The notes under the pieces are model-generated. The model was not told the origin of the DNA, made no database searches, and worked only from the letters and a program-made list of their open reading frames with translations. Positions 1 through 64,000 of a stretch of 64,000 nt of DNA are shown here, in pieces. The position numbers were made by a program, and so were the translations under genes. This stretch comes from an uncultured Ulvibacter sp. (lineage in GTDB: Bacteria > Bacteroidota > Bacteroidia > Flavobacteriales > Flavobacteriaceae), in NCBI GenBank assembly GCA_943789105.1, contig CALSSW010000001.1, positions 248,001 through 312,000 on the forward strand, given 5' to 3'. Position 1 is the first letter of the stretch. Each line of letters opens with the position of its first letter.

Positions 1-1428
1 CACATTGGTATTGCAGAAGGCGAAACAGCCAATGTTGATGCCTTATTGGCAATCATTGGTGAAAAAGGGGAGGATATTTCTATACACCTTAGCCCTAGCA
101 CATCAAAAACTGCCCCAGTTGTAGAATCTAAGGAAGATCCCCAACAAATAAAGGAGGTTGTACCTACCGCTGTGGCGGCAGCAATTCCAGAGGGTGTTGA
201 GGTTATTACCATGCCAAGGCTTAGTGATACTATGGAAGAAGGAACTGTGGCATCATGGCTTAAGAAAGAGGGAGACAGTATCCAAGAAGGTGATATTCTC
301 GCTGAAATTGAGACAGATAAAGCAACTATGGAATTTGAGTCTTTCTATACAGGAACACTCTTAAAAATAGGAATTCAAGAAGGTGAAACAGCTCTAGTTG
401 ATGCCTTGTTGGCAATTGTTGGGCCTGCAGGAACAGATGTTTCAGGTATTTCTCAAAGTACAAACACTGCAACAGTTGCAACACCTGAGCCAGCTCCAGT
501 AACACCTCCAGTAAAAGAGAAACCTGTAGCGGCACCTATTACTCAAGTGGTAACAGAGGTTGCACCTACAAATTCCTCATCACAAAGAATATTTGCTTCT
601 CCACTTGCTAAAAAAATGGCAACTGATAAGGGTATTTCTTTGCAGCTTGTAAAGGGGTCTGGAGAAAATGGTCGTATCGTGAAAAGTGATATAGAAAATT
701 ACCAACCATCTGCTTCACCTATGGCGCAATATACTCCAGTTGGAGTTGAAAGTTTTGAAGAAATTAAAAACAGTCAAATGCGCAAAACAATTGCAAAGCG
801 TTTGGGTGAATCAAAATTCTCTGCACCACATTATTATTTAACCATTGAGCTTGACATGGATAACGCCATGGCATCAAGAGCTGCCATAAACAGTGCGCCA
901 GATGTTAAAATTAGTTACAATGATATGATTGTAAAAGCATGTGCTATGGCCCTTAGAAAACATCCACAAGTAAATAGCCAATGGACAGACGGGCTAATGC
1001 GTATTGCAAAGCATATTCATGTTGGTGTAGCCGTTGCTGTAGATGATGGCCTACTTGTACCTGTTTTAAAATTTGCAGATCAAATGAGCTTCTCTCAAAT
1101 TGGTATGCATGTAAAAGAGTTGGCCGCCAAAGCAAGAAACAAAAAAATCACACCACAAGAGATGGATGGCAGTACCTTTACCGTTAGTAACCTTGGGATG
1201 TTTGGTATTAAAGAATTTACCTCTATTATAAATGCGCCAAACTCGGCTATTTTATCTGTGGGGGCAATTATACAAAAACCAGTTGTTAAAAACGGCGCAC
1301 TTGCTGTGGGTAATACCATGACAGTAACCCTAGCCTGTGATCACAGAACCGTTGACGGTGCCACTGGAGCCAAATTTTTACAAACACTGCGTAATTATAT
1401 AGAAAATCCAGTAACTATGTTTGTATAG
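1..1428 (+). CDS. pdhC: Pyruvate dehydrogenase E2, dihydrolipoamide acetyltransferase (5' end outside window)
   Basis: This E2 subunit transfers acetyl groups from lipoyl-lysine to CoA in the cytoplasmic pyruvate dehydrogenase complex. The reading frame is open from base 1, so the true start lies upstream. The first codons are the end of one lipoyl domain. A second complete lipoyl domain follows, with its lipoylated Lys in the motif ETDKATMEF (Lys codon at 319-321). After an Ala/Pro/Thr-rich linker comes the peripheral-subunit-binding domain (about 586-700). The catalytic acyltransferase domain ends with the HRTVDG signature near 1342-1359. Two lipoyl domains are normal for Bacteroidota E2. 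The E1 alpha gene is usually just upstream and would be outside this window. The call is secure; only the N-terminus is missing. Confidence 0.95.
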   Translation, partial: HIGIAEGETANVDALLAIIGEKGEDISIHLSPSTSKTAPVVESKEDPQQIKEVVPTAVAAAIPEGVEVITMPRLSDTMEEGTVASWLKKEGDSIQEGDILAEIETDKATMEFESFYTGTLLKIGIQEGETALVDALLAIVGPAGTDVSGISQSTNTATVATPEPAPVTPPVKEKPVAAPITQVVTEVAPTNSSSQRIFASPLAKKMATDKGISLQLVKGSGENGRIVKSDIENYQPSASPMAQYTPVGVESFEEIKNSQMRKTIAKRLGESKFSAPHYYLTIELDMDNAMASRAAINSAPDVKISYNDMIVKACAMALRKHPQVNSQWTDGLMRIAKHIHVGVAVAVDDGLLVPVLKFADQMSFSQIGMHVKELAAKARNKKITPQEMDGSTFTVSNLGMFGIKEFTSIINAPNSAILSVGAIIQKPVVKNGALAVGNTMTVTLACDHRTVDGATGAKFLQTLRNYIENPVTMFV

Positions 1429-1552
1429 TTTTTCTGAAATTTTCAAATCCTTAAAATCCCTTAGAAATCTTAAATAGATGGCTCAGGGATTTTGTATATT
1501 TAAGTATTATTTTTACAATAGATATGTTTGTCATGACTTTTAAAAAACAATT

Positions 1553-2237
1553 ATGAAAAATATTATTATCACAGGTACTTCTCGCGGTATTGGTTATGAA
1601 ATGGTTGCTATACTTGCTCAAGCTGGACACAGTGTGTTGGCTCTCTCAAGAAATGTAGCGCCAGTCTCTGGGCTAGAGATCACCAACTGTCATTGCTTTT
1701 CTTGTGATATTACTGATCCCGATGCTATTAAAAAAGTACCGCTTTTTTTAAAAGAGAAAGGGTGGAAGCAGGTTGATGTACTTATTAATAATTCAGGATA
1801 TTTAGTAAATAAACCTTTTTCGGAACTATCCCTAGAAGACTTCAAACAAAGCTATGATGTTAATGTATTTGGTGTTTTCTCTCTAACTCAAGCTCGTTTT
1901 ACCCTTTTTTAAAAAATCAAGTCATGTGGTTAATATAAGCAGTATGGGAGGCGTACAGGGAAGCGCTAAGTTTCCTGGACTAGCTGCGTATAGTAGCAGT
2001 AAAGGCGCATTAATTACCCTTACAGAGCTACTGGCAGAAGAGTTTAAGCAAACGGGTCCTTCCTTTAATGTTTTGGCTTTGGGCGCGGTACAAACAGAGA
2101 TGTTAGAAGAGGCATTTCCAGGGTATAAAGCACCTTTAACCGCTAGGCAGATGGCACAGTATATTATTGATTTTTCTTTAACAGGAAACACATTTTATAA
2201 TGGTAAAGTATTAGAAGTTTCTAGTTCAACTCCATAG
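1553..2237 (+). pseudogene. SDR-family short-chain oxidoreductase, interrupted by one +1 frameshift
   Basis: This is a short-chain dehydrogenase/reductase of about 227 residues once the frame is repaired. The first segment (1553-1912) has the Rossmann motif GTSRGIG, a DIT acidic turn and NNSG in place of the usual NNAG. The second segment (from about 1893 in the third frame) has the catalytic Ser in NISSMGG and the YxxxK pair in YSSSKGA. The total span is 3n+1 bases. An extra base near 1890-1893 restores a continuous family-like sequence (TQA then VLPFFKKSSHVVNISS). Loss of one T from the T6 run at 1905-1910 is an alternative repair. The substrate cannot be inferred. Nothing else in the gene is damaged, so a sequencing error is as likely as a true pseudogene. 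Confidence 0.8.
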
Positions 2238-2241
2238 GTGT

Positions 2242-2839
2242 ATGATAGCAGTGTTGTCAAAATACATTCCGGAGGCTGCGGTGCTTACCCGCCTTTGAAC
2301 TTATTAAACAAAACGATGTATATCTTAAAATTGTTAATGAGCGTGTTACACGTCATGGCGATTATAGAAAAACAAAAGATGGGCAACATCAAATTACAGT
2401 CAATGCAAGTTTAAATAAATACCGCTTTTTTATTACTTTAATTCATGAAATAGCGCATTTAGTAGCTTTTAAAAAGTTTGGCAGAAACATTAAACCCCAC
2501 GGAACACGTTGGAAATTTACATTTCAGCAACTCATGTTGCCTTTTATAAACCCTCAAGTGTTTCCATCTCAACTTTTGCCCCTGCTGGCCCTACATTTTA
2601 AAAACCCTAAGGCAAGCAGTGATACAGATGCAATATTATCATTAGCATTAAAGCGGTTTGATCCAGAAAATAATAAAAATTATATCTTTGAGATTCCTGC
2701 TGGAGGGACTTTTAGGCTCTATAACGGTAAGTTATTTAAACGAGGGGCTAAGCGAGTGAAGCGTTATGAGTGTTTAGAGATTTCAACAGGTAAAATCTAT
2801 CTATTTCAGCCCAATGCAGAGGTTGAGTATATAAAATAA
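2242..2839 (+). pseudogene. SprT-like zinc metalloprotease-domain protein, interrupted by one +1 frameshift
   Basis: This is a SprT-like domain protein of about 198 residues after repair. The ATG at 2242 opens a short frame (MIAVLSKYIPEAAVL) that hits a stop. The rest continues in the next frame from about 2288 with PAFELIKQNDVYLKIV. The zinc motif HEIAH lies near 2449-2463, and a third His (KPHGTRW) follows. The conserved C-terminal half (LALKRFDP, FRLYNGKLF, KRVKRYECLE) is intact. The span is 3n+1 bases, consistent with one inserted base near 2286-2290. It starts four bases after the SDR stop, suggesting co-transcription. The role is unknown; family members are putative metal-dependent proteases. 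Both this gene and its upstream neighbour carry the same kind of single-base lesion. Confidence 0.78.
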
Positions 2840-2860
2840 AGGCCAAAATAAAATTTGTCT

Positions 2861-3630
2861 TTACCTAGAGCTTTTGTTTTGTACATCTCTTATTTTTTTA
2901 AATAAGTTGCTAGAATATACAAAGTCTGTAACATCTTTATTTTGAGTTTTAAAGATTTCTTCTTGAACTCCTTTCCATACAAGCATTCCATCTTTAAGAA
3001 AACTAATACGTTCTCCAATCTCCATAACAGAATTCATATCATGGGTAACTACTAGGGTAGTAATGTCATTTTCATGGGTAATTCTTTGGATAAGTTTATC
3101 TATTACTGTAGCTGTTTTTGGGTCTAATCCAGAGTTTGGTTCATCACAAAACAGATACTTAGGATTGTTTACAATAGCTCTTGCAATAGACACCCTTTTT
3201 TGCATTCCTCCAGATATTTCTGCAGGAAATTTATTGTTTACACCGTCAAGATTTACTCTATTTAACACCTCATTTACTCTCGAGATCATTTTTGGCCTAC
3301 TTTGTTCAGAAAACATGCGCAGGGGAAACATAATATTCTCTTCTATAGTCATAGAATCAAAAAGCGCTCCTCCTTGAAACAAGCATTCCTATTTCTTCTC
3401 TCAGGATACGTTGCTGCTCGAAGATTCATTTGATGTGTTGGCTTATTGTGGTATGATATGGTGCCTGCTACAGGTTTTAATAAACCTATAAGACATTTTA
3501 GCATCACAGATTTTCCGCTCCCACTTTGACCAATAATCAGGTTGGTTTTTCCTTGCTCGAAGACGGTAGAAATTCCTTTCAAAATTTCTTCAGAACCAAA
3601 CTGCATTTTTAGATTATCTACGGCTATCAT
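2861..3630 (-). pseudogene. mlaF: MlaF-like ABC transporter ATP-binding protein, interrupted by two +1 frameshifts
   Basis: This is the ATPase of an Mla-type phospholipid or hydrophobic-compound ABC transporter at the inner membrane. The N-terminal part (3630 down to about 3420) has the Walker A motif GQSGSGKS. A short middle part in a second frame reads EQQRILREEIGML, and the third frame continues FQGGALFDSM to the stop. That last part holds the signature SGGMQKR, Walker B YLFCDEP and the switch His in VVTHDM. The span is 3n+2 bases, so two extra bases are needed, one near 3417-3423 and one near 3378-3386. After repair the protein is about 255 residues, normal for MlaF. Its start codon overlaps the mlaE stop by one base, so the two genes form one transporter operon. 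Confidence 0.85.
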
Positions 3631-4367
3631 TAGCTTAAAAGTAATTGAGTGATGATGTAATTTGCAAAAATAATAAGCACACTAGTCCAGACAAAACTCT
3701 TGGTACTTGCCTTACCTACCTCTAGGGCCCCACCTTTCATGTAGTAGCCATGCCAAGCAGGTACTGTAGCTAATATAAAAGCAAAAACATATGTTTTAAC
3801 AAAAGCATATACCAAATGAAATGGTATAAAATCTTCTTGCAATCCCCTTATAAATTCATCCAAAGAGATAAACCCTCCGTATACTCCAGCAATAAGTCCT
3901 CCAAAAATACCTAAAAACATAGCAATAGCTATTAAAAAAGGATAGGTAAGAAGCGCTATTACTTTTGGAAAAACAAGATAGTTTAATGAATTAATACCCA
4001 TAACCTCAAGTGCGTCTATTTGTTCGGTAACGCGCATAGAACCAATGCTAGAGGTGATAAAAGACCCTACTTTACCCGCCATTATTATGGAGATAAATGT
4101 GGGTGCAAATTCTAAGATGATAGATTGTCTAGTAGCAAACGCAACTAATTCTTTTGGTATGATTGGATCTGTTAAATTTAATGCCGTTTGTAGGGTGATA
4201 ACCCCACCTACAAAAAAACCAATGAAACTCACAATACCCAGAGAACTCATGACTAGATCATCAATCTCTTTTAATATTAAGTCTCTTAAAACAGCTCCTT
4301 TTGTAAAGCCACTAAAGGTGCGTTTAAGCATTAAAAAGTAAGATCCAATATCAATAAGGTATTTCAT
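3630..4367 (-). CDS. mlaE: MlaE-like ABC transporter permease
   Basis: This is the integral membrane permease of an Mla-type transporter, 245 residues and intact. Several hydrophobic segments surround the typical MlaE core: VSFIGFFVGGVITLQTA near residues 45-60, then the conserved stretch around VGSFITSSIGSMRVTEQIDALEVMG near residues 120-145 (only its ends are diagnostic), and FGGLIAGVYGG. The stop codon overlaps the mlaF start (TAATG), implying translational coupling. The substrate-binding MlaD (MCE domain) is not encoded beside the pair in this window, so it must lie elsewhere if the system works. Function by family: lipid transport between inner and outer membranes. Confidence 0.92.
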   Translation of the reverse strand: MKYLIDIGSYFLMLKRTFSGFTKGAVLRDLILKEIDDLVMSSLGIVSFIGFFVGGVITLQTALNLTDPIIPKELVAFATRQSIILEFAPTFISIIMAGKVGSFITSSIGSMRVTEQIDALEVMGINSLNYLVFPKVIALLTYPFLIAIAMFLGIFGGLIAGVYGGFISLDEFIRGLQEDFIPFHLVYAFVKTYVFAFILATVPAWHGYYMKGGALEVGKASTKSFVWTSVLIIFANYIITQLLLS

Positions 4368-4438
4368 AATATATAGCTATTGCTAAGGTACTAAATTTAT
4401 GATAAGTGTTTTAAATCTGAGGGTATAAAGCCATTTAT

Positions 4439-5524
4439 TCAATTAAAGATGTCCATCATTTTTTTAAATACTGCCGTGTTTTTGTAGAGGCCACCAAAGT
4501 TTTCTTCTCCAGGTCCTTTGGCAAATATAGGCACCATAGTTGCAGAGTGTCCAGTGGTAGAGAAAGTGGGTTTTATTTTGTTGTAATCTCCATTATCTTT
4601 GGAGAGTGTGAAGCCTCCGGTTTCATGATCTGCAGTAACAATAACCAGTGTCTCTCCGTTATTTGTAGCAAAGTCTAAAGCAACGCCAATAGTTTTGTCA
4701 AAGTCTAATAGCTCTGTAATTAAATAATTTGCATCATTATCATGGCCTGCCCAATCTATTTGAGCTCCTTCAACCATTAGAAAAAACCCGTCCTTGTTTT
4801 TAGATAATTTATCCAATGCCATTTTAGTAACATTGGGCAGAAAATCACCTCTTCCTTCCAAGATTTTGTCCATCCCATCTTCAGCCAGAAATATGGCTTG
4901 TTTTTTATCTGTTGTTGTATTTGGCAGGCTATTGGTTTCTACCTCGTATCCATTGTCCTCAAATTCTTTAAAAAGATCCCGAGTATCTTCACGTTTGTTT
5001 TTGTCTAGAAACTCAGTTCCTCCTCCTGCAATAAAATCTATTTTTGAAATAGGTAAAAAAGCGGCAATATCCTGGTAAGAACTTCTAGATGCTGCATGGG
5101 CATAAAAACAAGCAGGTGTGGCGTGCATAATAGATGAGGTGGAAATAATACCAGTGCTAATGTTCATGGGGATTATTTTTTCTATAATAGTAGGAACCGG
5201 TTTTTTTTGCATGTCTACACCAATGGCTCCATTGTAGGTGGCCACTCCACTTGCATAGGCTGTTGCACTAGCGGCAGAGTCACACACTAAGGCATCTGCA
5301 GCAGATGTTTTTATAAGCCCAATGGTGGTAAAGCGGTCAAAATTTGGCACGCTGTCCTTGAAAAAATAGCTAGCAGAAACCTCACTTAAGCCCATACCGT
5401 CTCCTATGAGTAGAATAATGTTTTTTGGCTTTTTGATTTTTTGTTTGTTAATAGGCGACGATAAACGATACCCAACAGCCGAAATTACAAGTATACCAAG
5501 TACAATTTTCACTATATTTTTCAT
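4439..5524 (-). CDS. Alkaline phosphatase family protein
   Basis: This is a PhoA-superfamily phosphomonoesterase of 361 residues. The N-terminus (MKNIVKIVLGILVISAVGY) is a signal peptide or membrane anchor, so the enzyme is periplasmic or membrane-attached. Metal and active-site motifs are present: ILLIGDGMG (first metal ligand), the nucleophile Ser in CDSAASATAYASG, EGAQIDWAGHDND with Asp and His ligands, VTADHETGGF, and the late His in TTGHSATMVP. The family role is phosphate scavenging from organic esters. It has its own start after a 71-base gap from mlaE and reads in the same direction. No clear PHO-type operator can be identified by eye. Start choice: the ATG directly before the hydrophobic segment. 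Confidence 0.93.
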   Translation of the reverse strand: MKNIVKIVLGILVISAVGYRLSSPINKQKIKKPKNIILLIGDGMGLSEVSASYFFKDSVPNFDRFTTIGLIKTSAADALVCDSAASATAYASGVATYNGAIGVDMQKKPVPTIIEKIIPMNISTGIISTSSIMHATPACFYAHAASRSSYQDIAAFLPISKIDFIAGGGTEFLDKNKREDTRDLFKEFEDNGYEVETNSLPNTTTDKKQAIFLAEDGMDKILEGRGDFLPNVTKMALDKLSKNKDGFFLMVEGAQIDWAGHDNDANYLITELLDFDKTIGVALDFATNNGETLVIVTADHETGGFTLSKDNGDYNKIKPTFSTTGHSATMVPIFAKGPGEENFGGLYKNTAVFKKMMDIFN

Positions 5525-5581
5525 TGCAATTTTTTATTTTCAAAAGTACTCATAATTCAACCCCTAAATATTAATACAATG

Positions 5582-6433
5582 TTATAGTATCTTTTTTTTT
5601 ATTGCTTTCCAGCGGAAATTTCTAATAAATTCACCTTCTTGTTGAGTGACTATAAACGCTTGCTTTTGTTTTTTTAGAAATAGAATAGCCTCGCATACAG
5701 TACAAATAAAATAGCGGATCTTTTTTTGTCACTGCGAGTTTTAAAGCTGCAATTCTTGCAAGGGTTTTTGTGTAACGCATTTTATAAAAGGCTTCTCCTT
5801 GCGAATACTTTGCTCCAGATGTGTATGTCATTTCCAGTAGGTTTTAAGTGCTTTACGTGTGCCAAGGGGTCTGTCTTTGTTTTCCAGCCATGAAACGCTG
5901 CTAATAGCACCGTCAACGGTATCCCATCCTATAGATTTTTTAAGCCCCCCAATGGCATCAAAACACTCTTTTTTGTAAAGTTTTATAGGTCCTCGCACCT
6001 TGGTTTTTTCTGAAATATCTTCAAATACCCAAGTATCTCTTTTTTTAATATACAGGTTGCCTGCTGCCATTCCTATTAGTTTGTCTGAGGCAAAGATGGC
6101 TACCATTTTTTCTAAATAGTTTGTGGGTAGTACGATATCTGCATCAAACTTGCCTATAAGCTCCGAGTCTGGATTGCATTTTTCATACCCCTTGTAAAAT
6201 GCTTCAATCACTTTTGCTCCCGGGCTGTGTTTTGATCTTGTTTTTGTATTTACAGTTGTAATCCAAGCAAACGAGTCAACAAACTTCTTAATGATACTTG
6301 GGGTGTTGTCTGTGGAGTTATCATCAACAATAATTACTTGTGTGGGTTTAATAGTTTGTACCACCAAAGCCTTAAGCATATGTTCTAGATGTGCTTGTTC
6401 ATTGTATACAGGTATGATGATTGTTATTTTCAA
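5582..6433 (-). pseudogene. Glycosyltransferase family 2 protein, interrupted by three +1 frameshifts
   Basis: This is a GT-A fold family 2 glycosyltransferase of about 282 residues after repair. The intact N-terminal part (6433 to about 5925) begins with IIIPVYNEQ, then VDDNSTDNT and the metal-binding GKFDADIVLP. After GWDTVD an extra base near 5925 shifts the frame; the family-like sequence continues as LLAAFHGWKTKTDPLAHVK in the next frame. A second extra base near 5828-5834 leads into YTSGAKYSQGEAFYKMRY. A third, in an A7 run near 5652-5658, leads to the Arg/Lys-rich tail FIRNFRWKAIKKKIL, ending at 5582. The span is exactly 3n with three insertions. The start overlaps the methyltransferase stop by four bases (ATGA). 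The sugar donor and acceptor are unknown. Confidence 0.8.
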
Positions 6434-6952
6434 ACACGTTCTGCGTAGATAAGATAGTATCTTGGTATGAAGTATCTTAAGATAGGTCTAAACCCAAATT
6501 TTTTAACAGGGTTTGTGAATTTTTCACTTTTTTTAATCTTCCAGCCAGCTTTTTCTAGCAACCAGTCAAACTGCCAATCTTCAAATTCATGGTAATGTCT
6601 GTCCCAGATGTCCGTCTTGCTTCTGTAAGCTGATGCAAACCATAATCTAAGGGGAACAGAAGCGATTAATTTTTTAGCTTTTATGTCTTTTAATACAGTG
6701 TAAGGAGAGACAAGGTGTTCAAATATTTCAAATGCAGTTGCTACATCATAGTTGTTATCCTGCACTGCTTTGCGTGTCATTGTCTAAATCCTCTCCGGTT
6801 GTATTTGTAATGTTGTATCCTTCTTTTTTTAAAATTTCAGAAAAAGGGTTTACCACACCCAGATCAATAATCTTTTCTTGTTTTGATATGGCTTGCTCTA
6901 AAAAAGCTTTGGTGATTCTATATCTTTTTTTTGGATAGTTTCCTGGGTACAT
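6430..6952 (-). pseudogene. Class I SAM-dependent methyltransferase-like protein, interrupted by one +1 frameshift
   Basis: This is a small methyltransferase-type protein, about 173 residues after repair. The first segment (6952 to about 6770) contains KIIDLGVVNPFSE, a degenerate version of the glycine-rich SAM-binding motif I. The second segment has DVATAFEIFEHLVSP (motif II/III-like, acidic) and a C-terminal part ending in YFIPRYYLIYAERV. An extra base near 6766-6770, between DNDTQ and AVQDNNYD, accounts for the 3n+1 span. It lies two bases after the FabH-like stop and overlaps the glycosyltransferase start by four bases, so the three form an operon. The substrate is unknown. Motif I lacks the usual GxGxG, so catalytic activity is uncertain. 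Confidence 0.72.
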
Positions 6953-6954
6953 GA

Positions 6955-8013
6955 TTATGCTTTGTAGACCATTGCATTAATGTTCATCCCTGCACCAACA
7001 CTAGCAAACATAATAAGGTCTCCTTTATTAATACTGTGTCCTTCCATGTTGTTGTTTACTATTAGATCATAGAGTGTAGGTACCGTTGCCACACTTGAGT
7101 TTCCAAGGGTGTTTATGGTCATTGGCATAATATCTTTTGGTGCCTGCATATCATAAAGCCCATAGAATCTTTTTACAATGGCTTCATCCATCTTTTCATT
7201 AGCTTGATGAATTAATATTTTCTTTAGGTCTTTAATGTCATATCCACTATCCTCCAAACAACTTTTCATTGCCTTTGGAACATTTGTTAGGGCAAAATTA
7301 TAGATTTTTCTGCCATTCATTTTTATGTACTTTCTAGGGTTTTGATCTTCTAGATTATTGCTATTGCCAAAGTAGATGTAATTTGCCTCTTCAATAGCGT
7401 GGGTAGCCGTAGCGTGCGAGATAATACCTTTTGTATGCTCTGTGTGCTCAATGATTGTTGCTCCAGCTCCGTCACTGTATATCATGGAGTCTCTATCATG
7501 TGGGTCTGTAACTCTAGATAATGTTTCTGCACCAATCACCAAACATCTTTTAGCAATACCTGCTTTTATAAAAGCGTTGGCTTGTATCATTGCCTCTAGC
7601 CAACCAGGACAACCAAAAATTAAATCATAAGCAATACACGATGGGTTTTTTATCTGCAAATTACTTTTTACACGAGAGGCTAAGCTGGGTACAGTATCAC
7701 TTTGGTTACTACCATACTTAACATCTCCGTAATTATGGGCTACGATAATATAATCTAATGTTTCTTGATCAATCTTGGCATAATCTATTGCTTTTTGGGC
7801 AGCAAAAGAAGCTATGTCTGAGGTACTGTACTTTTCTTGAGCATACCTTCTTTCAGAGATACCGGTTATGGCTTTAAATTTCTCAATAATGATGTCGTTT
7901 TGGTGTGCAAAACTTGATCCGTCTTCGTTGTAAAAGTCGTGATTTTCGAAATCTTTATTACTGGTAATTTCTTTTGGGATATAGCTTCCTGTCCCTGTAA
8001 TGGTAATGCCCAT
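6955..8013 (-). CDS. 3-oxoacyl-ACP synthase III family protein (FabH-like)
   Basis: This is a thiolase-fold ketosynthase III-like enzyme of 352 residues. The catalytic triad is visible: Cys135 in IFGCPGW, His269 in LIHQANEKMD and Asn305 in NTLGNSSV. The C-terminal GDLIMFASVGAGMN motif is also typical. FabH itself starts fatty acid synthesis by condensing acetyl-CoA with malonyl-ACP. This protein is longer than the usual FabH of about 320-330 residues, and it heads an operon with a methyltransferase-like and a family 2 glycosyltransferase gene instead of fab genes. It is therefore more likely a pathway-specific ketosynthase, for an unidentified lipid or acyl-modified product, than the primary FabH. 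That role is inference. Confidence 0.88.
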   Translation of the reverse strand: MGITITGTGSYIPKEITSNKDFENHDFYNEDGSSFAHQNDIIIEKFKAITGISERRYAQEKYSTSDIASFAAQKAIDYAKIDQETLDYIIVAHNYGDVKYGSNQSDTVPSLASRVKSNLQIKNPSCIAYDLIFGCPGWLEAMIQANAFIKAGIAKRCLVIGAETLSRVTDPHDRDSMIYSDGAGATIIEHTEHTKGIISHATATHAIEEANYIYFGNSNNLEDQNPRKYIKMNGRKIYNFALTNVPKAMKSCLEDSGYDIKDLKKILIHQANEKMDEAIVKRFYGLYDMQAPKDIMPMTINTLGNSSVATVPTLYDLIVNNNMEGHSINKGDLIMFASVGAGMNINAMVYKA

Positions 8014-8119
8014 GGTATAAATTTTTGGCTAATGTAGGAAAAAGAATGCATTATAGATAGCAATTTTTCTCTAAATGTGGCCTGTTAAATGTATCAATAT
8101 TTAAAGTAATTTAGTATTA

Positions 8120-8157
8120 AAAAATCCTCATTTCTAATAAAAAAAATGAGGATTTTT
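8120..8157 (-). terminator. Rho-independent terminator downstream of gcvP
   Basis: A perfect 14-bp inverted repeat (arms 8120-8133 and 8144-8157) has a 10-base loop. On the minus strand a T6 run follows the stem, as expected for a terminator of gcvP, whose stop is at 8174. The plus-strand side also has a short T-run, so it may act both ways. It isolates gcvP from the FabH-like operon. Confidence 0.85.
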
Positions 8158-8173
8158 GATTTAATTCATGTTG

Positions 8174-11023
8174 TTAATCTTCCATGTATTGGTCTATTGG
8201 TGCGCAGGTACAAATTAGATTTCTATCTCCATAAGCATCATCCACACGTGCTACACTTGGCCAGAATTTATTATCATTAACAAATGCTAGTGGAAATGCT
8301 GCTTGTTGTCTTGTGTATGGTAAATCCCAGATATCTGCAGTAAGTAGGGCCTGTGTGTGAGGTGCATTTTTAAGCACATTATTAGGCTCTTGTTTGCTTG
8401 TTGCTTTAATTTCTTGGCCAATAGAGATCATTGCATCACAGAAACGATCTAACTCCTGAAGGCTTTCACTTTCTGTAGGTTCAATCATCATAGTTCCTGC
8501 CACTGGAAAAGATACTGTTGGAGCATGAAACCCATAATCCATAAGTCGTTTTGCAATATCTACAACTTCTATCCCGTGTTCTTTAAATGGGCGGCAATCA
8601 ATAATCATTTCATGCGCAGCACGGCCTTTTTCTCCGGCGTATAACACATCAAAATGACCATCCAATCTCTCTTTGATATAATTTGCATTTAAAATGGCAT
8701 ATTGTGTAGATTTTTTTAGTCCGTTTTCTCCCAGCATGCAGATATAAGCATAGCTAATCAAACAGGCCAATGCGCTTCCCCAGGGAGCTCCAGAGATGGC
8801 AGTGATGGCTTGCTCGCCACCGGTTTCTATTAAGGGGTTGCTTGGTAAAAACGCAACCAATTGTTTTGCCACACATATTGGCCCCACTCCAGGACCACCA
8901 CCACCGTGGGGTATGGCAAATGTTTTATGCAAGTTTAAATGGCATACATCTGCGCCAATTGCTCCCGGGTTTGTGAGGGCAACTTGCGCATTCATGTTTG
9001 CACCATCCATGTACACTTGGCCACCATTGTCATGAATTAAACCTGTAATTTCTTTAATAGCACTCTCATACACACCATGTGTTGAGGGATAGGTAATCAT
9101 AAGTGCAGCAAGGTTGTCTTTATGCTCTTCTGCCTTAGCGCGCAGGTCTTCTACATCAATGTTTCCTTCTTCATTTGCTTTTGTAACTACTACTTTCATT
9201 CCTGCCATTACTGCACTTGCAGGGTTTGTTCCATGAGCAGAGGACGGGATAAGGCATATGTTTCTATGATGATCATCTCTAGATTCATGGTAAGCTCTGA
9301 TGACCATTAGCCCTGCATACTCTCCTTGGGCTCCACTGTTTGGTTGTAAAGAAGTACCTGCAAATCCTGTAATTTCTGTAAGTTGTTCTTCTAGCTTTTT
9401 TAGCATGGCTTGATATCCTGCTGCTTGCTCTACAGGAACAAATGGATGCATGTTGCCCCACATAGGATTGCTTAGCGGTAGCATTTGAGCGGCAGCATTG
9501 AGTTTCATAGTACAACTTCCAAGGGCTATCATTGAGTGGTTTAAGGCCAAATCTTTGCGTTCAAGTTTCTTGATATAACGCATGAGTTCTGTTTCGCTAT
9601 GATAGGTGTTAAATACGCTGTTTTCTAAAAATGGCGTTTCTCTTGCAATACTTTTTGGAATGCCGTTTCCAGTACTAATTTCTGAAATCTTAAACGATTC
9701 TTTATGGTTTGCCTCTGCGAAGAGTGCTATAATTTTGTTTAGGTCTTTTAAGGTAGTGGTTTCGTTCACCGATATAGAAACAGTTTCTGGGTCTGGGTAA
9801 TAGAAATTCATTTGCTTTGCCTCACTCAGGAATTTAATTTTGCTGGCATCTGTTTTTATAGCGATGGTGTCAAAATAAGTTTCGTTTGCCTGAGTTAATG
9901 CTAAACGCTCTAAAGCAGCGGCAAGTGTCGCAGCATGATTGTGTACTTTATTTGCAATATATGTTAGGCCTTTTGGGCCATGATATACTCCATACATACC
10001 AGCCATTACCGCTAATAGTACTTGAGCGGTACAAATATTACTGGTGGCTTTATCTCTTTTAATGTGTTGTTCCCTTGTTTGAAGCGCCATGCGAAGGGCG
10101 CGGTTTCCTTTTGTGTCTCTGGTAACTCCAATGATACGTCCTGGAATATTACGCTTGTAGGCCTCTTTTGTTGCAAAATAAGCTGCATGTGGCCCACCAT
10201 AACCTAGTGGAATACCAAATCTTTGTGTGGTACCTACCACAACGTCTACCCCAAAGGATCCCGGCGATTCTAATTTTACTAGACTTAGTATGTCTGCAGC
10301 AACTGCTACTTTGATTTGATTTTTATTAGCATCAGCAACAAAAGATCTAAAGTCATACACTTTTCCGCTTTTTCCAGGATATTGTAATATGGCGGCAAAA
10401 AACTCTGAACTAAAGTCAAAATTTTTATGATCTCCAATAACGAGTTCTATTCCAATTGGTGTGGCTCTTGTTTGAAGTAAAGAAAGTGTTTGAGGCAAGA
10501 TATCCTCTGATACAAAAAATTTGTTTACTCCATCCTTCTTTTGTTGTCTTTCTCTTACAGCAAAAAGTAATGCCATTGCCTCTGCAGCAGCTGTGCTCTC
10601 ATCTAGCAGTGAGGCATTTGCTAGTTCCATCCCTGTAAGATCAGTGATCATGGTTTGGTAATTAAGCAGCGCCTCAAGACGTCCTTGTGCAATTTCTGCT
10701 TGATAGGGAGTGTATGCGGTATACCAACCTGGATTTTCAAGGATATTTCTTTGTATTACCGGAGGAGTGATGGCTTGGTGATACCCAAGGCCCATGTAGG
10801 TTTTAAAAACTTGATTTTTTGTAGCAAGTTCTCCAATATGTTCAAGGTACTGATGCTCGCTCATTGCCATATCCAGTGTTAAATCTTTATCCAGCCTAAT
10901 GTCATTAGGTATGGTTTGATTGATAAGTTCCTGCATTGATTGTGCACCAACAGTGTCAAGCATTTTTTGAAGGTCTTTCTTACGAGGGCCAATATGTCTA
11001 AGGGCAAAAGAGTCTGTATTCAT
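8174..11023 (-). CDS. gcvP: Glycine dehydrogenase (decarboxylating), P protein of the glycine cleavage system
   Basis: This PLP enzyme decarboxylates glycine and passes the aminomethyl group to lipoyl-GcvH. At 949 residues it is the long single-chain form (fused P1 and P2 halves), the normal length. The N-terminus SFALRHIGP is typical. The PLP-binding Lys is residue 700, in LNLHKTFAIPHGGGGPG, followed by the Gly-rich loop. Other conserved stretches are SCTMKLNA and QPNSGAQGEY. The gene is monocistronic: a strong terminator follows it, and a 243-base gap separates it from the divergent UbiA-like gene. gcvT and gcvH are not in the window, as is common where these genes are scattered. Confidence 0.98.
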   Translation of the reverse strand: MNTDSFALRHIGPRKKDLQKMLDTVGAQSMQELINQTIPNDIRLDKDLTLDMAMSEHQYLEHIGELATKNQVFKTYMGLGYHQAITPPVIQRNILENPGWYTAYTPYQAEIAQGRLEALLNYQTMITDLTGMELANASLLDESTAAAEAMALLFAVRERQQKKDGVNKFFVSEDILPQTLSLLQTRATPIGIELVIGDHKNFDFSSEFFAAILQYPGKSGKVYDFRSFVADANKNQIKVAVAADILSLVKLESPGSFGVDVVVGTTQRFGIPLGYGGPHAAYFATKEAYKRNIPGRIIGVTRDTKGNRALRMALQTREQHIKRDKATSNICTAQVLLAVMAGMYGVYHGPKGLTYIANKVHNHAATLAAALERLALTQANETYFDTIAIKTDASKIKFLSEAKQMNFYYPDPETVSISVNETTTLKDLNKIIALFAEANHKESFKISEISTGNGIPKSIARETPFLENSVFNTYHSETELMRYIKKLERKDLALNHSMIALGSCTMKLNAAAQMLPLSNPMWGNMHPFVPVEQAAGYQAMLKKLEEQLTEITGFAGTSLQPNSGAQGEYAGLMVIRAYHESRDDHHRNICLIPSSAHGTNPASAVMAGMKVVVTKANEEGNIDVEDLRAKAEEHKDNLAALMITYPSTHGVYESAIKEITGLIHDNGGQVYMDGANMNAQVALTNPGAIGADVCHLNLHKTFAIPHGGGGPGVGPICVAKQLVAFLPSNPLIETGGEQAITAISGAPWGSALACLISYAYICMLGENGLKKSTQYAILNANYIKERLDGHFDVLYAGEKGRAAHEMIIDCRPFKEHGIEVVDIAKRLMDYGFHAPTVSFPVAGTMMIEPTESESLQELDRFCDAMISIGQEIKATSKQEPNNVLKNAPHTQALLTADIWDLPYTRQQAAFPLAFVNDNKFWPSVARVDDAYGDRNLICTCAPIDQYMED

Positions 11024-11058
11024 AGTGTTTTCCTTTGTCAGGAAATAGTATTAATTGA

Positions 11059-11090
11059 ACAATTGTATGGTATGATTTTAAGACAATTGT
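11059..11090. repeat. Pair of identical 8-bp palindromes (ACAATTGT) in the gcvP upstream region
   Basis: ACAATTGT occurs at 11059-11066 and again at 11083-11090, a 24-bp centre spacing. Each copy is its own reverse complement. They lie 36-67 bases upstream of the gcvP start, in the gap shared with the divergent UbiA-like gene. That position would suit a dimeric regulator. AT-rich background makes chance possible. The remainder of the gap (11091-11267) shows nothing I can name. Confidence 0.3.
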
Positions 11091-11267
11091 AATAGAAAAA
11101 CCACCTTAAAATTACAGCTCAAAAATACAACATAAAAAAAATAAAAATGAAATGTTTAACATTTTACAAAGGTTTATTTTTCAACCAAAAACCCATGTTA
11201 CTAACAATCTTTTTAAAAAGTGTTGTTCTAAGGGGGTTTCAAGAAAGGGAATATGTAATTTTATATC

Positions 11268-12089
11268 GTGAAACCACTAATCTCTCTCTTTTCTTTTTAC
11301 ATAAAAAGCAGTATTCATGTTGCTTTAGGGGTCACAGGGCTTGTATTTGTTACAAGTATTGAGTTTAACATATCGTTGCCCAGTGCTTTGTATTGGGTTA
11401 CTTTTTTAGGAACAATTACGGGATATAATTTTATTAAATATGCTGAGATTGCAGGACTGCAGCATAAAAGTCTTATAGGTAGCTTGCAAAACTTGCAAGT
11501 ATTCTCTTTAATGGTATTTTGTTTGTTGGTGTATTTTTTAAGCCAATTAGACCTTGTGGTTATAACATATCTTGGTATGCTTGGTTTTTTAACCTTGCTG
11601 TATGTGATTCCAATTATAAATCATAAAAACTTTCGCTCGATGGTTGGTGTTAAAGTGTTTATAGTAGCACTAGTTTGGTCTAGTCTTACTGTTTTAGTGC
11701 CAGTGTATTATACCACTTGCGCTATCCTAGATCTATTTCTTTGTTTTGCGCAGCGATTTTTTATTGTATTGGCTTTAATAATTCCTTTTGAAATTAGAGA
11801 CCTACCCCAAGACAAGAGGATTTTGGTAACCTTTCCTCAATTATTGGGTGTGCAAAAAACTAAACTTATTGGTGGATTGCTACTTTTTTTCACCCTATTA
11901 CTTGAGGGGTTAAAACAACCATTTGTTTTAAGTATAACAGTACCTTTGTTTATTGTTTGTGGGCTTATAGCTTTTTGTTTGTACCTCTCAGGGGTAGAGC
12001 AATCAAAATATTTTGCCTCTTTTTGGGTAGAGGGTATTGCCTCTTTTTGGGCTATAATGCTATGGGTGACTTATTTTATTTTAGCCTAA
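11268..12089 (+). CDS. UbiA-like integral membrane protein, putative prenyltransferase
   Basis: This is a 273-residue polytopic membrane protein with about eight hydrophobic segments, starting at a GTG. The overall pattern resembles the UbiA prenyltransferase superfamily. The second Asp-rich motif appears as EIRDLPQDK (DxxxD, near residue 180). The first motif, normally NDxxDxxxD, is replaced by YNFIKYAE near residue 55. The missing first motif raises doubt about catalysis or points to a divergent subfamily. It stands alone, divergent from gcvP and converging on the lipoprotein gene that ends five bases away. No substrate can be inferred; quinone, haem or other prenyl pathways are not encoded nearby. 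Confidence 0.6.
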   Translation: MKPLISLFSFYIKSSIHVALGVTGLVFVTSIEFNISLPSALYWVTFLGTITGYNFIKYAEIAGLQHKSLIGSLQNLQVFSLMVFCLLVYFLSQLDLVVITYLGMLGFLTLLYVIPIINHKNFRSMVGVKVFIVALVWSSLTVLVPVYYTTCAILDLFLCFAQRFFIVLALIIPFEIRDLPQDKRILVTFPQLLGVQKTKLIGGLLLFFTLLLEGLKQPFVLSITVPLFIVCGLIAFCLYLSGVEQSKYFASFWVEGIASFWAIMLWVTYFILA

Positions 12090-12094
12090 CAGCG

Positions 12095-12532
12095 CTATAG
12101 GTTTTCTGTCTTTTTTTTAAATCTTAGGGGTTCTTCTATGCCCCAAAACCCTAGAATTAGATTTTCTTTATCAAGCGTTACAATGTAATAACACTCTGGA
12201 GTATCTGAGATAGTTACAATGTACTTGTCTTTCTCTATTGGCGTGTCTTTAAAATTAGTGCCAGCGCAAGAATCTTGTATAGAAAAACCTAAGTTTTTCT
12301 TGACTGCTATACCATCAAAACTATTAACTACTTTTTTAGCTTCAAAAGTCAAAGTGCTTGCAGGGCTTTGTATGTTTACCCAAGTCCCTTGTAGTTGCCT
12401 ATAAACTCTAGCTTTAGATGTGTTATCTGTATCTATAGTTTTTGAATATTGTTGAGTGATTCCTTCTTTCAAGGGTGCTTGTTTGCAAGAAAAGAACAAG
12501 AGTGTAAATAAGGTAATGTAAATGGGGTTCAT
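12095..12532 (-). CDS. Small hypothetical lipoprotein
   Basis: This 145-residue protein is not one I recognise. The N-terminus is a lipoprotein signal peptide with lipobox LFFSC (Cys at residue 16). The mature part contains LQGTWVNIQSPASTLTF, which suggests a lipocalin-like beta-barrel of the kind seen in many flavobacterial secreted proteins. Two further Cys (DSCAGT and ECYYI) could form a disulfide. It follows the M3 peptidase gene after 12 bases on the same strand, so the two are probably co-transcribed. Confidence 0.75.
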   Translation of the reverse strand: MNPIYITLFTLLFFSCKQAPLKEGITQQYSKTIDTDNTSKARVYRQLQGTWVNIQSPASTLTFEAKKVVNSFDGIAVKKNLGFSIQDSCAGTNFKDTPIEKDKYIVTISDTPECYYIVTLDKENLILGFWGIEEPLRFKKKTENL

Positions 12533-12544
12533 GCTATAAATATC

Positions 12545-14581
12545 TTAAACTAGACCTGCTCTTTCTAACAAAGCATCTGGATTTGGTTTTTGACCTCTAA
12601 ATTTAATATACAATTCCATAGGGTCTTGGGTACCTCCCTTAGATAATACAAAGTCTTTAAATTTGTTGGCTACTTTTTTATTAAAGATACCTTCTTTTTT
12701 AAAATAAGCAAACGCATCTGCGTCAAGCACTTCTGCCCATTTGTAGCTGTAGTATCCTGCACTGTATCCTCCTTGAAATATATGGCTAAATGCAGTACTC
12801 ATACAGATATTTGGGTTCTCTGGGTATAACACTGTATCTCCAAAGGCGCCGTTTTCAAATTCTTTTACAGAGCTTATATTTGATGGATCACTGCCATGCC
12901 ATGCCATGTCCAACATACCAAAGCTTAGTTGTCTTAGGGTCTGCATACCTTCATGAAAAGTGGCAGAGGCCTTAATTTTTTCAATGAGCTCCATAGGTAT
13001 TACCTCACCAGTCTTGTAATGGGTTGCAAATAACTCTAGGGTTTGTTTTTCATAGCACCAGTTTTCTAATATTTGACTTGGCAGTTCTACAAAATCCCAT
13101 GAAACATTGGTCCCGCTCAAACTCTTATACTTTGTGTTTGCTAACATTCCATGAAGGCCATGGCCAAACTCATGAAAAAGAGTAGTTACCTCACTAAAAG
13201 TTAATAAGGAGGGTTTTGTAGCAGTTGGTTTTGTGAAATTACACACATTAGAGATGTGAGGTCTGTCATTTATAACACCTTTTCCATCTGGAGTGTCTAT
13301 TATTTGTTGGGGTTTGTAGCTTGTCATCCAAGCGCCACCACGTTTCCCTGCACGAGGATGAAAATCTGCATAAAAAATGGCAACAAGTGCTCCTTGGGTA
13401 TCTACTACGCGATAGGTTTTTACATCTTGGTGATAGGTGTCAATGGTTGGGTCTTCCTTAAACTCAAGATCAAACAATTTGTTGGCTAGGGTAAAAACCC
13501 CTTGGATTACATTCTCTAATTTAAAATAAGGTTTAAGTAACTCATCATCTAAACTAAATTTTTTTTGTTTTAATTTTTCGGCATAATAGGCGCTGTCCCA
13601 TTTTTGTAACTGGTCTATCCCGTCAAGTTTTTTTGCAAAGGCTTCTAGCTCATCAAATTCTTTTTGAGCCGCCGGTCTCGCTTTTACTAATAATTCATTT
13701 AAAAAAGCATGCACCTTTTGAGGTGACTCCGCCATACGCTCCTCTAAAACAAAATGTGCATGACTTTCATAGCCCAGAAGTTGGGCTCTTTGGTGTCTTA
13801 GTTTTACAATATCTAAAACGTTTTGCTGGTTATTTTGCGGCTTGTTTTTAAAGGCTCTAGCACCAAAGGCTAGGGCTAGTTTTTTACGTAATGCTCTGTT
13901 TTGAGCATATTTCATAAACGGCACATAGCTCGGGTAGTCTAAGGTAATAACCCACCCTTTCTTGCCTTTCTCTGCTGCCACTTGTTTGGCAGCTTCTTTT
14001 GCTCCCTCTGGTAAGCCTTCAAGATCCTGTTCCTTGTTTATTAATAATTCAAAGGCGTTTGTCTGGGCTAGTACATTTTCTCCAAAGCGTAATCCTAGTT
14101 TAGAAAGCTTGGTGTCTATGCTACGAAGTTGTATTTTTTTTTCCTCAGATAGATTGGCTCCATTTCTAGCAAATCCTTTGTATTGTTTTTCTAGCAACAT
14201 CTGCTGCTCGTCACTTAGGGTAAGTGTTTGCCTAAGATCATACACAGTTTTAACCCTCTTAAAGAGGTCCTGGTTGAGCAGTAAATCATTAGAGAAGTTT
14301 GATAACAGTGGAGAAACTTCTTGCGCTATTTGCTGGATTTGATCATTTGTCTCTGCGCTATTGAGATTAAAAAAAATACTTGTGGCTCTGTCAAGGGCCT
14401 TACCTGTATTCTCGAGCGCCTCTACCGTATTTTTAAAAGTAGGTGTGTCTTGGTTTTTTGTAATAAGAGCAACCTCTTGTTTTGTGACATCAATAAGCGC
14501 TGTAATAGCGGGCAAATAATGCTCATTATTAATTTTAGAAAAAGGAGCTAGGTCAAACTGTTGTAGTAATGGGTTATCCAT
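12545..14581 (-). CDS. M3 family metallopeptidase (oligopeptidase A / peptidyl-dipeptidase type)
   Basis: This is a zinc oligopeptidase of 678 residues, the usual size for the PrlC/Dcp group. The zinc motif is HEFGHGLHG (first His at residue 470), followed by the conserved NVSWDFVELPSQILENW segment with the third ligand Glu region. Typical C-terminal blocks FSHIFQGGYSAGYYSYKWAEVLDADAF and GGTQDPMELYIKFRG are present (only parts quoted are diagnostic). No signal peptide is visible, so it should act in the cytoplasm on short peptides, for instance signal peptide fragments. It lies 59 bases downstream of purE, possibly in the same transcription unit. Whether it is an endo-oligopeptidase or a dipeptidyl enzyme cannot be decided here. 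Confidence 0.93.
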   Translation of the reverse strand: MDNPLLQQFDLAPFSKINNEHYLPAITALIDVTKQEVALITKNQDTPTFKNTVEALENTGKALDRATSIFFNLNSAETNDQIQQIAQEVSPLLSNFSNDLLLNQDLFKRVKTVYDLRQTLTLSDEQQMLLEKQYKGFARNGANLSEEKKIQLRSIDTKLSKLGLRFGENVLAQTNAFELLINKEQDLEGLPEGAKEAAKQVAAEKGKKGWVITLDYPSYVPFMKYAQNRALRKKLALAFGARAFKNKPQNNQQNVLDIVKLRHQRAQLLGYESHAHFVLEERMAESPQKVHAFLNELLVKARPAAQKEFDELEAFAKKLDGIDQLQKWDSAYYAEKLKQKKFSLDDELLKPYFKLENVIQGVFTLANKLFDLEFKEDPTIDTYHQDVKTYRVVDTQGALVAIFYADFHPRAGKRGGAWMTSYKPQQIIDTPDGKGVINDRPHISNVCNFTKPTATKPSLLTFSEVTTLFHEFGHGLHGMLANTKYKSLSGTNVSWDFVELPSQILENWCYEKQTLELFATHYKTGEVIPMELIEKIKASATFHEGMQTLRQLSFGMLDMAWHGSDPSNISSVKEFENGAFGDTVLYPENPNICMSTAFSHIFQGGYSAGYYSYKWAEVLDADAFAYFKKEGIFNKKVANKFKDFVLSKGGTQDPMELYIKFRGQKPNPDALLERAGLV

Positions 14582-14640
14582 AAAATAGGCTTATCAGGGG
14601 TAGTTGCTTGAAAAAAAAGTGTTATGTATTTAGATTAACC

Positions 14641-15117
14641 TTAAAGGTTTTTAGCGCTTTGTTCAACTTTTATTTTTAATCCCTCTTTGTAAGCAATTAC
14701 TTTGTCCAGTAAACAGGTATCTGCAGTGCTAATAATTTGCGCAGCCAAGATACCTGCATTTTTGGCTCCGTTTAAGGCAACAGTTGCAACGGGTACCCCG
14801 CCAGGCATCTGCAAGATAGACAACACAGAGTCCCATCCGTCAATACTATTGCTTGACTTTACAGGAACCCCAATTACAGGTAGTGGAGATAAAGAAGCTA
14901 CCATACCTGGCAAATGTGCTGCGCCACCTGCTCCTGCAATAATTACTTTGATACCGCGAGTGTGCGCATTTTTACTAAAGTCAAATAGTTTTTCTGGTGT
15001 GCGATGTGCAGAAACGATATCTACTTCAATTTCTATGTCAAATCCTTTTAAGATATCTATGGCATCTTGCATTACGGGCATATCACTAGTGGATCCCATT
15101 ACTATGGCTACTTTCAT
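14641..15117 (-). CDS. purE: N5-carboxyaminoimidazole ribonucleotide mutase
   Basis: PurE rearranges N5-CAIR to CAIR in de novo purine synthesis (158 residues, cytoplasmic). The N-terminus MGSTSDMPVM and the motifs SAHRTPEKL (catalytic His) and GAGGAAHLPGMVA are diagnostic of class I PurE. LPVIGVPV and PGGVPVATVA follow, also conserved. Its start lies two bases after the purK stop, so the two are translationally close and encode consecutive pathway steps. Confidence 0.98.
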   Translation of the reverse strand: MKVAIVMGSTSDMPVMQDAIDILKGFDIEIEVDIVSAHRTPEKLFDFSKNAHTRGIKVIIAGAGGAAHLPGMVASLSPLPVIGVPVKSSNSIDGWDSVLSILQMPGGVPVATVALNGAKNAGILAAQIISTADTCLLDKVIAYKEGLKIKVEQSAKNL

Positions 15118-15119
15118 AA

Positions 15120-16277
15120 TTATTTGCTTATTACTTTAATACGTTGCTTTACTTTTTGTGCAATCTCTCTTGCGGTGTCAATATTTTCGTTTACAATGGT
15201 GACATGGCCCATTTTTCTGAAAGGGCGCGTTTGTTTTTTTCCATAGATATGTGGTGTTACTCCATCCATGGCCATAATTTCTTCAATGTTTTGATATGCA
15301 ACATCTCCAGTGTGGTTTTGTTCACCTACCAAATTTACCATAATACCCCCTAATTTACTAGCGGTATTACCAAGAGGTAGATCTAGAATTGCTCTGATGT
15401 GTTGTTCAAATTGGTTTGTATAACTAGCCTCAATACTGTAATGACCGGAGTTGTGTGGTCTTGGCGCTACTTCATTTACAATGATTTGATCATCATTTGT
15501 TTGAAACATTTCTACGGCAAGAAGTCCTACATGTTCGAAGGCTTTGGAGACCTCTATGGCTATACTCCTGGCTTTTGCAGCAACTTTGTCGTCAATGCGG
15601 GCAGGACAAATAACATACTCAACTTGGTTTGCCTGAGGATGAAATTCCATTTCAACAACAGGATATGTCTTTACCTGCGCACTTGGGTTTCTTACAACAA
15701 TTACAGCAAGTTCATTTTTAAAAGCAACTAGCTCTTCTGCTATACAAGGGCAGTCTGGCAATAAATCTAGTATGTGAGAATTTTTAATTACTTGAACGCC
15801 CTTTCCGTCATAGCCGCCTTTACAGCTTTTCCAAACAAAGGGTAGTTTTAATTCTCCAGATGCTACTGCTTTTTTAACTTTTGCAATAGTCTCAAAAACA
15901 GAAAATGGAGCGGTGGGTATTTTATGAGTGGTATAAAACTTTTTTTGCACCCCTTTGTCTTGAATATTGCGCAGTGTTTTTGCACTAGGATATACTTTTT
16001 TTCCTTCTTTCTCCAAAGCCTCTAGAGCTTCTATGTTTACACCTTCTATCTCGAAGGTAAGTATGTCTACTTTTTTTCCGAAGGTATACACCGTATCATA
16101 ATCCATTAGATCTCCCTGGGTAAATGCATTACAGGCTATACGGCACGGAGCCTCAAGGCTAGGATCAAGTACGTGTGTGGTGATGTCAAATTTACGGGTT
16201 TCATAAAGCATCATTTTGCCTAGTTGGCCGCCGCCTAAAATCCCGAGTGTGAAATTTGAAGAAAAATAATTTGCCAT
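15120..16277 (-). CDS. purK: N5-carboxyaminoimidazole ribonucleotide synthase
   Basis: PurK is an ATP-grasp ligase that carboxylates AIR to N5-CAIR. I chose the ATG at 16277 (MANYFSSNFTLGILGGGQLG); the frame also opens at 16292, but the extra five residues are not family-like. The protein is then 385 residues, a normal length. The nucleotide-binding GILGGGQLGKM, the ATP-grasp segment KSCKGGYDGKGV and the metal-site NEVAPRPHNSGHY are present. It is the first gene of purK-purE. A TATCTTTG promoter element on the minus strand lies only four bases before this start, which would give a leaderless transcript. Confidence 0.96.
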   Translation of the reverse strand: MANYFSSNFTLGILGGGQLGKMMLYETRKFDITTHVLDPSLEAPCRIACNAFTQGDLMDYDTVYTFGKKVDILTFEIEGVNIEALEALEKEGKKVYPSAKTLRNIQDKGVQKKFYTTHKIPTAPFSVFETIAKVKKAVASGELKLPFVWKSCKGGYDGKGVQVIKNSHILDLLPDCPCIAEELVAFKNELAVIVVRNPSAQVKTYPVVEMEFHPQANQVEYVICPARIDDKVAAKARSIAIEVSKAFEHVGLLAVEMFQTNDDQIIVNEVAPRPHNSGHYSIEASYTNQFEQHIRAILDLPLGNTASKLGGIMVNLVGEQNHTGDVAYQNIEEIMAMDGVTPHIYGKKQTRPFRKMGHVTIVNENIDTAREIAQKVKQRIKVISK

Positions 16278-16281
16278 AACA

Positions 16282-16316
16282 CAAAGATACATTGTTCTTT
16301 CAAATAGCTATCTTTG
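16282..16316. promoter_or_regulatory. Two divergent TAnnTTTG elements between purK and adk
   Basis: TATCTTTG occurs on the minus strand at 16282-16289 (towards purK) and on the plus strand at 16309-16316 (towards adk). The form matches the flavobacterial -7 consensus TAnnTTTG. Neither has a TTG at the usual 19-base distance. A TTG at 16292-16294 is 14 bases from the plus-strand element. The adk transcript would have a leader of about 70 bases. Confidence 0.5.
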
Positions 16317-16391
16317 CCGCGATTAATTATTGTACAACATTTATTAAAATACGGGGTTTTGTAAAACCTTGTACTCCAGAAAACATAAAAG

Positions 16392-16964
16392 ATGACAAAT
16401 ATCGTACTCTTTGGCCCTCCAGGAGCCGGAAAAGGAACGCAAGCACAGGTATTAAAAGTAAAATATCAATTGGTACACATCTCTACAGGTGATGTATTTA
16501 GGTATAACATAAAAAATCAAACAGCATTAGGTACACTAGCCAAGTCTTACATGGATAAAGGTCATCTGGTGCCAGATGATGTAACTATTAAAATGCTTAA
16601 GGCAGAGGTAGAGAAAAATCCTGCTGCCAATGGCTTTGTTTTTGATGGGTTTCCAAGAACAGTGGCTCAGGCAGAGGCCCTTGCTATTTTAATGGATGAA
16701 AAATCTAGTCAAATCAATGCAATGGTTGCTCTTGAGGTAGATGATGAGATATTGGTTGGAAGGTTATTAGAAAGAGGTAAAACAAGTGGCCGCGCCGATG
16801 ATGCAGATGAGGCTATCATTAGAGAACGCGTTGCAGAGTATTATCGTAAAACAGATGTTTTAAAAGACTTTTATAAAGCTAAAGACAGGTACTTTGGGGT
16901 AAATGGTGTTGGAAATATTCAAGAGATTACCGCTCGCTTGAGCGAAGTGTTTGATAGATTATAA
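16392..16964 (+). CDS. adk: Adenylate kinase
   Basis: Adk interconverts ATP + AMP and 2 ADP in the cytoplasm. It has 190 residues with the P-loop GPPGAGKGTQ at residues 8-17, STGDVFR, the AMP-site DGFPRT and the LID region LLERGKTSGRADD. The LID is the short type without zinc-binding Cys. In many bacteria adk sits next to secY in the ribosomal operon; here it is away from it and lies 45 bases before obgE on the same strand, probably co-transcribed. Confidence 0.98.
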   Translation: MTNIVLFGPPGAGKGTQAQVLKVKYQLVHISTGDVFRYNIKNQTALGTLAKSYMDKGHLVPDDVTIKMLKAEVEKNPAANGFVFDGFPRTVAQAEALAILMDEKSSQINAMVALEVDDEILVGRLLERGKTSGRADDADEAIIRERVAEYYRKTDVLKDFYKAKDRYFGVNGVGNIQEITARLSEVFDRL

Positions 16965-17009
16965 CAAGCGTAAGCTTAAAAAAAATTCTTACCCTGGTAA
17001 GAAAATGGT

Positions 17010-18023
17010 ATGACTGAAGGAAATTTTGTAGACTACGTAAAAATTCATGTAACCTCTGGTAAAGGAGGGCAAGGAAGTGCGCATTTGCGACGTGAAAAAT
17101 TTATCCCAAAGGGAGGTCCAGATGGTGGAGACGGAGGTCGCGGAGGACATATCATATTAAAGGCCAATAGTAACCTTTGGACACTACACCATTTAAAATT
17201 TAAACGTCATTACAAAGCTGGGTATGGAGGTGCAGGAAGTAAGCAAACAAGTACTGGGGCAGATGGTGATGATATCTATATTGAGGTGCCTCTAGGTACA
17301 GTGGTTATAAATACAGAAACCGGAGAAAGATTAAAAGAACTTCTAGAGCACGATGATGAGCTTATCCTTGCAAAAGGGGGTATGGGGGGACTTGGTAATA
17401 ACCATTTTAAGTCCTCTACAAACCAAACCCCGCGCTACGCTCAGCCAGGAATGGAAGGAGAGGAAGGCGCCTTCACACTAGAGATGAAAGTTTTGGCAGA
17501 TGTTGGTTTGGTAGGGTTTCCAAATGCAGGAAAATCTACACTACTGTCTGTAATTACTGCCGCAAAACCAAAGATTGCCAATTATGAGTTTACAACTCTA
17601 AAGCCTAATTTGGGTATTGTAGAATATCGCGATCACAGAACTTTTGTAATGGCAGATATTCCTGGAATTATAGAGGGTGCTGCAGAAGGAAAAGGGCTTG
17701 GGCATTATTTTTTGCGCCACATAGAACGCAACTCGACCTTGCTTTTTTTAATACCTGCAGATGCAGATGATATTAGAAAACAATACGATATTCTTCTAGA
17801 TGAATTAAAACGTTATAATCCAGAACTATTAGATAAGGACAAGTTGGTTGCCATTTCAAAAAGTGACATGCTAGATGATGAGCTTAAGGCAGAAATGAAA
17901 GAGGCCTTAGATAAAGATTTTGACGGGATCCCTTATTTGTTTTTTAGCTCCATGGCTCAACAAGGTTTAATGAAATTAAAAGACACTCTTTGGACCATGC
18001 TCAATGAAACAAGTGTGCATTAA
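17010..18023 (+). CDS. obgE: GTPase ObgE/CgtA
   Basis: Obg is an essential GTPase involved in 50S ribosome assembly and stress control. It has 337 residues. The N-terminal Obg domain has its glycine-rich repeats ([37 protein letters not shown]). The G domain has G1 GFPNAGKS, G2/G3 FTTLKPNLG and [16 protein letters not shown], and a SKSD element in place of the usual NKxD. The start ATG gives the usual [10 protein letters not shown] beginning. There is no C-terminal OCT extension, which is normal in Bacteroidota. Confidence 0.97.
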
Positions 18024-18106
18024 TTGACCTTGAATCTATTTTTCAAAAAATAGAAATAGACTAAAATATAGTGTATTTTTATTGTTAACACTCCTTACTA
18101 TCATTT

Positions 18107-19063
18107 ATGAGAGGGCTACTTTTAGTACTACTATTTCCGTTTTTTTTGCTAAGCCAAACAAATTTTGAGCTTGCCCAGAACTATTATTTGCAAGGAAATA
18201 GTGCCAAAGCCAGAACTCTATTTGAACAGCACCTTAAACAGTACCCTGCAGATCTTGCTACCCTCGAGTATTTAGGAGATGTAGCCGGTGATGCTAAAGA
18301 TTGGGATACTGCAATGATGTATTATAAATCCCTTGTAATTAAAGACACTGCCAACGCTAATTACCATTATAAATATGGCGGGGTTTTAGGTATGAAGGCA
18401 TTGTCGGTAAATAAATTAAGTGCTGCCTTTTATATTAGTGATGTTAAAACGCATTTTAAAAAGGCCGCAACACTAGACCCTACTCACACACAGGCGAGAG
18501 AGGCGTTAGTAGAGTTGTATATGCAATTGCCATCTATTATTGGTGGGAGTCAACAAACGGCTCTTTTTTATGCCGATGAGCTTGCCCAGCTATCTCCAGA
18601 AAAAGGCTATCTAGCCAAAGGTTATATTGCTGATTATGCTGGAGATACGATAGCCGCAGAGCAGTTTTACAAAAAAGCTGTTGCGGTACAAGGATCTATA
18701 GTGGCGTCCACTAAACTCGTGGGTTTTTATAAAAAAACCAACCAAATAAATAAGGCATTACAAGTATTAAAACAAAGTTTGGCTCTTAATGGCCAACACA
18801 ACCAATTAAATTACCAAATTGGTGAGCTAGTTGCACGCTATACTTTAGACAGTAAATTAGGGATTGAGGCTTTAAAGAGGTACCTTGAGAACTATTCTAC
18901 AAAAGATAATACTTCTCAACAATGGGTATATCTTAGGTTGGCTCAGGTGTATAAAAATACTGGTGATAAAATCAAGGCCCTTTTTTGGGTTGATAAAGCT
19001 CTTAGAGTAGCTCCAGAATTCAAAGAGGCAGCCAAAGAAAAGATATTAATACAGCTACTTTAA
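18107..19063 (+). CDS. Tetratricopeptide-repeat protein, exported
   Basis: This 318-residue protein has an N-terminal signal peptide (MRGLLLVLLFPFFLLSQTNF) and then TPR-like helical repeats through its length, for example AQNYYLQGNSAKARTLFEQH, YKKTNQINKALQVLKQSL and LAQVYKNTGDKIKALFWVDKAL. It is expected in the periplasm. TPR proteins serve as protein-protein scaffolds; no partner can be named. It lies 83 bases downstream of obgE and 100 bases before mpl, which has its own promoter. I assign no specific function. Confidence 0.85.
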   Translation: MRGLLLVLLFPFFLLSQTNFELAQNYYLQGNSAKARTLFEQHLKQYPADLATLEYLGDVAGDAKDWDTAMMYYKSLVIKDTANANYHYKYGGVLGMKALSVNKLSAAFYISDVKTHFKKAATLDPTHTQAREALVELYMQLPSIIGGSQQTALFYADELAQLSPEKGYLAKGYIADYAGDTIAAEQFYKKAVAVQGSIVASTKLVGFYKKTNQINKALQVLKQSLALNGQHNQLNYQIGELVARYTLDSKLGIEALKRYLENYSTKDNTSQQWVYLRLAQVYKNTGDKIKALFWVDKALRVAPEFKEAAKEKILIQLL

Positions 19064-19082
19064 AATAATTCTAATTTCTGAA

Positions 19083-19112
19083 TTGATGTTAAGGGTTATC
19101 TTTCTATTTTTG
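19083..19112 (+). promoter_or_regulatory. Flavobacterial promoter upstream of mpl
   Basis: TTG at 19083-19085, a 19-base spacer and TATTTTTG at 19105-19112 match the flavobacterial -33/-7 consensus. It would give a leader of about 45 bases to the mpl ATG at 19164. It lies just after the stop of the TPR gene, so mpl can be expressed independently. Confidence 0.7.
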
Positions 19113-19163
19113 GGGTAAGTGAGTTACATTTCTGTAGAGACACATATTAAATTTTCAATTTAG

Positions 19164-20519
19164 ATGAGAATCCATTTCATAGCCATTGGTGGTAGTGCTA
19201 TGCACAACTTAGCCATAGCATTACATAATAAAGGAGAACACGTAACGGGAAGCGATGACGAGATTTTTGATCCCTCTAAGTCAAGATTGGCAGCCAAAGG
19301 CTTACTGCCCGAGCAGTATGGTTGGTTTGAAGATAATATCTCATCAGATATTGATGCGATTATCTTAGGTATGCACGCCAAACAAGACAACATTGAGCTG
19401 CTTCGTGCTAAAGAATTAGGGCTTACCATTTATAGTTATCCAGAGTTTTTATATGAGCAATCTAAAAACAAAACCCGCATAGTTATTGGAGGGTCTCATG
19501 GAAAAACAACCATTACTTCTATGATTTTGCATGTAATGCATTACCATGATAAAGAAGTAGATTACATGGTAGGGGCCCAACTAGAAGGTTTTGACACCAT
19601 GGTGCATCTTACAAAAGAGAATGATTTTATTGTCCTAGAGGGAGATGAGTATTTGTCATCTGCCATAGACAGACGTCCGAAATTTCATTTATATAAACCT
19701 AATATAGCCCTCTTAAGTGGTATTGCCTGGGATCACATCAACGTGTTTCCAACCTTTGAGAACTATGTCGAGCAATTTCGTATTTTTCTATCCCAGATTA
19801 CTCATGGTGGTGCTATGGTTTACAACCAAGAAGATATAGAGGTTAAACAAGTAGTGGAGGCAACCCAAAACCAAATTAAAAAATATCCGTATCAAACACC
19901 TAGGTACAGTGTTGAAAATGGTGACACACTTCTTGATACTGATGATGGTCCAATGCCTATTGAAGTGTTTGGAAAACATAATTTAAATAACCTAGAGGGT
20001 GCTCGTTGGATTTGCCAACTTATGGGGGTACAACAGGAAGATTTCTATGAGGCCATTGCAACATTTAAAGGTGCAAGTAAACGTTTAGAGAAAATTGGAC
20101 AGGGCCCTACAAGTATAGCTTATAAAGATTTTGCACATTCGCCAAGTAAAGTAAAGGCAACCACCCAGGCCTTAAAAAACCAGTATCCTGATCGAAGTTT
20201 GTTGGCATGTTTGGAGTTACATACCTACAGTAGCTTAAATCCAGAATTTCTCTCTGAGTACAAAGGTGCCCTTGATGGTGCAGATAAGGCGGTTGTTTTT
20301 TATTCTCCAAAGGCAGTAAAAATAAAAAAGTTGGACACAGTTTCAAGTGCTCAAATTTTAAATGCTTTTCAAAGAGATGATTTATTGGTCTTTACAGACC
20401 CTATAGCTTTTCAAGACTATTTATTTGAGCAGGATTTTAACAACACCTCTTTGCTGCTTATGAGTAGCGGTAATTATGGCGGTTTAGATTTTGAGAAAGT
20501 AAAAGGAATTTTAAAATGA
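19164..20519 (+). CDS. mpl: UDP-N-acetylmuramate:L-alanyl-gamma-D-glutamyl-meso-diaminopimelate ligase
   Basis: Mpl recycles cell-wall tripeptide by ligating it to UDP-MurNAc in the cytoplasm. It is 451 residues, a normal length, and shows the Mur-ligase order: the N-terminal Rossmann-like motif IHFIAIGGSAMHNLA, the ATP-binding loop GSHGKTTITSM near residue 110, the central EGDEYLS and the HNLNNLEGA segment, and the C-terminal DFAHSPSKVKAT motif. The IGGSAMHN start distinguishes Mpl from MurC (GIGGxGMS). It has its own promoter and precedes a histidine kinase gene. Confidence 0.95.
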   Translation: MRIHFIAIGGSAMHNLAIALHNKGEHVTGSDDEIFDPSKSRLAAKGLLPEQYGWFEDNISSDIDAIILGMHAKQDNIELLRAKELGLTIYSYPEFLYEQSKNKTRIVIGGSHGKTTITSMILHVMHYHDKEVDYMVGAQLEGFDTMVHLTKENDFIVLEGDEYLSSAIDRRPKFHLYKPNIALLSGIAWDHINVFPTFENYVEQFRIFLSQITHGGAMVYNQEDIEVKQVVEATQNQIKKYPYQTPRYSVENGDTLLDTDDGPMPIEVFGKHNLNNLEGARWICQLMGVQQEDFYEAIATFKGASKRLEKIGQGPTSIAYKDFAHSPSKVKATTQALKNQYPDRSLLACLELHTYSSLNPEFLSEYKGALDGADKAVVFYSPKAVKIKKLDTVSSAQILNAFQRDDLLVFTDPIAFQDYLFEQDFNNTSLLLMSSGNYGGLDFEKVKGILK

Positions 20520-20568
20520 GTAGGGATATAAGGTCCTTACAAGAGTGTATTAAATTAACGATAGAAAA

Positions 20569-21729
20569 TTGAGTAAAGAATCATCACCCCAAGAGTCAAG
20601 GTACATCGGTAAGCTAGAGAAAGAGGTTGCTAGCTTGCAGGAAAAGCTACGAATTAGTGAAACTAATTTTGGTTTTCTGTATGATGATAATCCCGTTATG
20701 CATGCCACAATAAACCCACTGACAGGGTATATTGTTAATTGTAATGGTATGCTTGTGTCTAATCTTGGTCACAAAAATAAAAAAGCAATTCTTGGTACAC
20801 ATGTCTCAAATATTTTTACGAAAAAATCGAGTGTTAAAATTGTGGGGCTTCTAGATGCCTTTGGAAATAAAGGGGCTATTGCCAGTGAAGAGGTTACCTT
20901 AAAAACTAAAAAAGGAAAGAGAATTCAAGTAATTTTAAATTCAAGAGCAATTTATAACAAGGCGGGTATTGTTGTAAAATCTATATTTACTTTGGTAGAT
21001 ATTTCAGAAATTAAAAAAGCACAACGCAATGCAAAAAATAAAAAAGAAGATTTAGAAAGGGTTAATAAAGATCTTGAACAGTTTGTGTCCATTTGTTCTC
21101 ATGATTTGCAAGAGCCTTTGGCTACAATTAGGTTTAGTAGTGATTTTTTGATGCAAAAATTTACAGATGAACTTTCTCCAAAGGGCAAAGAGTACATTGG
21201 TTATATACATGAGGCTTCTGGAAGAATGGCCGAGCAAATAAAAGGGTTATTGGAGCATAGCCGCATTGGTAGAGATTTAAAAATAACAAAGGTAGATGTG
21301 CAAGAGCAGCTTGAGGTGGCTAAGTATGATCTTAAAAAGCGAATTCAAGAAACAAATGCAACTATCATTTCTGAAAAATTACCAAAAATAAAGGGGTATA
21401 AGGTAGAGTTGCGTTTATTGTTCCAAAATTTATTGAGTAACGCCCTTAAATATTCAAAAAAACAAGTGTCGCCTATTATTTCTATTGCAGCAAAAGAAGA
21501 AGAAGATTTTTGGGTTTTTTCTATTGCAGACAATGGCATTGGAATCAAAGAGGAAGATATAGAAGATCTTTTTACTATTTTCTCTCGAGTACCCACTCAA
21601 CTAAAGCAAGAGGGAAGCGGTGTTGGTCTTGCCCATGCAGAAAAAATAGTTAAACTTCATGAAGGTGTTATATGGGTAGAATCTCAATTTGGAGAGGGGA
21701 GTACCTTTTATTTTAAAATCAAAAAATAA
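20569..21729 (+). CDS. PAS-domain sensor histidine kinase
   Basis: This is a 386-residue kinase without an obvious membrane segment, so probably cytoplasmic. An N-terminal coiled segment (LEKEVASLQEKLR) leads into a PAS domain (about residues 30-145). The HisKA region follows with the phospho-acceptor His in ICSHDLQEPLATIR, then the ATPase domain with N box LLSNALKYS, G1 DNGIGI and G2 GSGVGLAHA. The start is a TTG at 20569 (no ATG gives the coiled N-terminus). No response regulator is encoded beside it, so it is an orphan kinase. The signal is unknown. Confidence 0.9.
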   Translation: MSKESSPQESRYIGKLEKEVASLQEKLRISETNFGFLYDDNPVMHATINPLTGYIVNCNGMLVSNLGHKNKKAILGTHVSNIFTKKSSVKIVGLLDAFGNKGAIASEEVTLKTKKGKRIQVILNSRAIYNKAGIVVKSIFTLVDISEIKKAQRNAKNKKEDLERVNKDLEQFVSICSHDLQEPLATIRFSSDFLMQKFTDELSPKGKEYIGYIHEASGRMAEQIKGLLEHSRIGRDLKITKVDVQEQLEVAKYDLKKRIQETNATIISEKLPKIKGYKVELRLLFQNLLSNALKYSKKQVSPIISIAAKEEEDFWVFSIADNGIGIKEEDIEDLFTIFSRVPTQLKQEGSGVGLAHAEKIVKLHEGVIWVESQFGEGSTFYFKIKK

Positions 21730-21801
21730 CAAACCAAATTATTTATATTTGAAGTGTATACGGTATAGATGCTGGTATACTTTTTTAGGTTATATTTCTA
21801 T

Positions 21802-23088
21802 ATGCTACTTATTTTCACCAAACAAATTACGCCAAGAATTTCCTATGTTTTTAAACATATTTGTACTCGTATTTTGGGTATTAAAGTTGGCTTTACAACA
21901 GAGGTTGAGGCTTTTTTAGCACATAAGGGTCCAAAAGCTTCCTACGGAAAACAGCCTCTAGGTAATGAGCTTTTTTTTCAAAGCCATGGCCTACTCACTC
22001 AACAAGGAATTGAAAGTGTAGATATCAACGTTCGTGATTGGGATCAGACCAAGTGTTTCTTTGCTGTGAGTGATAAAAGTGCCATACCCTTTGATATTTT
22101 TACGGCTGCCTTTTATTTGCTTAGCAGGTATGAAGAGTATCTGCCTCATGTAAAAGATCATTTAGGAAGGTTTTCTGCCCACGAGAGTCTGGGCTTCAAA
22201 TTTAACTTTTTAGATAGCCCAGTGATTGATATTTGGAGCTATAAACTCAAGGTTTTGTTACAGCAAAAATTTCCGCAGCTATTATTTCCAAAAAAACAAA
22301 CAACGGTTCATAGTTTAATTAATGCACAAGTAGCATTTGCTTTTTTAAATAAAGGAATATTTAGATCCTTTATTGGTTTTACCTCAGATCTTTTTAAGCT
22401 AAGATTAAAACAATTTATACTTCGGTCTAAAGTTGTTTTAGGATTACAAAAAGACCCCTACGATAGCTATAAGTGGATACTTGCTGTTACTAAAAAAAGC
22501 AGCATGAAACTTACTGTGTTTTTTTTGTTGGGAGAAGCGGTTGCTTTTCACCAGACTATAAATACCCAGAAGCAAAAATTTAAGATGCTTATCAAATATG
22601 TTGCAGATTATAAGGAAGTAGGACTTTTAGTTTCTCTAAGAGCATCGACAAATCCGGATTTTTTAAAAACAGAAAAAACAACACTAGAACATATTATAAA
22701 TAGAACGATACAGAGCAGTCAAAACAGTAATTTGCTTATTAGCCTTCCAAAAATTTATAGAAATTTAGTTGCCCTAGAAATAAAGAAAGATTACACTATG
22801 GTGTATGAAAATCAACCGGGATTTAGGGCAGGAACATGTACCCCTTTTTTGTTTTATGATTTAGATTATGAAATCATCACACCTCTTGCTATACAGCCCA
22901 TTGCCTGTACAACTCAAGGTTTTTTAAAATTAAGCCCTAAGGATACTGCTTTAAAAATTGCTCAGATGTTTGGTAAAGTACAAAGTGTTAACGGTACCTT
23001 TTCTGTGCTATTTTCAAACCAAGATTTTTCTGCAGATCCTAACAATAAACTGTGGCATTCCCTTTTTTCTGAAACTTTACTCTCATGA
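21802..23088 (+). CDS. DUF7033-type polysaccharide deacetylase relative, apparently lacking metal ligands
   Basis: This is a protein of about 428 residues resembling the flavobacterial proteins that join a DUF7033 domain to a NodB-like deacetylase domain. I chose the ATG at 21802 (MLLIFTKQ); a start at 21769 is possible. The N-terminal half has ISRYEEY-like text (LLSRYEEYLPH) and DSPVIDIWSYKL. The C-terminal part ends with PGFRAGTCTPFLFYDLD, a family hallmark. Where I expect the DVDxAYAY metal motif, I see LINAQVAFAF, and where I expect the GIHPSY His, I see SLRASTNPDF. If so it has lost deacetylase activity. It overlaps yjjG by four bases. Confidence 0.65.
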   Translation: MLLIFTKQITPRISYVFKHICTRILGIKVGFTTEVEAFLAHKGPKASYGKQPLGNELFFQSHGLLTQQGIESVDINVRDWDQTKCFFAVSDKSAIPFDIFTAAFYLLSRYEEYLPHVKDHLGRFSAHESLGFKFNFLDSPVIDIWSYKLKVLLQQKFPQLLFPKKQTTVHSLINAQVAFAFLNKGIFRSFIGFTSDLFKLRLKQFILRSKVVLGLQKDPYDSYKWILAVTKKSSMKLTVFFLLGEAVAFHQTINTQKQKFKMLIKYVADYKEVGLLVSLRASTNPDFLKTEKTTLEHIINRTIQSSQNSNLLISLPKIYRNLVALEIKKDYTMVYENQPGFRAGTCTPFLFYDLDYEIITPLAIQPIACTTQGFLKLSPKDTALKIAQMFGKVQSVNGTFSVLFSNQDFSADPNNKLWHSLFSETLLS

Positions 23089-23774
23089 TAAAACCAACAA
23101 TAACTGATGTCTTTTTTGATTTAGATCATACCCTTTGGGATTTTGACAGAAATTCTGCAATGGCCCTTGAACGTGTATTTGAGAGATTTTCTGTTGGTGT
23201 TTCTTTAGCTTCATTTTTAAAAGTATACGAGCCCATAAATTTTAATTATTGGCGTGAGTTTAGAGAGGAGCGTGTTACCAAAACACAACTTCGAAGGGGA
23301 AGACTCATCGATAGCTTTGGTGCACTAGGAGTAAGCTATGATATGCACATTATTGATGGTATGAGTGAAGCATATATTGAAGAGTTGCCTAATAATAATT
23401 ATTTGTTTGACGGGACCTTTGAGCTACTTGGGTATTTAAAAGAAAAGTATACCCTGCACATTATAACCAATGGGTTTTCTCAGGTGCAGTACATCAAGCT
23501 TGAAAAAAGTAAATTAGCTCCCTTTTTTGCCACAGTAACGAGCTCTGAGGAGGTAGGGGTAAAAAAACCAAACCCTTTAGTGTTTACAACTGCCTTGGCA
23601 AAGGCAGGAGTTTCTGCTAAATCAAGTGTTATGATTGGAGATACATTTGATGCGGACATCCTTGGGGCAGAGGGTGTTGGTATGGACACTATATTTTTTA
23701 ATTACAGAAAAAAAAATCCAAAAGCAGGATATAAAGTTGTAGATTACTTATTGGAGATAAAGGATTTATTGTAA
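23085..23774 (+). CDS. yjjG: HAD-family hydrolase, YjjG-like nucleotidase
   Basis: This is a haloacid dehalogenase superfamily phosphatase of 229 residues, most like YjjG pyrimidine/noncanonical nucleoside monophosphatases. The nucleophile motif is FFDLDHTLWDFD near the N-terminus, motif II is ITNGFS, motif III Lys is in KKPNP and motif IV is IGDTFDADILGA. The cap helices lie between motifs I and II. Family role: house-cleaning dephosphorylation of dUMP, dTMP or damaged nucleotides in the cytoplasm. Its ATG overlaps the TGA of the preceding gene (ATGA), suggesting coupled translation but no evident shared function. Confidence 0.88.
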   Translation: MIKPTITDVFFDLDHTLWDFDRNSAMALERVFERFSVGVSLASFLKVYEPINFNYWREFREERVTKTQLRRGRLIDSFGALGVSYDMHIIDGMSEAYIEELPNNNYLFDGTFELLGYLKEKYTLHIITNGFSQVQYIKLEKSKLAPFFATVTSSEEVGVKKPNPLVFTTALAKAGVSAKSSVMIGDTFDADILGAEGVGMDTIFFNYRKKNPKAGYKVVDYLLEIKDLL

Positions 23775-23893
23775 AATAGGTCCTTATGTAACCTAAGTTG
23801 CTATTGGGATTTTCATTTCTAATTAATTTTATATAATTGCGTTTAAAGACTTTTTTTGCCAGAAAAACGTTTATTTAATATACCCTAACTATT

Positions 23894-24445
23894 ATGGATG
23901 TTAAAATCACCAAACTATTTTTTATACTCACTAGTATGCTACTGTGCGTTTCTTGTTTTGATGGTACAGATTTTGAGCAAGCCAATGATGTTGTGGTAAC
24001 ACCAGAAATTGAGCTTGATTTAATCTATTTTAATTTGGATGCCTCGAATTTCTATGATAATGCAACTAATACAGAGGTTCTGGTTGTGGAGGACACAACA
24101 GATCTAGATTTTTTAGGCGGAAGCGATATCAATGATATTTTAAAAGGAGCAGATTTCTTTTTTAAGTTTACAAACAGCATATCTAGAGAATTTAACGTCA
24201 CTTTTGATTTTTTGAGTCAAGACAATGTTTCTAAGTATATAATGCAAACTAATGTGGCTTCTGGGAGTGAAAACAACCCCGTTGTTAGTTATTTTGTAGA
24301 ATCCTTAGATGAGCTACAAATTAAGGAGCTAACAAAAGCTAAAAAGGTTTTGGTTACAATAGCTATATCTTCTTCATCACAAGATCTAACAGGGGTGTTA
24401 ACCTTACAGTCAAAAACCACCTATTATTTGCAAATAGAGCAATAA
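23894..24445 (+). CDS. Hypothetical lipoprotein of a three-gene envelope cluster
   Basis: This 183-residue protein is not a family I can name. It has a signal peptide with lipobox CVSC (mature Cys near residue 22) followed by acidic, mostly beta-type sequence containing DLDFLGGSDINDILKGADFF. Low charge, many Asp/Asn and a length below 200 suggest a surface or periplasmic lipoprotein. It is the first gene of a tight run with the DUF5723 protein (nine bases later) and a secreted hypothetical protein, with a 119-base gap before it that likely holds the promoter. Confidence 0.75.
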   Translation: MDVKITKLFFILTSMLLCVSCFDGTDFEQANDVVVTPEIELDLIYFNLDASNFYDNATNTEVLVVEDTTDLDFLGGSDINDILKGADFFFKFTNSISREFNVTFDFLSQDNVSKYIMQTNVASGSENNPVVSYFVESLDELQIKELTKAKKVLVTIAISSSSQDLTGVLTLQSKTTYYLQIEQ

Positions 24446-24454
24446 TAAAATCTA

Positions 24455-25867
24455 ATGAAAAAGTTTCTTTTTATTTATCTATTTCTTGGAGTATCCTTTG
24501 TTGTTTGTCAAAACAAACAATTGCTCTATAATTGGGAGGTGACCCCTCAAACCCTTATGCTTAATCCAGGAAGCCTTATTACTAATCAATTTCATATTGG
24601 GGTCCCTTTAGCGTCCCAATTTCATTTACATGTTGGTTCTTCTGGAGTTTCTGTGTTTGATATCTTTGCAGATGATGGGGTAGACATCAACACTAAAATT
24701 ACGAATACAATCTCAAGGTTAAGCTCACGAGATTTTTTTACTATAAATCAGCAATTAGATGTGTTAAACTTTGGTTGGCTATCCAAGGGTTTTGAGCCTA
24801 TGTACTTCTCTGGAGGTATTTATCAAGAACTAGATGCTATTGCCTATTTTCCTAAAGACATTGCTGTTTTGGCCTGGGAGGGCAATAGAGATTATATTGG
24901 AAAAGCGTATGATTTTAACGATATAAGTGCTCGTGCAGATTTGTTAACCGTTTTTCATTTTGGTGTGAATAAACAAGTTTCAAAAAAACTTACTGCAGGA
25001 CTTCGATTTAAGCTATATTCTAGTTTAATAAATGTAAGTAGTACAAGAAATAAAGGCGCGTTTAGAACAACCCTTAGAGAGGGTAGCGCTAATATTTACG
25101 AACATACAGTAACAGATTTGGATGTAGAGGTACAAACCTCTGGATTTATATCATTAGATGGTTTAGAACAATCTCAAGTAAGTAAAAAACTACTTGGTCG
25201 AGCTTTACTTGGTGGAAATCTTGGTATTGGTATAGACGCAGGTATAACATACCAGTTAGATGATCAGCTCTCTTTAACTGCTTCTTTGCTTGATCTTGGC
25301 GCTATTTTTCATACCAAAGACACAGAGCTTTATAAGGCCAAAGGAGATTATATTCTAGATGGTATAGAGCTTATATTTCCTGAACTAGAAAATGGAGAAT
25401 CTACCATACCGTATTATGACAATCTAGAAGATGATATTGCACGAGAGATCCCTTTTGACACACTTAACACTGGATACACTCAATTACGCCCTACCAAAAT
25501 AAATGCTGCATTACATTATGATTTTGGCAGATTTGTTGGTGACAAAGGAGGTTGTAATTGTAAAAATAATGGAGCAAAGAAAAAGCGAGTTTCTCAGGCA
25601 GGGGCTCATTACTATAGTATATTTAGGCCTAGAGGTCTACAAATGGCCGGAACACTTTATTATACAAGAAGGTTTGGCAACACACTATCCATAAAAACAA
25701 CCTACACTCTAGATCACTATTCTGCCAAAAATATTGGAGCTGGGATGTTTTTAAATATAGGAGGCGTAAATTTGTTTTTAGCAGCAGATAACCTACTACA
25801 GATGTCTAACCTTGCCAAGGCAAATAGTGTATCTTTACAAATAGGATTAAACTATATATTAAATTAA
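24455..25867 (+). CDS. DUF5723 family outer-membrane-type protein
   Basis: This 470-residue protein has a signal peptide (MKKFLFIYLFLGVSFVVCQ) and the conserved beginning of DUF5723 proteins: MLNPGSLITNQFHIGVP, HLHVGSSGVSVFDIF. Alternating hydrophobic strands (LTAGLRFKLYSS, GNLGIGIDAGITYQL, LSIKTTYTLDHYS) and the closing strand VSLQIGLNYILN suggest an outer-membrane beta-barrel. A Cys-containing loop (GGCNCKNN near residue 370) is notable. Function of the family is unknown. It lies between two exported proteins of unknown function and its stop overlaps the next gene's start. Confidence 0.85.
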   Translation: MKKFLFIYLFLGVSFVVCQNKQLLYNWEVTPQTLMLNPGSLITNQFHIGVPLASQFHLHVGSSGVSVFDIFADDGVDINTKITNTISRLSSRDFFTINQQLDVLNFGWLSKGFEPMYFSGGIYQELDAIAYFPKDIAVLAWEGNRDYIGKAYDFNDISARADLLTVFHFGVNKQVSKKLTAGLRFKLYSSLINVSSTRNKGAFRTTLREGSANIYEHTVTDLDVEVQTSGFISLDGLEQSQVSKKLLGRALLGGNLGIGIDAGITYQLDDQLSLTASLLDLGAIFHTKDTELYKAKGDYILDGIELIFPELENGESTIPYYDNLEDDIAREIPFDTLNTGYTQLRPTKINAALHYDFGRFVGDKGGCNCKNNGAKKKRVSQAGAHYYSIFRPRGLQMAGTLYYTRRFGNTLSIKTTYTLDHYSAKNIGAGMFLNIGGVNLFLAADNLLQMSNLAKANSVSLQIGLNYILN

Positions 25868-26640
25868 TGATGAAACGCCTTTTTTTAACCCTAGCCATTA
25901 TTATAACATGCTCCAATCTCTCTTTGGCCCAAAAGAGGTTGAGCGATTATAGTTTTGTTGTTGTCCCAGATGAATTTGAATTTTTATCTAAAGCCAACCA
26001 ATATCAATTAAACGATATGGCTAAATATTACCTAACTAAAAATGGTTTTAACACCTATTATTTTAGTGAGTTGCCCAGTGTAGATAATTGTGATGGATTA
26101 TGGGCAGATCTAGAGTCAATTACCGGGTTTACAAGAACCAAGATTATGGTTGTTTTAAAAGACTGCAAAGGCATTGAAGTTTATAGATCTGAACCAGGTG
26201 CCAGCAAACAAAAAGAGTATAAAAAATCTTACCAAGATGCTTTGCGTAAAGCTTTTTTGGGCTTTAAAGAGCTTGATGTTCAACAAAAAGACGTAGTTGT
26301 AAGACCAATTACCTATGATGAGTCTAGTGAGCAAGCTCTTATAATTGCTGCGTCAAGTAATAGTAAACCAGAGTTTAAAAGTAATAGGGGGCCAGTAAAT
26401 AAGTTTAACGCCTACACCTACAATGCAATGGCATACCTTTTAAAAAAAGTGGATGGAGGTTATAATGTCTATGATGCCTCTGGGGCAAATTTAATTTTAA
26501 AAGGGACTATTAAGGATTCACCAAATGGCTATAGGGCTATGGTTTTTGATGCTAATTACCAATGTTATTTCCTTGAAAATGGAGATCTGAAACTTGTAGA
26601 TAAAGATGGTGCAGTAATTACATTAATTTTTCAGAATTAA
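25867..26640 (+). CDS. Secreted hypothetical protein
   Basis: This 257-residue protein has a signal peptide ending near SLAQ and a mature region beginning KRLSDYSFVVVPDEFEFL, conserved in my recollection among Flavobacteriaceae but without a known function. A central Cys pair (VDNCDG and LKDCKG) may form a disulfide. The C-terminal part (YRAMVFDANYQCYFLENGDLKLV) is beta-rich. Its ATG overlaps the DUF5723 stop (TTAATGATG context), so it is translationally coupled. Its stop shares bases with the convergent rarA stop (TTAA at 26637-26640). Confidence 0.72.
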   Translation: MMKRLFLTLAIIITCSNLSLAQKRLSDYSFVVVPDEFEFLSKANQYQLNDMAKYYLTKNGFNTYYFSELPSVDNCDGLWADLESITGFTRTKIMVVLKDCKGIEVYRSEPGASKQKEYKKSYQDALRKAFLGFKELDVQQKDVVVRPITYDESSEQALIIAASSNSKPEFKSNRGPVNKFNAYTYNAMAYLLKKVDGGYNVYDASGANLILKGTIKDSPNGYRAMVFDANYQCYFLENGDLKLVDKDGAVITLIFQN

Positions 26641-27935
26641 AAATCATATTTTTCTTTCCATAGACTTTTTAAATAAGTCTTTAATTGATTTTCTTTTGCA
26701 TTATTACCGGGTTGGTAGAATGTGGTGCCACTAATTTCTTCTGGTAAAAACTCATGAGCCACAAAAGCATTCTCATAATCATGGGCATATGCATAGTTAT
26801 CTCCATACCCTAATTCTTTCATAAGTTTTGTGGGAGCATTTCTTATAGAAAACGGAACAGATAGATCACCAGATTGTTTTACTTGTTGTTGTGCTTTTTT
26901 TATAGCCTCATAGCTAGCATTGCTTTTTGCAGAGCTTGCAAGGTATATAGCACATTGGCTTAAAATAATTCTAGACTCCGGAAAACCAATTGAGGTTACA
27001 GATTGAAATGTTGCATTTGCTAGTAAAAGAGCATTTGGGTTTGCATTTCCTATATCTTCGCTGGCAAGAATCACTAATCTTCTTGCAATAAATTTTATAT
27101 CCTCGCCTGCTTCTATCATTCTGGCAAGCCAATAGACTGCCGCATTTGGGTCACTACCGCGTATTGATTTTATAAATGCCGAAACAATATTATAGTGCTG
27201 GTCTCCAGTTTTATCATACAACACGGTATTTTTTTGCACCTTATGTTGTACCATTTGGTTGGTGATAACCACTTTTTGTTTTTCATCACTTTGCACTTCA
27301 GATATTTCAGAAATGACCACCAACTCTAAAATATTGAGTAGTTTTCTTGCATCACCTCCAGATAGCTTTAAAATGGCTTGTGTTTCTTGCAACACGATAT
27401 CATAATTTAATAATACAGTATCCATTGCAATGGCTCTTTTTAAAAGATCTTCAAGGTCTTTTTTAGAAAATGAGTTTAACACATACACTTGACACCTTGA
27501 GAGTAGGGCAGGAATAACCTCAAAACTTGGGTTTTCTGTGGTGGCCCCAATAAGTGTTACCAAGCCTTTCTCCACAGCACTAAGTAGGGAGTCTTGTTGA
27601 GATTTACTAAAGCGATGAATTTCATCAATAAAAAGTATGGGGTTTTTTGTGGTAAACAGCCCGTCAGATTTTTTTGCTTTTTTAATGATTTCTCTTACGG
27701 CGGCAACACCACTATCAATAGCGCTTAATTGGTAGAAAGGTCTTCCTGACTGTGATGCAATAATGGTAGCCAGTGTTGTTTTACCAATACCAGGAGGACC
27801 CCAAAACAACATAGAGGGTATTATACCGCTTTGTAGTTGTTTTGTGAGAGCTCCAGTCTCACCAACAAGATGTTGCTGGCTGAGATAACCCTGTAGGGTC
27901 TTTGGTCGAATTCTTTCTGCTAGTGGAATATTCAT
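26637..27935 (-). CDS. rarA: Replication-associated recombination protein A (MgsA/WHIP-type AAA+ ATPase)
   Basis: RarA acts at stalled or collapsed replication forks. At 432 residues it is the usual length. The start ATG gives MNIPLAERIRPKTLQGYLSQ, the typical beginning. Walker A is WGPPGIGKTTLA, Walker B is ILFIDEIHRFSKSQQD, and sensor 1 is IGATTENPSFEV. The C-terminal MgsA domain has GSDPNAAVYWLARMIEAGED and the segment RNAPTKLMKELGYG. It is convergent with the hypothetical gene before it and divergent from the rhomboid gene. Confidence 0.97.
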   Translation of the reverse strand: MNIPLAERIRPKTLQGYLSQQHLVGETGALTKQLQSGIIPSMLFWGPPGIGKTTLATIIASQSGRPFYQLSAIDSGVAAVREIIKKAKKSDGLFTTKNPILFIDEIHRFSKSQQDSLLSAVEKGLVTLIGATTENPSFEVIPALLSRCQVYVLNSFSKKDLEDLLKRAIAMDTVLLNYDIVLQETQAILKLSGGDARKLLNILELVVISEISEVQSDEKQKVVITNQMVQHKVQKNTVLYDKTGDQHYNIVSAFIKSIRGSDPNAAVYWLARMIEAGEDIKFIARRLVILASEDIGNANPNALLLANATFQSVTSIGFPESRIILSQCAIYLASSAKSNASYEAIKKAQQQVKQSGDLSVPFSIRNAPTKLMKELGYGDNYAYAHDYENAFVAHEFLPEEISGTTFYQPGNNAKENQLKTYLKSLWKEKYDF

Positions 27936-28021
27936 GCTATAAAGGTATGTTTTTAATTTAGCTATTAAACTGACAATGTATCATATTCAAATAATTGGAT
28001 TTGTTTTTGCTATATTGAGGT

Positions 28022-28774
28022 ATGACTAAGATACAAAAACTCTATTTTTCTTTTGATGTAGTGCTCTATCCCTTGCTATTTGTGATACTCATGTGGTTGG
28101 TGTTTTGGTTTGAAATACGATTTGGTGAAGATTTTACTCCCTATGGTATATATCCAGGAAAACTAGAGGGGCTGAGAGGTGTGTTGTTTGGTCCATTTAT
28201 TCATGGTAATTTAAAGCACCTATTTAACAACAGTATTCCTATGTTAGTGCTGGGTTCTGCACTTTTTTATTTTTATCGCCCATTGCGTTGGCAAGTTTTT
28301 ATTTTAGGTTTTGTTATTACGGGTCTTATCACTTGGGGTATTGGTCGTCCTGCAAATCATATTGGCGCAAGTGGAATTGTTTATTTATTGGCTTCTTTTT
28401 TATTTTTTAAAGGTATTATCTCAAAGCAATACCAACTAACGGCACTTTCTTTTGCGGTTGTATTTGTGTATGGTAGTTTACTTTGGTATGTATTTCCTTT
28501 AGATACTCATATATCTTGGGAAGGACATTTGTCTGGTTTTGGAGTTGGTGTCTTGTTGGCCTTTTTATATAAAGGCACTACAACTGTAACTAACAAAAAA
28601 TTTGATTGGGAAGCCGATGATTATCTGCCAGAGAATGATCCTTTTATGAGGCAATTTGATGCCGATGGAAATTTTATTGAAAACAAACCAACTTTAGAGA
28701 AGCAGCAAATAGATACCACCTCAAAAAAGGATATAGGTGTTGTTTACACTATTGTGAAAAACAAAAAAGAGTAG
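28022..28774 (+). CDS. Rhomboid family intramembrane serine protease
   Basis: This is a 250-residue polytopic membrane protein. The catalytic Ser lies in HIGASGIVYLL and the catalytic His in WEGHLSGFGVGV, both inside predicted transmembrane helices, with an HGNLKHLFNNS segment (HxxxHxxxN-like) earlier, typical of rhomboids. The C-terminal tail from about residue 190 is hydrophilic and acidic (DWEADDYLPENDPFM), probably cytoplasmic. The substrate is unknown. It is divergent from rarA and converges on rlmB. Confidence 0.93.
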   Translation: MTKIQKLYFSFDVVLYPLLFVILMWLVFWFEIRFGEDFTPYGIYPGKLEGLRGVLFGPFIHGNLKHLFNNSIPMLVLGSALFYFYRPLRWQVFILGFVITGLITWGIGRPANHIGASGIVYLLASFLFFKGIISKQYQLTALSFAVVFVYGSLLWYVFPLDTHISWEGHLSGFGVGVLLAFLYKGTTTVTNKKFDWEADDYLPENDPFMRQFDADGNFIENKPTLEKQQIDTTSKKDIGVVYTIVKNKKE

Positions 28775-28779
28775 GGTTT

Positions 28780-29517
28780 TTACTTTGAGCGTTGACGTAC
28801 TACCTCATATAAAAAGGCGCCACAGGCAACAGACACATTTAGAGAGTTGATAACACCAAGTAGCGGTAATGAAGCTTTTTTGTCTACTATACTAAGTACA
28901 GATTTTGAAACTCCAAGCCCTTCAGAACCCATAATAATAGCCATCGGCTTTTTTAATTCTAGATTGTATATGGTGTCTTGTGTTTTTTCTGTAGCAGCAA
29001 TGGTTGTAATACCGCTTCCTTGGAGGTAATAAATGGCATCTTTAATGTGGTCCACTTTACAAATAGGAATATTAAATATAGCTCCTGCAGAAGTTTTAAC
29101 AGTATCTCCACTTACAGGCGCTCCACCTTTTTTTTGTATGATAACACCATCAACACCTGTACACTCGGCTGTTCTTAGAATGGCTCCAAAATTTCTAACA
29201 TCACTTATCTGGTCTAGAATCAAAAACAAAGGTGTTTTTTCACTTTCTAGTACCGCTTCTACCATAGTTTCAAGGGTAACAAATTCTATGGGAGAACTAA
29301 TTAAAATAATTCCTTGGTGGTTGCTACGACATAGTTTTTCCATCTTTTCAAGAGGAACATAAGAGATCGTAGTATTTAATACTTCAAGATCTGCCACAAT
29401 AGCATCAATCTTAGGATTCTGCAACCCTTTTTGGACGTAGGCCTTGTCTATAGTTTGTTTAGCTTTTAAAGCTTCTATAACAGGGTAAATACCAAATAAT
29501 AATGTCTCTTTCTTCAT
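28780..29517 (-). CDS. rlmB: 23S rRNA (guanosine-2'-O)-methyltransferase RlmB-like (SpoU family)
   Basis: This is a SpoU/TrmH-fold methyltransferase that by family methylates the 2'-O of G2251 in 23S rRNA. I chose the ATG at 29517 (MKKETLLFGIYPV), giving 245 residues, because the longer frame to 29538 runs through a terminator hairpin. The N-terminal substrate-binding domain starts FGIYPVIEALK. The knotted SAM domain has motifs LDQISDVRNFGAILRTAE, IMGSEGLGV and the C-terminal SLNVSVACGAFLYE. It is a single gene converging with the rhomboid gene. Confidence 0.95.
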   Translation of the reverse strand: MKKETLLFGIYPVIEALKAKQTIDKAYVQKGLQNPKIDAIVADLEVLNTTISYVPLEKMEKLCRSNHQGIILISSPIEFVTLETMVEAVLESEKTPLFLILDQISDVRNFGAILRTAECTGVDGVIIQKKGGAPVSGDTVKTSAGAIFNIPICKVDHIKDAIYYLQGSGITTIAATEKTQDTIYNLELKKPMAIIMGSEGLGVSKSVLSIVDKKASLPLLGVINSLNVSVACGAFLYEVVRQRSK

Positions 29518-29529
29518 AGCGTAAAAGTA

Positions 29530-29559
29530 AAAAACCATCCTTAAAAAAGGATGGTTTTT
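29530..29559 (-). terminator. Rho-independent terminator of the SusC/SusD operon
   Basis: A 13-bp perfect inverted repeat (29530-29542 and 29547-29559, four-base loop) lies 24 bases downstream of the last gene of the minus-strand SusC/SusD locus. T-runs flank both sides. It ends that transcript just before rlmB. Confidence 0.85.
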
Positions 29560-29582
29560 AAAATATATTAACTAATAATTTA

Positions 29583-30158
29583 TTAGTTAGGGTCTTCGAA
29601 GCTTACTTCCCAGTTAAATGCGGCTAGTAAACCAGATGCGCTTGTTAGCACACCATTAGTTTGCCCACCGTTCCAAGAACCTGCATTATCAGGATCATCT
29701 CCTTCTGGATATGAACCAGATGGAGCAGTACCGTCATAAACAGTGCCTTCTACAGTTGTAACAACACCAAAGAATTCGAAAGAATCATCTTCTACAAAAA
29801 CAGAAGCATCAACTCCAAATAATTCAGCCATGTCTGCAGTTGTAAAACTTACATCAAACGGGAATGTTGTTGTTGAACCGAAAGGTAACGCCTCAGAAGG
29901 AGCACCTGCAAAATCACCAACTACAGTTACTTCATAAGTAGCAACATTTCCGTTAGGATCTTCAGTCATCGCGCTAAAAGAAGCGGTAGCTGGATCTGCA
30001 CCCATGTCAAATTCTGGAGCACTTACAAACTTTACAAAACCTCCGTTTGTTAGTTGCGGAAAGCGTGCTTTATCTTCATCGTATTCACAGCTAGTAAAGG
30101 TAACTGCAGCTAGGATAGCTACAAATGCTAGAGAGAATATTTTATTTATATTTTTCAT
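29583..30158 (-). CDS. Small lipoprotein, third component of the SusC/SusD locus
   Basis: This is a 191-residue protein with signal peptide and lipobox FTSC (Cys near residue 24), so probably displayed on the outer membrane. The mature part is acidic and beta-sandwich-like (SFSAMTEDPNGNVATYEVTVVGDFAG; only its TYEVTVVG strand is telling). Its position, directly after SusD and before a terminator, suggests a SusE/SusF-type accessory binding protein, but I cannot assign it to a named family. It is much shorter than SusE. The predicted mature protein is very poor in basic residues. Confidence 0.75.
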   Translation of the reverse strand: MKNINKIFSLAFVAILAAVTFTSCEYDEDKARFPQLTNGGFVKFVSAPEFDMGADPATASFSAMTEDPNGNVATYEVTVVGDFAGAPSEALPFGSTTTFPFDVSFTTADMAELFGVDASVFVEDDSFEFFGVVTTVEGTVYDGTAPSGSYPEGDDPDNAGSWNGGQTNGVLTSASGLLAAFNWEVSFEDPN

Positions 30159-30183
30159 AATTGAAGTATTTAATTAAAATGGA

Positions 30184-31803
30184 TTAGTTAATGAAACCAG
30201 CTGGGTTGGTATCCCAGAATACTTGGTTATCTGCAGTAGTTTGATCAACGTTAGGATTCGTATTCACTTCCGATTCCGGATATCTGAAAGATCTTGGGAA
30301 TGGACCTACTGGTACAACACCAGTTTGTAGTGTAGGATATCCTGTTCTTCTGTACATGTTGTAAGGCTCTATACCATTACCCCATGAGGCGATATACCAT
30401 TCTCTGATAACAATAGCTAACTTAGCATCGTTTCCTGATGCAGCATCATACTCTGCTAATACTCTAGCAATGTAGTCACTTATATCTGCAGATGTTGCAG
30501 CATAGTCTATGGTCTCATCATCTTCATCAGTAGTAGTTAAAGAACCTGAAAAATCTGTTACCTTATCCATACTTAGAGAGATCCCTGCTTCTAATAACGC
30601 TCTAGCATCAACACCAACTCCTAAATCTAATCCTGCCTCTGCTAATGCAAAGTGAGTGAAAGATGATAAGAATATTGGGTTTATACCTTCACCATTAAGT
30701 GTTTGGGTATTACTAGAATCTACTCTATTGTATTGATTGTTGTCAAAAGCTCCACCTGCTGGGTATACTCCCCATGTAGATCTTTTTGTATTATCATTTG
30801 GAATCCCTTCATCATCTCCATGATCTCTACCCCAATATAAGTTACCAACATAACAATAGTCATATATATCATTACCTAAACATGGTAGGTTAGATCCAGA
30901 AGGACCTGCATTTTTCTGACGGTAGATGTAGTAACGTAGTCTTGGGTCTGCGATTCCTGTTTCAACGTAAGGAGCCTCAGCATCACCAGCGTTTAACATA
31001 TCTAAAAATCCATTACTCATGTAAAATCCAGTTCCGTTAGGATAGTTCCCTTGAAATATTGGGCTTCTAGATTCTGGAGATGTAGATGTTGAATAGTTAA
31101 ATTGGAAATCTTCATCATCAGTATCAATAATGTTTTCAGACAATAACGCTGAAATAGCTGCACCATCACCCATGTTTAAATGAGCTTTCAGTTTTAATGT
31201 GTTTGCTACTGCAATCCAGTTGTCTGCATCAAAACTACCATAAAATAAATCTTGTGGTATTACTGCAGATTCTTGGCTTAAATTAGAAATAGCGGTGTTT
31301 AACAACGCTATTTGAGCAGCATATACATCTGCACCAGGATCTAGTGCAGGTGTTGGAAAATCACCAAACTGGTTTGCTTGGCTGTAAGGTACATCACCTA
31401 CATAATCAACAAGTGATATGTACGTGTAAGCCTCCATAATCTGTGCTACCCCAACATGGTAAGGAATTGGTGTTTCACTTATAGCATTTATTTCCTCTAT
31501 TAAATCTACGTTTGCAAACATGTTGTATGCAGAAGACCATGTTCCGTTTAATGAATTAACAGTAACACTTCCGTTATATTGGCCAAATTGAGCAGTCATA
31601 CGAGTAATGCCTGAAGAACTTCCTCTAAAGCCACTTACAATTCCGTTAAATGATAATTGAATTGAATTTAAAACAAAATTTGGACTTGCCACCTCTGCAC
31701 CAATTGCATTAGGGTTGTCTAGTAAATCTAGCTCTGTTGTCTCACATCCAGTGAATAATGCCAACATAGCTGATACGAATGTTATTTTTAAAATATTTTT
31801 CAT
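30184..31803 (-). CDS. SusD/RagB-like nutrient-binding outer-membrane lipoprotein
   Basis: This is a 539-residue SusD-family lipoprotein with signal peptide and lipobox FTGC (Cys19). It forms the surface lid of a SusC/SusD uptake complex. Family features are the early NPN-type segment LLDNPNA, TPR-like helices (VGVAQIMEAYTYISLVDYVGDVPYSQANQ region) and the C-terminal RRTGYPTLQTG, PRSFRYPESEVNTN block. The last is typical of the SusD-like_2 type found in marine Bacteroidota. No carbohydrate-active enzyme or peptidase is encoded beside it, so the ligand is unknown. It lies downstream of susC, from which it is separated by a 78-base gap containing a stable hairpin. Confidence 0.92.
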   Translation of the reverse strand: MKNILKITFVSAMLALFTGCETTELDLLDNPNAIGAEVASPNFVLNSIQLSFNGIVSGFRGSSSGITRMTAQFGQYNGSVTVNSLNGTWSSAYNMFANVDLIEEINAISETPIPYHVGVAQIMEAYTYISLVDYVGDVPYSQANQFGDFPTPALDPGADVYAAQIALLNTAISNLSQESAVIPQDLFYGSFDADNWIAVANTLKLKAHLNMGDGAAISALLSENIIDTDDEDFQFNYSTSTSPESRSPIFQGNYPNGTGFYMSNGFLDMLNAGDAEAPYVETGIADPRLRYYIYRQKNAGPSGSNLPCLGNDIYDYCYVGNLYWGRDHGDDEGIPNDNTKRSTWGVYPAGGAFDNNQYNRVDSSNTQTLNGEGINPIFLSSFTHFALAEAGLDLGVGVDARALLEAGISLSMDKVTDFSGSLTTTDEDDETIDYAATSADISDYIARVLAEYDAASGNDAKLAIVIREWYIASWGNGIEPYNMYRRTGYPTLQTGVVPVGPFPRSFRYPESEVNTNPNVDQTTADNQVFWDTNPAGFIN

Positions 31804-31829
31804 AATATATAATTAAATTTTTAGGTTAC

Positions 31830-31871
31830 ACTAGTATAACAAGGTGGTAAAATAATTACCACCTCACTAGT
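31830..31871 (-). promoter_or_regulatory. Stable hairpin between the SusC and SusD genes
   Basis: A 9-bp perfect stem (31842-31850 with 31856-31864, five-base loop AATAA) is enclosed by two ACTAGT palindromes at 31830-31835 and 31866-31871. In the sense (minus) direction no T-run follows the stem, so it is not a standard terminator. It could protect the 3' end of the susC message or set the SusC:SusD ratio. Confidence 0.55.
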
Positions 31872-31881
31872 ACCTTTTTTT

Positions 31882-34800
31882 TTAAAATGTTGCTTTTATA
31901 CCAAATGAGTAACGCTTAGATGTAGGTCCTGTTTGGAATTCTAAACCTTGACCGTTTCCTGTTCCAACACTCAATGCTTCTGGATCAATGTTAAATGCAT
32001 CAGGAATATTGAATGCCTTTACATATAAGTTTTGTCCAGATAAAGAGAATGAGATATTTCCAAATGGTGTTTTCTTCTAACATTTTCTCTGTAAGTGAGT
32101 ACGTAATTGAAGCTTCTCTTAAACGTAGGTGAGATGCGTCATATATACCTTGTCCAGATGGATCAACTAAATTGATAAAGTATAAATCATTACATCCAAT
32201 TTGAATTGTATTTTCAATTGGGTTCCCGTCTCCGTCCAATAATAATTGACCAGTGGTTGGGTTAGCTAACAAACCTGGAACAATATAGGTTCCTTCTCTG
32301 TTGTCTACATTTACTGTTGTTACACCACGACGGTAGAACTGAGATGCAGTTTGAGAAAATATATCTCCACCATGGGTGTATTCTAGTTGTGCAGATACAG
32401 ATAATTGTTTGTAAGTCAACGTGTTGATTGTAGTTACTGTCCAATCTGCGTTTGGATCACCAATTGTTTCAATACCTCTACCTAAATCACCTTCTGAGTC
32501 AAGAATTTGACCTGTACCTGGATTAATAAGTAATGCACCGTTTACACCTGTTCCGTAAGGGTTATCATCAGAGATGTTCGATTCTGCATATCTTGCAGCA
32601 TACCCACCTTTAATAACACCTAATGCCTCACCCTCTGATGCGTAATTTCCTAGATTAGAGAATCCAGCATAAGCAAAAGATTCAACACCACCTAAGTCAA
32701 TAACTGTGTTTTCTGCAGCACTAAAGTTGTTACGTACATCCCAAGTGAAGTTATCACTCTTGATTAGTGTAAAGTCTAGACCTAATTCTACACCTTCTAT
32801 TTGCGTTTCTGCAATGTTATCGGCTGTGAATGTTGCTCCAGTAGATGGAGAAATTGGTCTGTTCACAATTTGGTCTTGTATTGATCTTTTGTATATAGTT
32901 GCATCAACACTAATTCTTTTCTTGAATAAGTCTGCCTCTAAACCAAGTTCAAATTCTTTTTGAAGTTCTGGTTTAAGATTTACATTTCCTAAGAAAGAAG
33001 ATAAACCATTTGTAGTAATTGCATTTCCATCACTATCAATTACAGCAGAAGCTGTAGAGTTAAATCCTGTTCTTGTAGAATATACTCCCGGGAATCTTGC
33101 AGAGGTACCGTAACCTGCACGGAACTTCATATAATTTAGAGCATCAGAAGAACCACCATCCATAGATGTTGGAACAAACGCTAAAGAAGCACCAGGGTAG
33201 AATAACGAATTGTTTTCTGCCTCAAGGGTTGAAGCCCAGTCATTACGACCAGATAATGTTAAGAATAAATATCCACCATAATCAAAAGCAGCTTCTCCAT
33301 AAGCACCTAAGATATTTTGTTGTGCTTGGAAAGTTAAACTACCCGCAACTGGATCATTAATTGTTTGGTCAATAAAGTTGTCATGATCAAAGAAACCAAA
33401 TACTACTTGGTTTTGACTTGACTGTCCAAATTGCTCGTAAGTATCTCGTCTTGCGTTGAAACCAAGTTGAGTTGTCAAACTAAACTCATCAGCAAGCTCT
33501 ATGTTGTTGAAACTAAAGTTTAGGTTGTGGTCAAAAATAAAGTTTGTACCATTAGTTGTTCTTAAATAACCTGTCGTGTATGGTGCAGTAACACTTCCAC
33601 GAGCAGCTTTAAACTCTTGAGTTTCGTTGTATGTATCCAAACCAAAACGGTAAGAGATAGATGCGTTGTCAGAGATTTCATAAGAAGCTCCTAACTTACC
33701 GTAGAAACGATTTGTTTTTTGCTCACTACCTGCGTAGTTAGATAACCATCTTGGATTTTCTTGATCTGTTCTGTAGTATACACTAGATCTATCGTTTGGA
33801 TTTTCGTAAGGGATATTATTTAGATCCAAGTTTCTTGGCATAAATAATGTTCTTGTGAAAATAGATAAAGCTCCACCTGCGTTGTTTGCCGCAATTGGTG
33901 GTGTGTTAACTCTTGTACTACTAAAGTTAGCAGTTCCGTTAAATGAGAATTTATTAGAAAGTTTTGTAGAACCCCCAAGTCCAATGTTGTAACGTGTTAA
34001 ACCGTTATTTCTGATGTACCCATCTTCAGTTGTATAACCAAAGTTTAAGTTGTAACGAGTGTTGCCATCATTTCCAGGGGATCCTGCAACATTCACAGAC
34101 ATTGACTGACCTAGTCCAGTTCTAAAGAAATCTTTTACGTTATTAGGTGCTGCTACATAAGGAATTTTTAACCCGTCATATTCAGGGAATAAATTTCCAA
34201 AAGAAGCATACGGGTGAGATACCTCAAGACCAGCGTCAAAACGAGCTCCCCAGTTACCTACATACCCGGAGTTGATAGTGTTATCAGCTCCTTGACCATA
34301 CTCATTTTGGTAATCTGCAAGGTTAGAAATTTCTGTTTGGTAAACAGATGAGTTAACAGTTACCTCAAACTTTTTGTTTAAGTCTTTATTAGATCCGTTT
34401 TTGGTTGTAATAAGTACAACACCATTTCTACCCTGTTGTCCGTATAATACAGAAGCACTTAAACCCTTCAAGATTTGTACGCTTTCAACATTGTTTGGAT
34501 CTAAATCCAAGAAACGGCTACTTGTTACTGTGTTACCACCACCAAAACCTGTTTGTTGGTTTGTACCAGAGTCAAAAGGAACACCATCTACAATAAATAA
34601 AGGTTGATTGCTACCGTTAATAGAACTTCTACCACGAATAACAAAGTTAGTACCAGACCCGGTTGCTCCACTGTTACCTACAATCTGAACACCGGCAACT
34701 TTACCATTTAATGATCTAACAACGTCAGATTCTGGCTTGTTTTCGATTTCATCAGCTTGTAGTGTTGTAACTGCATATCCTAAAGACTTACGTTCTTTAG

Positions 34801-35140
34801 TTGCACCACCATAACCTGTTAGTACTACCGCATCTAGAGTTTCTCCTTGAGCCATTGTTACATTCATCATACTAGATGATGCTGTAACAAGTTTTTCTTG
34901 AGAGTCAAACCCTACATAAGAGTAAACAAGTGATTGTCCCACTTCTGTTGAGATAGAATAATTTCCGTCAAAATCAGATTGTGTACCATTTGTTGTACTT
35001 TTTACAATAATATTCACTCCTGGTAGGGGTAAGCCTGAATCATCAGTCACTGTACCGGAGATTGTTTTTTCCTGTGCAAATGATATTTGCACTACTAACG
35101 CTAGTAATAGCGTTAAAATTCCACTAAACTTTGTTTTCAT
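31882..35140 (-). pseudogene. SusC/RagA-type TonB-dependent receptor with one +1 frameshift near the C-terminus
   Basis: This is the outer-membrane TonB-dependent transporter of the locus, about 1085 residues after repair. The signal peptide ends near SFAQ. A carboxypeptidase-regulatory-like domain follows (SGTVTDDSGLPLPGVNI, DFDGNYSI), then the plug domain (NGKVAGVQIVGNSGATGSG, RGRSSINGSNQPLFIVDGVP) and the barrel. The uncorrected frame ends at 32000 with an alien tail. An extra base near 32067-32073 (after EKMLE) shifts it; the next frame continues KTPFGNISFSLSGQNLYVKA and ends ...RYSFGIKATF at 31882. That restores the terminal Phe expected of a barrel protein. The span is 3n+1. A sequence error is likely, since the repaired tail is fully conserved. 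Confidence 0.88.
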
Positions 35141-35260
35141 TTTTATAATTATTTGAATTAGCCAACTTCAAAAATCTAAATAAAAAGTTAATTACACAAC
35201 TATTTAAACTTAAATTTTGCTTTTTTCTTAAAGCCTTTTGGTGTTTTTGTTGAATACAAC

Positions 35261-36955
35261 CTAAAATTGGGAAGCTAGACTTAGGTGTATTTTTGAGTTT
35301 GAAAATTTAAATGCCTGACCGTCAATATTTCCATTGGCGATTATAAACTTTAAAAGTCCAGCTTTGGTGTTCATGCCTAGTCCTATTCCAAAACTGTATA
35401 ATTTTTCTTTTTGTTTTAGTATTTCATTTTCAAAATAGCCAATATCTATTATTGAATGCAAATAGGTTTGTTGATTAACTAAATAGCGATATTCTGTGTT
35501 CAATATCGATAGTAGTGAAGCGTCAATGCTGTTTTCTGCAAAACCCCGAATACTATTTATGCCTCCAAACCTATAGAGTTCATTGGTGAGGTATCCCTCG
35601 CTAGTGATTGCTTTGGTAGTGTTTTTAAGATATACTGTATTTTTTTTATTTAGATTAAATGTATGGTGTATTGTGCTTGTTAGTGTTGCTTGTCTTGCGC
35701 TGCTTGTGTTGGTTTTTCTATTTCCAAAGCCTAGTTGAAGGCTCATAAAAGTCTTTACAGGAAATAGAGTGCTCTTTTGTAGTGTTGTAAATGCTATTGC
35801 TGCAGAAAGTTGTTTGCCCTTGAAGTCTTTTAAGTTCTCCGGGTTTGGGTTTTGCGACAAAAGATTATTTGAGGTTTTGGAGTTAAAGCCTAAAGACACT
35901 TTAGAACTTGGTGATAGTTGATAGGAGGAGCTTATTGCTTGGGAGGCTGAAGAAAATGTACTATCGCGTTTAAAAATGTTTAGTTCTGCTTGAATTCCAA
36001 AGGGAGTTTTAAATAAATAGGGCAGTTGTGTTTTTAACGTAAAGCTCTCTTGGTCTGCTCCATCTGCTTTGTATTTTATGACAAGCTGCTCTCCAAAGTT
36101 AAGGTTGTTGTTTAGTTCAAGATCTATGTAGCCGTTAAATGCCAGGTTTTGTGTTTGCTCATTGGTGGCAAAACCTATAATACCATCAAAGGTGTTAAAG
36201 TTTTGTTTTTCTAGATATACATAAAGTGTTGTTTTTTCTTTTTCAAATAATGCTTGTGGTGGTTTGATGCTGTTTGCAAACCCTAGGGTGTTTAGGGCGT
36301 TGTTTTTTTCAATTACTTGCTGGCTGTCAAAAACAGCTCCTTTTTTTATACCCGCATAATATTTTATAAATGAGGCAGGAAATTTTTGATATCCTTTTAC
36401 GGCAATAGAATCAATTGATCTTTTTGATGGTGCAGATGTTTCTAGGGTAGCAAGAATAATAGTGTCTTGCGTGGTTAGGTTTGTGAGTTTTAGTTTACCA
36501 AAGGTGTTTCCGTTTTTTGTTTGTAGTTGGTTTAGTTTCTCTAGGGCAGCTATGCTTTGTTGTATGGGTATGGTAAAGTTGTTTTCTTTCGTGTTTTTTG
36601 AAATAAGCCCAATTTCATTTTTAGTAAATGTGGTATTGCTGTAATCTATTTTTAACTGTGTATACCTTTTACCCACATAAAAGCTTGCTGTAACTGTTGA
36701 GTCTGAAATTCTCTCCAAAGAATTCAAGGAGTTTTCTAGGTATCCAAAGATTTCTAATTTTTTAGAAAGTCTCTCTACTTCCTTTTCTATACTTTTAAAA
36801 TCATCATGTTTTTGGATGATTACCAGGTCGTCCTCAAGTGGTTTTGGTATGCTTGTTTGAAAAGAAACATAAAGAGTTATTTCCTGGCTATTTGCAAGCA
36901 AGAAAAAACCGGTATATATATTAAGGTATAGAAATATGTAGCAAATTCTCTTCAA
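35261..36955 (-). CDS. Omp85/BamA-TamA family outer-membrane protein
   Basis: This 564-residue exported protein has a signal peptide ending near LLANSQ. The N-terminal part contains POTRA-like segments (SIAVKGYQKFPASFIKYYAGIKKGAVFDSQQVIEKNNAL region). The C-terminal barrel carries the RFGG...SIRGFAENS segment, the loop-6 motif of Omp85 proteins, and ends in a Phe (SLASQF). It is shorter than BamA or TamA (usually above 750), with room for about two POTRA domains. Family members insert proteins into, or move them across, the outer membrane. It reads in the same direction as the SusC gene, 120 bases upstream, but a functional link is only possible. Confidence 0.8.
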   Translation of the reverse strand: MKRICYIFLYLNIYTGFFLLANSQEITLYVSFQTSIPKPLEDDLVIIQKHDDFKSIEKEVERLSKKLEIFGYLENSLNSLERISDSTVTASFYVGKRYTQLKIDYSNTTFTKNEIGLISKNTKENNFTIPIQQSIAALEKLNQLQTKNGNTFGKLKLTNLTTQDTIILATLETSAPSKRSIDSIAVKGYQKFPASFIKYYAGIKKGAVFDSQQVIEKNNALNTLGFANSIKPPQALFEKEKTTLYVYLEKQNFNTFDGIIGFATNEQTQNLAFNGYIDLELNNNLNFGEQLVIKYKADGADQESFTLKTQLPYLFKTPFGIQAELNIFKRDSTFSSASQAISSSYQLSPSSKVSLGFNSKTSNNLLSQNPNPENLKDFKGKQLSAAIAFTTLQKSTLFPVKTFMSLQLGFGNRKTNTSSARQATLTSTIHHTFNLNKKNTVYLKNTTKAITSEGYLTNELYRFGGINSIRGFAENSIDASLLSILNTEYRYLVNQQTYLHSIIDIGYFENEILKQKEKLYSFGIGLGMNTKAGLLKFIIANGNIDGQAFKFSNSKIHLSLASQF

Positions 36956-37053
36956 AGAGGATGTAATTTATTTTGTAATAGTAACGATTGCATTTCGTTT
37001 TTAATATCTGAAAGTAGAAATATTAAAAAACCTAAAATTTTAATAGACTAAGG

Positions 37054-37084
37054 TTTGAGATATCAAATAATTATTATATTTTTG
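37054..37084 (+). promoter_or_regulatory. Main promoter of the rpsL ribosomal super-operon
   Basis: TTTG at 37054-37057, a 19-base spacer and TATTTTTG at 37077-37084 match the Bacteroidota -33/-7 consensus exactly. The expected start site is near 37091, giving a leader of about 50 bases before rpsL at 37140. It is the best promoter match in the window and fits the long rpsL-to-rplQ gene run that follows. Confidence 0.8.
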
Positions 37085-37139
37085 CACGCCCTAATAAGGG
37101 GGAACTAATAAATAACAACTAAGTATAACAAGGAATTTT

Positions 37140-37514
37140 ATGCCAACTATTTCACAATTAGTACGAAAAGGAAGGACCAAAATAACCAAGAAGTCAAAAT
37201 CGGCTGCCTTAGATTCATGTCCGCAACGCCGCGGAGTATGTACACGTGTTTATACTACCACACCAAAAAAACCGAATTCAGCGATGCGTAAAGTTGCTCG
37301 TGTTCGTTTAACAAATGGTAAGGAAGTAAATGCTTACATCGGTGGTGAAGGACACAATCTACAAGAACACTCGATAGTATTGGTTAGAGGTGGAAGGGTG
37401 AAGGATTTGCCTGGAGTTAGATATCATATCGTTCGTGGAGCTTTAGACACCGCTGGTGTTGACGGTAGAACACAACGTAGATCTAAGTACGGAGCAAAAC
37501 GCCCTAAGAAGTAA
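37140..37514 (+). CDS. rpsL: 30S ribosomal protein S12
   Basis: S12 sits at the decoding centre of the 30S subunit. It is 124 residues with the conserved [19 protein letters not shown] and [10 protein letters not shown] segments. Both Lys positions altered in known streptomycin-resistant S12 mutants carry the wild-type Lys. It is the first gene of the super-operon, 24 bases before rpsG. Confidence 0.99.
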
Positions 37515-37538
37515 TTTTAATTTTTTTAAAACGAAGAC

Positions 37539-38015
37539 ATGAGAAAAAGAGCAGCCAAGAAAAGACCGCTTTTACCGGATCCTAGATTCAACGATCAGTT
37601 AGTTACACGCTTTGTGAACAACTTGATGTGGGATGGTAAGAAGTCGGTGGCATTCAAGGTTTTTTATGATGCAATAGACATCGTAGAAGAGAAAAAAACA
37701 GACGAAGAAAAAACAGGTGTTGAGATTTGGAAGGACGCCCTTTCAAACGTGATGCCTCACGTTGAAGTACGCAGTCGCAGAGTAGGTGGTGCAACATACC
37801 AAATACCCAACCAGATTCGTGCAGATCGTAAAATATCTACTGCAATGAAGTGGTTAATTGGTTTCGCTAGAAAGCGTAACGAAAAATCTATGGCACAAAA
37901 GCTAGCTTCAGAAATTCTAGCAGCAGCTAAAGAAGAAGGAGCAGCGGTTAAAAAGCGTACTGATACGCACAAAATGGCCGAAGCAAATAAAGCATTCTCA
38001 CACTTTAGATTCTAA
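37539..38015 (+). CDS. rpsG: 30S ribosomal protein S7
   Basis: S7 nucleates the head of the 30S subunit and binds the 3' domain of 16S rRNA. At 158 residues it begins [17 protein letters not shown] and contains [16 protein letters not shown], the conserved beta-hairpin segment, and the C-terminal [15 protein letters not shown]. It is five bases before fusA. Confidence 0.99.
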
Positions 38016-38020
38016 TAGAA

Positions 38021-40147
38021 ATGGCAAGAGATTTAAGATACACAAGAAATATAGGAATTGCTGCTCATATTGATGCTGGTAAAACTACTACAACAGAGCG
38101 TGTTTTATATTACACTGGAGTTTCACACAAAATTGGTGAAGTACATGATGGTGCTGCAACAATGGATTGGATGGCGCAAGAGCAAGAACGTGGTATTACC
38201 ATTACTTCTGCTGCTACCACCTGTGAGTGGAAATTTCCGATAGAAAACGGAGAAGCGACACCAGATACAAAAGGATACCACTTTAACATTATTGATACAC
38301 CTGGTCACGTAGATTTTACTGTAGAGGTAAATAGATCTCTCCGTGTACTAGATGGATTGGTTTTCTTGTTTAGTGCAGTTGACGGTGTAGAGCCACAGTC
38401 TGAAACTAACTGGAGACTAGCAGATAACTATAAAGTTCCAAGAATTGGGTTCGTTAACAAAATGGACCGTCAAGGGTCAGATTTTTTAGGAGTTTGTCAA
38501 CAGGTGAAAGACATGTTGAAATCTAATGCTGTGCCAATTGTTTTAAACATTGGTGATGAAGAAGATTTTAAAGGTGTAATTGATTTGGTAAAAAATCGTG
38601 CTATAGTGTGGCATGAAAATACCCAGGGCGCAACTTTTGATATTGTTGACATTCCTGAGGATATGAAAGAAGAAGCTCGCAAGTATCGTGCACTCCTTAT
38701 TGAAGAAGTTGCAAGTTATGACGAGAATCTTTTAGAAAAATTCATGGAAGATGAAGATTCTATTACAGAAGATGAAGTGCATGCTGCACTTAGAGCTGCT
38801 GTAATGGATATGGCTATCATTCCTATGGTTTGTGGTTCTGCCTTCAAAAACAAAGGGGTACAGTTTCTTTTAGATGCTGTATGTCGTTACCTGCCTTCTC
38901 CTATGGATAAGGAAGGAATTGTTGGAATGAACCCAGACACAGAAAAAGAAGAAATACGCAAGCCAAGTGTAAAGGAACCTTTCGCTGCATTGGCTTTTAA
39001 AATTGCTACAGATCCTTTTGTAGGACGTCTGGCATTTTTTAGAGCGTATTCTGGCCGCTTGGATGCAGGTTCTTACGTTTTAAATAATCGTTCTGGTAAA
39101 AAAGAGCGTATTTCACGTATATACCAAATGCATGCTAATAAGCAAAATGCAATTGATTATATAGAAGCTGGAGATATTGGTGCTGCTGTTGGATTTAAAT
39201 CTATCAAAACAGGAGATACACTAACTGCAGAAAAACATCCTATTGTATTAGAATCTATGGACTTCCCTGATCCAGTAATTGGTATTGCGGTGGAGCCCAA
39301 GACCAAGGCAGATGTTGATAAATTAGGAATCGGTTTAGCAAAACTTGCTGAAGAGGATCCAACCTTTACGGTCCGTTCAGATGAGGCTTCAGGGCAAACT
39401 ATTATATCTGGAATGGGTGAGCTGCATTTAGATGTTATTGTAGATCGTCTTAGGCGTGAATTTAATGTAGAGGTGAATCAAGGACAGCCACAAGTAGAAT
39501 ACAAAGAGGCAATTACTCAAGCTGCAAATCACAGAGAAGTTTACAAGAAACAATCTGGTGGACGTGGTAAGTTTGCAGACATCGTCTTTACGATTGAGCC
39601 TGCAGATGAGGGTGTTGTAGGACTACAGTTTGAGTCTGTGATTAAAGGTGGTAATGTTCCTAAAGAATTTATTCCATCTATTGAAAAGGGATTCAAGATG
39701 GCTATGGTAAATGGTCCACTAGCAGGATATGAGGTTGATTCTATGAAAGTAACCCTCCGTGATGGTTCATACCATGATGTGGATTCAGACCAACTATCAT
39801 TTGAATTAGCTGCTAAGCTTGGATTTAAAAATTCAGCAAAAGCTGCCAAGGCAGTTATTATGGAGCCAATCATGAAGCTTGAGGTGATTACACCAGAAGA
39901 GAACATGGGTGACATTGTAGGAGATTTAAATAGACGAAGAGGTCAGGTAAGTGACATGGGAGACCGTGCAGGTGCCAAGACTGTAAAAGCTACAGTACCA
40001 CTTTCTGAAATGTTTGGATATGTAACAACATTACGTACCCTATCATCAGGTCGTGCAACGTCAACAATGGAATTTTCACACTATGCAGAAACTCCTTCTA
40101 GTATTTCAGAAGAAGTAATTACTGCAGCTAGAGGAACTAACGCTTAA
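38021..40147 (+). CDS. fusA: Translation elongation factor G
   Basis: EF-G catalyses GTP-dependent ribosomal translocation. It has 708 residues. The G domain shows G1 [13 protein letters not shown], switch [13 protein letters not shown]3 DTPGHVDF, G4 NKMDRQG and G5 GSAFKNKG. Domain IV and V are complete, ending [14 protein letters not shown]. The order rpsL-rpsG-fusA is the classical str operon, here without tuf, leading straight into rpsJ. Confidence 0.99.
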
Positions 40148-40157
40148 TATTTCAGCA

Positions 40158-40463
40158 ATGAGTCAAAAAATAAGAATTAAATTAAAGTCATACGATCATA
40201 ATTTAGTAGACAAATCTGCTGAAAAAATCGTTAAGACAGTAAAGTCAACAGGTGCTGTAGTAACTGGGCCAATTCCATTGCCAACACACAAAAAGATTTT
40301 CACTGTACTACGTTCACCACACGTAAATAAGAAGAGTAGAGAACAGTTCCAATTAAGTTCTTACAAGAGGTTATTGGATATTTACAGTTCTTCATCCAAA
40401 ACAATTGACGCTCTAATGAAGTTAGAGTTGCCAAGTGGTGTAGAGGTAGAGATCAAAGTATAA
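40158..40463 (+). CDS. rpsJ: 30S ribosomal protein S10
   Basis: S10 (101 residues) is a 30S head protein and, as NusE, a partner in transcription antitermination. It begins [15 protein letters not shown] and contains [28 protein letters not shown] (its PLPTHKK loop is typical). It is 10 bases after fusA. A 200-base structured gap separates it from rplC, unlike the tight spacing elsewhere. Confidence 0.99.
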
Positions 40464-40663
40464 GTGAATGCCTGCTTTGGCAGGTATCTCATGATCATGA
40501 GACTTCTGCATTGCAGAAGATAAACATGTCCTAAGCTGCGTGCGAAGGAAAAACGGTAAACAAAGTAATATTCGGGGTCGAATTTATTTTGACCCCGTTT
40601 TATTTTAAAAAAGAAAAACTGTTGCATGAGCAACGAATTTTAATAATCAATAAATAATAAATT
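40464..40663 (+). promoter_or_regulatory. Structured intergenic RNA with attenuator-like terminator between rpsJ and rplC
   Basis: Five hairpins occupy this 200-base gap. They are CCTGC/GCAGG (40471-40484), a 16-base palindrome TCTCATGATCATGAGA (40487-40502), a 7-bp stem with loop ATT (40503-40519), a 7-bp CGGGGTC/GACCCCG stem with 11-base loop followed by TTTTATTTT (40573-40606), and GTTGC/GCAAC (40621-40634). The fourth is a good intrinsic terminator. Yet the operon continues, so attenuation or controlled read-through is plausible. The first three hairpins are directly adjacent. The next genes encode L3 and L4; L4 is the autogenous regulator of the E. coli S10 operon. I see no small ORF of note. 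Confidence 0.6.
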
Positions 40664-41275
40664 ATGTCTGGGTTAATTGGAAAAAAGATAGGGATGACCA
40701 GCATCTTTGACGACAATGGTAAGAATATGCCGTGTACCGTTATTGAATGTGGTCCCTGTGTTGTTACCCAAGTCAGAACTATGGAGGTTGATGGGTATGA
40801 GGCCCTTCAACTTGGTTTCGATGACAAGAAGACTGCTACTAAAGCTGCCCAGGGGCACTTTAAAAAAGCAGGAACCGTTGCAAAACGCAAAGTCGCCGAA
40901 TTTAAAGGTTTTGATGAGGAAGTTAAATTAGGTGATACAATCACCGTTGAACATTTTGCTGAAGGAGAGTTTGTCGATGTGGCAGCCACTTCTAAAGGTA
41001 AAGGATTTCAAGGGGTTGTAAAACGTCACGGTTTTGCCGGTGTAGGACAAGCTACTCACGGTCAACATAACCGTTTAAGAGCGCCAGGTTCTATTGGTGC
41101 AGCATCGTATCCTGCGAGAGTATTCAAGGGTATGAAGATGGCTGGACAAATGGGGAACGAAAAGGTGAAAGTTCAAAATTTAAGAGTTTTAAAAGTAGTT
41201 GCTGAAAAGAACCTACTTGTTGTTAAGGGATGTATTCCTGGACACAAAAACGCTTATGTAACCATCGAGAAATAA
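40664..41275 (+). CDS. rplC: 50S ribosomal protein L3
   Basis: L3 (203 residues) binds near the peptidyl transferase centre and starts 50S assembly. It begins [15 protein letters not shown] and has the loop segment [22 protein letters not shown] (FQGVVKRH is diagnostic) containing the Gln that is methylated in other bacteria. Its stop overlaps the rplD start by one base. Confidence 0.99.
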
Positions 41276-41904
41276 TGAAGGTAGCTGTAATAGATAGTAA
41301 AGGAAAAGACACAGGTAGAAAGGTTGAGCTTTCTAAGGATGTGTTTGGTATAGAACCTAATAATCATGCTGTATATCTTGATGTAAAGCAGTACTTGGCA
41401 AACCAACGTCAAGGAACGCATAAATCAAAAGAACGCGCAGAGATTTCAGGATCTACAAGAAAGATAAAAAAACAAAAAGGAACTGGTACTGCCCGTGCGG
41501 GAAGTATCAAGTCTGGTGTTTTCAGAGGCGGTGGTCGTATGTTTGGTCCTAGACCAAGAAACTACTCGTTTAAATTAAATAAGAACTTGAAGCGTTTAGC
41601 TCGTAAATCTGCCCTTACAATGAAGGCAAATGATAAGGCAATCGTTGTGTTAGAAGACTTAAAATTTGACACACCTAAAACAAAAGATTTTACTGCTGTA
41701 TTAAAGACTTTAGGTCTTGAGGGCAAAAAATCATTGTTTGTGTTGGGTGAACCAAATAATAATGTATATTTGTCTTCGCGAAATTTAGCAGGTACTGAGG
41801 TCATAAGCAACTCAGAATTAAGTACTTACAAAATTTTGAATGCAAATAGTGTTATACTATTTGAAGGTTCATTGGAAGGAATTGAGTCAAACTTAAGTAA
41901 ATAG
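41275..41904 (+). CDS. rplD: 50S ribosomal protein L4
   Basis: L4 (209 residues) lines the exit tunnel and in E. coli represses its own S10 operon. I chose the ATG at 41275 ([15 protein letters not shown]); the longer frame to 41230 overlaps rplC and is not family-like. The tunnel loop segment [13 protein letters not shown] with [12 protein letters not shown] is present. The start overlaps the rplC stop (TAATG). Confidence 0.99.
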
Positions 41905-41911
41905 AAACAAG

Positions 41912-42205
41912 ATGAGTATCTTAATAAAACCTATAATTACGGAAAAAGCTACAGCCGATGCGGAATTAAATAACCGTTACGGATTTATAGTAAATCCAAA
42001 GGCCAATAAGGTAGAAATCAAAAAGGCAGTTGAAGCTGCTTATGAAGTTTCTGTTCTTAAAGTTCGCACATTAAATGTCCGCCCGGATAGATCAACTCGT
42101 TTTACAAAAACGGGAGTTCAAACTGGTAAAACAAATGCTTATAAAAAAGCAATTGTACAGGTGGCGGAAGGTGATACAATAGATTTTTACGGAGGAGCTG
42201 AATAA
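41912..42205 (+). CDS. rplW: 50S ribosomal protein L23
   Basis: L23 (97 residues) lies at the tunnel exit and docks trigger factor and SRP. It begins [13 protein letters not shown] and has the [18 protein letters not shown] segment. It lies seven bases after rplD. Confidence 0.98.
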
Positions 42206-42231
42206 GCTTTTTATTTAAAACAAAGACAAAA

Positions 42232-43056
42232 ATGTCAGTAAGAAAATTAAAACCAATCACCCCAGGACAGCGTTTTAGAGTTGTAAATGGATTTGACGCC
42301 ATTACAACTGATAAGCCGGAGAAAAGTTTATTAGCTCCGAACAAAAGATCTGGTGGTAGAAACAGTCAAGGAAAGATGACCATGCGCTACATAGGTGGTG
42401 GTCACAAAAAGAAATACAGAATAATCGATTTCAAGCGCGAAAAAGCAGGAGTTCCTGCAACTGTAGCGTCTATTGAATACGATCCAAACCGTACAGCATT
42501 TATCGCTTTATTAAACTATCAAGATGGTGAAAAGCGTTATGTAATTGCTCAAAACGGTCTTCAAGTAGGTCAAAATATCGTCTCTGGCGATGCAGTTGCT
42601 CCAGAAATTGGAAATGCTATGGCCCTTTCATCAATCCCATTAGGTACTATTATCTCTTGTATAGAGTTGCGTCCAGGGCAAGGAGCTGTTTTAGCTCGGA
42701 GTGCTGGTGCTTTTGCACAGTTGATGGCGCGTGATGGTAAATTTGCTACCGTTAAATTACCTTCTGGAGAAACACGTTTAATCTTAGTTACTTGTATGGC
42801 TACCATTGGTGCTATATCAAATAGTGACCACCAGTTAACAGTATCTGGTAAGGCGGGACGTTCTAGATGGCAAGGTAGAAGACCACGTACAAGACCAGTG
42901 GTGATGAACCCAGTCGATCACCCAATGGGTGGTGGTGAAGGGAAGTCTTCTGGTGGACACCCACGGTCTAGAAACGGTATTCCTGCAAAAGGATTTAGAA
43001 CCCGTTCAAAGACAAAGCAGAGTAATAAATACATAATTGAACGTAGAAAGAAATAA
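42232..43056 (+). CDS. rplB: 50S ribosomal protein L2
   Basis: L2 (274 residues) is a primary 23S rRNA binder needed for subunit joining and peptidyl transfer. It has [14 protein letters not shown] and the C-terminal [19 protein letters not shown] segment, including the conserved His. It lies 26 bases after rplW. Confidence 0.99.
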
Positions 43057-43059
43057 GCT

Positions 43060-43338
43060 ATGGCAAGATCGTTAAAAAAAGGACCGTACGTTCACTACAA
43101 GTTAGATAAGAAAGTACAAAACAATGTGGAGACTAATAAAAAGACAGTGATCAAAACTTGGTCAAGAGCTTCTATGATTACTCCAGATTTTGTAGGACAA
43201 ACCATCGCAGTTCATAATGGCCGTCAATTCGTGCCAGTATATGTTACTGAGAATATGGTAGGACATAAACTAGGAGAATTTTCACCAACAAGATCATTCC
43301 GTGGTCACGCAGGTGCAAAAAATAAAGGTAAAAAATAA
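43060..43338 (+). CDS. rpsS: 30S ribosomal protein S19
   Basis: S19 (92 residues) is a 30S head protein. It begins [18 protein letters not shown] and has [14 protein letters not shown] and the late [17 protein letters not shown] segment. It is three bases after rplB. Confidence 0.99.
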
Positions 43339-43344
43339 TAGGCC

Positions 43345-43752
43345 ATGGGAGTTCGTAAAAGAGAAAAAGCAGAACAGATGAAAGAAGCTAAGAAGACTCA
43401 GTACTTCGCAAAGCTTAATAACTGTCCTACATCACCAAGAAAAATGCGCTTAATGGCGGATTTGGTTAGAGGTGAGAAAATTGATAAAGCACTAAATTTA
43501 TTAAAATTTAGTTCAAAAGAAGCATCTAGGCGTTTAGAGAAGTTGTTGTTGTCTGCAATTGCAAACTGGCAAGCTAAAAACGAAGATGCCTCAATAGAAG
43601 ATGCAGATCTTTTTGTAAAGGAAATTCGTGTAGACGGAGGAACTATGCTTAAGAGGTTACGTCCTGCACCGCAGGGTCGTGCTCACAGAATTAGAAAACG
43701 CTCAAACCATGTTACATTGGTATTAGGGGCTAACGATAACACACAAAGCTAA
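43345..43752 (+). CDS. rplV: 50S ribosomal protein L22
   Basis: L22 (135 residues) forms part of the exit tunnel wall. It has [14 protein letters not shown] and the tunnel hairpin segment [23 protein letters not shown] slightly long N-terminus ([18 protein letters not shown]) is usual in Bacteroidota. Confidence 0.98.
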
Positions 43753-43759
43753 ATAATAA

Positions 43760-44488
43760 ATGGGACAGAAGACAAATCCAATCGGAAACCGCTTAGGAAT
43801 AATCAGAGGATGGGAATCTAACTGGTACGGTGGAAACGACTACGGTGATAGATTAGCCGAAGACGATAAGATTAGAAAGTATATTCACGCTCGTTTAAGT
43901 AAAGCAAGTGTGTCTAGAGTAATTATTGAGCGTACGCTTAAACTTGTAACCGTTACTATCACTACTGCAAGACCTGGAATTATTATCGGGAAAGGTGGTC
44001 AAGAGGTAGACAAGTTAAAAGAAGAGCTTAAGAAAATTACAGGAAAAGAAGTACAGATCAACATCCACGAAATCAAGAGACCTGAGTTGGATGCATTTCT
44101 AGTAGGTGCCAGTGTAGCTAGACAAATTGAGAATAGAATCTCATACCGTCGTGCTATTAAAATGGCAATTGCAGCAGCAATGCGTTTGAATGCAGAAGGA
44201 ATCAAGATCCAAATTTCTGGACGTTTAAATGGTGCCGAAATGGCACGTAGCGAGTCTTACAAAGACGGTCGTATTCCTTTATCTACATTTAGAGCCGACA
44301 TAGATTATGCTTTAGTTGAGGCGCACACTACTTATGGTAGATTGGGTGTTAAAGTATGGATCATGAAAGGTGAAGTATATGGTAAAAGAGAGCTTTCTCC
44401 TCTAGTTGGATTATCTACGGGTAACCAAAAAGGTGGAAAAGGTGGAAATCAAGGACGAGGTGGCAGTAAACCACGTCGTAGAAAGTAA
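43760..44488 (+). CDS. rpsC: 30S ribosomal protein S3
   Basis: S3 (242 residues) forms the mRNA entry site. It begins [17 protein letters not shown] and contains the KH-domain [14 protein letters not shown] and the [13 protein letters not shown] segment. The C-terminal tail is rich in Gly/Lys/Arg ([19 protein letters not shown]). Confidence 0.99.
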
Positions 44489-44509
44489 TTTTTTAAAGTA
44501 AAAGAAAAA

Positions 44510-44929
44510 ATGTTACAACCTAAAAGAACCAAGTTCCGTAAGCAACAGAAAGGACGTATGAAGGGTAATGCTGGACGCGGAAATCAACTTTCTTATGGAA
44601 CGTTTGGAATAAAATCTCTAGATTCAAATTTCCTAACGGCTCGACAAATAGAAGCAGCTCGTATTGCAGCAACACGTTACATGAAAAGAGAGGGATCCAT
44701 GTGGATCATGATCTTTCCAGACAAACCCATTACCAAAAAGCCTCTAGAGGTTCGTATGGGTAAGGGAAAAGGTGCTGTAGAATATTGGGCAGCAGTTGTT
44801 AAGCCAGGTAGAGTTTTATTTGAAGTATCTGGAGTACCAATGGAAACAGCAAAAGAAGCATTGCGCCTTGCAGCACAAAAGCTTCCAGTGAAAACAAAGT
44901 TTGTTGTATCTAGAGATTTTCAAGCATAA
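44510..44929 (+). CDS. rplP: 50S ribosomal protein L16
   Basis: L16 (139 residues) binds near the A site tRNA elbow. It begins [15 protein letters not shown] and has [14 protein letters not shown] and [21 protein letters not shown] (PDKPxTxKP is diagnostic). Confidence 0.99.
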
Positions 44930-44945
44930 TTTTTGAAACTGTATT

Positions 44946-45137
44946 ATGAAACAATCACAGATAAACGAAGCATCAACAGCAGATTTGCAAGCACAACTTG
45001 CAGATGCTAAGAAAGTGTATTCAGATTTTAAAATGGCTCACGCCATTTCACCGTTAGAGAATCCTGTTTTACTACGTACTCACAGGAGAACAGTAGCTAG
45101 AATTTCGACAGAACTAACTAAAAGAGAAGTACAATAA
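44946..45137 (+). CDS. rpmC: 50S ribosomal protein L29
   Basis: L29 (63 residues) is a small tunnel-exit protein. It has the two-helix pattern with LQAQLADAKKVYSDFKMAHAIS and a RRTVARISTELTKRE end. It lies between rplP and rpsQ, its standard place. Confidence 0.97.
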   Translation: MKQSQINEASTADLQAQLADAKKVYSDFKMAHAISPLENPVLLRTHRRTVARISTELTKREVQ

Positions 45138-45152
45138 GTACCAAGCTGAAAG

Positions 45153-45416
45153 ATGGAAGAATTAAAAAGAAATTTAAGAAAAGAACGTGTTGGTGTAGTT
45201 ACTAGTAACAAGATGGATAAGTCTATTGTAGTTGCTGAAGTAAAAAAAGTAAAGCACCCTATGTACGGAAAGTTCGTTTTAAAAACGAAAAAATACGTAG
45301 CACATGACGAGACAAATAACTGCAACGAAGGTGATACTGTAAAGATCATGGAAACTAGACCTATGAGTAAAACCAAATGTTGGAGATTAGTAGAAATCAT
45401 TGAAAGAGCGAAGTAA
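45153..45416 (+). CDS. rpsQ: 30S ribosomal protein S17
   Basis: S17 (87 residues) is a primary 16S rRNA binding protein with an OB fold. It begins [23 protein letters not shown] and has [14 protein letters not shown] and [15 protein letters not shown]. It is three bases before rplN. Confidence 0.98.
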
Positions 45417-45419
45417 GAT

Positions 45420-45788
45420 ATGTTACAACAAGAATCAAGACTTAAGGTCGCAGACAACACTGGTGCTAAAGAGGTTTTAACCATTAGAGTACTAGGTGGA
45501 ACTAAAAGAAGATATGCTTCTATTGGTGACAAGATAGTAGTAACTGTAAAAGATGCAACTCCAAACGGTAGCGTAAAAAAAGGAACAGTTTCAACAGCTG
45601 TTGTGGTACGTACCAAAAAAGAGGTTAGAAGAGCAGATGGATCATATATCCGATTTGACGATAATGCTTGTGTATTATTGAACCCACAAGGGGAGATGAT
45701 AGGTACACGTGTATTTGGACCAGTTGCAAGAGAACTTCGTGATAGACAATTCATGAAAATAGTATCATTGGCACCAGAGGTGCTTTAA
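45420..45788 (+). CDS. rplN: 50S ribosomal protein L14
   Basis: L14 (122 residues) contributes to an intersubunit bridge. It begins [18 protein letters not shown] and has the [17 protein letters not shown] and [13 protein letters not shown] segments. Confidence 0.99.
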
Positions 45789-45801
45789 TACGAAAATTAA
45801 A

Positions 45802-46116
45802 ATGGCAAAGCTTAAATTAAAATCTGGAGACAACGTAGTAGTTACTGCTGGAGACCACAAAGGATCTGAAGGTAAAATATTGCGTGTATTTCTTGAAAAA
45901 AACAAAGCAATCGTAGAGGGAGTTAATATGGTAAAGAAACATGAGAAGCCAAGTGCGGCTAATCCTCAAGGTGGAATTACTGAAAAAGAAGCTCTTATAC
46001 ATATTTCAAATCTCTCACTGGTTGATCCTAAAACAGGAACAGCTACACGTGTAGGATATAAAATGGAAAATGGTAACAAAGTACGATTTTCTAAAAAATC
46101 GAATCAAGTATTATAG
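45802..46116 (+). CDS. rplX: 50S ribosomal protein L24
   Basis: L24 (104 residues) helps start 50S assembly. It has the KOW motif [17 protein letters not shown] and [12 protein letters not shown]. It is two bases before rplE. Confidence 0.99.
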
Positions 46117-46118
46117 TT

Positions 46119-46670
46119 ATGGGATATTTACCAAGACTTAAGGAAGAATATAAGAGCAGAATTATTGGTGCTCTTAAGGAAGAATTTGGTTACACAAATG
46201 TAATGCAAGTACCAAAACTAGAACGCATTGTTGTGTCTCGTGGTGTTGGAGCTGCTGTAGCCGATAAAAAATTGATTGACTATTCTGTAGAAGAATTGAC
46301 AAACATCACTGGCCAAAGAGCCGTTGCTACTATTTCTAAAAAGGATGTTGCTACATTCAAACTTAGAAAGGGTATGCCAATTGGAGCAATGGTTACATTA
46401 AGAGGTGAGCGTATGTATGAGTTTCTAGACAGATTAGTGACTTCATCACTACCTAGAGTACGTGACTTTAACGGTATCAAAGCCACTGGTTTTGACGGAA
46501 GAGGGAACTACTCACTGGGTGTAATTGAGCAAATTATATTTCCAGAGATCGACATCGATAAGGTTAAAAAGATAGAAGGTTTAAATATCACTTTTGTAAC
46601 ATCTGCTGCTACAGATAAAGAAGCAAAATCATTATTAACAGAACTAGGTTTACCTTTTAAAAAGAACTAA
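46119..46670 (+). CDS. rplE: 50S ribosomal protein L5
   Basis: L5 (183 residues) binds 5S rRNA in the central protuberance. It has [37 protein letters not shown] (RAVxTxSKK typical) and the C-terminal [19 protein letters not shown]. It overlaps nothing and precedes rpsN by one base. Confidence 0.99.
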
Positions 46671-46671
46671 G

Positions 46672-46941
46672 ATGGCTAAAGAATCAATGAAAGCCCGTGA
46701 GGTTAAAAGAGCAAAAACGGTAGCTAAATATGCTGAAAAACGTAAAGCTTTGAAAGAAGCTGGAGATTACCAGGCATTACAAAAATTACCAAAAAATGCT
46801 TCTCCTATTCGTATGCACAACAGATGCAAACTTACAGGAAGACCAAAGGGGTATATGAGAACATTTGGACTTTCACGTGTAACATTTCGTGAAATGGCAA
46901 ATCAAGGACTTATCCCAGGTGTTAGAAAAGCATCTTGGTAA
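46672..46941 (+). CDS. rpsN: 30S ribosomal protein S14 (zinc-independent form)
   Basis: S14 (89 residues) is a late 30S head protein. The length and the segment [26 protein letters not shown] show the long form; the only Cys is in NRCKLTG, so the CxxC zinc ribbon of the short form is absent. The C-terminus is GVRKASW. A 92-base gap with a long hairpin follows. Confidence 0.98.
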
Positions 46942-47033
46942 ATTAATGTTTTAGTTCGCAAACAAGATTATAAATTGGTAAAAGGTTTTGAAATAATAGT
47001 ATTTCAGAAAACCATTACCGCAACTTAATAAAA
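46942..47033 (+). promoter_or_regulatory. Hairpin-containing leader upstream of rpsH
   Basis: A long imperfect hairpin spans 46977-47019: GGTAA pairs with TTACC outside, then GGTTTT with AAAACC and GAAATA with TATTTC inside, with a small internal loop, a two-base bulge and loop ATAG. It ends 14 bases before the rpsH start. S8, the rpsH product, is the autogenous repressor of the E. coli spc operon and binds a bulged helix, so this may be its target here. That role is inference from position. Confidence 0.5.
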
Positions 47034-47435
47034 ATGAATACAGATGTAATCGCAGATTACCTAACGAGAGTTAGAAATGCAGTAAATGCAGGGCACCGTG
47101 TTGTTGAAATACCGGCGTCTAACTTAAAAAAAGAAATTACAAAGATTCTTTTTGATCAAGGATTTGTGTTAAGCTATAAGTTTGAAGACGACAAAGGACC
47201 TCAGGGGACTATCAAAATCGCCTTAAAGTATGATAAGCTTACCAAAGATCCAGTAATCAAGAAGATTCAAAGAATTAGTAAACCAGGTTTACGTAAGTAC
47301 GCAAATTCTAAAGAGATGCCACGTATCTTGAATGGTTTGGGAATTTCTATTGTTTCTACTTCTGCGGGAGTAATGACAGGAAAACAAGCCCAAGCTCAAA
47401 ATGTAGGTGGTGAAGTATTGTGTTACGTATATTAA
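47034..47435 (+). CDS. rpsH: 30S ribosomal protein S8
   Basis: S8 (133 residues) binds helix 21 of 16S rRNA and in E. coli regulates the spc operon. It has DYLTRVRNAVNAGH, the segment ISKPGLRKYANSKEMPRILNGLGISIVSTSAG (RILNGLGI is diagnostic) and the end GGEVLCYVY. It follows a structured 92-base gap. Confidence 0.99.
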   Translation: MNTDVIADYLTRVRNAVNAGHRVVEIPASNLKKEITKILFDQGFVLSYKFEDDKGPQGTIKIALKYDKLTKDPVIKKIQRISKPGLRKYANSKEMPRILNGLGISIVSTSAGVMTGKQAQAQNVGGEVLCYVY

Positions 47436-47454
47436 TCATTAAAGACAAGAACAG

Positions 47455-47997
47455 ATGTCAAGAATAGGTAAAAACCCGGTAGCAATTCCTGCAGGTGTTA
47501 CAGTTGATGTTAATGAAAACATAGTGACTGTAAAAGGAAAATTAGGAGAGTTATCGCAAGAGTACTCTGATGTTACAATTAATGTGGACGGCGATCAAGT
47601 TGTTGTTACACGCTCTACAGATCATAAAGATCACAGAGCAAAGCATGGATTGTATAGAGCTTTAATCTTTAATATGATTGAAGGCGTATCAAAAGGATGG
47701 TCCAAAGAATTAGAATTGGTTGGTGTAGGTTATAGAGCTAGCAATCAAGGACAAAAATTGGATTTAGCCTTAGGATTTTCTCACAACATTGTATTGAACA
47801 TTGCTCCAGAGGTAAAAGTTGAGACAGTTTCAGAAAAAGGAAAAAATCCAATCGTAAAATTAACGTCACACGATAAACAATTGGTGGGTCAGGTTGCAGC
47901 GAAAATTCGCGGATTCCGTAGACCAGAACCATACAAAGGAAAAGGTGTGAGGTTTGTAGGAGAACAAATAAGAAGAAAAGCAGGTAAATCTGCATAA
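47455..47997 (+). CDS. rplF: 50S ribosomal protein L6
   Basis: L6 (180 residues) is near the GTPase-associated centre. It begins [14 protein letters not shown] and has the conserved C-terminal [24 protein letters not shown] (EPYKGKGVR is diagnostic). Confidence 0.99.
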
Positions 47998-48011
47998 GCA
48001 ATAAGAACGTT

Positions 48012-48368
48012 ATGAAATTATCAAAACAAGACAGAAGACAGCGTTTACGTTTCAGAATACGTAAAACTGTGACAGGAACTGTTCAACGTCCGCGCTTGGC
48101 AGTTTTCCGAAGTAATAAAGAAATTTATGCTCAATTGATCGATGATGTTAGTGGTAAAACTATCACTGCAGCATCTTCGAGAGACAAAGATATAGATGCT
48201 TCCAAAGCAAATAAAGTGGAAGCAGCAAAGTTGGTAGGTAAAGCAATCGCAGAGAAAGCTGTAAAAGCTGGTGTTGACACCATTTCTTTTGACAGAGGAG
48301 GTTACCTGTACCACGGTAGAGTTAAATCATTAGCAGAAGGTGCCCGTGAAGGTGGCTTAAAATTCTAA
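48012..48368 (+). CDS. rplR: 50S ribosomal protein L18
   Basis: L18 (118 residues) binds 5S rRNA. It has [18 protein letters not shown], the Gly/Ala-rich middle and the ending [17 protein letters not shown]. Confidence 0.99.
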
Positions 48369-48373
48369 GTAGT

Positions 48374-48898
48374 ATGTATCAGAATTATAAAAACGTAGAA
48401 TTAGTAAAGCCAAGTGGTCTTGATTTAAAAGATCGTTTGGTAGGAGTACAACGTGTAACCAAGGTTACAAAAGGTGGTAGAGCTTTTGGTTTCTCAGCAA
48501 TTGTTGTAGTTGGAGATGAGAATGGTGTTGTAGGTCAAGGATTAGGTAAATCTAAAGATGTTGCAAGTGCAATTGCTAAGGCAATTGAGGATGCAAAGAA
48601 AAATTTAGTACGTATTCCTTTGAATAAGGCTTCATTACCTCATGAGCAAAAAGGAAAGTATGGTGGTGCAAGAGTAAATTTATTACCTGCAGCTCCTGGA
48701 ACAGGAGTTATTGCTGGTGGTGCTGTACGTGCCGTATTAGAAGCAGTTGGGGTGCATGATGTATTATCAAAATCTCAAGGATCTTCTAACCCACACAACG
48801 TAGTGAAAGCAACTTTTGATGCTTTACTACAAATGAGAAGTGCACAAACTGTTGCAAAACAGCGTGGTATTTCATTAGAAAAATTGTTTAAAGGATAA
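48374..48898 (+). CDS. rpsE: 30S ribosomal protein S5
   Basis: S5 (174 residues) affects decoding fidelity. It has [27 protein letters not shown] ([10 protein letters not shown] is diagnostic), [19 protein letters not shown] and the central [11 protein letters not shown]. Confidence 0.99.
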
Positions 48899-48909
48899 AC
48901 AACACTAAG

Positions 48910-49089
48910 ATGGCAAAGATAAAAGTAACAAAGGTAAAAAGTGCAATCAATCGTACCCAAACCCAGAAGAGAACGCTTGAAGCTTTAGGACTTAAAAAAA
49001 TAGGTCAAACAGTTGAGCATGATGACACGCCAAATATTCTTGGTATGGTAAATAAAGTTAAACATTTGGTTTCTATGGAAACCCTATAA
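48910..49089 (+). CDS. rpmD: 50S ribosomal protein L30
   Basis: L30 has 59 residues and is easily missed. The ATG at 48910 gives AKIKVTKVKSAINRTQTQKRT, then LEALGLKKIGQTVEHDDTP and NKVKHLVSMETL, all family features. It lies in its standard place between rpsE and rplO, 11 bases from each. Confidence 0.97.
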   Translation: MAKIKVTKVKSAINRTQTQKRTLEALGLKKIGQTVEHDDTPNILGMVNKVKHLVSMETL

Positions 49090-49100
49090 GATAAAAACAC

Positions 49101-49553
49101 ATGGAATTAAATAACTTAAAACCTGCAGAGGGTTCTGTTAAAAGACAAGGAAAGCGCGTTGGTCGTGGACAAGGTTCTGGTAAAGGTGGTACTGCAAAAC
49201 GTGGTCACAACGGAGCAAAGTCACGTTCAGGATATTCTAAGAAATTAGGATTTGAAGGTGGTCAAATGCCTCTTCAACGTCGTGTACCTAAGTTTGGTTT
49301 TACTAACATAAACCGCATTGAACACCAAGGAATCAATTTAGATACTTTGCAACAGTTGGTTGATGACAAGAAAATTAAAGGTGCCATTGATTTTGATACA
49401 ATGGTTACTCTTGGTCTTGCTCGTAAACATGAATTAGTTAAAATTCTTGGAAGAGGAGAGTTGAAAGCTAAATTAAAAGTAACTGCTCATAAATTTACAG
49501 GAACTGCACACAAAGCTATTGAAGCTGCTGGTGGTGAAGTTGTAACATTATAA
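49101..49553 (+). CDS. rplO: 50S ribosomal protein L15
   Basis: L15 (150 residues) is a late 50S assembly protein. It has the Gly/Arg-rich start KRQGKRVGRGQGSGKGGTAKRGHNGAKSRSG (GRGxGSGxGGTAxRGHxG is diagnostic) and GFEGGQMPLQRRVPKFGF. Confidence 0.99.
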   Translation: MELNNLKPAEGSVKRQGKRVGRGQGSGKGGTAKRGHNGAKSRSGYSKKLGFEGGQMPLQRRVPKFGFTNINRIEHQGINLDTLQQLVDDKKIKGAIDFDTMVTLGLARKHELVKILGRGELKAKLKVTAHKFTGTAHKAIEAAGGEVVTL

Positions 49554-49565
49554 TAAACACTAAGG

Positions 49566-50900
49566 ATGAAATTTATTGAAACCTTAAAAAATGTTTGGAA
49601 AATAGAGGAACTGCGTAACCGTATTATGGTTACGTTGGGTCTATTGCTTGTGTACCGTTTTGGAGCGCAAGTAGTATTACCTGGTATTGACGCCTCAAAA
49701 CTTGCTGAATTCTCTGGTAAATTTGATGCTGGTGGAATTGGTGGGTTGCTTAATGCTTTTACAGGAGGTGCATTTGCAAATGCTTCTGTTTTTGCACTGG
49801 GTATTATGCCTTATATTTCTGCTTCCATTGTGGTTCAATTAATGCAAATTGCTGTTCCTTACTTGCAAAAATTACAGAAAGAAGGAGAGAGTGGTAGAAA
49901 GAAGATCAATCAAATTACACGCTGGTTAACCATTGGTATATGTTTGATACAAGCACCAAGCTACCTTTTCGGTTTAGAGGCCTTAGGAGTTCCTTCTGCG
50001 GCTTTCATACTAGGTAAAACACCAATGTTCTTTGTATCTTCTACAATAATTCTAGTAACAGGTTGTGTATTTGCAATGTGGCTTGGAGAGAAAATTACAG
50101 ACAAAGGGATTGGTAATGGTATATCTATACTAATTATGGTAGGTATTATTGCTACATTACCCTTATCATTTGCTCAAGAATTGGCTTCATCTTCATTGAT
50201 GTTAGTACTTATTGAACTTGTGATATGGTTTGTTATTATCCTGCTAAGTGTGCTACTGGTCATGGCTGTTCGAAAGATACCGGTACAATACGCTCGTAGA
50301 ACTGCATCTGGTGAATATGAGAAGAATATATTTGGAGCAAGACAATTTATACCTTTAAAGTTAAACGCTTCTGGAGTTATGCCTATTATCTTTGCACAAG
50401 CGATTATGTTTGTACCTAGTTTTTTAGGTGGTGTTAGTTTTATGAAAGATTCTTCTGTAGGACAGTGGATGCAAACAAGCTTTAGCGATATGTTTGGTCT
50501 TTGGTACAATATTACCTTTGCGCTATTAATTATTGTATTTACTTATTTTTACACCGCAATTACAGTCCCTACAAATAAGATGGCCGATGATTTAAAGAGA
50601 AGTGGTGGTTTTATTCCTGGTATTAAACCTGGAGGAGAAACTGCAGAATTTCTAGATAAAATTATGTCACAAATTACATTGCCAGGTTCTGTGTTTTTAG
50701 CACTCATAGCAATTTTTCCCGCTATTGTGGTTAAGTTCTTAGGAGTACAACAAGGATGGGCATTGTTTTTTGGAGGTACTTCTCTACTAATTATGGTAGG
50801 AGTAGCAATAGACACCATGCAACAAATCAATTCATTTTTATTGAACCGTCATTATGATGGTTTGATGAAAACCGGTAAAAATAGAAAAGCAGTAGTATAA
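49566..50900 (+). CDS. secY: Protein translocase subunit SecY
   Basis: SecY is the channel of the Sec translocon in the inner membrane. It has 444 residues with ten expected transmembrane segments. Conserved text includes [52 protein letters not shown] and the C-terminal tail [14 protein letters not shown]. It lies within the ribosomal block as usual; neither adk nor map follows it, and infA comes next after two bases. Confidence 0.99.
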
Positions 50901-50902
50901 TT

Positions 50903-51118
50903 ATGGCAAAACAACCCGCAATAGAGCAAGACGGAAGCATTGTAGAGGCACTCAGCAACGCAATGTTTCGTGTAGAACTAGAAAACGGTCACATAGTAAC
51001 AGCGCATATCTCAGGTAAGATGCGTATGCACTACATAAAATTGTTACCTGGAGATAAAGTAAAATTAGAAATGAGTCCTTACGATTTAACTAAGGCTCGT
51101 ATAACATACAGATACTAA
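50903..51118 (+). CDS. infA: Translation initiation factor IF-1
   Basis: IF-1 (71 residues) is an OB-fold protein that occupies the 30S A site at initiation. It has [43 protein letters not shown] and the end [11 protein letters not shown]. It is one base before rpmJ. Confidence 0.99.
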
Positions 51119-51119
51119 A

Positions 51120-51236
51120 ATGAAAGTTAGAGCATCAGTTAAGAAAAGAAGTGCCGACTGCGTCATCGTACGTAGAAAAGGTAGATTATATGTAATTAAT
51201 AAAAAGAACCCTAGGTTCAAACAAAGACAAGGATAA
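51120..51236 (+). CDS. rpmJ: 50S ribosomal protein L36 (zinc ligands mostly lost)
   Basis: L36 has 38 residues: [20 protein letters not shown], then a basic tail ending FKQRQG. The zinc-binding form has three Cys and one His; here only the Cys at residue 14 remains, so it is a zinc-independent variant. It lies between infA and rpsM, the standard place, and is three bases before rpsM. Confidence 0.96.
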
Positions 51237-51239
51237 GTT

Positions 51240-51614
51240 ATGGCAAGAATCGCAGGTGTAGATATTCCTAAGCAAAAGAGGGGTGTAATCGCGTTAACAT
51301 ATATCTTTGGTATTGGTAGAAGCCGTGCCCAAGCTATATTAGAGAAAGCTGGAGTCAGTGAAGACATAAAAGTTAGTGAATGGAACGATGATCAGATCGG
51401 GAACATTCGTGAAGCTGTTGGGTCTTTCAAGATCGAAGGTGAATTACGTTCGGAAGTTCAATTAAACATCAAACGTTTAATGGATATTGGTTGTTACAGA
51501 GGTATTCGTCATAGAGCGGGTCTTCCTTTAAGAGGTCAACGTACTAAGAATAACTCAAGAACAAGAAAAGGTAAACGTAAAACTGTTGCAAACAAGAAAA
51601 AAGCAACTAAATAA
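51240..51614 (+). CDS. rpsM: 30S ribosomal protein S13
   Basis: S13 (124 residues) contacts the 50S subunit and tRNAs. It begins [20 protein letters not shown] and has [26 protein letters not shown] (GLPxRGQRT is diagnostic). Confidence 0.99.
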
Positions 51615-51625
51615 TAGATAGCGTT

Positions 51626-52024
51626 ATGGCAAAGATAAATCCAAAATCCAAAAGCACAAAAAAACGTAAAGTGATTGTAGAGTCCGTGGGTGAAGCTCAC
51701 GTTACAGCATCTTTCAACAATATCATTATTTCGTTAACAAATAAAGGCGGAGATGTAATATCTTGGTCTTCTGCCGGTAAGATGGGCTTTAGAGGATCTA
51801 AGAAAAACACTCCTTACGCGGCACAACTTGCTGCAGAAGACTGTGCAAGAGTAGCACACGAAGCTGGAATGAGAAAATGTAAAGTATACGTTAAAGGACC
51901 AGGTAATGGTAGAGAATCTGCAATACGCAGTATTCACAATGCAGGTATAGAAGTATCAGAGATTATCGACGTTACTCCAATGCCGCATAACGGTTGTCGT
52001 CCTGCAAAAAGACGTCGTGTATAA
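51626..52024 (+). CDS. rpsK: 30S ribosomal protein S11
   Basis: S11 (132 residues) lies on the 30S platform. It has [43 protein letters not shown] (WSSAGxxGFxGxxKxTPxAAQ is diagnostic) and [16 protein letters not shown] 202-base gap follows before rpsD. Confidence 0.99.
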
Positions 52025-52226
52025 ATCACAGATGTAAAGAGGCGCTATTTAAAAGCAACTCTTTGCATTTTTATTACTACCTTTGCCGGCTGTAATAAGA
52101 ACAATACTTCAAGATGCTTTCGGGCATCTTATGTTGTAATTAATAAATATCAATCTGAAGATATTAAAAACTAAAGGATTAACGTAAGACCTTAATTTAG
52201 TTTTTTTCTTCAAAATTTTACTAGAA
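52025..52226 (+). promoter_or_regulatory. Leader of rpsD with promoter element and attenuator-like structure
   Basis: This 202-base gap holds a -7-type element TACCTTTG (52078-52085; no TTG at 19 bases), a 7-bp hairpin AAGATGC/GCATCTT (52111-52130) with loop TTTCGG, and a second inverted repeat CTAAA/TTTAG with paired TTAA tracts (52171-52200) followed directly by seven T. The last looks like a weak intrinsic terminator. S4, encoded next, is the autogenous regulator of the E. coli alpha operon, so S4 control of this leader is plausible. Position and structure are seen; the control is inference. Confidence 0.5.
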
Positions 52227-52832
52227 ATGGCAAGATATACTGGTCCAAAAACAAAAATCGCTCGTAAGTTCGGTGAAGCGATTTACGGAGATGATAAAAA
52301 CTTCGAAAAAAGAAATTACCCGCCAGGACAACACGGTAATAACCGTCGTCGTGGTAAAAAATCTGAATATGCAATTCAACTTGCTGAAAAGCAAAAAGCT
52401 AAATACACCTACGGTATTTTAGAAAAGCAGTTTAGAAATATGTTTAAAAGAGCAACTGCTCTTCCTGGAATTACAGGAGAGGTATTGCTTCAATTAGCTG
52501 AGTCTCGTCTTGATAATGTAGTATATCGTATGGGTATTGCATCAAGTCGTCCAGCAGCAAGACAGCTTGTTTCTCACCGTCATATCACTGTGAATGGTGA
52601 AAAAGTAAACATCCCTTCTTACCAATTAAAAGTAGGAGATGTTGTTGCTGTAAGAGAGAAATCAAAATCTCTAGAGGCTATCGACGCTTCATTATCAAAC
52701 GCTAATCAAGTGTATGAATGGATCACTTGGAATTCTGAAAAGAAAGAAGGAACTTTTGTTTCTGTACCTCAATTAATTCAGATTCCAGAAAACATCAACA
52801 CACAGTTTATCGTTGAATTATATTCTAAATAA
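52227..52832 (+). CDS. rpsD: 30S ribosomal protein S4
   Basis: S4 (201 residues) is a primary 16S rRNA binder and, in E. coli, autogenous regulator of the alpha operon. It has the start [24 protein letters not shown], the S4-domain [27 protein letters not shown] (VYRxG.A.SR.AARQLV is typical) and the C-terminal VELYSK. The N-terminus has no zinc-binding Cys. Confidence 0.99.
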
Positions 52833-52853
52833 TAAATAACACACAGTCACACT

Positions 52854-53846
52854 ATGGCAGTATTTAATTTTCAGAAGCCTGATAAAGTTATCATGATCAA
52901 TTCAACAGATTTTGAGGGGAAATTTGAATTTCGTCCTTTAGAGCCTGGATATGGTTTAACCATCGGTAACGCACTAAGACGAGTATTACTTTCTTCACTG
53001 GAAGGTTTTGCAATTACTTCAATACGTATTGAAGGAGTTGATCACGAATTTTCTACCATCTCTGGTGTTGTAGAAGATGTTACTGAAATCATTTTAAATT
53101 TGAAGCAAGTTCGTTTCAAAAGACAGATTGATGAGGTTGACAATGAAACAGTAACAATATCTATAAACAGTGGTGAGCAATTAACCGCTGGAGATTTACA
53201 AAAACACATATCTGGTTTTCAAGTTTTAAATCCAGATTTGGTTATTTGTAATATGGATGCAAAAGTCAAACTTAATTTTGAGATCACTATTGAAAAAGGT
53301 AGAGGGTATGTTCCTGCAGAAGAGAACAAAAAAGCCAATGCGCCTTTAGGCACCATTTTTACAGATTCTATTTACACGCCAATTAAAAACGTAAAGTACA
53401 GTATTGAAAACTTTCGTGTAGAGCAAAAAACAGATTACGAAAAATTAGTTTTCGAAATCCAAACAGATGGTTCTATTCATCCAAAAGATGCTTTAACCGA
53501 GGCGGCTAAAACATTGATTCACCACTTTATGTTATTTAGTGATGAGCGTATCACTCTTGAGGCTGATGAGATCGCTCAAACCGAAACCTATGATGAGGAG
53601 TCACTGCACATGCGTCAGCTCTTAAAAACAAAATTAGTAGATATGGATCTTAGTGTTCGTGCGCTTAATTGTTTGAAAGCAGCAGAAGTAGATACGCTAG
53701 GAGATTTAGTGTCTTTCAACAAGAATGATTTAATGAAGTTTAGAAACTTTGGTAAAAAATCTCTTACAGAATTGGAAGAGCTTGTAAACATCAAAGGACT
53801 AAACTTTGGAATGGATTTATCAAAATACAAATTAGATAAAGATTAA
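52854..53846 (+). CDS. rpoA: DNA-directed RNA polymerase subunit alpha
   Basis: RpoA (330 residues) dimerises to assemble RNA polymerase. The N-terminal domain has [22 protein letters not shown]; the C-terminal domain has [20 protein letters not shown] and [14 protein letters not shown], the DNA- and activator-binding region. It is 21 bases after rpsD. The 68-base gap to rplQ contains a small TTGCT/AGCAA stem (53866-53891). Confidence 0.99.
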
Positions 53847-53914
53847 TTATAAATGCACTCATAATTTGCTCCTCAAAAAGAGTTGTAGCAAGATGATTGT
53901 TTAAAAAAAATGTC

Positions 53915-54397
53915 ATGAGACACGGAAAAAAAGTAAATCACTTAGGAAGAAAAACTGCACATAGAAAATCTATGTTAGCCAACATGGCATGTTCTTTAAT
54001 TGAGCACAAAAGAATTAACACTACAGTTGCCAAAGCAAAAGCTTTGAAAGGTTTTGTAGAGCCGTTAATCACTAAGTCTAAAGACGATACTACGCACAAC
54101 CGAAGAATTGTAATGGCTAGATTACGTCAAAAAGATGTGGTAACACAGCTTTTTAGAGACGTTGCTGTTAAAATTGGGGATCGCCCAGGTGGTTATACTC
54201 GTATCATCAAATTGGGTAACCGTCTTGGAGATAATGCAGACATGGCAATGATAGAGCTTGTTGATTACAACGAGGTATACAACCCAGGTAAGGCTAAGAA
54301 GTCTAAATCTACACGTCGTAGCCGTCGCGGTGGTGGAGGTGCTAAGCCTGCAGCCACTCCAGTTGTAGAAATAACAGAAACGAAAGAGGAAGAATAA
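53915..54397 (+). CDS. rplQ: 50S ribosomal protein L17
   Basis: L17 has 160 residues. I chose the ATG at 53915 ([21 protein letters not shown]), the conserved start; an earlier TTG at 53897 is not needed. It has [13 protein letters not shown] and [25 protein letters not shown]. The tail of about 40 residues rich in Lys, Gly and Glu extends beyond the E. coli protein, as usual in Bacteroidota. It is the last gene of the super-operon; a terminator follows. Confidence 0.98.
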
Positions 54398-54421
54398 ATG
54401 ATTTTTCTTTATTAGATATAC

Positions 54422-54455
54422 AGGGATAAGCATCTAATGTTTATCCCTTTTTTTT
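54422..54455 (+). terminator. Rho-independent terminator of the ribosomal super-operon
   Basis: An 8-bp perfect stem (AGGGATAA at 54422-54429 with TTATCCCT at 54441-54448) and an 11-base loop are followed by eight T. It lies 24 bases after the rplQ stop. Confidence 0.88.
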
Positions 54456-54544
54456 AATCAAAAATTAAAAAGATGTTCTTTTCTATTTTTAAATTTTTGT
54501 TAAAAATTAATGTAAGTCAATGATTAAAAAAACAACTAGAGTTG

Positions 54545-54552
54545 TATTTTTG
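54545..54552 (+). promoter_or_regulatory. Promoter -7 element of carA
   Basis: TATTTTTG matches TAnnTTTG and lies 17 bases before the carA start, after the ribosomal terminator. No TTG is found at the usual 19-base distance, so the -33 element is weak or absent. Confidence 0.45.
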
Positions 54553-54569
54553 TGTAACGATTATAAACT

Positions 54570-55679
54570 ATGATGAAATACCAAACAAGAGAAAAAGCGC
54601 TGATACTCCTTGCAGATGGCACTATATTTCATGGAAAAGCAGTTGGAGGAAAGCAAGGAACTGCTTTTGGCGAAGTATGTTTTAATACAGGGATGACTGG
54701 ATATCAAGAAATTTTCACAGATCCTTCCTATTTTGGACAACTGATGGTAACCACCAATGCCCATATAGGTAATTATGGTGTCAATAGTCAAGAAATGGAA
54801 TCTGAGGGTGTAAAAATCGCTGGTTTAATTTGTAGAAATTTTAGTTATAATTATTCTAGAGACCTTGCAGATGATTCTTTAGAGAATTTTCTAGATCAAA
54901 ATAATCTATTTGCCATTAGTGATGTAGATACCCGAGCTTTGGTTGGATATATTCGCGACAACGGATCTCAAAACGCTGTTATTTCTACAGATGTTGATAA
55001 TATTCAAGGGCTTAAAAAGCAACTGGCCGAGGTTCCAAACATGAAAGGTCTTGAGCTTGCAAGTAAGGTGTCTACCAAAGAGCCTTATTTCTTTGGAGAT
55101 GAAAATGCAAGCTATAGAATCTCTGCTTTAGATATTGGTATTAAAAAGAACATTCTTAGAAACTTGGCTCAAAGAGATTGTTACATAAAGGTATTTCCTT
55201 ATGACTCTTCTTTCTCAGAGTTATCTTCTTTTAACCCAGATGGTTATTTTTTAAGTAATGGCCCTGGAGATCCTGAGCCACTTACTATTGCCATTGCAAC
55301 TGCAAAAAATATACTAGATTCAAACAAGCCACTTTTTGGTATTTGTTTAGGACACCAAGTATTGGCTTTGGCCAACGGGATTTCTACCTTTAAGATGCAC
55401 AATGGCCACAGGGGTATAAACCACCCTATAAAAAACCTATTAACTGGTAAAGGAGAAATAACTTCTCAAAATCATGGTTTTGCAATAGATAGAGAACAAG
55501 CAGAGGAACATCCAGATGTAGAGATAACACATGTGCATTTAAATGACAATACTGTAGCGGGAATCAGAATTAAAAACAAACCTGTTTTTTCTGTTCAGTA
55601 TCATCCAGAGGCTAGCCCTGGACCTCATGATGCAGAGTATTTGTTTGATCAGTTTATAGCAAACATAAAAAATCAATAG
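54570..55679 (+). CDS. carA: Carbamoyl phosphate synthase small (glutaminase) subunit
   Basis: CarA hydrolyses glutamine and channels ammonia to CarB for carbamoyl phosphate, used in arginine and pyrimidine synthesis. It has 369 residues. The N-terminal domain has FGEVCFNTGMTGYQEIFTDPSY. The class I amidotransferase domain has LSNGPGDP, the nucleophile Cys in FGICLGHQVLAL and the His/Glu pair in QYHPEASPGPHD. carB is not next to it; eno follows after 66 bases. Two ATGs overlap at the start (54570 and 54573). Confidence 0.98.
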   Translation: MMKYQTREKALILLADGTIFHGKAVGGKQGTAFGEVCFNTGMTGYQEIFTDPSYFGQLMVTTNAHIGNYGVNSQEMESEGVKIAGLICRNFSYNYSRDLADDSLENFLDQNNLFAISDVDTRALVGYIRDNGSQNAVISTDVDNIQGLKKQLAEVPNMKGLELASKVSTKEPYFFGDENASYRISALDIGIKKNILRNLAQRDCYIKVFPYDSSFSELSSFNPDGYFLSNGPGDPEPLTIAIATAKNILDSNKPLFGICLGHQVLALANGISTFKMHNGHRGINHPIKNLLTGKGEITSQNHGFAIDREQAEEHPDVEITHVHLNDNTVAGIRIKNKPVFSVQYHPEASPGPHDAEYLFDQFIANIKNQ

Positions 55680-55715
55680 TCGGTATTTTAAACTGTGCTG
55701 TTTAAATAGTAATAA

Positions 55716-57032
<1,317 letters not shown>

Positions 57033-57055
57033 CCTATTACATCTTTAAAAAATAC

Positions 57056-57091
57056 AAAGCCAATGAATCACTTGATTTGTTGGCTTTTTTT
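57056..57091 (+). terminator. Rho-independent terminator of eno
   Basis: An 8-bp perfect stem (AAAGCCAA at 57056-57063, TTGGCTTT at 57080-57087) has a 16-base loop and a T7 run. It begins 24 bases after the eno stop and before the gltA promoter element, showing that the frame opening at 57063 is not the gltA start. Confidence 0.85.
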
Positions 57092-57138
57092 ATCCAAAAG
57101 AGCGGCAGTAAATGTTAAAAAAATTGCTCAAAATTTCG

Positions 57139-57146
57139 TATTTTTG
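57139..57146 (+). promoter_or_regulatory. Promoter -7 element of gltA
   Basis: TATTTTTG matches TAnnTTTG. It lies between the eno terminator and the gltA ATG, giving a leader of about 33-39 bases. A TTG at 57124-57126 is only 12 bases away, so the -33 element is uncertain. Confidence 0.5.
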
Positions 57147-57185
57147 CAATCCTTTTTAAAAGAATTACTACAAAAATTACAATAT

Positions 57186-58472
57186 ATGTCAAACAATGCT
57201 ACACTAGAAATTAATGGAGAGACCTATGAGTTTCCATTAATTACCGGTACAGAAAATGAAGTTGCAATAGATGTTAAAACACTAAGAGCTGTTACTGGTG
57301 GAGTTACTACTATAGATCCTGGATATAAAAATACGGGAGCTTGCCAAAGTGCTATTACGTTTTTAAATGGAGAAGAAGGTATTTTAAGATACCGCGGGTA
57401 TGCTATTGAAGATTTGGCTGACAAAGCAAATTTTTTAGAAGTAGCCTACTTGTTAATTTTTGGAGAATTACCTACTACAGATCAATTAGAAAAATTTCAT
57501 GCAGATATCAAAGAGCAGAGTGTTGTTGATGATGATGTGAAGAAAATATTAGATGCTTTTCCAAAGTCTGCCCATCCTATGGGTGTATTGTCCTGTTTAA
57601 CAAGTGCACTTACTGCCTTTAACCCCTCAACTGTAAACGTTGACAGTGAAGAAGAAATGTATAATGCCACTGTAAAAATACTAGGAAAATTCCCTGTGCT
57701 TGTGGCCTGGACAATGCGTAAGAAAAAAGGATTGCCATTAAACTATGGAGACACAAGCCTTGGATATGTTGAGAACATCATGAAAATGATGTACGAGAAG
57801 CCAAATGAAGACTACAAGCAAAACGATATTTTATTAAACGCATTAGATAAATTACTAATTCTGCACGCAGATCATGAGCAAAATTGTTCTACCTCTACAG
57901 TACGTATGGTCGGTTCTTCTCATGCAGGATTGTATGCATCATTATCTGCAGGAATATCTGCACTTTGGGGGCCGCTTCATGGAGGTGCAAACCAAGCTGT
58001 GTTAGAAATGCTTGAAGCTATTAAAGAAGATGGTGGAGACACTAATAAGTATATGGCAAAAGCCAAAGACAAGTCAGACTCTTTTAGACTTATGGGCTTT
58101 GGTCATAGAGTATATAAAAACTTTGACCCACGTGCAAAAATCATTAAAGTGGCCGCAGACGAAGTATTGGCAGACTTAGGAATAGAAGATCCAGTTTTAG
58201 ACATTGCCAAAGGTTTATCTGCAGAGGCCTTAAGTGATCCCTACTTTGTGGATCGTAAATTATACCCTAATGTAGATTTTTACTCGGGTATTATTTACAG
58301 AGCTATGGGTATTCCTGTTGATATGTTCACCGTTATGTTTGCCTTGGGTAGATTACCAGGATGGATCGCACAGTGGAAAGAAATGCGCCAACGTAAAGAA
58401 CCAATAGGGCGTCCAAGACAAATGTATGTTGGTCAAAACCATAGAGAATTTAAAGAAATTTCAAAGCGTTAA
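57186..58472 (+). CDS. gltA: Citrate synthase
   Basis: Citrate synthase condenses oxaloacetate and acetyl-CoA in the TCA cycle. I chose the ATG at 57186 (MSNNATLEINGETYEF), giving 428 residues; the frame extends upstream through a terminator and promoter. It is the hexameric GltA type. Catalytic residues lie in LHADHEQNCSTSTVRMVGSSHA (His), WGPLHGGANQAVLEML (His) and the Asp region of the C-terminal domain near FTVMFALGRLPGW. MGFGHRVYKNFDPRA is also diagnostic. Confidence 0.98.
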   Translation: MSNNATLEINGETYEFPLITGTENEVAIDVKTLRAVTGGVTTIDPGYKNTGACQSAITFLNGEEGILRYRGYAIEDLADKANFLEVAYLLIFGELPTTDQLEKFHADIKEQSVVDDDVKKILDAFPKSAHPMGVLSCLTSALTAFNPSTVNVDSEEEMYNATVKILGKFPVLVAWTMRKKKGLPLNYGDTSLGYVENIMKMMYEKPNEDYKQNDILLNALDKLLILHADHEQNCSTSTVRMVGSSHAGLYASLSAGISALWGPLHGGANQAVLEMLEAIKEDGGDTNKYMAKAKDKSDSFRLMGFGHRVYKNFDPRAKIIKVAADEVLADLGIEDPVLDIAKGLSAEALSDPYFVDRKLYPNVDFYSGIIYRAMGIPVDMFTVMFALGRLPGWIAQWKEMRQRKEPIGRPRQMYVGQNHREFKEISKR

Positions 58473-58497
58473 TTACCAATAAAAAATAGTTTACCAG

Positions 58498-58536
58498 AAA
58501 TCCCAAAAACCATACTATTGGTATTTGGGATTTTTT
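58498..58536 (+). terminator. Rho-independent terminator of gltA
   Basis: A 10-bp perfect outer stem (58498-58507 with 58524-58533) encloses an inner ACCA/TGGT stem, followed by a T-run to 58536. It lies 25 bases after the gltA stop. Confidence 0.9.
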
Positions 58537-58581
58537 GTTTTAAAAAATTGGGTATCCTATTCTAACATTCATAATTAAAAT

Positions 58582-58589
58582 TATATTTG
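58582..58589 (+). promoter_or_regulatory. Promoter -7 element of the arginine deiminase-like gene
   Basis: TATATTTG matches TAnnTTTG and lies five bases before the ATG at 58595. If it is real, transcription would begin in or next to the start codon, giving a leaderless message. No TTG lies at 19 bases. Confidence 0.4.
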
Positions 58590-58594
58590 TTATT

Positions 58595-59509
58595 ATGCTA
58601 CAATTAAATATCACAAATGAATTTTCAAGGCTTCGAGCTGTTGTTTTAGGGACTGCAAATAGCAATGGACTAACTCCTACTTTACAGCAGGCCTATGACC
58701 CTAAATCTGCTGCGCATATAAAGGCAGGAACTTATCCTACAAACCAAGATATGATTGTTGAGATGGAAGGCGTTGCCGCCGTATTAGACAAGTATGGAGT
58801 AACGGTGTATCGTCCAAGCCAGATTGAAAATTACAACCAGATTTTTTCTAGAGACATTGCTTTTGTGATAGACAACATCTTTATTAAGGCTAATATTTTA
58901 TCAAATAGAGCGCGTGAGATACACGCCCTGCAATATGTAATAGATCAAATACATCCACAAAAGGTAGTAACCTTTCCTGAACAAGTTCATATTGAAGGGG
59001 GTGATGTAATGCCTTACGGAAATTATATATTTGTAGGTACCTATTATGGGGATGACTACTCAAGTTATATTACAGCACGCACTAATATGGCAGCAGTTAC
59101 TGCGTTGCAGGAGTTGTTTCCAAAAAAAATAGTGAAACCTTTTAATTTAAAAAAGTCAAATACAGTGGCAGAGGATAATGCGCTGCATTTAGATTGTTGT
59201 TTTCAACCCCTTGGCCATGGCAGGTGTATTATCCATAAAGAGGGTTTCTTGATAGAAGAAGAATATCAGTGGCTCGTAGACTTTTTTGGCCCAGCTAATT
59301 GTTTCCATATAGATAAACAAGAAATGTATCACATGAATAGTAATATCTTTAGTATTAGTGAAGATGTAATTATTTCAGAAAAAAACTTTACCAGGCTCAA
59401 CTCCTGGCTTTTAGATAAAGGCTATACCGTAGAGCAGGTTGAGTATGCAGAAATTGCAAAGCAAGAAGGCTTGTTGCGCTGCTCCACCATGCCACTTATA
59501 AGAGACTAG
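58595..59509 (+). CDS. Arginine deiminase / dimethylarginine dimethylaminohydrolase family protein
   Basis: This is a 304-residue enzyme of the guanidino-group-modifying superfamily (pentein fold). The catalytic Cys is in GLLRCSTMPLIRD close to the C-terminus; the catalytic His is expected in ALHLDCCFQPLG; acidic residues appear in FSRDIAFVID and HIEGGDVMP. Family reactions hydrolyse arginine, methylarginines or related guanidines to citrulline, or transfer amidino groups. The exact substrate cannot be read from sequence. It is the gene after gltA and converges exactly on the DUF3570 stop. A related CtlX-type hydrolase lies 3 kb further on. Confidence 0.85.
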   Translation: MLQLNITNEFSRLRAVVLGTANSNGLTPTLQQAYDPKSAAHIKAGTYPTNQDMIVEMEGVAAVLDKYGVTVYRPSQIENYNQIFSRDIAFVIDNIFIKANILSNRAREIHALQYVIDQIHPQKVVTFPEQVHIEGGDVMPYGNYIFVGTYYGDDYSSYITARTNMAAVTALQELFPKKIVKPFNLKKSNTVAEDNALHLDCCFQPLGHGRCIIHKEGFLIEEEYQWLVDFFGPANCFHIDKQEMYHMNSNIFSISEDVIISEKNFTRLNSWLLDKGYTVEQVEYAEIAKQEGLLRCSTMPLIRD

Positions 59510-60775
59510 TTAGTCTTGTACAAACTTTAACCCACCAGAGACCATAAAGTAGGACAAAGAACTACTACGGTTGTAATAGCTTGCTTTTGCGTTAATACTT
59601 TTTAAACCATAGCCAAGTAGTTTTACTTTGGTAAAAATATCTGTGTATGATACTCCAAAACCAAACTCACCTGCGTTAAAACTAGATAAATCAAAATCAC
59701 TTGTATAAAATGAATCTGAGGAGAGTGCCTCGTTTGCTTTATAGAAATAATCTGCTTTGCTTTGGGTGTAATATCTATAAGATGGATATAATGTAAAGAA
59801 ATCTCCTAGTTTAATAGGCACCTCTAAACTAGCTGTGTAGGACGTGATGCCCCAATTGTCTTGGTAGTACCTAAGATAAGATCTTAGTACAAACACTTCA
59901 TTTAAATAATAATTTAACCTCCCGCCGATGGCAACTTTAAACCTGCTGCTTGGCAGGCGCTCTATGTCATCAGCAAATCGAAAGTTTCCTATAGTAATAG
60001 GATTAACTATATCTGAAAAATAAATTCTTTGGAATGGTGTAGATAATAAGCCCTCTTGTTGCACCAAATCTAGAGATATTGATCCTTGCGCTTTTTTGGA
60101 GATTATTTGAGAGAAACTAAGCCCAAGAGCGTAGGAGTTTCTTTTATCAGTAGGTAATCCCTTCCGTGCAAGTTCTTCGGGTACATCTTCATTGAAAGAT
60201 TCCCGTATTTCTCCGGGGTAAATTAACTTCCATTGGTCAAAATATACATTTCCGCTAATAGATACTTCAGTGTTTTTTTCATTGAAAAGATGCGTGTAAT
60301 TTCCACCAAAGCCTATCGAGGAATAATCATACTCTTTAGATACAGAAACATTAGCGCCCCATATGTTATTTCTGTCATCGCTACTATGGTTGTATGCTAT
60401 CACACCGTTTACCCATTGATCGCTCCCAGAGGCTCCAGAAGAGGCTAGAAAAGGATCTGCTGCTTGACCTTCAGTGTCAAAAGCATCAACATTACTTGAA
60501 GAGGCAGAGGTGTAGGCGCTTACATTAGCGTCTATTTTTAAAATAGCATCATCATTAAGCGGTATGGATACAACAATGCTGGATGCCAAATCCGTAAGTT
60601 CTTCTGTTCCTATCCCGCCAGTTACCGCTGCGTTATCACCGTCTTGGCTATAATAACTTGCAAGCAAATCAACCTCTACAGATTCTAAGACTCTTTTTTT
60701 ATAGCTAACGATAGTGTCCTGGCTGTATGCCATTAGCGTGGTAAAGCAAAGTATGAGTAAAAGGGTTTTTTTCAA
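59510..60775 (-). CDS. DUF3570 family outer-membrane barrel protein
   Basis: This 421-residue protein has a signal peptide (MKKTLLLILCFTTLMAYSQ) and starts at TTG. Alternating beta-strand sequence to the C-terminus suggests an outer-membrane barrel. The family name is DUF3570; function unknown. Near residues 114-122 is ASSGASGSD, a Ser-Gly-Ala-Ser segment preceded by an Asp five residues before the first Ser of the motif. It loosely resembles ApbE flavinylation targets (Asp..Ser/Thr-Gly-Ala-Thr/Ser). It is the last gene of the thioredoxin-ApbE-DUF4266-DUF3570 operon, 39 bases after DUF4266. Confidence 0.88.
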   Translation of the reverse strand: MKKTLLLILCFTTLMAYSQDTIVSYKKRVLESVEVDLLASYYSQDGDNAAVTGGIGTEELTDLASSIVVSIPLNDDAILKIDANVSAYTSASSSNVDAFDTEGQAADPFLASSGASGSDQWVNGVIAYNHSSDDRNNIWGANVSVSKEYDYSSIGFGGNYTHLFNEKNTEVSISGNVYFDQWKLIYPGEIRESFNEDVPEELARKGLPTDKRNSYALGLSFSQIISKKAQGSISLDLVQQEGLLSTPFQRIYFSDIVNPITIGNFRFADDIERLPSSRFKVAIGGRLNYYLNEVFVLRSYLRYYQDNWGITSYTASLEVPIKLGDFFTLYPSYRYYTQSKADYFYKANEALSSDSFYTSDFDLSSFNAGEFGFGVSYTDIFTKVKLLGYGLKSINAKASYYNRSSSLSYFMVSGGLKFVQD

Positions 60776-60814
60776 GAGTATGATTATTTGTTGTTTATCT
60801 AAATATTTTTTTTG

Positions 60815-61024
60815 TTAGTTGCACCCGCAACCACCGCCAGTTTTTCCTCCATTAGCACCAGAGGCTGCTTCTCTGTAGGCTTGGGCACTTGTTTCAAAAC
60901 GTTTTATAGTTTTATCACCCAAGGCCATATCTGGATCATTGATGTTTACTTTCTCATATTCTTTTACCACAGCGCAAGAAGATAAAAACCCAAGGGCTAT
61001 AAGTAGTATAAGTAGTTTTTTCAT
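60815..61024 (-). CDS. DUF4266 small lipoprotein with Gly/Cys-rich C-terminus
   Basis: This is a 69-residue protein. The chosen ATG at 61024 overlaps the ApbE stop (ATGA), so it is translationally coupled; the longer frame upstream lies inside apbE. The lipoprotein signal peptide has lipobox FLSSC (Cys17). The mature part is short (DMALGDKTIKRFETS, REAASGANGG) and ends TGGGCGCN. The ending with two Cys is the hallmark of DUF4266. Function is unknown; the ending could bind a metal or form a redox pair with the thioredoxin encoded in the same operon. Confidence 0.9.
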   Translation of the reverse strand: MKKLLILLIALGFLSSCAVVKEYEKVNINDPDMALGDKTIKRFETSAQAYREAASGANGGKTGGGCGCN

Positions 61025-62004
61025 TCTTGGGTTTTTAAAGTAAGGTTGTTTGAGGTGATAATAGTACCTGTATCTGTAATGATAATACACTCAATTGTTT
61101 TTAGTTGATTAATTCTGTCTATTCCAGTTTCTACTCCCATTACAAAAACCGAGGTTGCCAAGGCATCTGCTAGCTCTGCCTTTGGAGCAAATACAGTAAC
61201 ACTTATAATTCCTTGGGAAGGATATCCGGTTCTAGGGTCTATAATATGAGAATACCTTCTAGAGTTAAAAGTAACATATTTTTCATAATTTCCACTTGTA
61301 ACTACCGCATCTTTAATGGGTAACATAGCAAAGGCTTTATTTTTGTTAAGAGGGTTGGTAATTGCAACTTGCCATAAGCTCCCGCTTGGTTTACTGCCCC
61401 AGGAGTTGATATCACCAGAGGCATTAATAATACCTCCAGAAACCCCATTTGAAATAAGTAATTTTTTTGCCTTGTCTGCAGCATACCCTTTACCAATGGC
61501 GCCAAAACCAAGTTTCATTCCTTTGTTTTTTAGAAAAACAGTACTGTTTTTAGGGTCCACAACTATATCCTTATAGCCCACCTTTGCTACAGATTTTTTA
61601 ATAGCTTCTTTGGATGGCATTTGGGTCATACTTCCATCATATTTCCATAATCTGTCCATAGATGCATAGGATATATCAAAAGCTCCGTCTGTAAGATCGC
61701 TAATTTGTAGAGCTCTTTGGATAAGGCTAAAAAGTTCCTTAGAAACTTTAACGGGACTCACGCCCGCATTTTTATTAATATTGGATGTTTCTGAGGTAGT
61801 CTTCCAAGAAGAAATTAACGCTTCAATTCTGCTTATTTCAGCGATGGCCATACCAATTTGCTTGTCTGCCTCTAGTTGGGTTTTAGCAACCACAGTGATT
61901 TCAAAATCACTGCCCATAAGGTATGTTTTTTGTTTGTAGATGTTCTGGCTTGTTGCAACAGACAAACAAAAACAAATACATATAAGGCTTAAAAATTTGA
62001 GCAT
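61021..62004 (-). CDS. apbE: FAD:protein FMN transferase (ApbE family)
   Basis: ApbE attaches FMN covalently to Ser/Thr of target proteins outside the cytoplasm. It has 327 residues with a signal peptide (MLKFLSLICICFCLSVATSQ) and the family motifs YLMGSDFEITV, GFGAIGKGYAAD, NASGDINSWG, VVTSGNYEKY, SHIIDPRTGYP and the metal-site ADALATSVFVMG. It follows the thioredoxin gene after 11 bases and overlaps the DUF4266 start. None of the usual targets (NqrB/NqrC, RnfG/RnfD, FMN-bind proteins) is encoded in the window, so the neighbours DUF4266 and DUF3570 are candidate partners. Confidence 0.95.
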   Translation of the reverse strand: MLKFLSLICICFCLSVATSQNIYKQKTYLMGSDFEITVVAKTQLEADKQIGMAIAEISRIEALISSWKTTSETSNINKNAGVSPVKVSKELFSLIQRALQISDLTDGAFDISYASMDRLWKYDGSMTQMPSKEAIKKSVAKVGYKDIVVDPKNSTVFLKNKGMKLGFGAIGKGYAADKAKKLLISNGVSGGIINASGDINSWGSKPSGSLWQVAITNPLNKNKAFAMLPIKDAVVTSGNYEKYVTFNSRRYSHIIDPRTGYPSQGIISVTVFAPKAELADALATSVFVMGVETGIDRINQLKTIECIIITDTGTIITSNNLTLKTQE

Positions 62005-62015
62005 GGTGGTATGAT

Positions 62016-62456
62016 TTACTTAATGAAACCTTCTAGTTCAACAATATACTCTTGAGGGGTTTTTTTGGAATAGCTCGTTTGTCCTAAAACTCGGCCATCT
62101 TTGTTTAATACAACAACAAAAGGAAAAATACCCCCTTTATTATATTGTTCTGCCAAGGCATTGTTGTGGGTTTGTAATTCTGGGCTTAAGGCATTTTTTT
62201 TACGTCTTGGAAAATCTGCTTGTAGCATTATAAAATGATCTTTTGCATAGGTTAAAAAGTGTGCTGTCTCAAATATATCTCTGTTTAATTTAATACACGG
62301 AGCGCACCAGTCGCTCCCTTGAAAGACCAGTAGTATTGTTTTTTCTTGTGCTGCAGACAACTCCTTAGCCTCCTGGAAACTAGTAAGCCATTGTTGGGCA
62401 TGTAGTTGGGTAAAGCCCGCTAGACAAAAAATAAAAAACATTAGATATTTATTCAT
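62016..62456 (-). CDS. Exported thioredoxin-family protein
   Basis: This is a thioredoxin-fold protein of 146 residues from the chosen ATG at 62456 (MNKYLMFFIFCLAGFTQLHAQ signal peptide); the longer frame adds seven residues before the signal. The active site is GSDWCAPCIKL (CxxC), followed by FPFVVVLNKDGRVLG with the cis-Pro. A periplasmic thiol oxidoreductase is expected. It is the first gene of the operon with apbE, DUF4266 and DUF3570, and could act on the Cys of the DUF4266 lipoprotein. That partnership is inferred. Confidence 0.9.
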   Translation of the reverse strand: MNKYLMFFIFCLAGFTQLHAQQWLTSFQEAKELSAAQEKTILLVFQGSDWCAPCIKLNRDIFETAHFLTYAKDHFIMLQADFPRRKKNALSPELQTHNNALAEQYNKGGIFPFVVVLNKDGRVLGQTSYSKKTPQEYIVELEGFIK

Positions 62457-62630
62457 AAGGTTTAAATTAATAGGCACTCATTATGTTTTATATAGTATCA
62501 ATGTATGTAAAAATTTTTAAAATGTAAACTAAATTACTAAAGCATCTCTATAATTTATGCAAGGCCCTTAGTGTGGTGCTGGAAATTATTTTTTAATTTA
62601 ATATGATACAAGAGAAAGCTGTTTTAAAGA

Positions 62631-62662
62631 TTGTAATTGATACTACTAAAAGAGTACCTTTG
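62631..62662 (+). promoter_or_regulatory. Promoter of ctlX
   Basis: TTG at 62631-62633, a 21-base spacer and TACCTTTG at 62655-62662 approximate the flavobacterial consensus (spacer slightly long). The leader to the ATG at 62691 would be about 22-28 bases. The rest of the 234-base gap to the divergent thioredoxin gene shows nothing further I can name. Confidence 0.55.
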
Positions 62663-62690
62663 CGCTTTATATTTTCACGTATTTATACCA

Positions 62691-63635
62691 ATGAAGCAAA
62701 TTACCAACACCATATTAATGATTCGCCCTGTTGCATTTAGAATGAATGAACAAACCAAGGTGAATAATTATTTTCAAGAAGATCTTGATTTAAAATACTC
62801 AGAAATTAATGCAAAGGCCCAGCAAGAATTTGACACTTTTGTAACAAAACTAAGTGGTGTAGGTGTGGAGGTAATTGTTGAAGACGATATCATGGGTCTG
62901 GACACCCCAGATTCTATTTTCCCAAACAACTGGGTTAGCTTTCATCAAAATGGAACTGTTGCCCTATACCCTATGTTTGCTCAAAACAGACGTCGTGAAA
63001 GACGTGAGGAGATTATCACTAGACTAGAAAAAGAAGGGTTTGTTGTAGAAGGCTTCATGGATTATACCCAGGCAGAGGAGCAAGGATATTTCTTAGAAGG
63101 AACCGGTAGTTTATTATTGGACCGTAAAAACGGGAAGGCATATTGTGCCATCTCCCAGAGAGCCCACGAGGAGCTTATCGTAGAGTTTTGTGAAGATTTT
63201 GAGATGGACCCTGTAATTTTCACGGCAAATCAAACTGTCTATGACCAACGTAAGCCTATTTACCACACCAATGTTATGATGGCCTTGGCTGAGAATTTTG
63301 TGGTTATTTGTCTTGACGCCATTGATGATAAGCATGAAAAGAAACAAGTACTCAAGCATCTCAAAGAAACCAAGAAAGAAGTCATAGCAATTACAGAGGC
63401 TCAGATGCATCAATTTGCAGGAAATATGCTACAGGTCTTGGGAGCAGACAATCAAAAATACATGATCATGAGTGAGGCAGCTCGCTCCAGCCTAAGAAGT
63501 GATCAGGTAAAGGCAATCCAAAAGCATTGTAAAATTTTAAGCAGTGATTTAACAACCATAGAAACCTGTGGTGGAGGAAGCGCTAGGTGTATGATGGCTG
63601 AGGTATTTTTACCTAAGGCCTTGACAAAGGCATAA
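62691..63635 (+). CDS. ctlX: Citrulline utilization hydrolase CtlX-type amidinotransferase-family protein
   Basis: This is a pentein-fold hydrolase of 314 residues from the ATG at 62691 (MKQITNTILMIRPVAF). Family features are PDSIFPNNWVSFH, YFLEGTGSLLLDR, YHTNVMM (catalytic His region) and the C-terminal ETCGGGSARCMMAEVFLP with the nucleophile Cys. CtlX proteins are associated with citrulline or arginine-derived compound use. It lacks close resemblance to the other hydrolase at 58595 outside catalytic blocks, so the two are paralogues of different subfamilies. Confidence 0.9.
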   Translation: MKQITNTILMIRPVAFRMNEQTKVNNYFQEDLDLKYSEINAKAQQEFDTFVTKLSGVGVEVIVEDDIMGLDTPDSIFPNNWVSFHQNGTVALYPMFAQNRRRERREEIITRLEKEGFVVEGFMDYTQAEEQGYFLEGTGSLLLDRKNGKAYCAISQRAHEELIVEFCEDFEMDPVIFTANQTVYDQRKPIYHTNVMMALAENFVVICLDAIDDKHEKKQVLKHLKETKKEVIAITEAQMHQFAGNMLQVLGADNQKYMIMSEAARSSLRSDQVKAIQKHCKILSSDLTTIETCGGGSARCMMAEVFLPKALTKA

Positions 63636-63640
63636 GCCTG

Positions 63641-64000
63641 TTACTGCTGTGCAATGCGCTTTATCATGCCATCAAAAATAAAATAATGAAACGGCAACAT
63701 GATATACCAATAGGCTCTACCTAGTAGGCCCTTTGGCCTAAAAGTTGCTGTTTGATGCAATACATTGTCTTTATCTATTTTAAATTCTAGCCAGGCTTCT
63801 CCCGGCACTCTCATCTCGGCAAAAAGTAGCAATCTTTTTTGGGTTTTATCTGCCAAGATTACGCGCCAAAAATCAAGGGCGTCTCCTTCATTGATGGTAT
63901 TTGAATTGGTTCTTCCTCTTCGAAGACCAACACCACCAAATAGTTTATCTACCCCTCCTCTTAAACGCCATAGCCAGTTTGCGTAATACCAACCACGCTT
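63641..64000 (-). CDS. SDR oxidoreductase with C-terminal DUF2867 domain (5' end outside window)
   Basis: The reading frame stays open to base 64000, so only the last 119 residues are seen. They are DUF2867-type: WLWRLRGGVDKLFGGVGLRR, NTINEGDALDFWRVI, LLLFAEMRVPGEAWLEF and LGRAYWYIMLPFHYFIFDGMIKRI (GRAYWYxxxPFHxFIF is typical). In full-length relatives an N-terminal NAD(P)-binding SDR domain precedes this. The substrate is unknown. It converges on ctlX, with stops six bases apart. Confidence 0.88.
   Translation of the reverse strand, partial: KRGWYYANWLWRLRGGVDKLFGGVGLRRGRTNSNTINEGDALDFWRVILADKTQKRLLLFAEMRVPGEAWLEFKIDKDNVLHQTATFRPKGLLGRAYWYIMLPFHYFIFDGMIKRIAQQ

Follow-up and report, generated by a model that had tools for sequence, protein, structure and literature searches.

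A flavinylation system of DsbD type was described by Meheust et al. (2021, PMC8238504), comprising ApbE, DUF3570, a PF13899 thioredoxin and DUF4266, with or without DsbD. The authors reported 316 clusters of the system without DsbD nearby and proposed that the CXC motif of DUF4266 might cycle in redox reactions; the DUF3570 of Chlorobium luteolum was flavinylated by its cognate ApbE, and modification was abolished only when both motifs were mutated. ApbE is also used in NQR/RNF flavinylation, where it occurs with NqrB/NqrC. In porin-cytochrome conduits of the MtrCAB type, electrons cross the outer membrane through a beta-barrel.

The window analysed here is a stretch of 64,000 nucleotides from an uncultured Ulvibacter sp. 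(contig CALSSW010000001.1). Genes for a thioredoxin, ApbE, DUF4266 and DUF3570 form one tight operon on its minus strand, at 59510-62456 (Table 1). Intergenic gaps recomputed from the coordinates were 11, −4, and 39 bases, and a signal-peptide-like N-terminal stretch was recognized by eye in the sequences of all four proteins; together with the Pfam matches, these features bore out an earlier note on this DNA, which had described four exported proteins encoded in one tight operon. Bacteroidota promoters are of a type outside the reach of a sigma-70 scan, and the result of such a scan was therefore set aside. The same note had called the module uncharacterised, which was wrong, as the gene set has been in print since 2021 (Meheust et al., PMC8238504). 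Shared with the published system are the clustering of the same four families, the C-terminal CXC on DUF4266, and a DUF3570 with flavinylation motifs, and the window matches the type of the DsbD-less clusters. It differs in that its DUF3570 has one strict [ST]GA[ST] motif, the other site reading TSAS, and, relative to the subset with DsbD, in that the one full-length DsbD of this genome is encoded elsewhere, outside the operon; DsbD in the cluster is not required. We consider it likely that the operon represents the published flavinylation module in a Bacteroidota genome, working in the order DsbD, thioredoxin, DUF4266, barrel flavins. What the present analysis adds to the published system are genome co-occurrence counts, displaced ApbEs, the invariance of the DUF4266 tail, acceptor conservation, a barrel model, and Rieske neighbours.

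Table 1. Positions in the window of the operon genes and of the residues discussed in the text
Feature	Position	Strand	Basis or remark
Thioredoxin-like exported protein, 146 aa	62016..62456	-	PF13899, E 2.3e-14; operon gene 1
CAPC active site (Cys51, Cys54) of thioredoxin	62295..62306	-	sequence reading, WCAPC
ApbE, FAD:protein FMN transferase, 327 aa	61021..62004	-	PF02424, E 5.9e-85
DUF4266 lipoprotein, 69 aa	60815..61024	-	PF14086, E 1.2e-19; 4-base overlap with apbE
Lipobox-like Cys17 of DUF4266	60974-60976	-	
Cys66-Gly67-Cys68 in glycine-rich C-terminal tail of DUF4266	60821..60829	-	protein ends GGGCGCN
DUF3570 outer-membrane beta-barrel, 421 aa	59510..60775	-	PF12094, E 2e-32; TTG start
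Candidate flavinylation site 1, T89-S90-A91-S92, acceptor Ser92	60500..60511	-	aligned position, relaxed motif
Candidate flavinylation site 2, S113-G114-A115-S116, acceptor Ser116	60428..60439	-	strict motif

In 33 of 40 Bacteroidota regions taken around DUF3570 matches, all four families occurred together, as they did at 70 of 80 named loci; 66 of the 70 have the plain order seen here, and in the other 4 a gene is split, fused or added. At locus L161, thioredoxin and ApbE are fused into a single 500-aa protein. Regions missing one of the four families were kept in these counts, and some of them end at contig edges (L107, L142, L152). Because the families recur together in this way, the gene order is beyond chance, and a chance neighbourhood of four genes was ruled out. 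In a survey of 247 genomes, DUF3570 was found in 71, and 69 of these had DUF4266 and 69 had ApbE; no match to ApbE was obtained in G181 and G213 (assemblies of ~100 and 290 contigs), and none to DUF4266 in G213 and G225. Four Aquimarina loci (L135, L136, L144, and L156) lacked a local apbE; in all three of the genomes searched (those of L135, L144, and L156) an operon-type ApbE was encoded elsewhere, at 75-77% identity to the operon ApbE it matched best, against 27-31% to proteins of NQR type. These three apparent counter-examples thus do not represent DUF3570 and DUF4266 living without ApbE, a combination whose frequent occurrence the earlier note had named as evidence against its own reading, and that reading survived the survey.

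The window's genome has another ApbE gene, which follows a gene read as NqrF-like. In a tree of 33 operon ApbEs (out of 114) and 9 others, this second ApbE and its kin grouped separately from those of the operons with 100/100 support, L004 itself being a long branch and L098, L004, L082, and L091 being long rows. The operon differs from NQR/RNF flavinylation in its separate branch of ApbE, its substrate and its compartment, and with the NqrF-associated enzyme present, the ApbE of the operon would be free to act on the barrel. A regular-expression count of ApbE motifs gave 96 and 85 of 114; the pattern is crude and was not relied on.

Because flavinylation of the C. luteolum DUF3570 by its cognate ApbE has been shown (PMC8238504), modification of the barrel by ApbE holds for the family, in support of what the earlier note had suggested. 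A Pfam scan (E up to 0.001) found no FMN_bind domain in the four operon proteins, but the note's remark that no known flavinylated partner lies nearby overlooks that DUF3570 is itself a published ApbE substrate. Among the aligned DUF3570s (L107, whose DUF3570 runs past the contig end, was excluded), the acceptor column of site 1 held Ser/Thr in 123 of 123, and Ala91 was likewise kept in 123 of 123; the acceptor column of site 2 held Ser/Thr in 116 of 123 and another residue in 7. The strict motif occurs in the window's DUF3570 only as SGAS at 113-116, the acceptor serine being kept at the other site. Site 1 is relaxed in the Bacteroidia rows, with serine where glycine is expected; measured against D-x-x-[ST]-G-A-[ST], the rows from marine Flavobacteriaceae have neither the aspartate nor the glycine there (SAYTSAS in the window), and the window's site 2 has no aspartate. 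A JBC review gives little effect for loss of the aspartate and ~50% for replacement of glycine by alanine. The relaxed site 1, with Gly replaced by Ser, the window's site 2 without Asp, and the 7 rows without Ser/Thr at site 2 count against our preferred explanation. The idea that the sites are lost where a local apbE is missing was rejected: the site-1 acceptor was kept at all seven such loci marked in the alignment; the aligned site 2 was kept in the four Aquimarina loci and not in L085, L093, and L100, and it also failed in L086, a locus with apbE. We propose that periplasmic ApbE would move FMN from FAD onto Ser116, and probably onto Ser92, before DUF3570 enters the outer membrane.

The AlphaFold2 model of DUF3570 was a beta-barrel (mean pLDDT 76.3) with 17 strand elements, or 16 if 311-318 and 321-323 are counted as one. 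No PDB relative was found by sequence search. The best VIA-align rows were outer-membrane barrels (a BamA model, Z 21.5, rmsd 3.6, 277 aligned; 4y25, Z 20.4, rmsd 3.2, 257 aligned); the VIA-align and Foldseek lists contained generic barrels, and they exclude no family. Such matches would suit DUF3570 as an ordinary porin, its flavinylation unused for electron transfer and thioredoxin and DUF4266 serving barrel folding or quality control. We regard this as very improbable: cysteines are scarce or absent in DUF3570 barrels, that of the window having just one (Cys10), in the signal stretch, and therefore thiol help would have little target, whereas the conserved acceptor position and the retained dedicated ApbE argue for a working flavin. 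Both candidate flavinylation sites lie in one loop that, in the model, should face outward; this loop has a low pLDDT of 55-58. Loops overall were no more conserved than strands (mean identity to the window 0.44 vs 0.44, 28 Bacteroidia rows), and loop conservation was confined to single motifs.

By sequence, the nearest solved relative of the operon thioredoxin was 2ju5, a thioredoxin disulfide isomerase, and of 112 operon-family thioredoxins shorter than 260 aa, 111 carried WCxxC and one FCLFC. CGC near the C-terminus was found in 120 of 120 DUF4266s. A possible reduction of DUF4266 by the thioredoxin, as raised in the earlier note, would be close to the published proposal and consistent with this invariance. 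Structure prediction gave DUF4266 no fold of good confidence (mean pLDDT 56.5, falling below 50 at residues 58-69), which hints weakly at flexibility. We infer the electron route, its direction and its final acceptor, and offer them as a hypothesis: electrons would exit the cytoplasm via the DsbD encoded elsewhere in the genome and pass to the CAPC of the operon thioredoxin, from there to the CGC tail of DUF4266, and from that tail to the barrel flavins, which would reduce an acceptor at or beyond the outer membrane. Literature searches yielded no electron-transfer measurement for any module member. Counting against this explanation are the location of DsbD outside the cluster here, the low pLDDT of the site-bearing loop, and the predicted outward-facing sites, which would make it hard to see how electrons cross the membrane from DUF4266.

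Flow could also run the other way, the barrel flavins taking electrons from a donor in or beyond the outer membrane and passing them inward to the thioredoxin. Family f17, which we take to be Chlorobiaceae with extracellular sulfur donors, was counted in favour of this, as was its frequent possession of several DUF3570 copies. Meheust et al. (PMC8238504) concede that flavinylation systems might in principle run in the opposite direction. As DsbD, found in some clusters of the system and beside the module genes in an f17 cluster (L098), normally exports electrons, we think inward flow quite improbable.

A bolder form of the outward route would be a haem-free thiol-to-flavin conduit across the outer membrane. 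DUF4266 (53 mature residues, predicted without stable fold) would extend its CGC tip into the interior of the barrel, taken as 16-stranded, and reduce two covalent FMNs in the extracellular-side loop 90-119; the flavins would pass electrons to an outside acceptor, for example ferric iron, and where the first operon gene encodes a Rieske protein, as in some Bacteroidota, that protein would supply a one-electron carrier. The barrel would then carry electrons over the outer membrane as in porin-cytochrome conduits. The module differs from these: none of its four translations contains a CXXCH haem motif, its cofactor would be covalent FMN, and a thiol donor would take the place of the cytochrome. 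Of 121 loci, 20 have a Rieske gene just ahead of the operon, and the window has none; a search of the window's genome (83% complete) gave no Rieske match but was run without a positive control and carries no weight. We judge this form unlikely; if true, bacteria could carry electrons across the outer membrane with no need of cytochromes. The idea of outer-side flavins can be tested because the acceptor sites and the CGC tail are conserved, a dedicated ApbE is retained, and a Rieske gene adjoins some of the operons.

Other neighbours raise the possibility, which we find rather doubtful, of a metal-handling module, in which the CGC of DUF4266 would be a ligand for Cu, Zn or Fe kept reduced by the thioredoxin, and the flavinylated barrel would alter the redox state of the metal so that it can be taken up or exported, instead of serving a general outside acceptor. 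By BLAST cluster, 8 of the 121 loci had a VIT1-like gene within the surrounding stretch analysed (3 confirmed by Pfam, among 67 directly upstream genes), and CusB/HlyD-like genes made up 7 of those 67 (Pfam); VIT1 also occurs in 25 published gene clusters of the system (Meheust et al. 2021, PMC8238504). Such neighbours are, however, a minority, with five of the seven CusB-like cases coming from loci labelled Maribacter and neither kind present in the window, and the WCxxC motif and ApbE point to redox work in any case.

The four-gene operon that the earlier note had claimed, encoding a thioredoxin-like protein, the FAD:protein FMN transferase ApbE, a small DUF4266 lipoprotein and a DUF3570 outer-membrane β-barrel, was confirmed at its place, with gaps of 11, −4 and 39 bases. 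As both flanking genes lie on the opposite strand, we concluded that these four genes form a free-standing unit. The flanking genes themselves both read like guanidino-modifying enzymes.

Genes of the operon and its flanks in the window (all Pfam matches listed are above the Pfam cut-off)
Gene product	Position	Strand	Pfam family
Arginine-deiminase-like protein	58595-59509	+	
DUF3570	60775-59510	-	PF12094
DUF4266	61024-60815	-	PF14086
ApbE	62004-61021	-	PF02424
Thioredoxin-like	62456-62016	-	PF13899
CtlX citrulline hydrolase	62694-63635	+	

The window operon belongs to a system that is already known. Meheust et al. (2021, PMC8238504) reported that ApbE modifies DUF3570, which carries two [S/T]GA[S/T] motifs, and showed this by co-expressing the Chlorobium luteolum pair in E. 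coli. The same paper reports 285 DsbD clusters, with DUF3570 (227), PF13899 thioredoxin (183) and DUF4266 (221) as typical members, and a further 316 in which ApbE, DUF3570, thioredoxin and DUF4266 stand together and DsbD is missing. In the scheme proposed there, DsbD gives electrons to a hybrid thioredoxin/flavin system, and the CXC of DUF4266 may redox-cycle. Thus, the main idea of the earlier note, a module in which ApbE or the thioredoxin acts on the lipoprotein or the barrel, was already in print, and its ApbE part was demonstrated with the C. luteolum homologue. Among 5.39 million open-access papers, DUF3570, DUF4266 or their Pfam numbers were found solely in PMC8238504; a term search of the main text of the same group's 2024 paper (PMC11334425) gave no DUF3570.

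Among 247 genomes of the phylum, DUF3570 occurred in 71, DUF4266 in 69 and ApbE in 166; all 69 DUF4266 genomes fell within the 71 with DUF3570, and 69 of the 71 had ApbE. The co-occurrence P-value of 1e-59 overstates independence, because 41 of these 71 genomes belong to one family, f17, and 15 to the window's own family. Outside f17, which we take to be Chlorobiaceae, the three proteins were concordant in 30 of 30 genomes. The module is optional among the window's relatives: DUF3570 was present in 7 of 10 other genomes of the window's genus and, counting the genome of the window itself, in 19 of 59 close relatives. All four families stood together in 33 of 40 fetched regions and in 70 of 80 named loci, the latter largely Flavobacteriaceae.

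The ApbE motif is D-x-x-[S/T]-G-A-[S/T], in which loss of the Asp has a minor effect and Gly to Ala leaves about half (PMC12052999). In the 123 aligned DUF3570s the acceptor column was Ser/Thr in every row at site 1, with the preceding Ala always kept, and in 116 rows at site 2. Site 1 read [ST]GAS in 12/12 f17 rows, [STA]SAS in 28/28 Bacteroidia rows (window included) and [ST]SAS, with Ser in place of the Asp, in 79/79 rows of the named set. At site 2 the named set had [ST]GAS in 71 of 79 rows and SGES in the remaining 8, the 28 Bacteroidia rows had [ST]GAS (10), [ST]SAS (13) or other residues (5), and 7 of 12 f17 rows had SGAS at the aligned column. The window protein carries TSAS (89-92) and SGAS (113-116), so that a strict motif search counts one site; judged by its sequence, TSAS is a candidate second one.

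An AlphaFold2 model of DUF3570 (60 sequences) gave a barrel (mean pLDDT 76.3, pTM 0.74) of 17 strand elements, or 16 strands when 311-318 and 321-323 are joined, and structure searches with it matched outer-membrane barrels. Its turns alternate, the even ones having 2-5 residues and the odd ones 3-34. Long loops of outer-membrane barrels usually face outside, and by this rule the long odd loops of DUF3570 would do so. Both candidate flavinylation sites lie in the loop 90-119 linking strands 3 and 4, a region of low model confidence (55-58), which could fold into the barrel lumen.

DUF4266 ended in CGC in 120/120 sequences, 115 of them with GGGCGCN; a strict lipobox pattern was present in 92 of the 120 and a near-lipobox (e.g. 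L-x-S-C) in most of the other 28. The thioredoxin had WCxxC in 111/112. One complete DsbD is encoded in the window's genome, on another contig. In a closed f17 genome the order, read from ORFs, was thioredoxin, DUF4266, DUF3570, ApbE and then a DsbD-like gene, and therefore the proposed electron source can sit inside the operon; at L098, an f17 cluster, DsbD was confirmed by Pfam. The best-supported reading for this operon is the published one, sharpened: electrons would pass from DsbD to the thioredoxin, from there to the CGC of DUF4266, then to FMN on the DUF3570 barrel, and finally to an acceptor on the cell surface. Of these steps, the flavin one was demonstrated with a homologue, and all others we infer. 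How electrons would cross the outer membrane, and which acceptor they would reach, is the hypothetical part of this scheme.

Four Aquimarina loci (L135, L136, L144, L156) had thioredoxin, DUF4266 and DUF3570, the last with both candidate flavinylation sites kept, and lacked apbE. Three of these genomes were searched, and each had two ApbEs, one of NQR type; the other showed 75-77% identity to its best operon match, whereas identity to NQR types was 27-31%. With an operon-type ApbE elsewhere in 3/3 genomes, apbE, as judged from identity, has been moved but kept. In a Chitinophagales-labelled MAG, thioredoxin and ApbE are fused in a single 500-aa protein (L161:4260-5759).

Of 121 loci, 20 (L070, L071, L076, L082, L084, L087, L090, L159, L160, L164, L167, L168, L172, L176, L177, L179-L183) had a Rieske [2Fe-2S] gene immediately upstream of the operon and in the same orientation. 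These loci come from three families belonging to two or more orders; 16 gaps were of 6-33 bases, three of 110-130, and one was an overlap. A term search of the main text of PMC8238504 did not find 'Rieske', and among the literature matches listed, at the level of titles and abstract starts, no paper joined a flavinylated outer-membrane β-barrel or ApbE with Rieske. VIT1-like, CusB/HlyD-like, response-regulator and Crp-type genes also recurred as neighbours; none of these, nor a Rieske gene, occurs in the window. At seven loci (L117, L123, L128, L137, L139, L153, L155), five of them labelled Maribacter, a CusB/CzcB-like membrane-fusion-protein gene preceded the operon in the same orientation, at a distance of 40-175 bases. 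At L067, L068, L071 and L076 the gene directly downstream of DUF3570 (gap −13 to 28) had the same orientation and belonged to the response-regulator cluster; after it came a gene reading like a histidine kinase. Finally, L099 (G201:C45:27000-45000) held four DUF3570 genes, two thioredoxin-DUF4266 pairs and one apbE in about 10 kb, as tandem copies.
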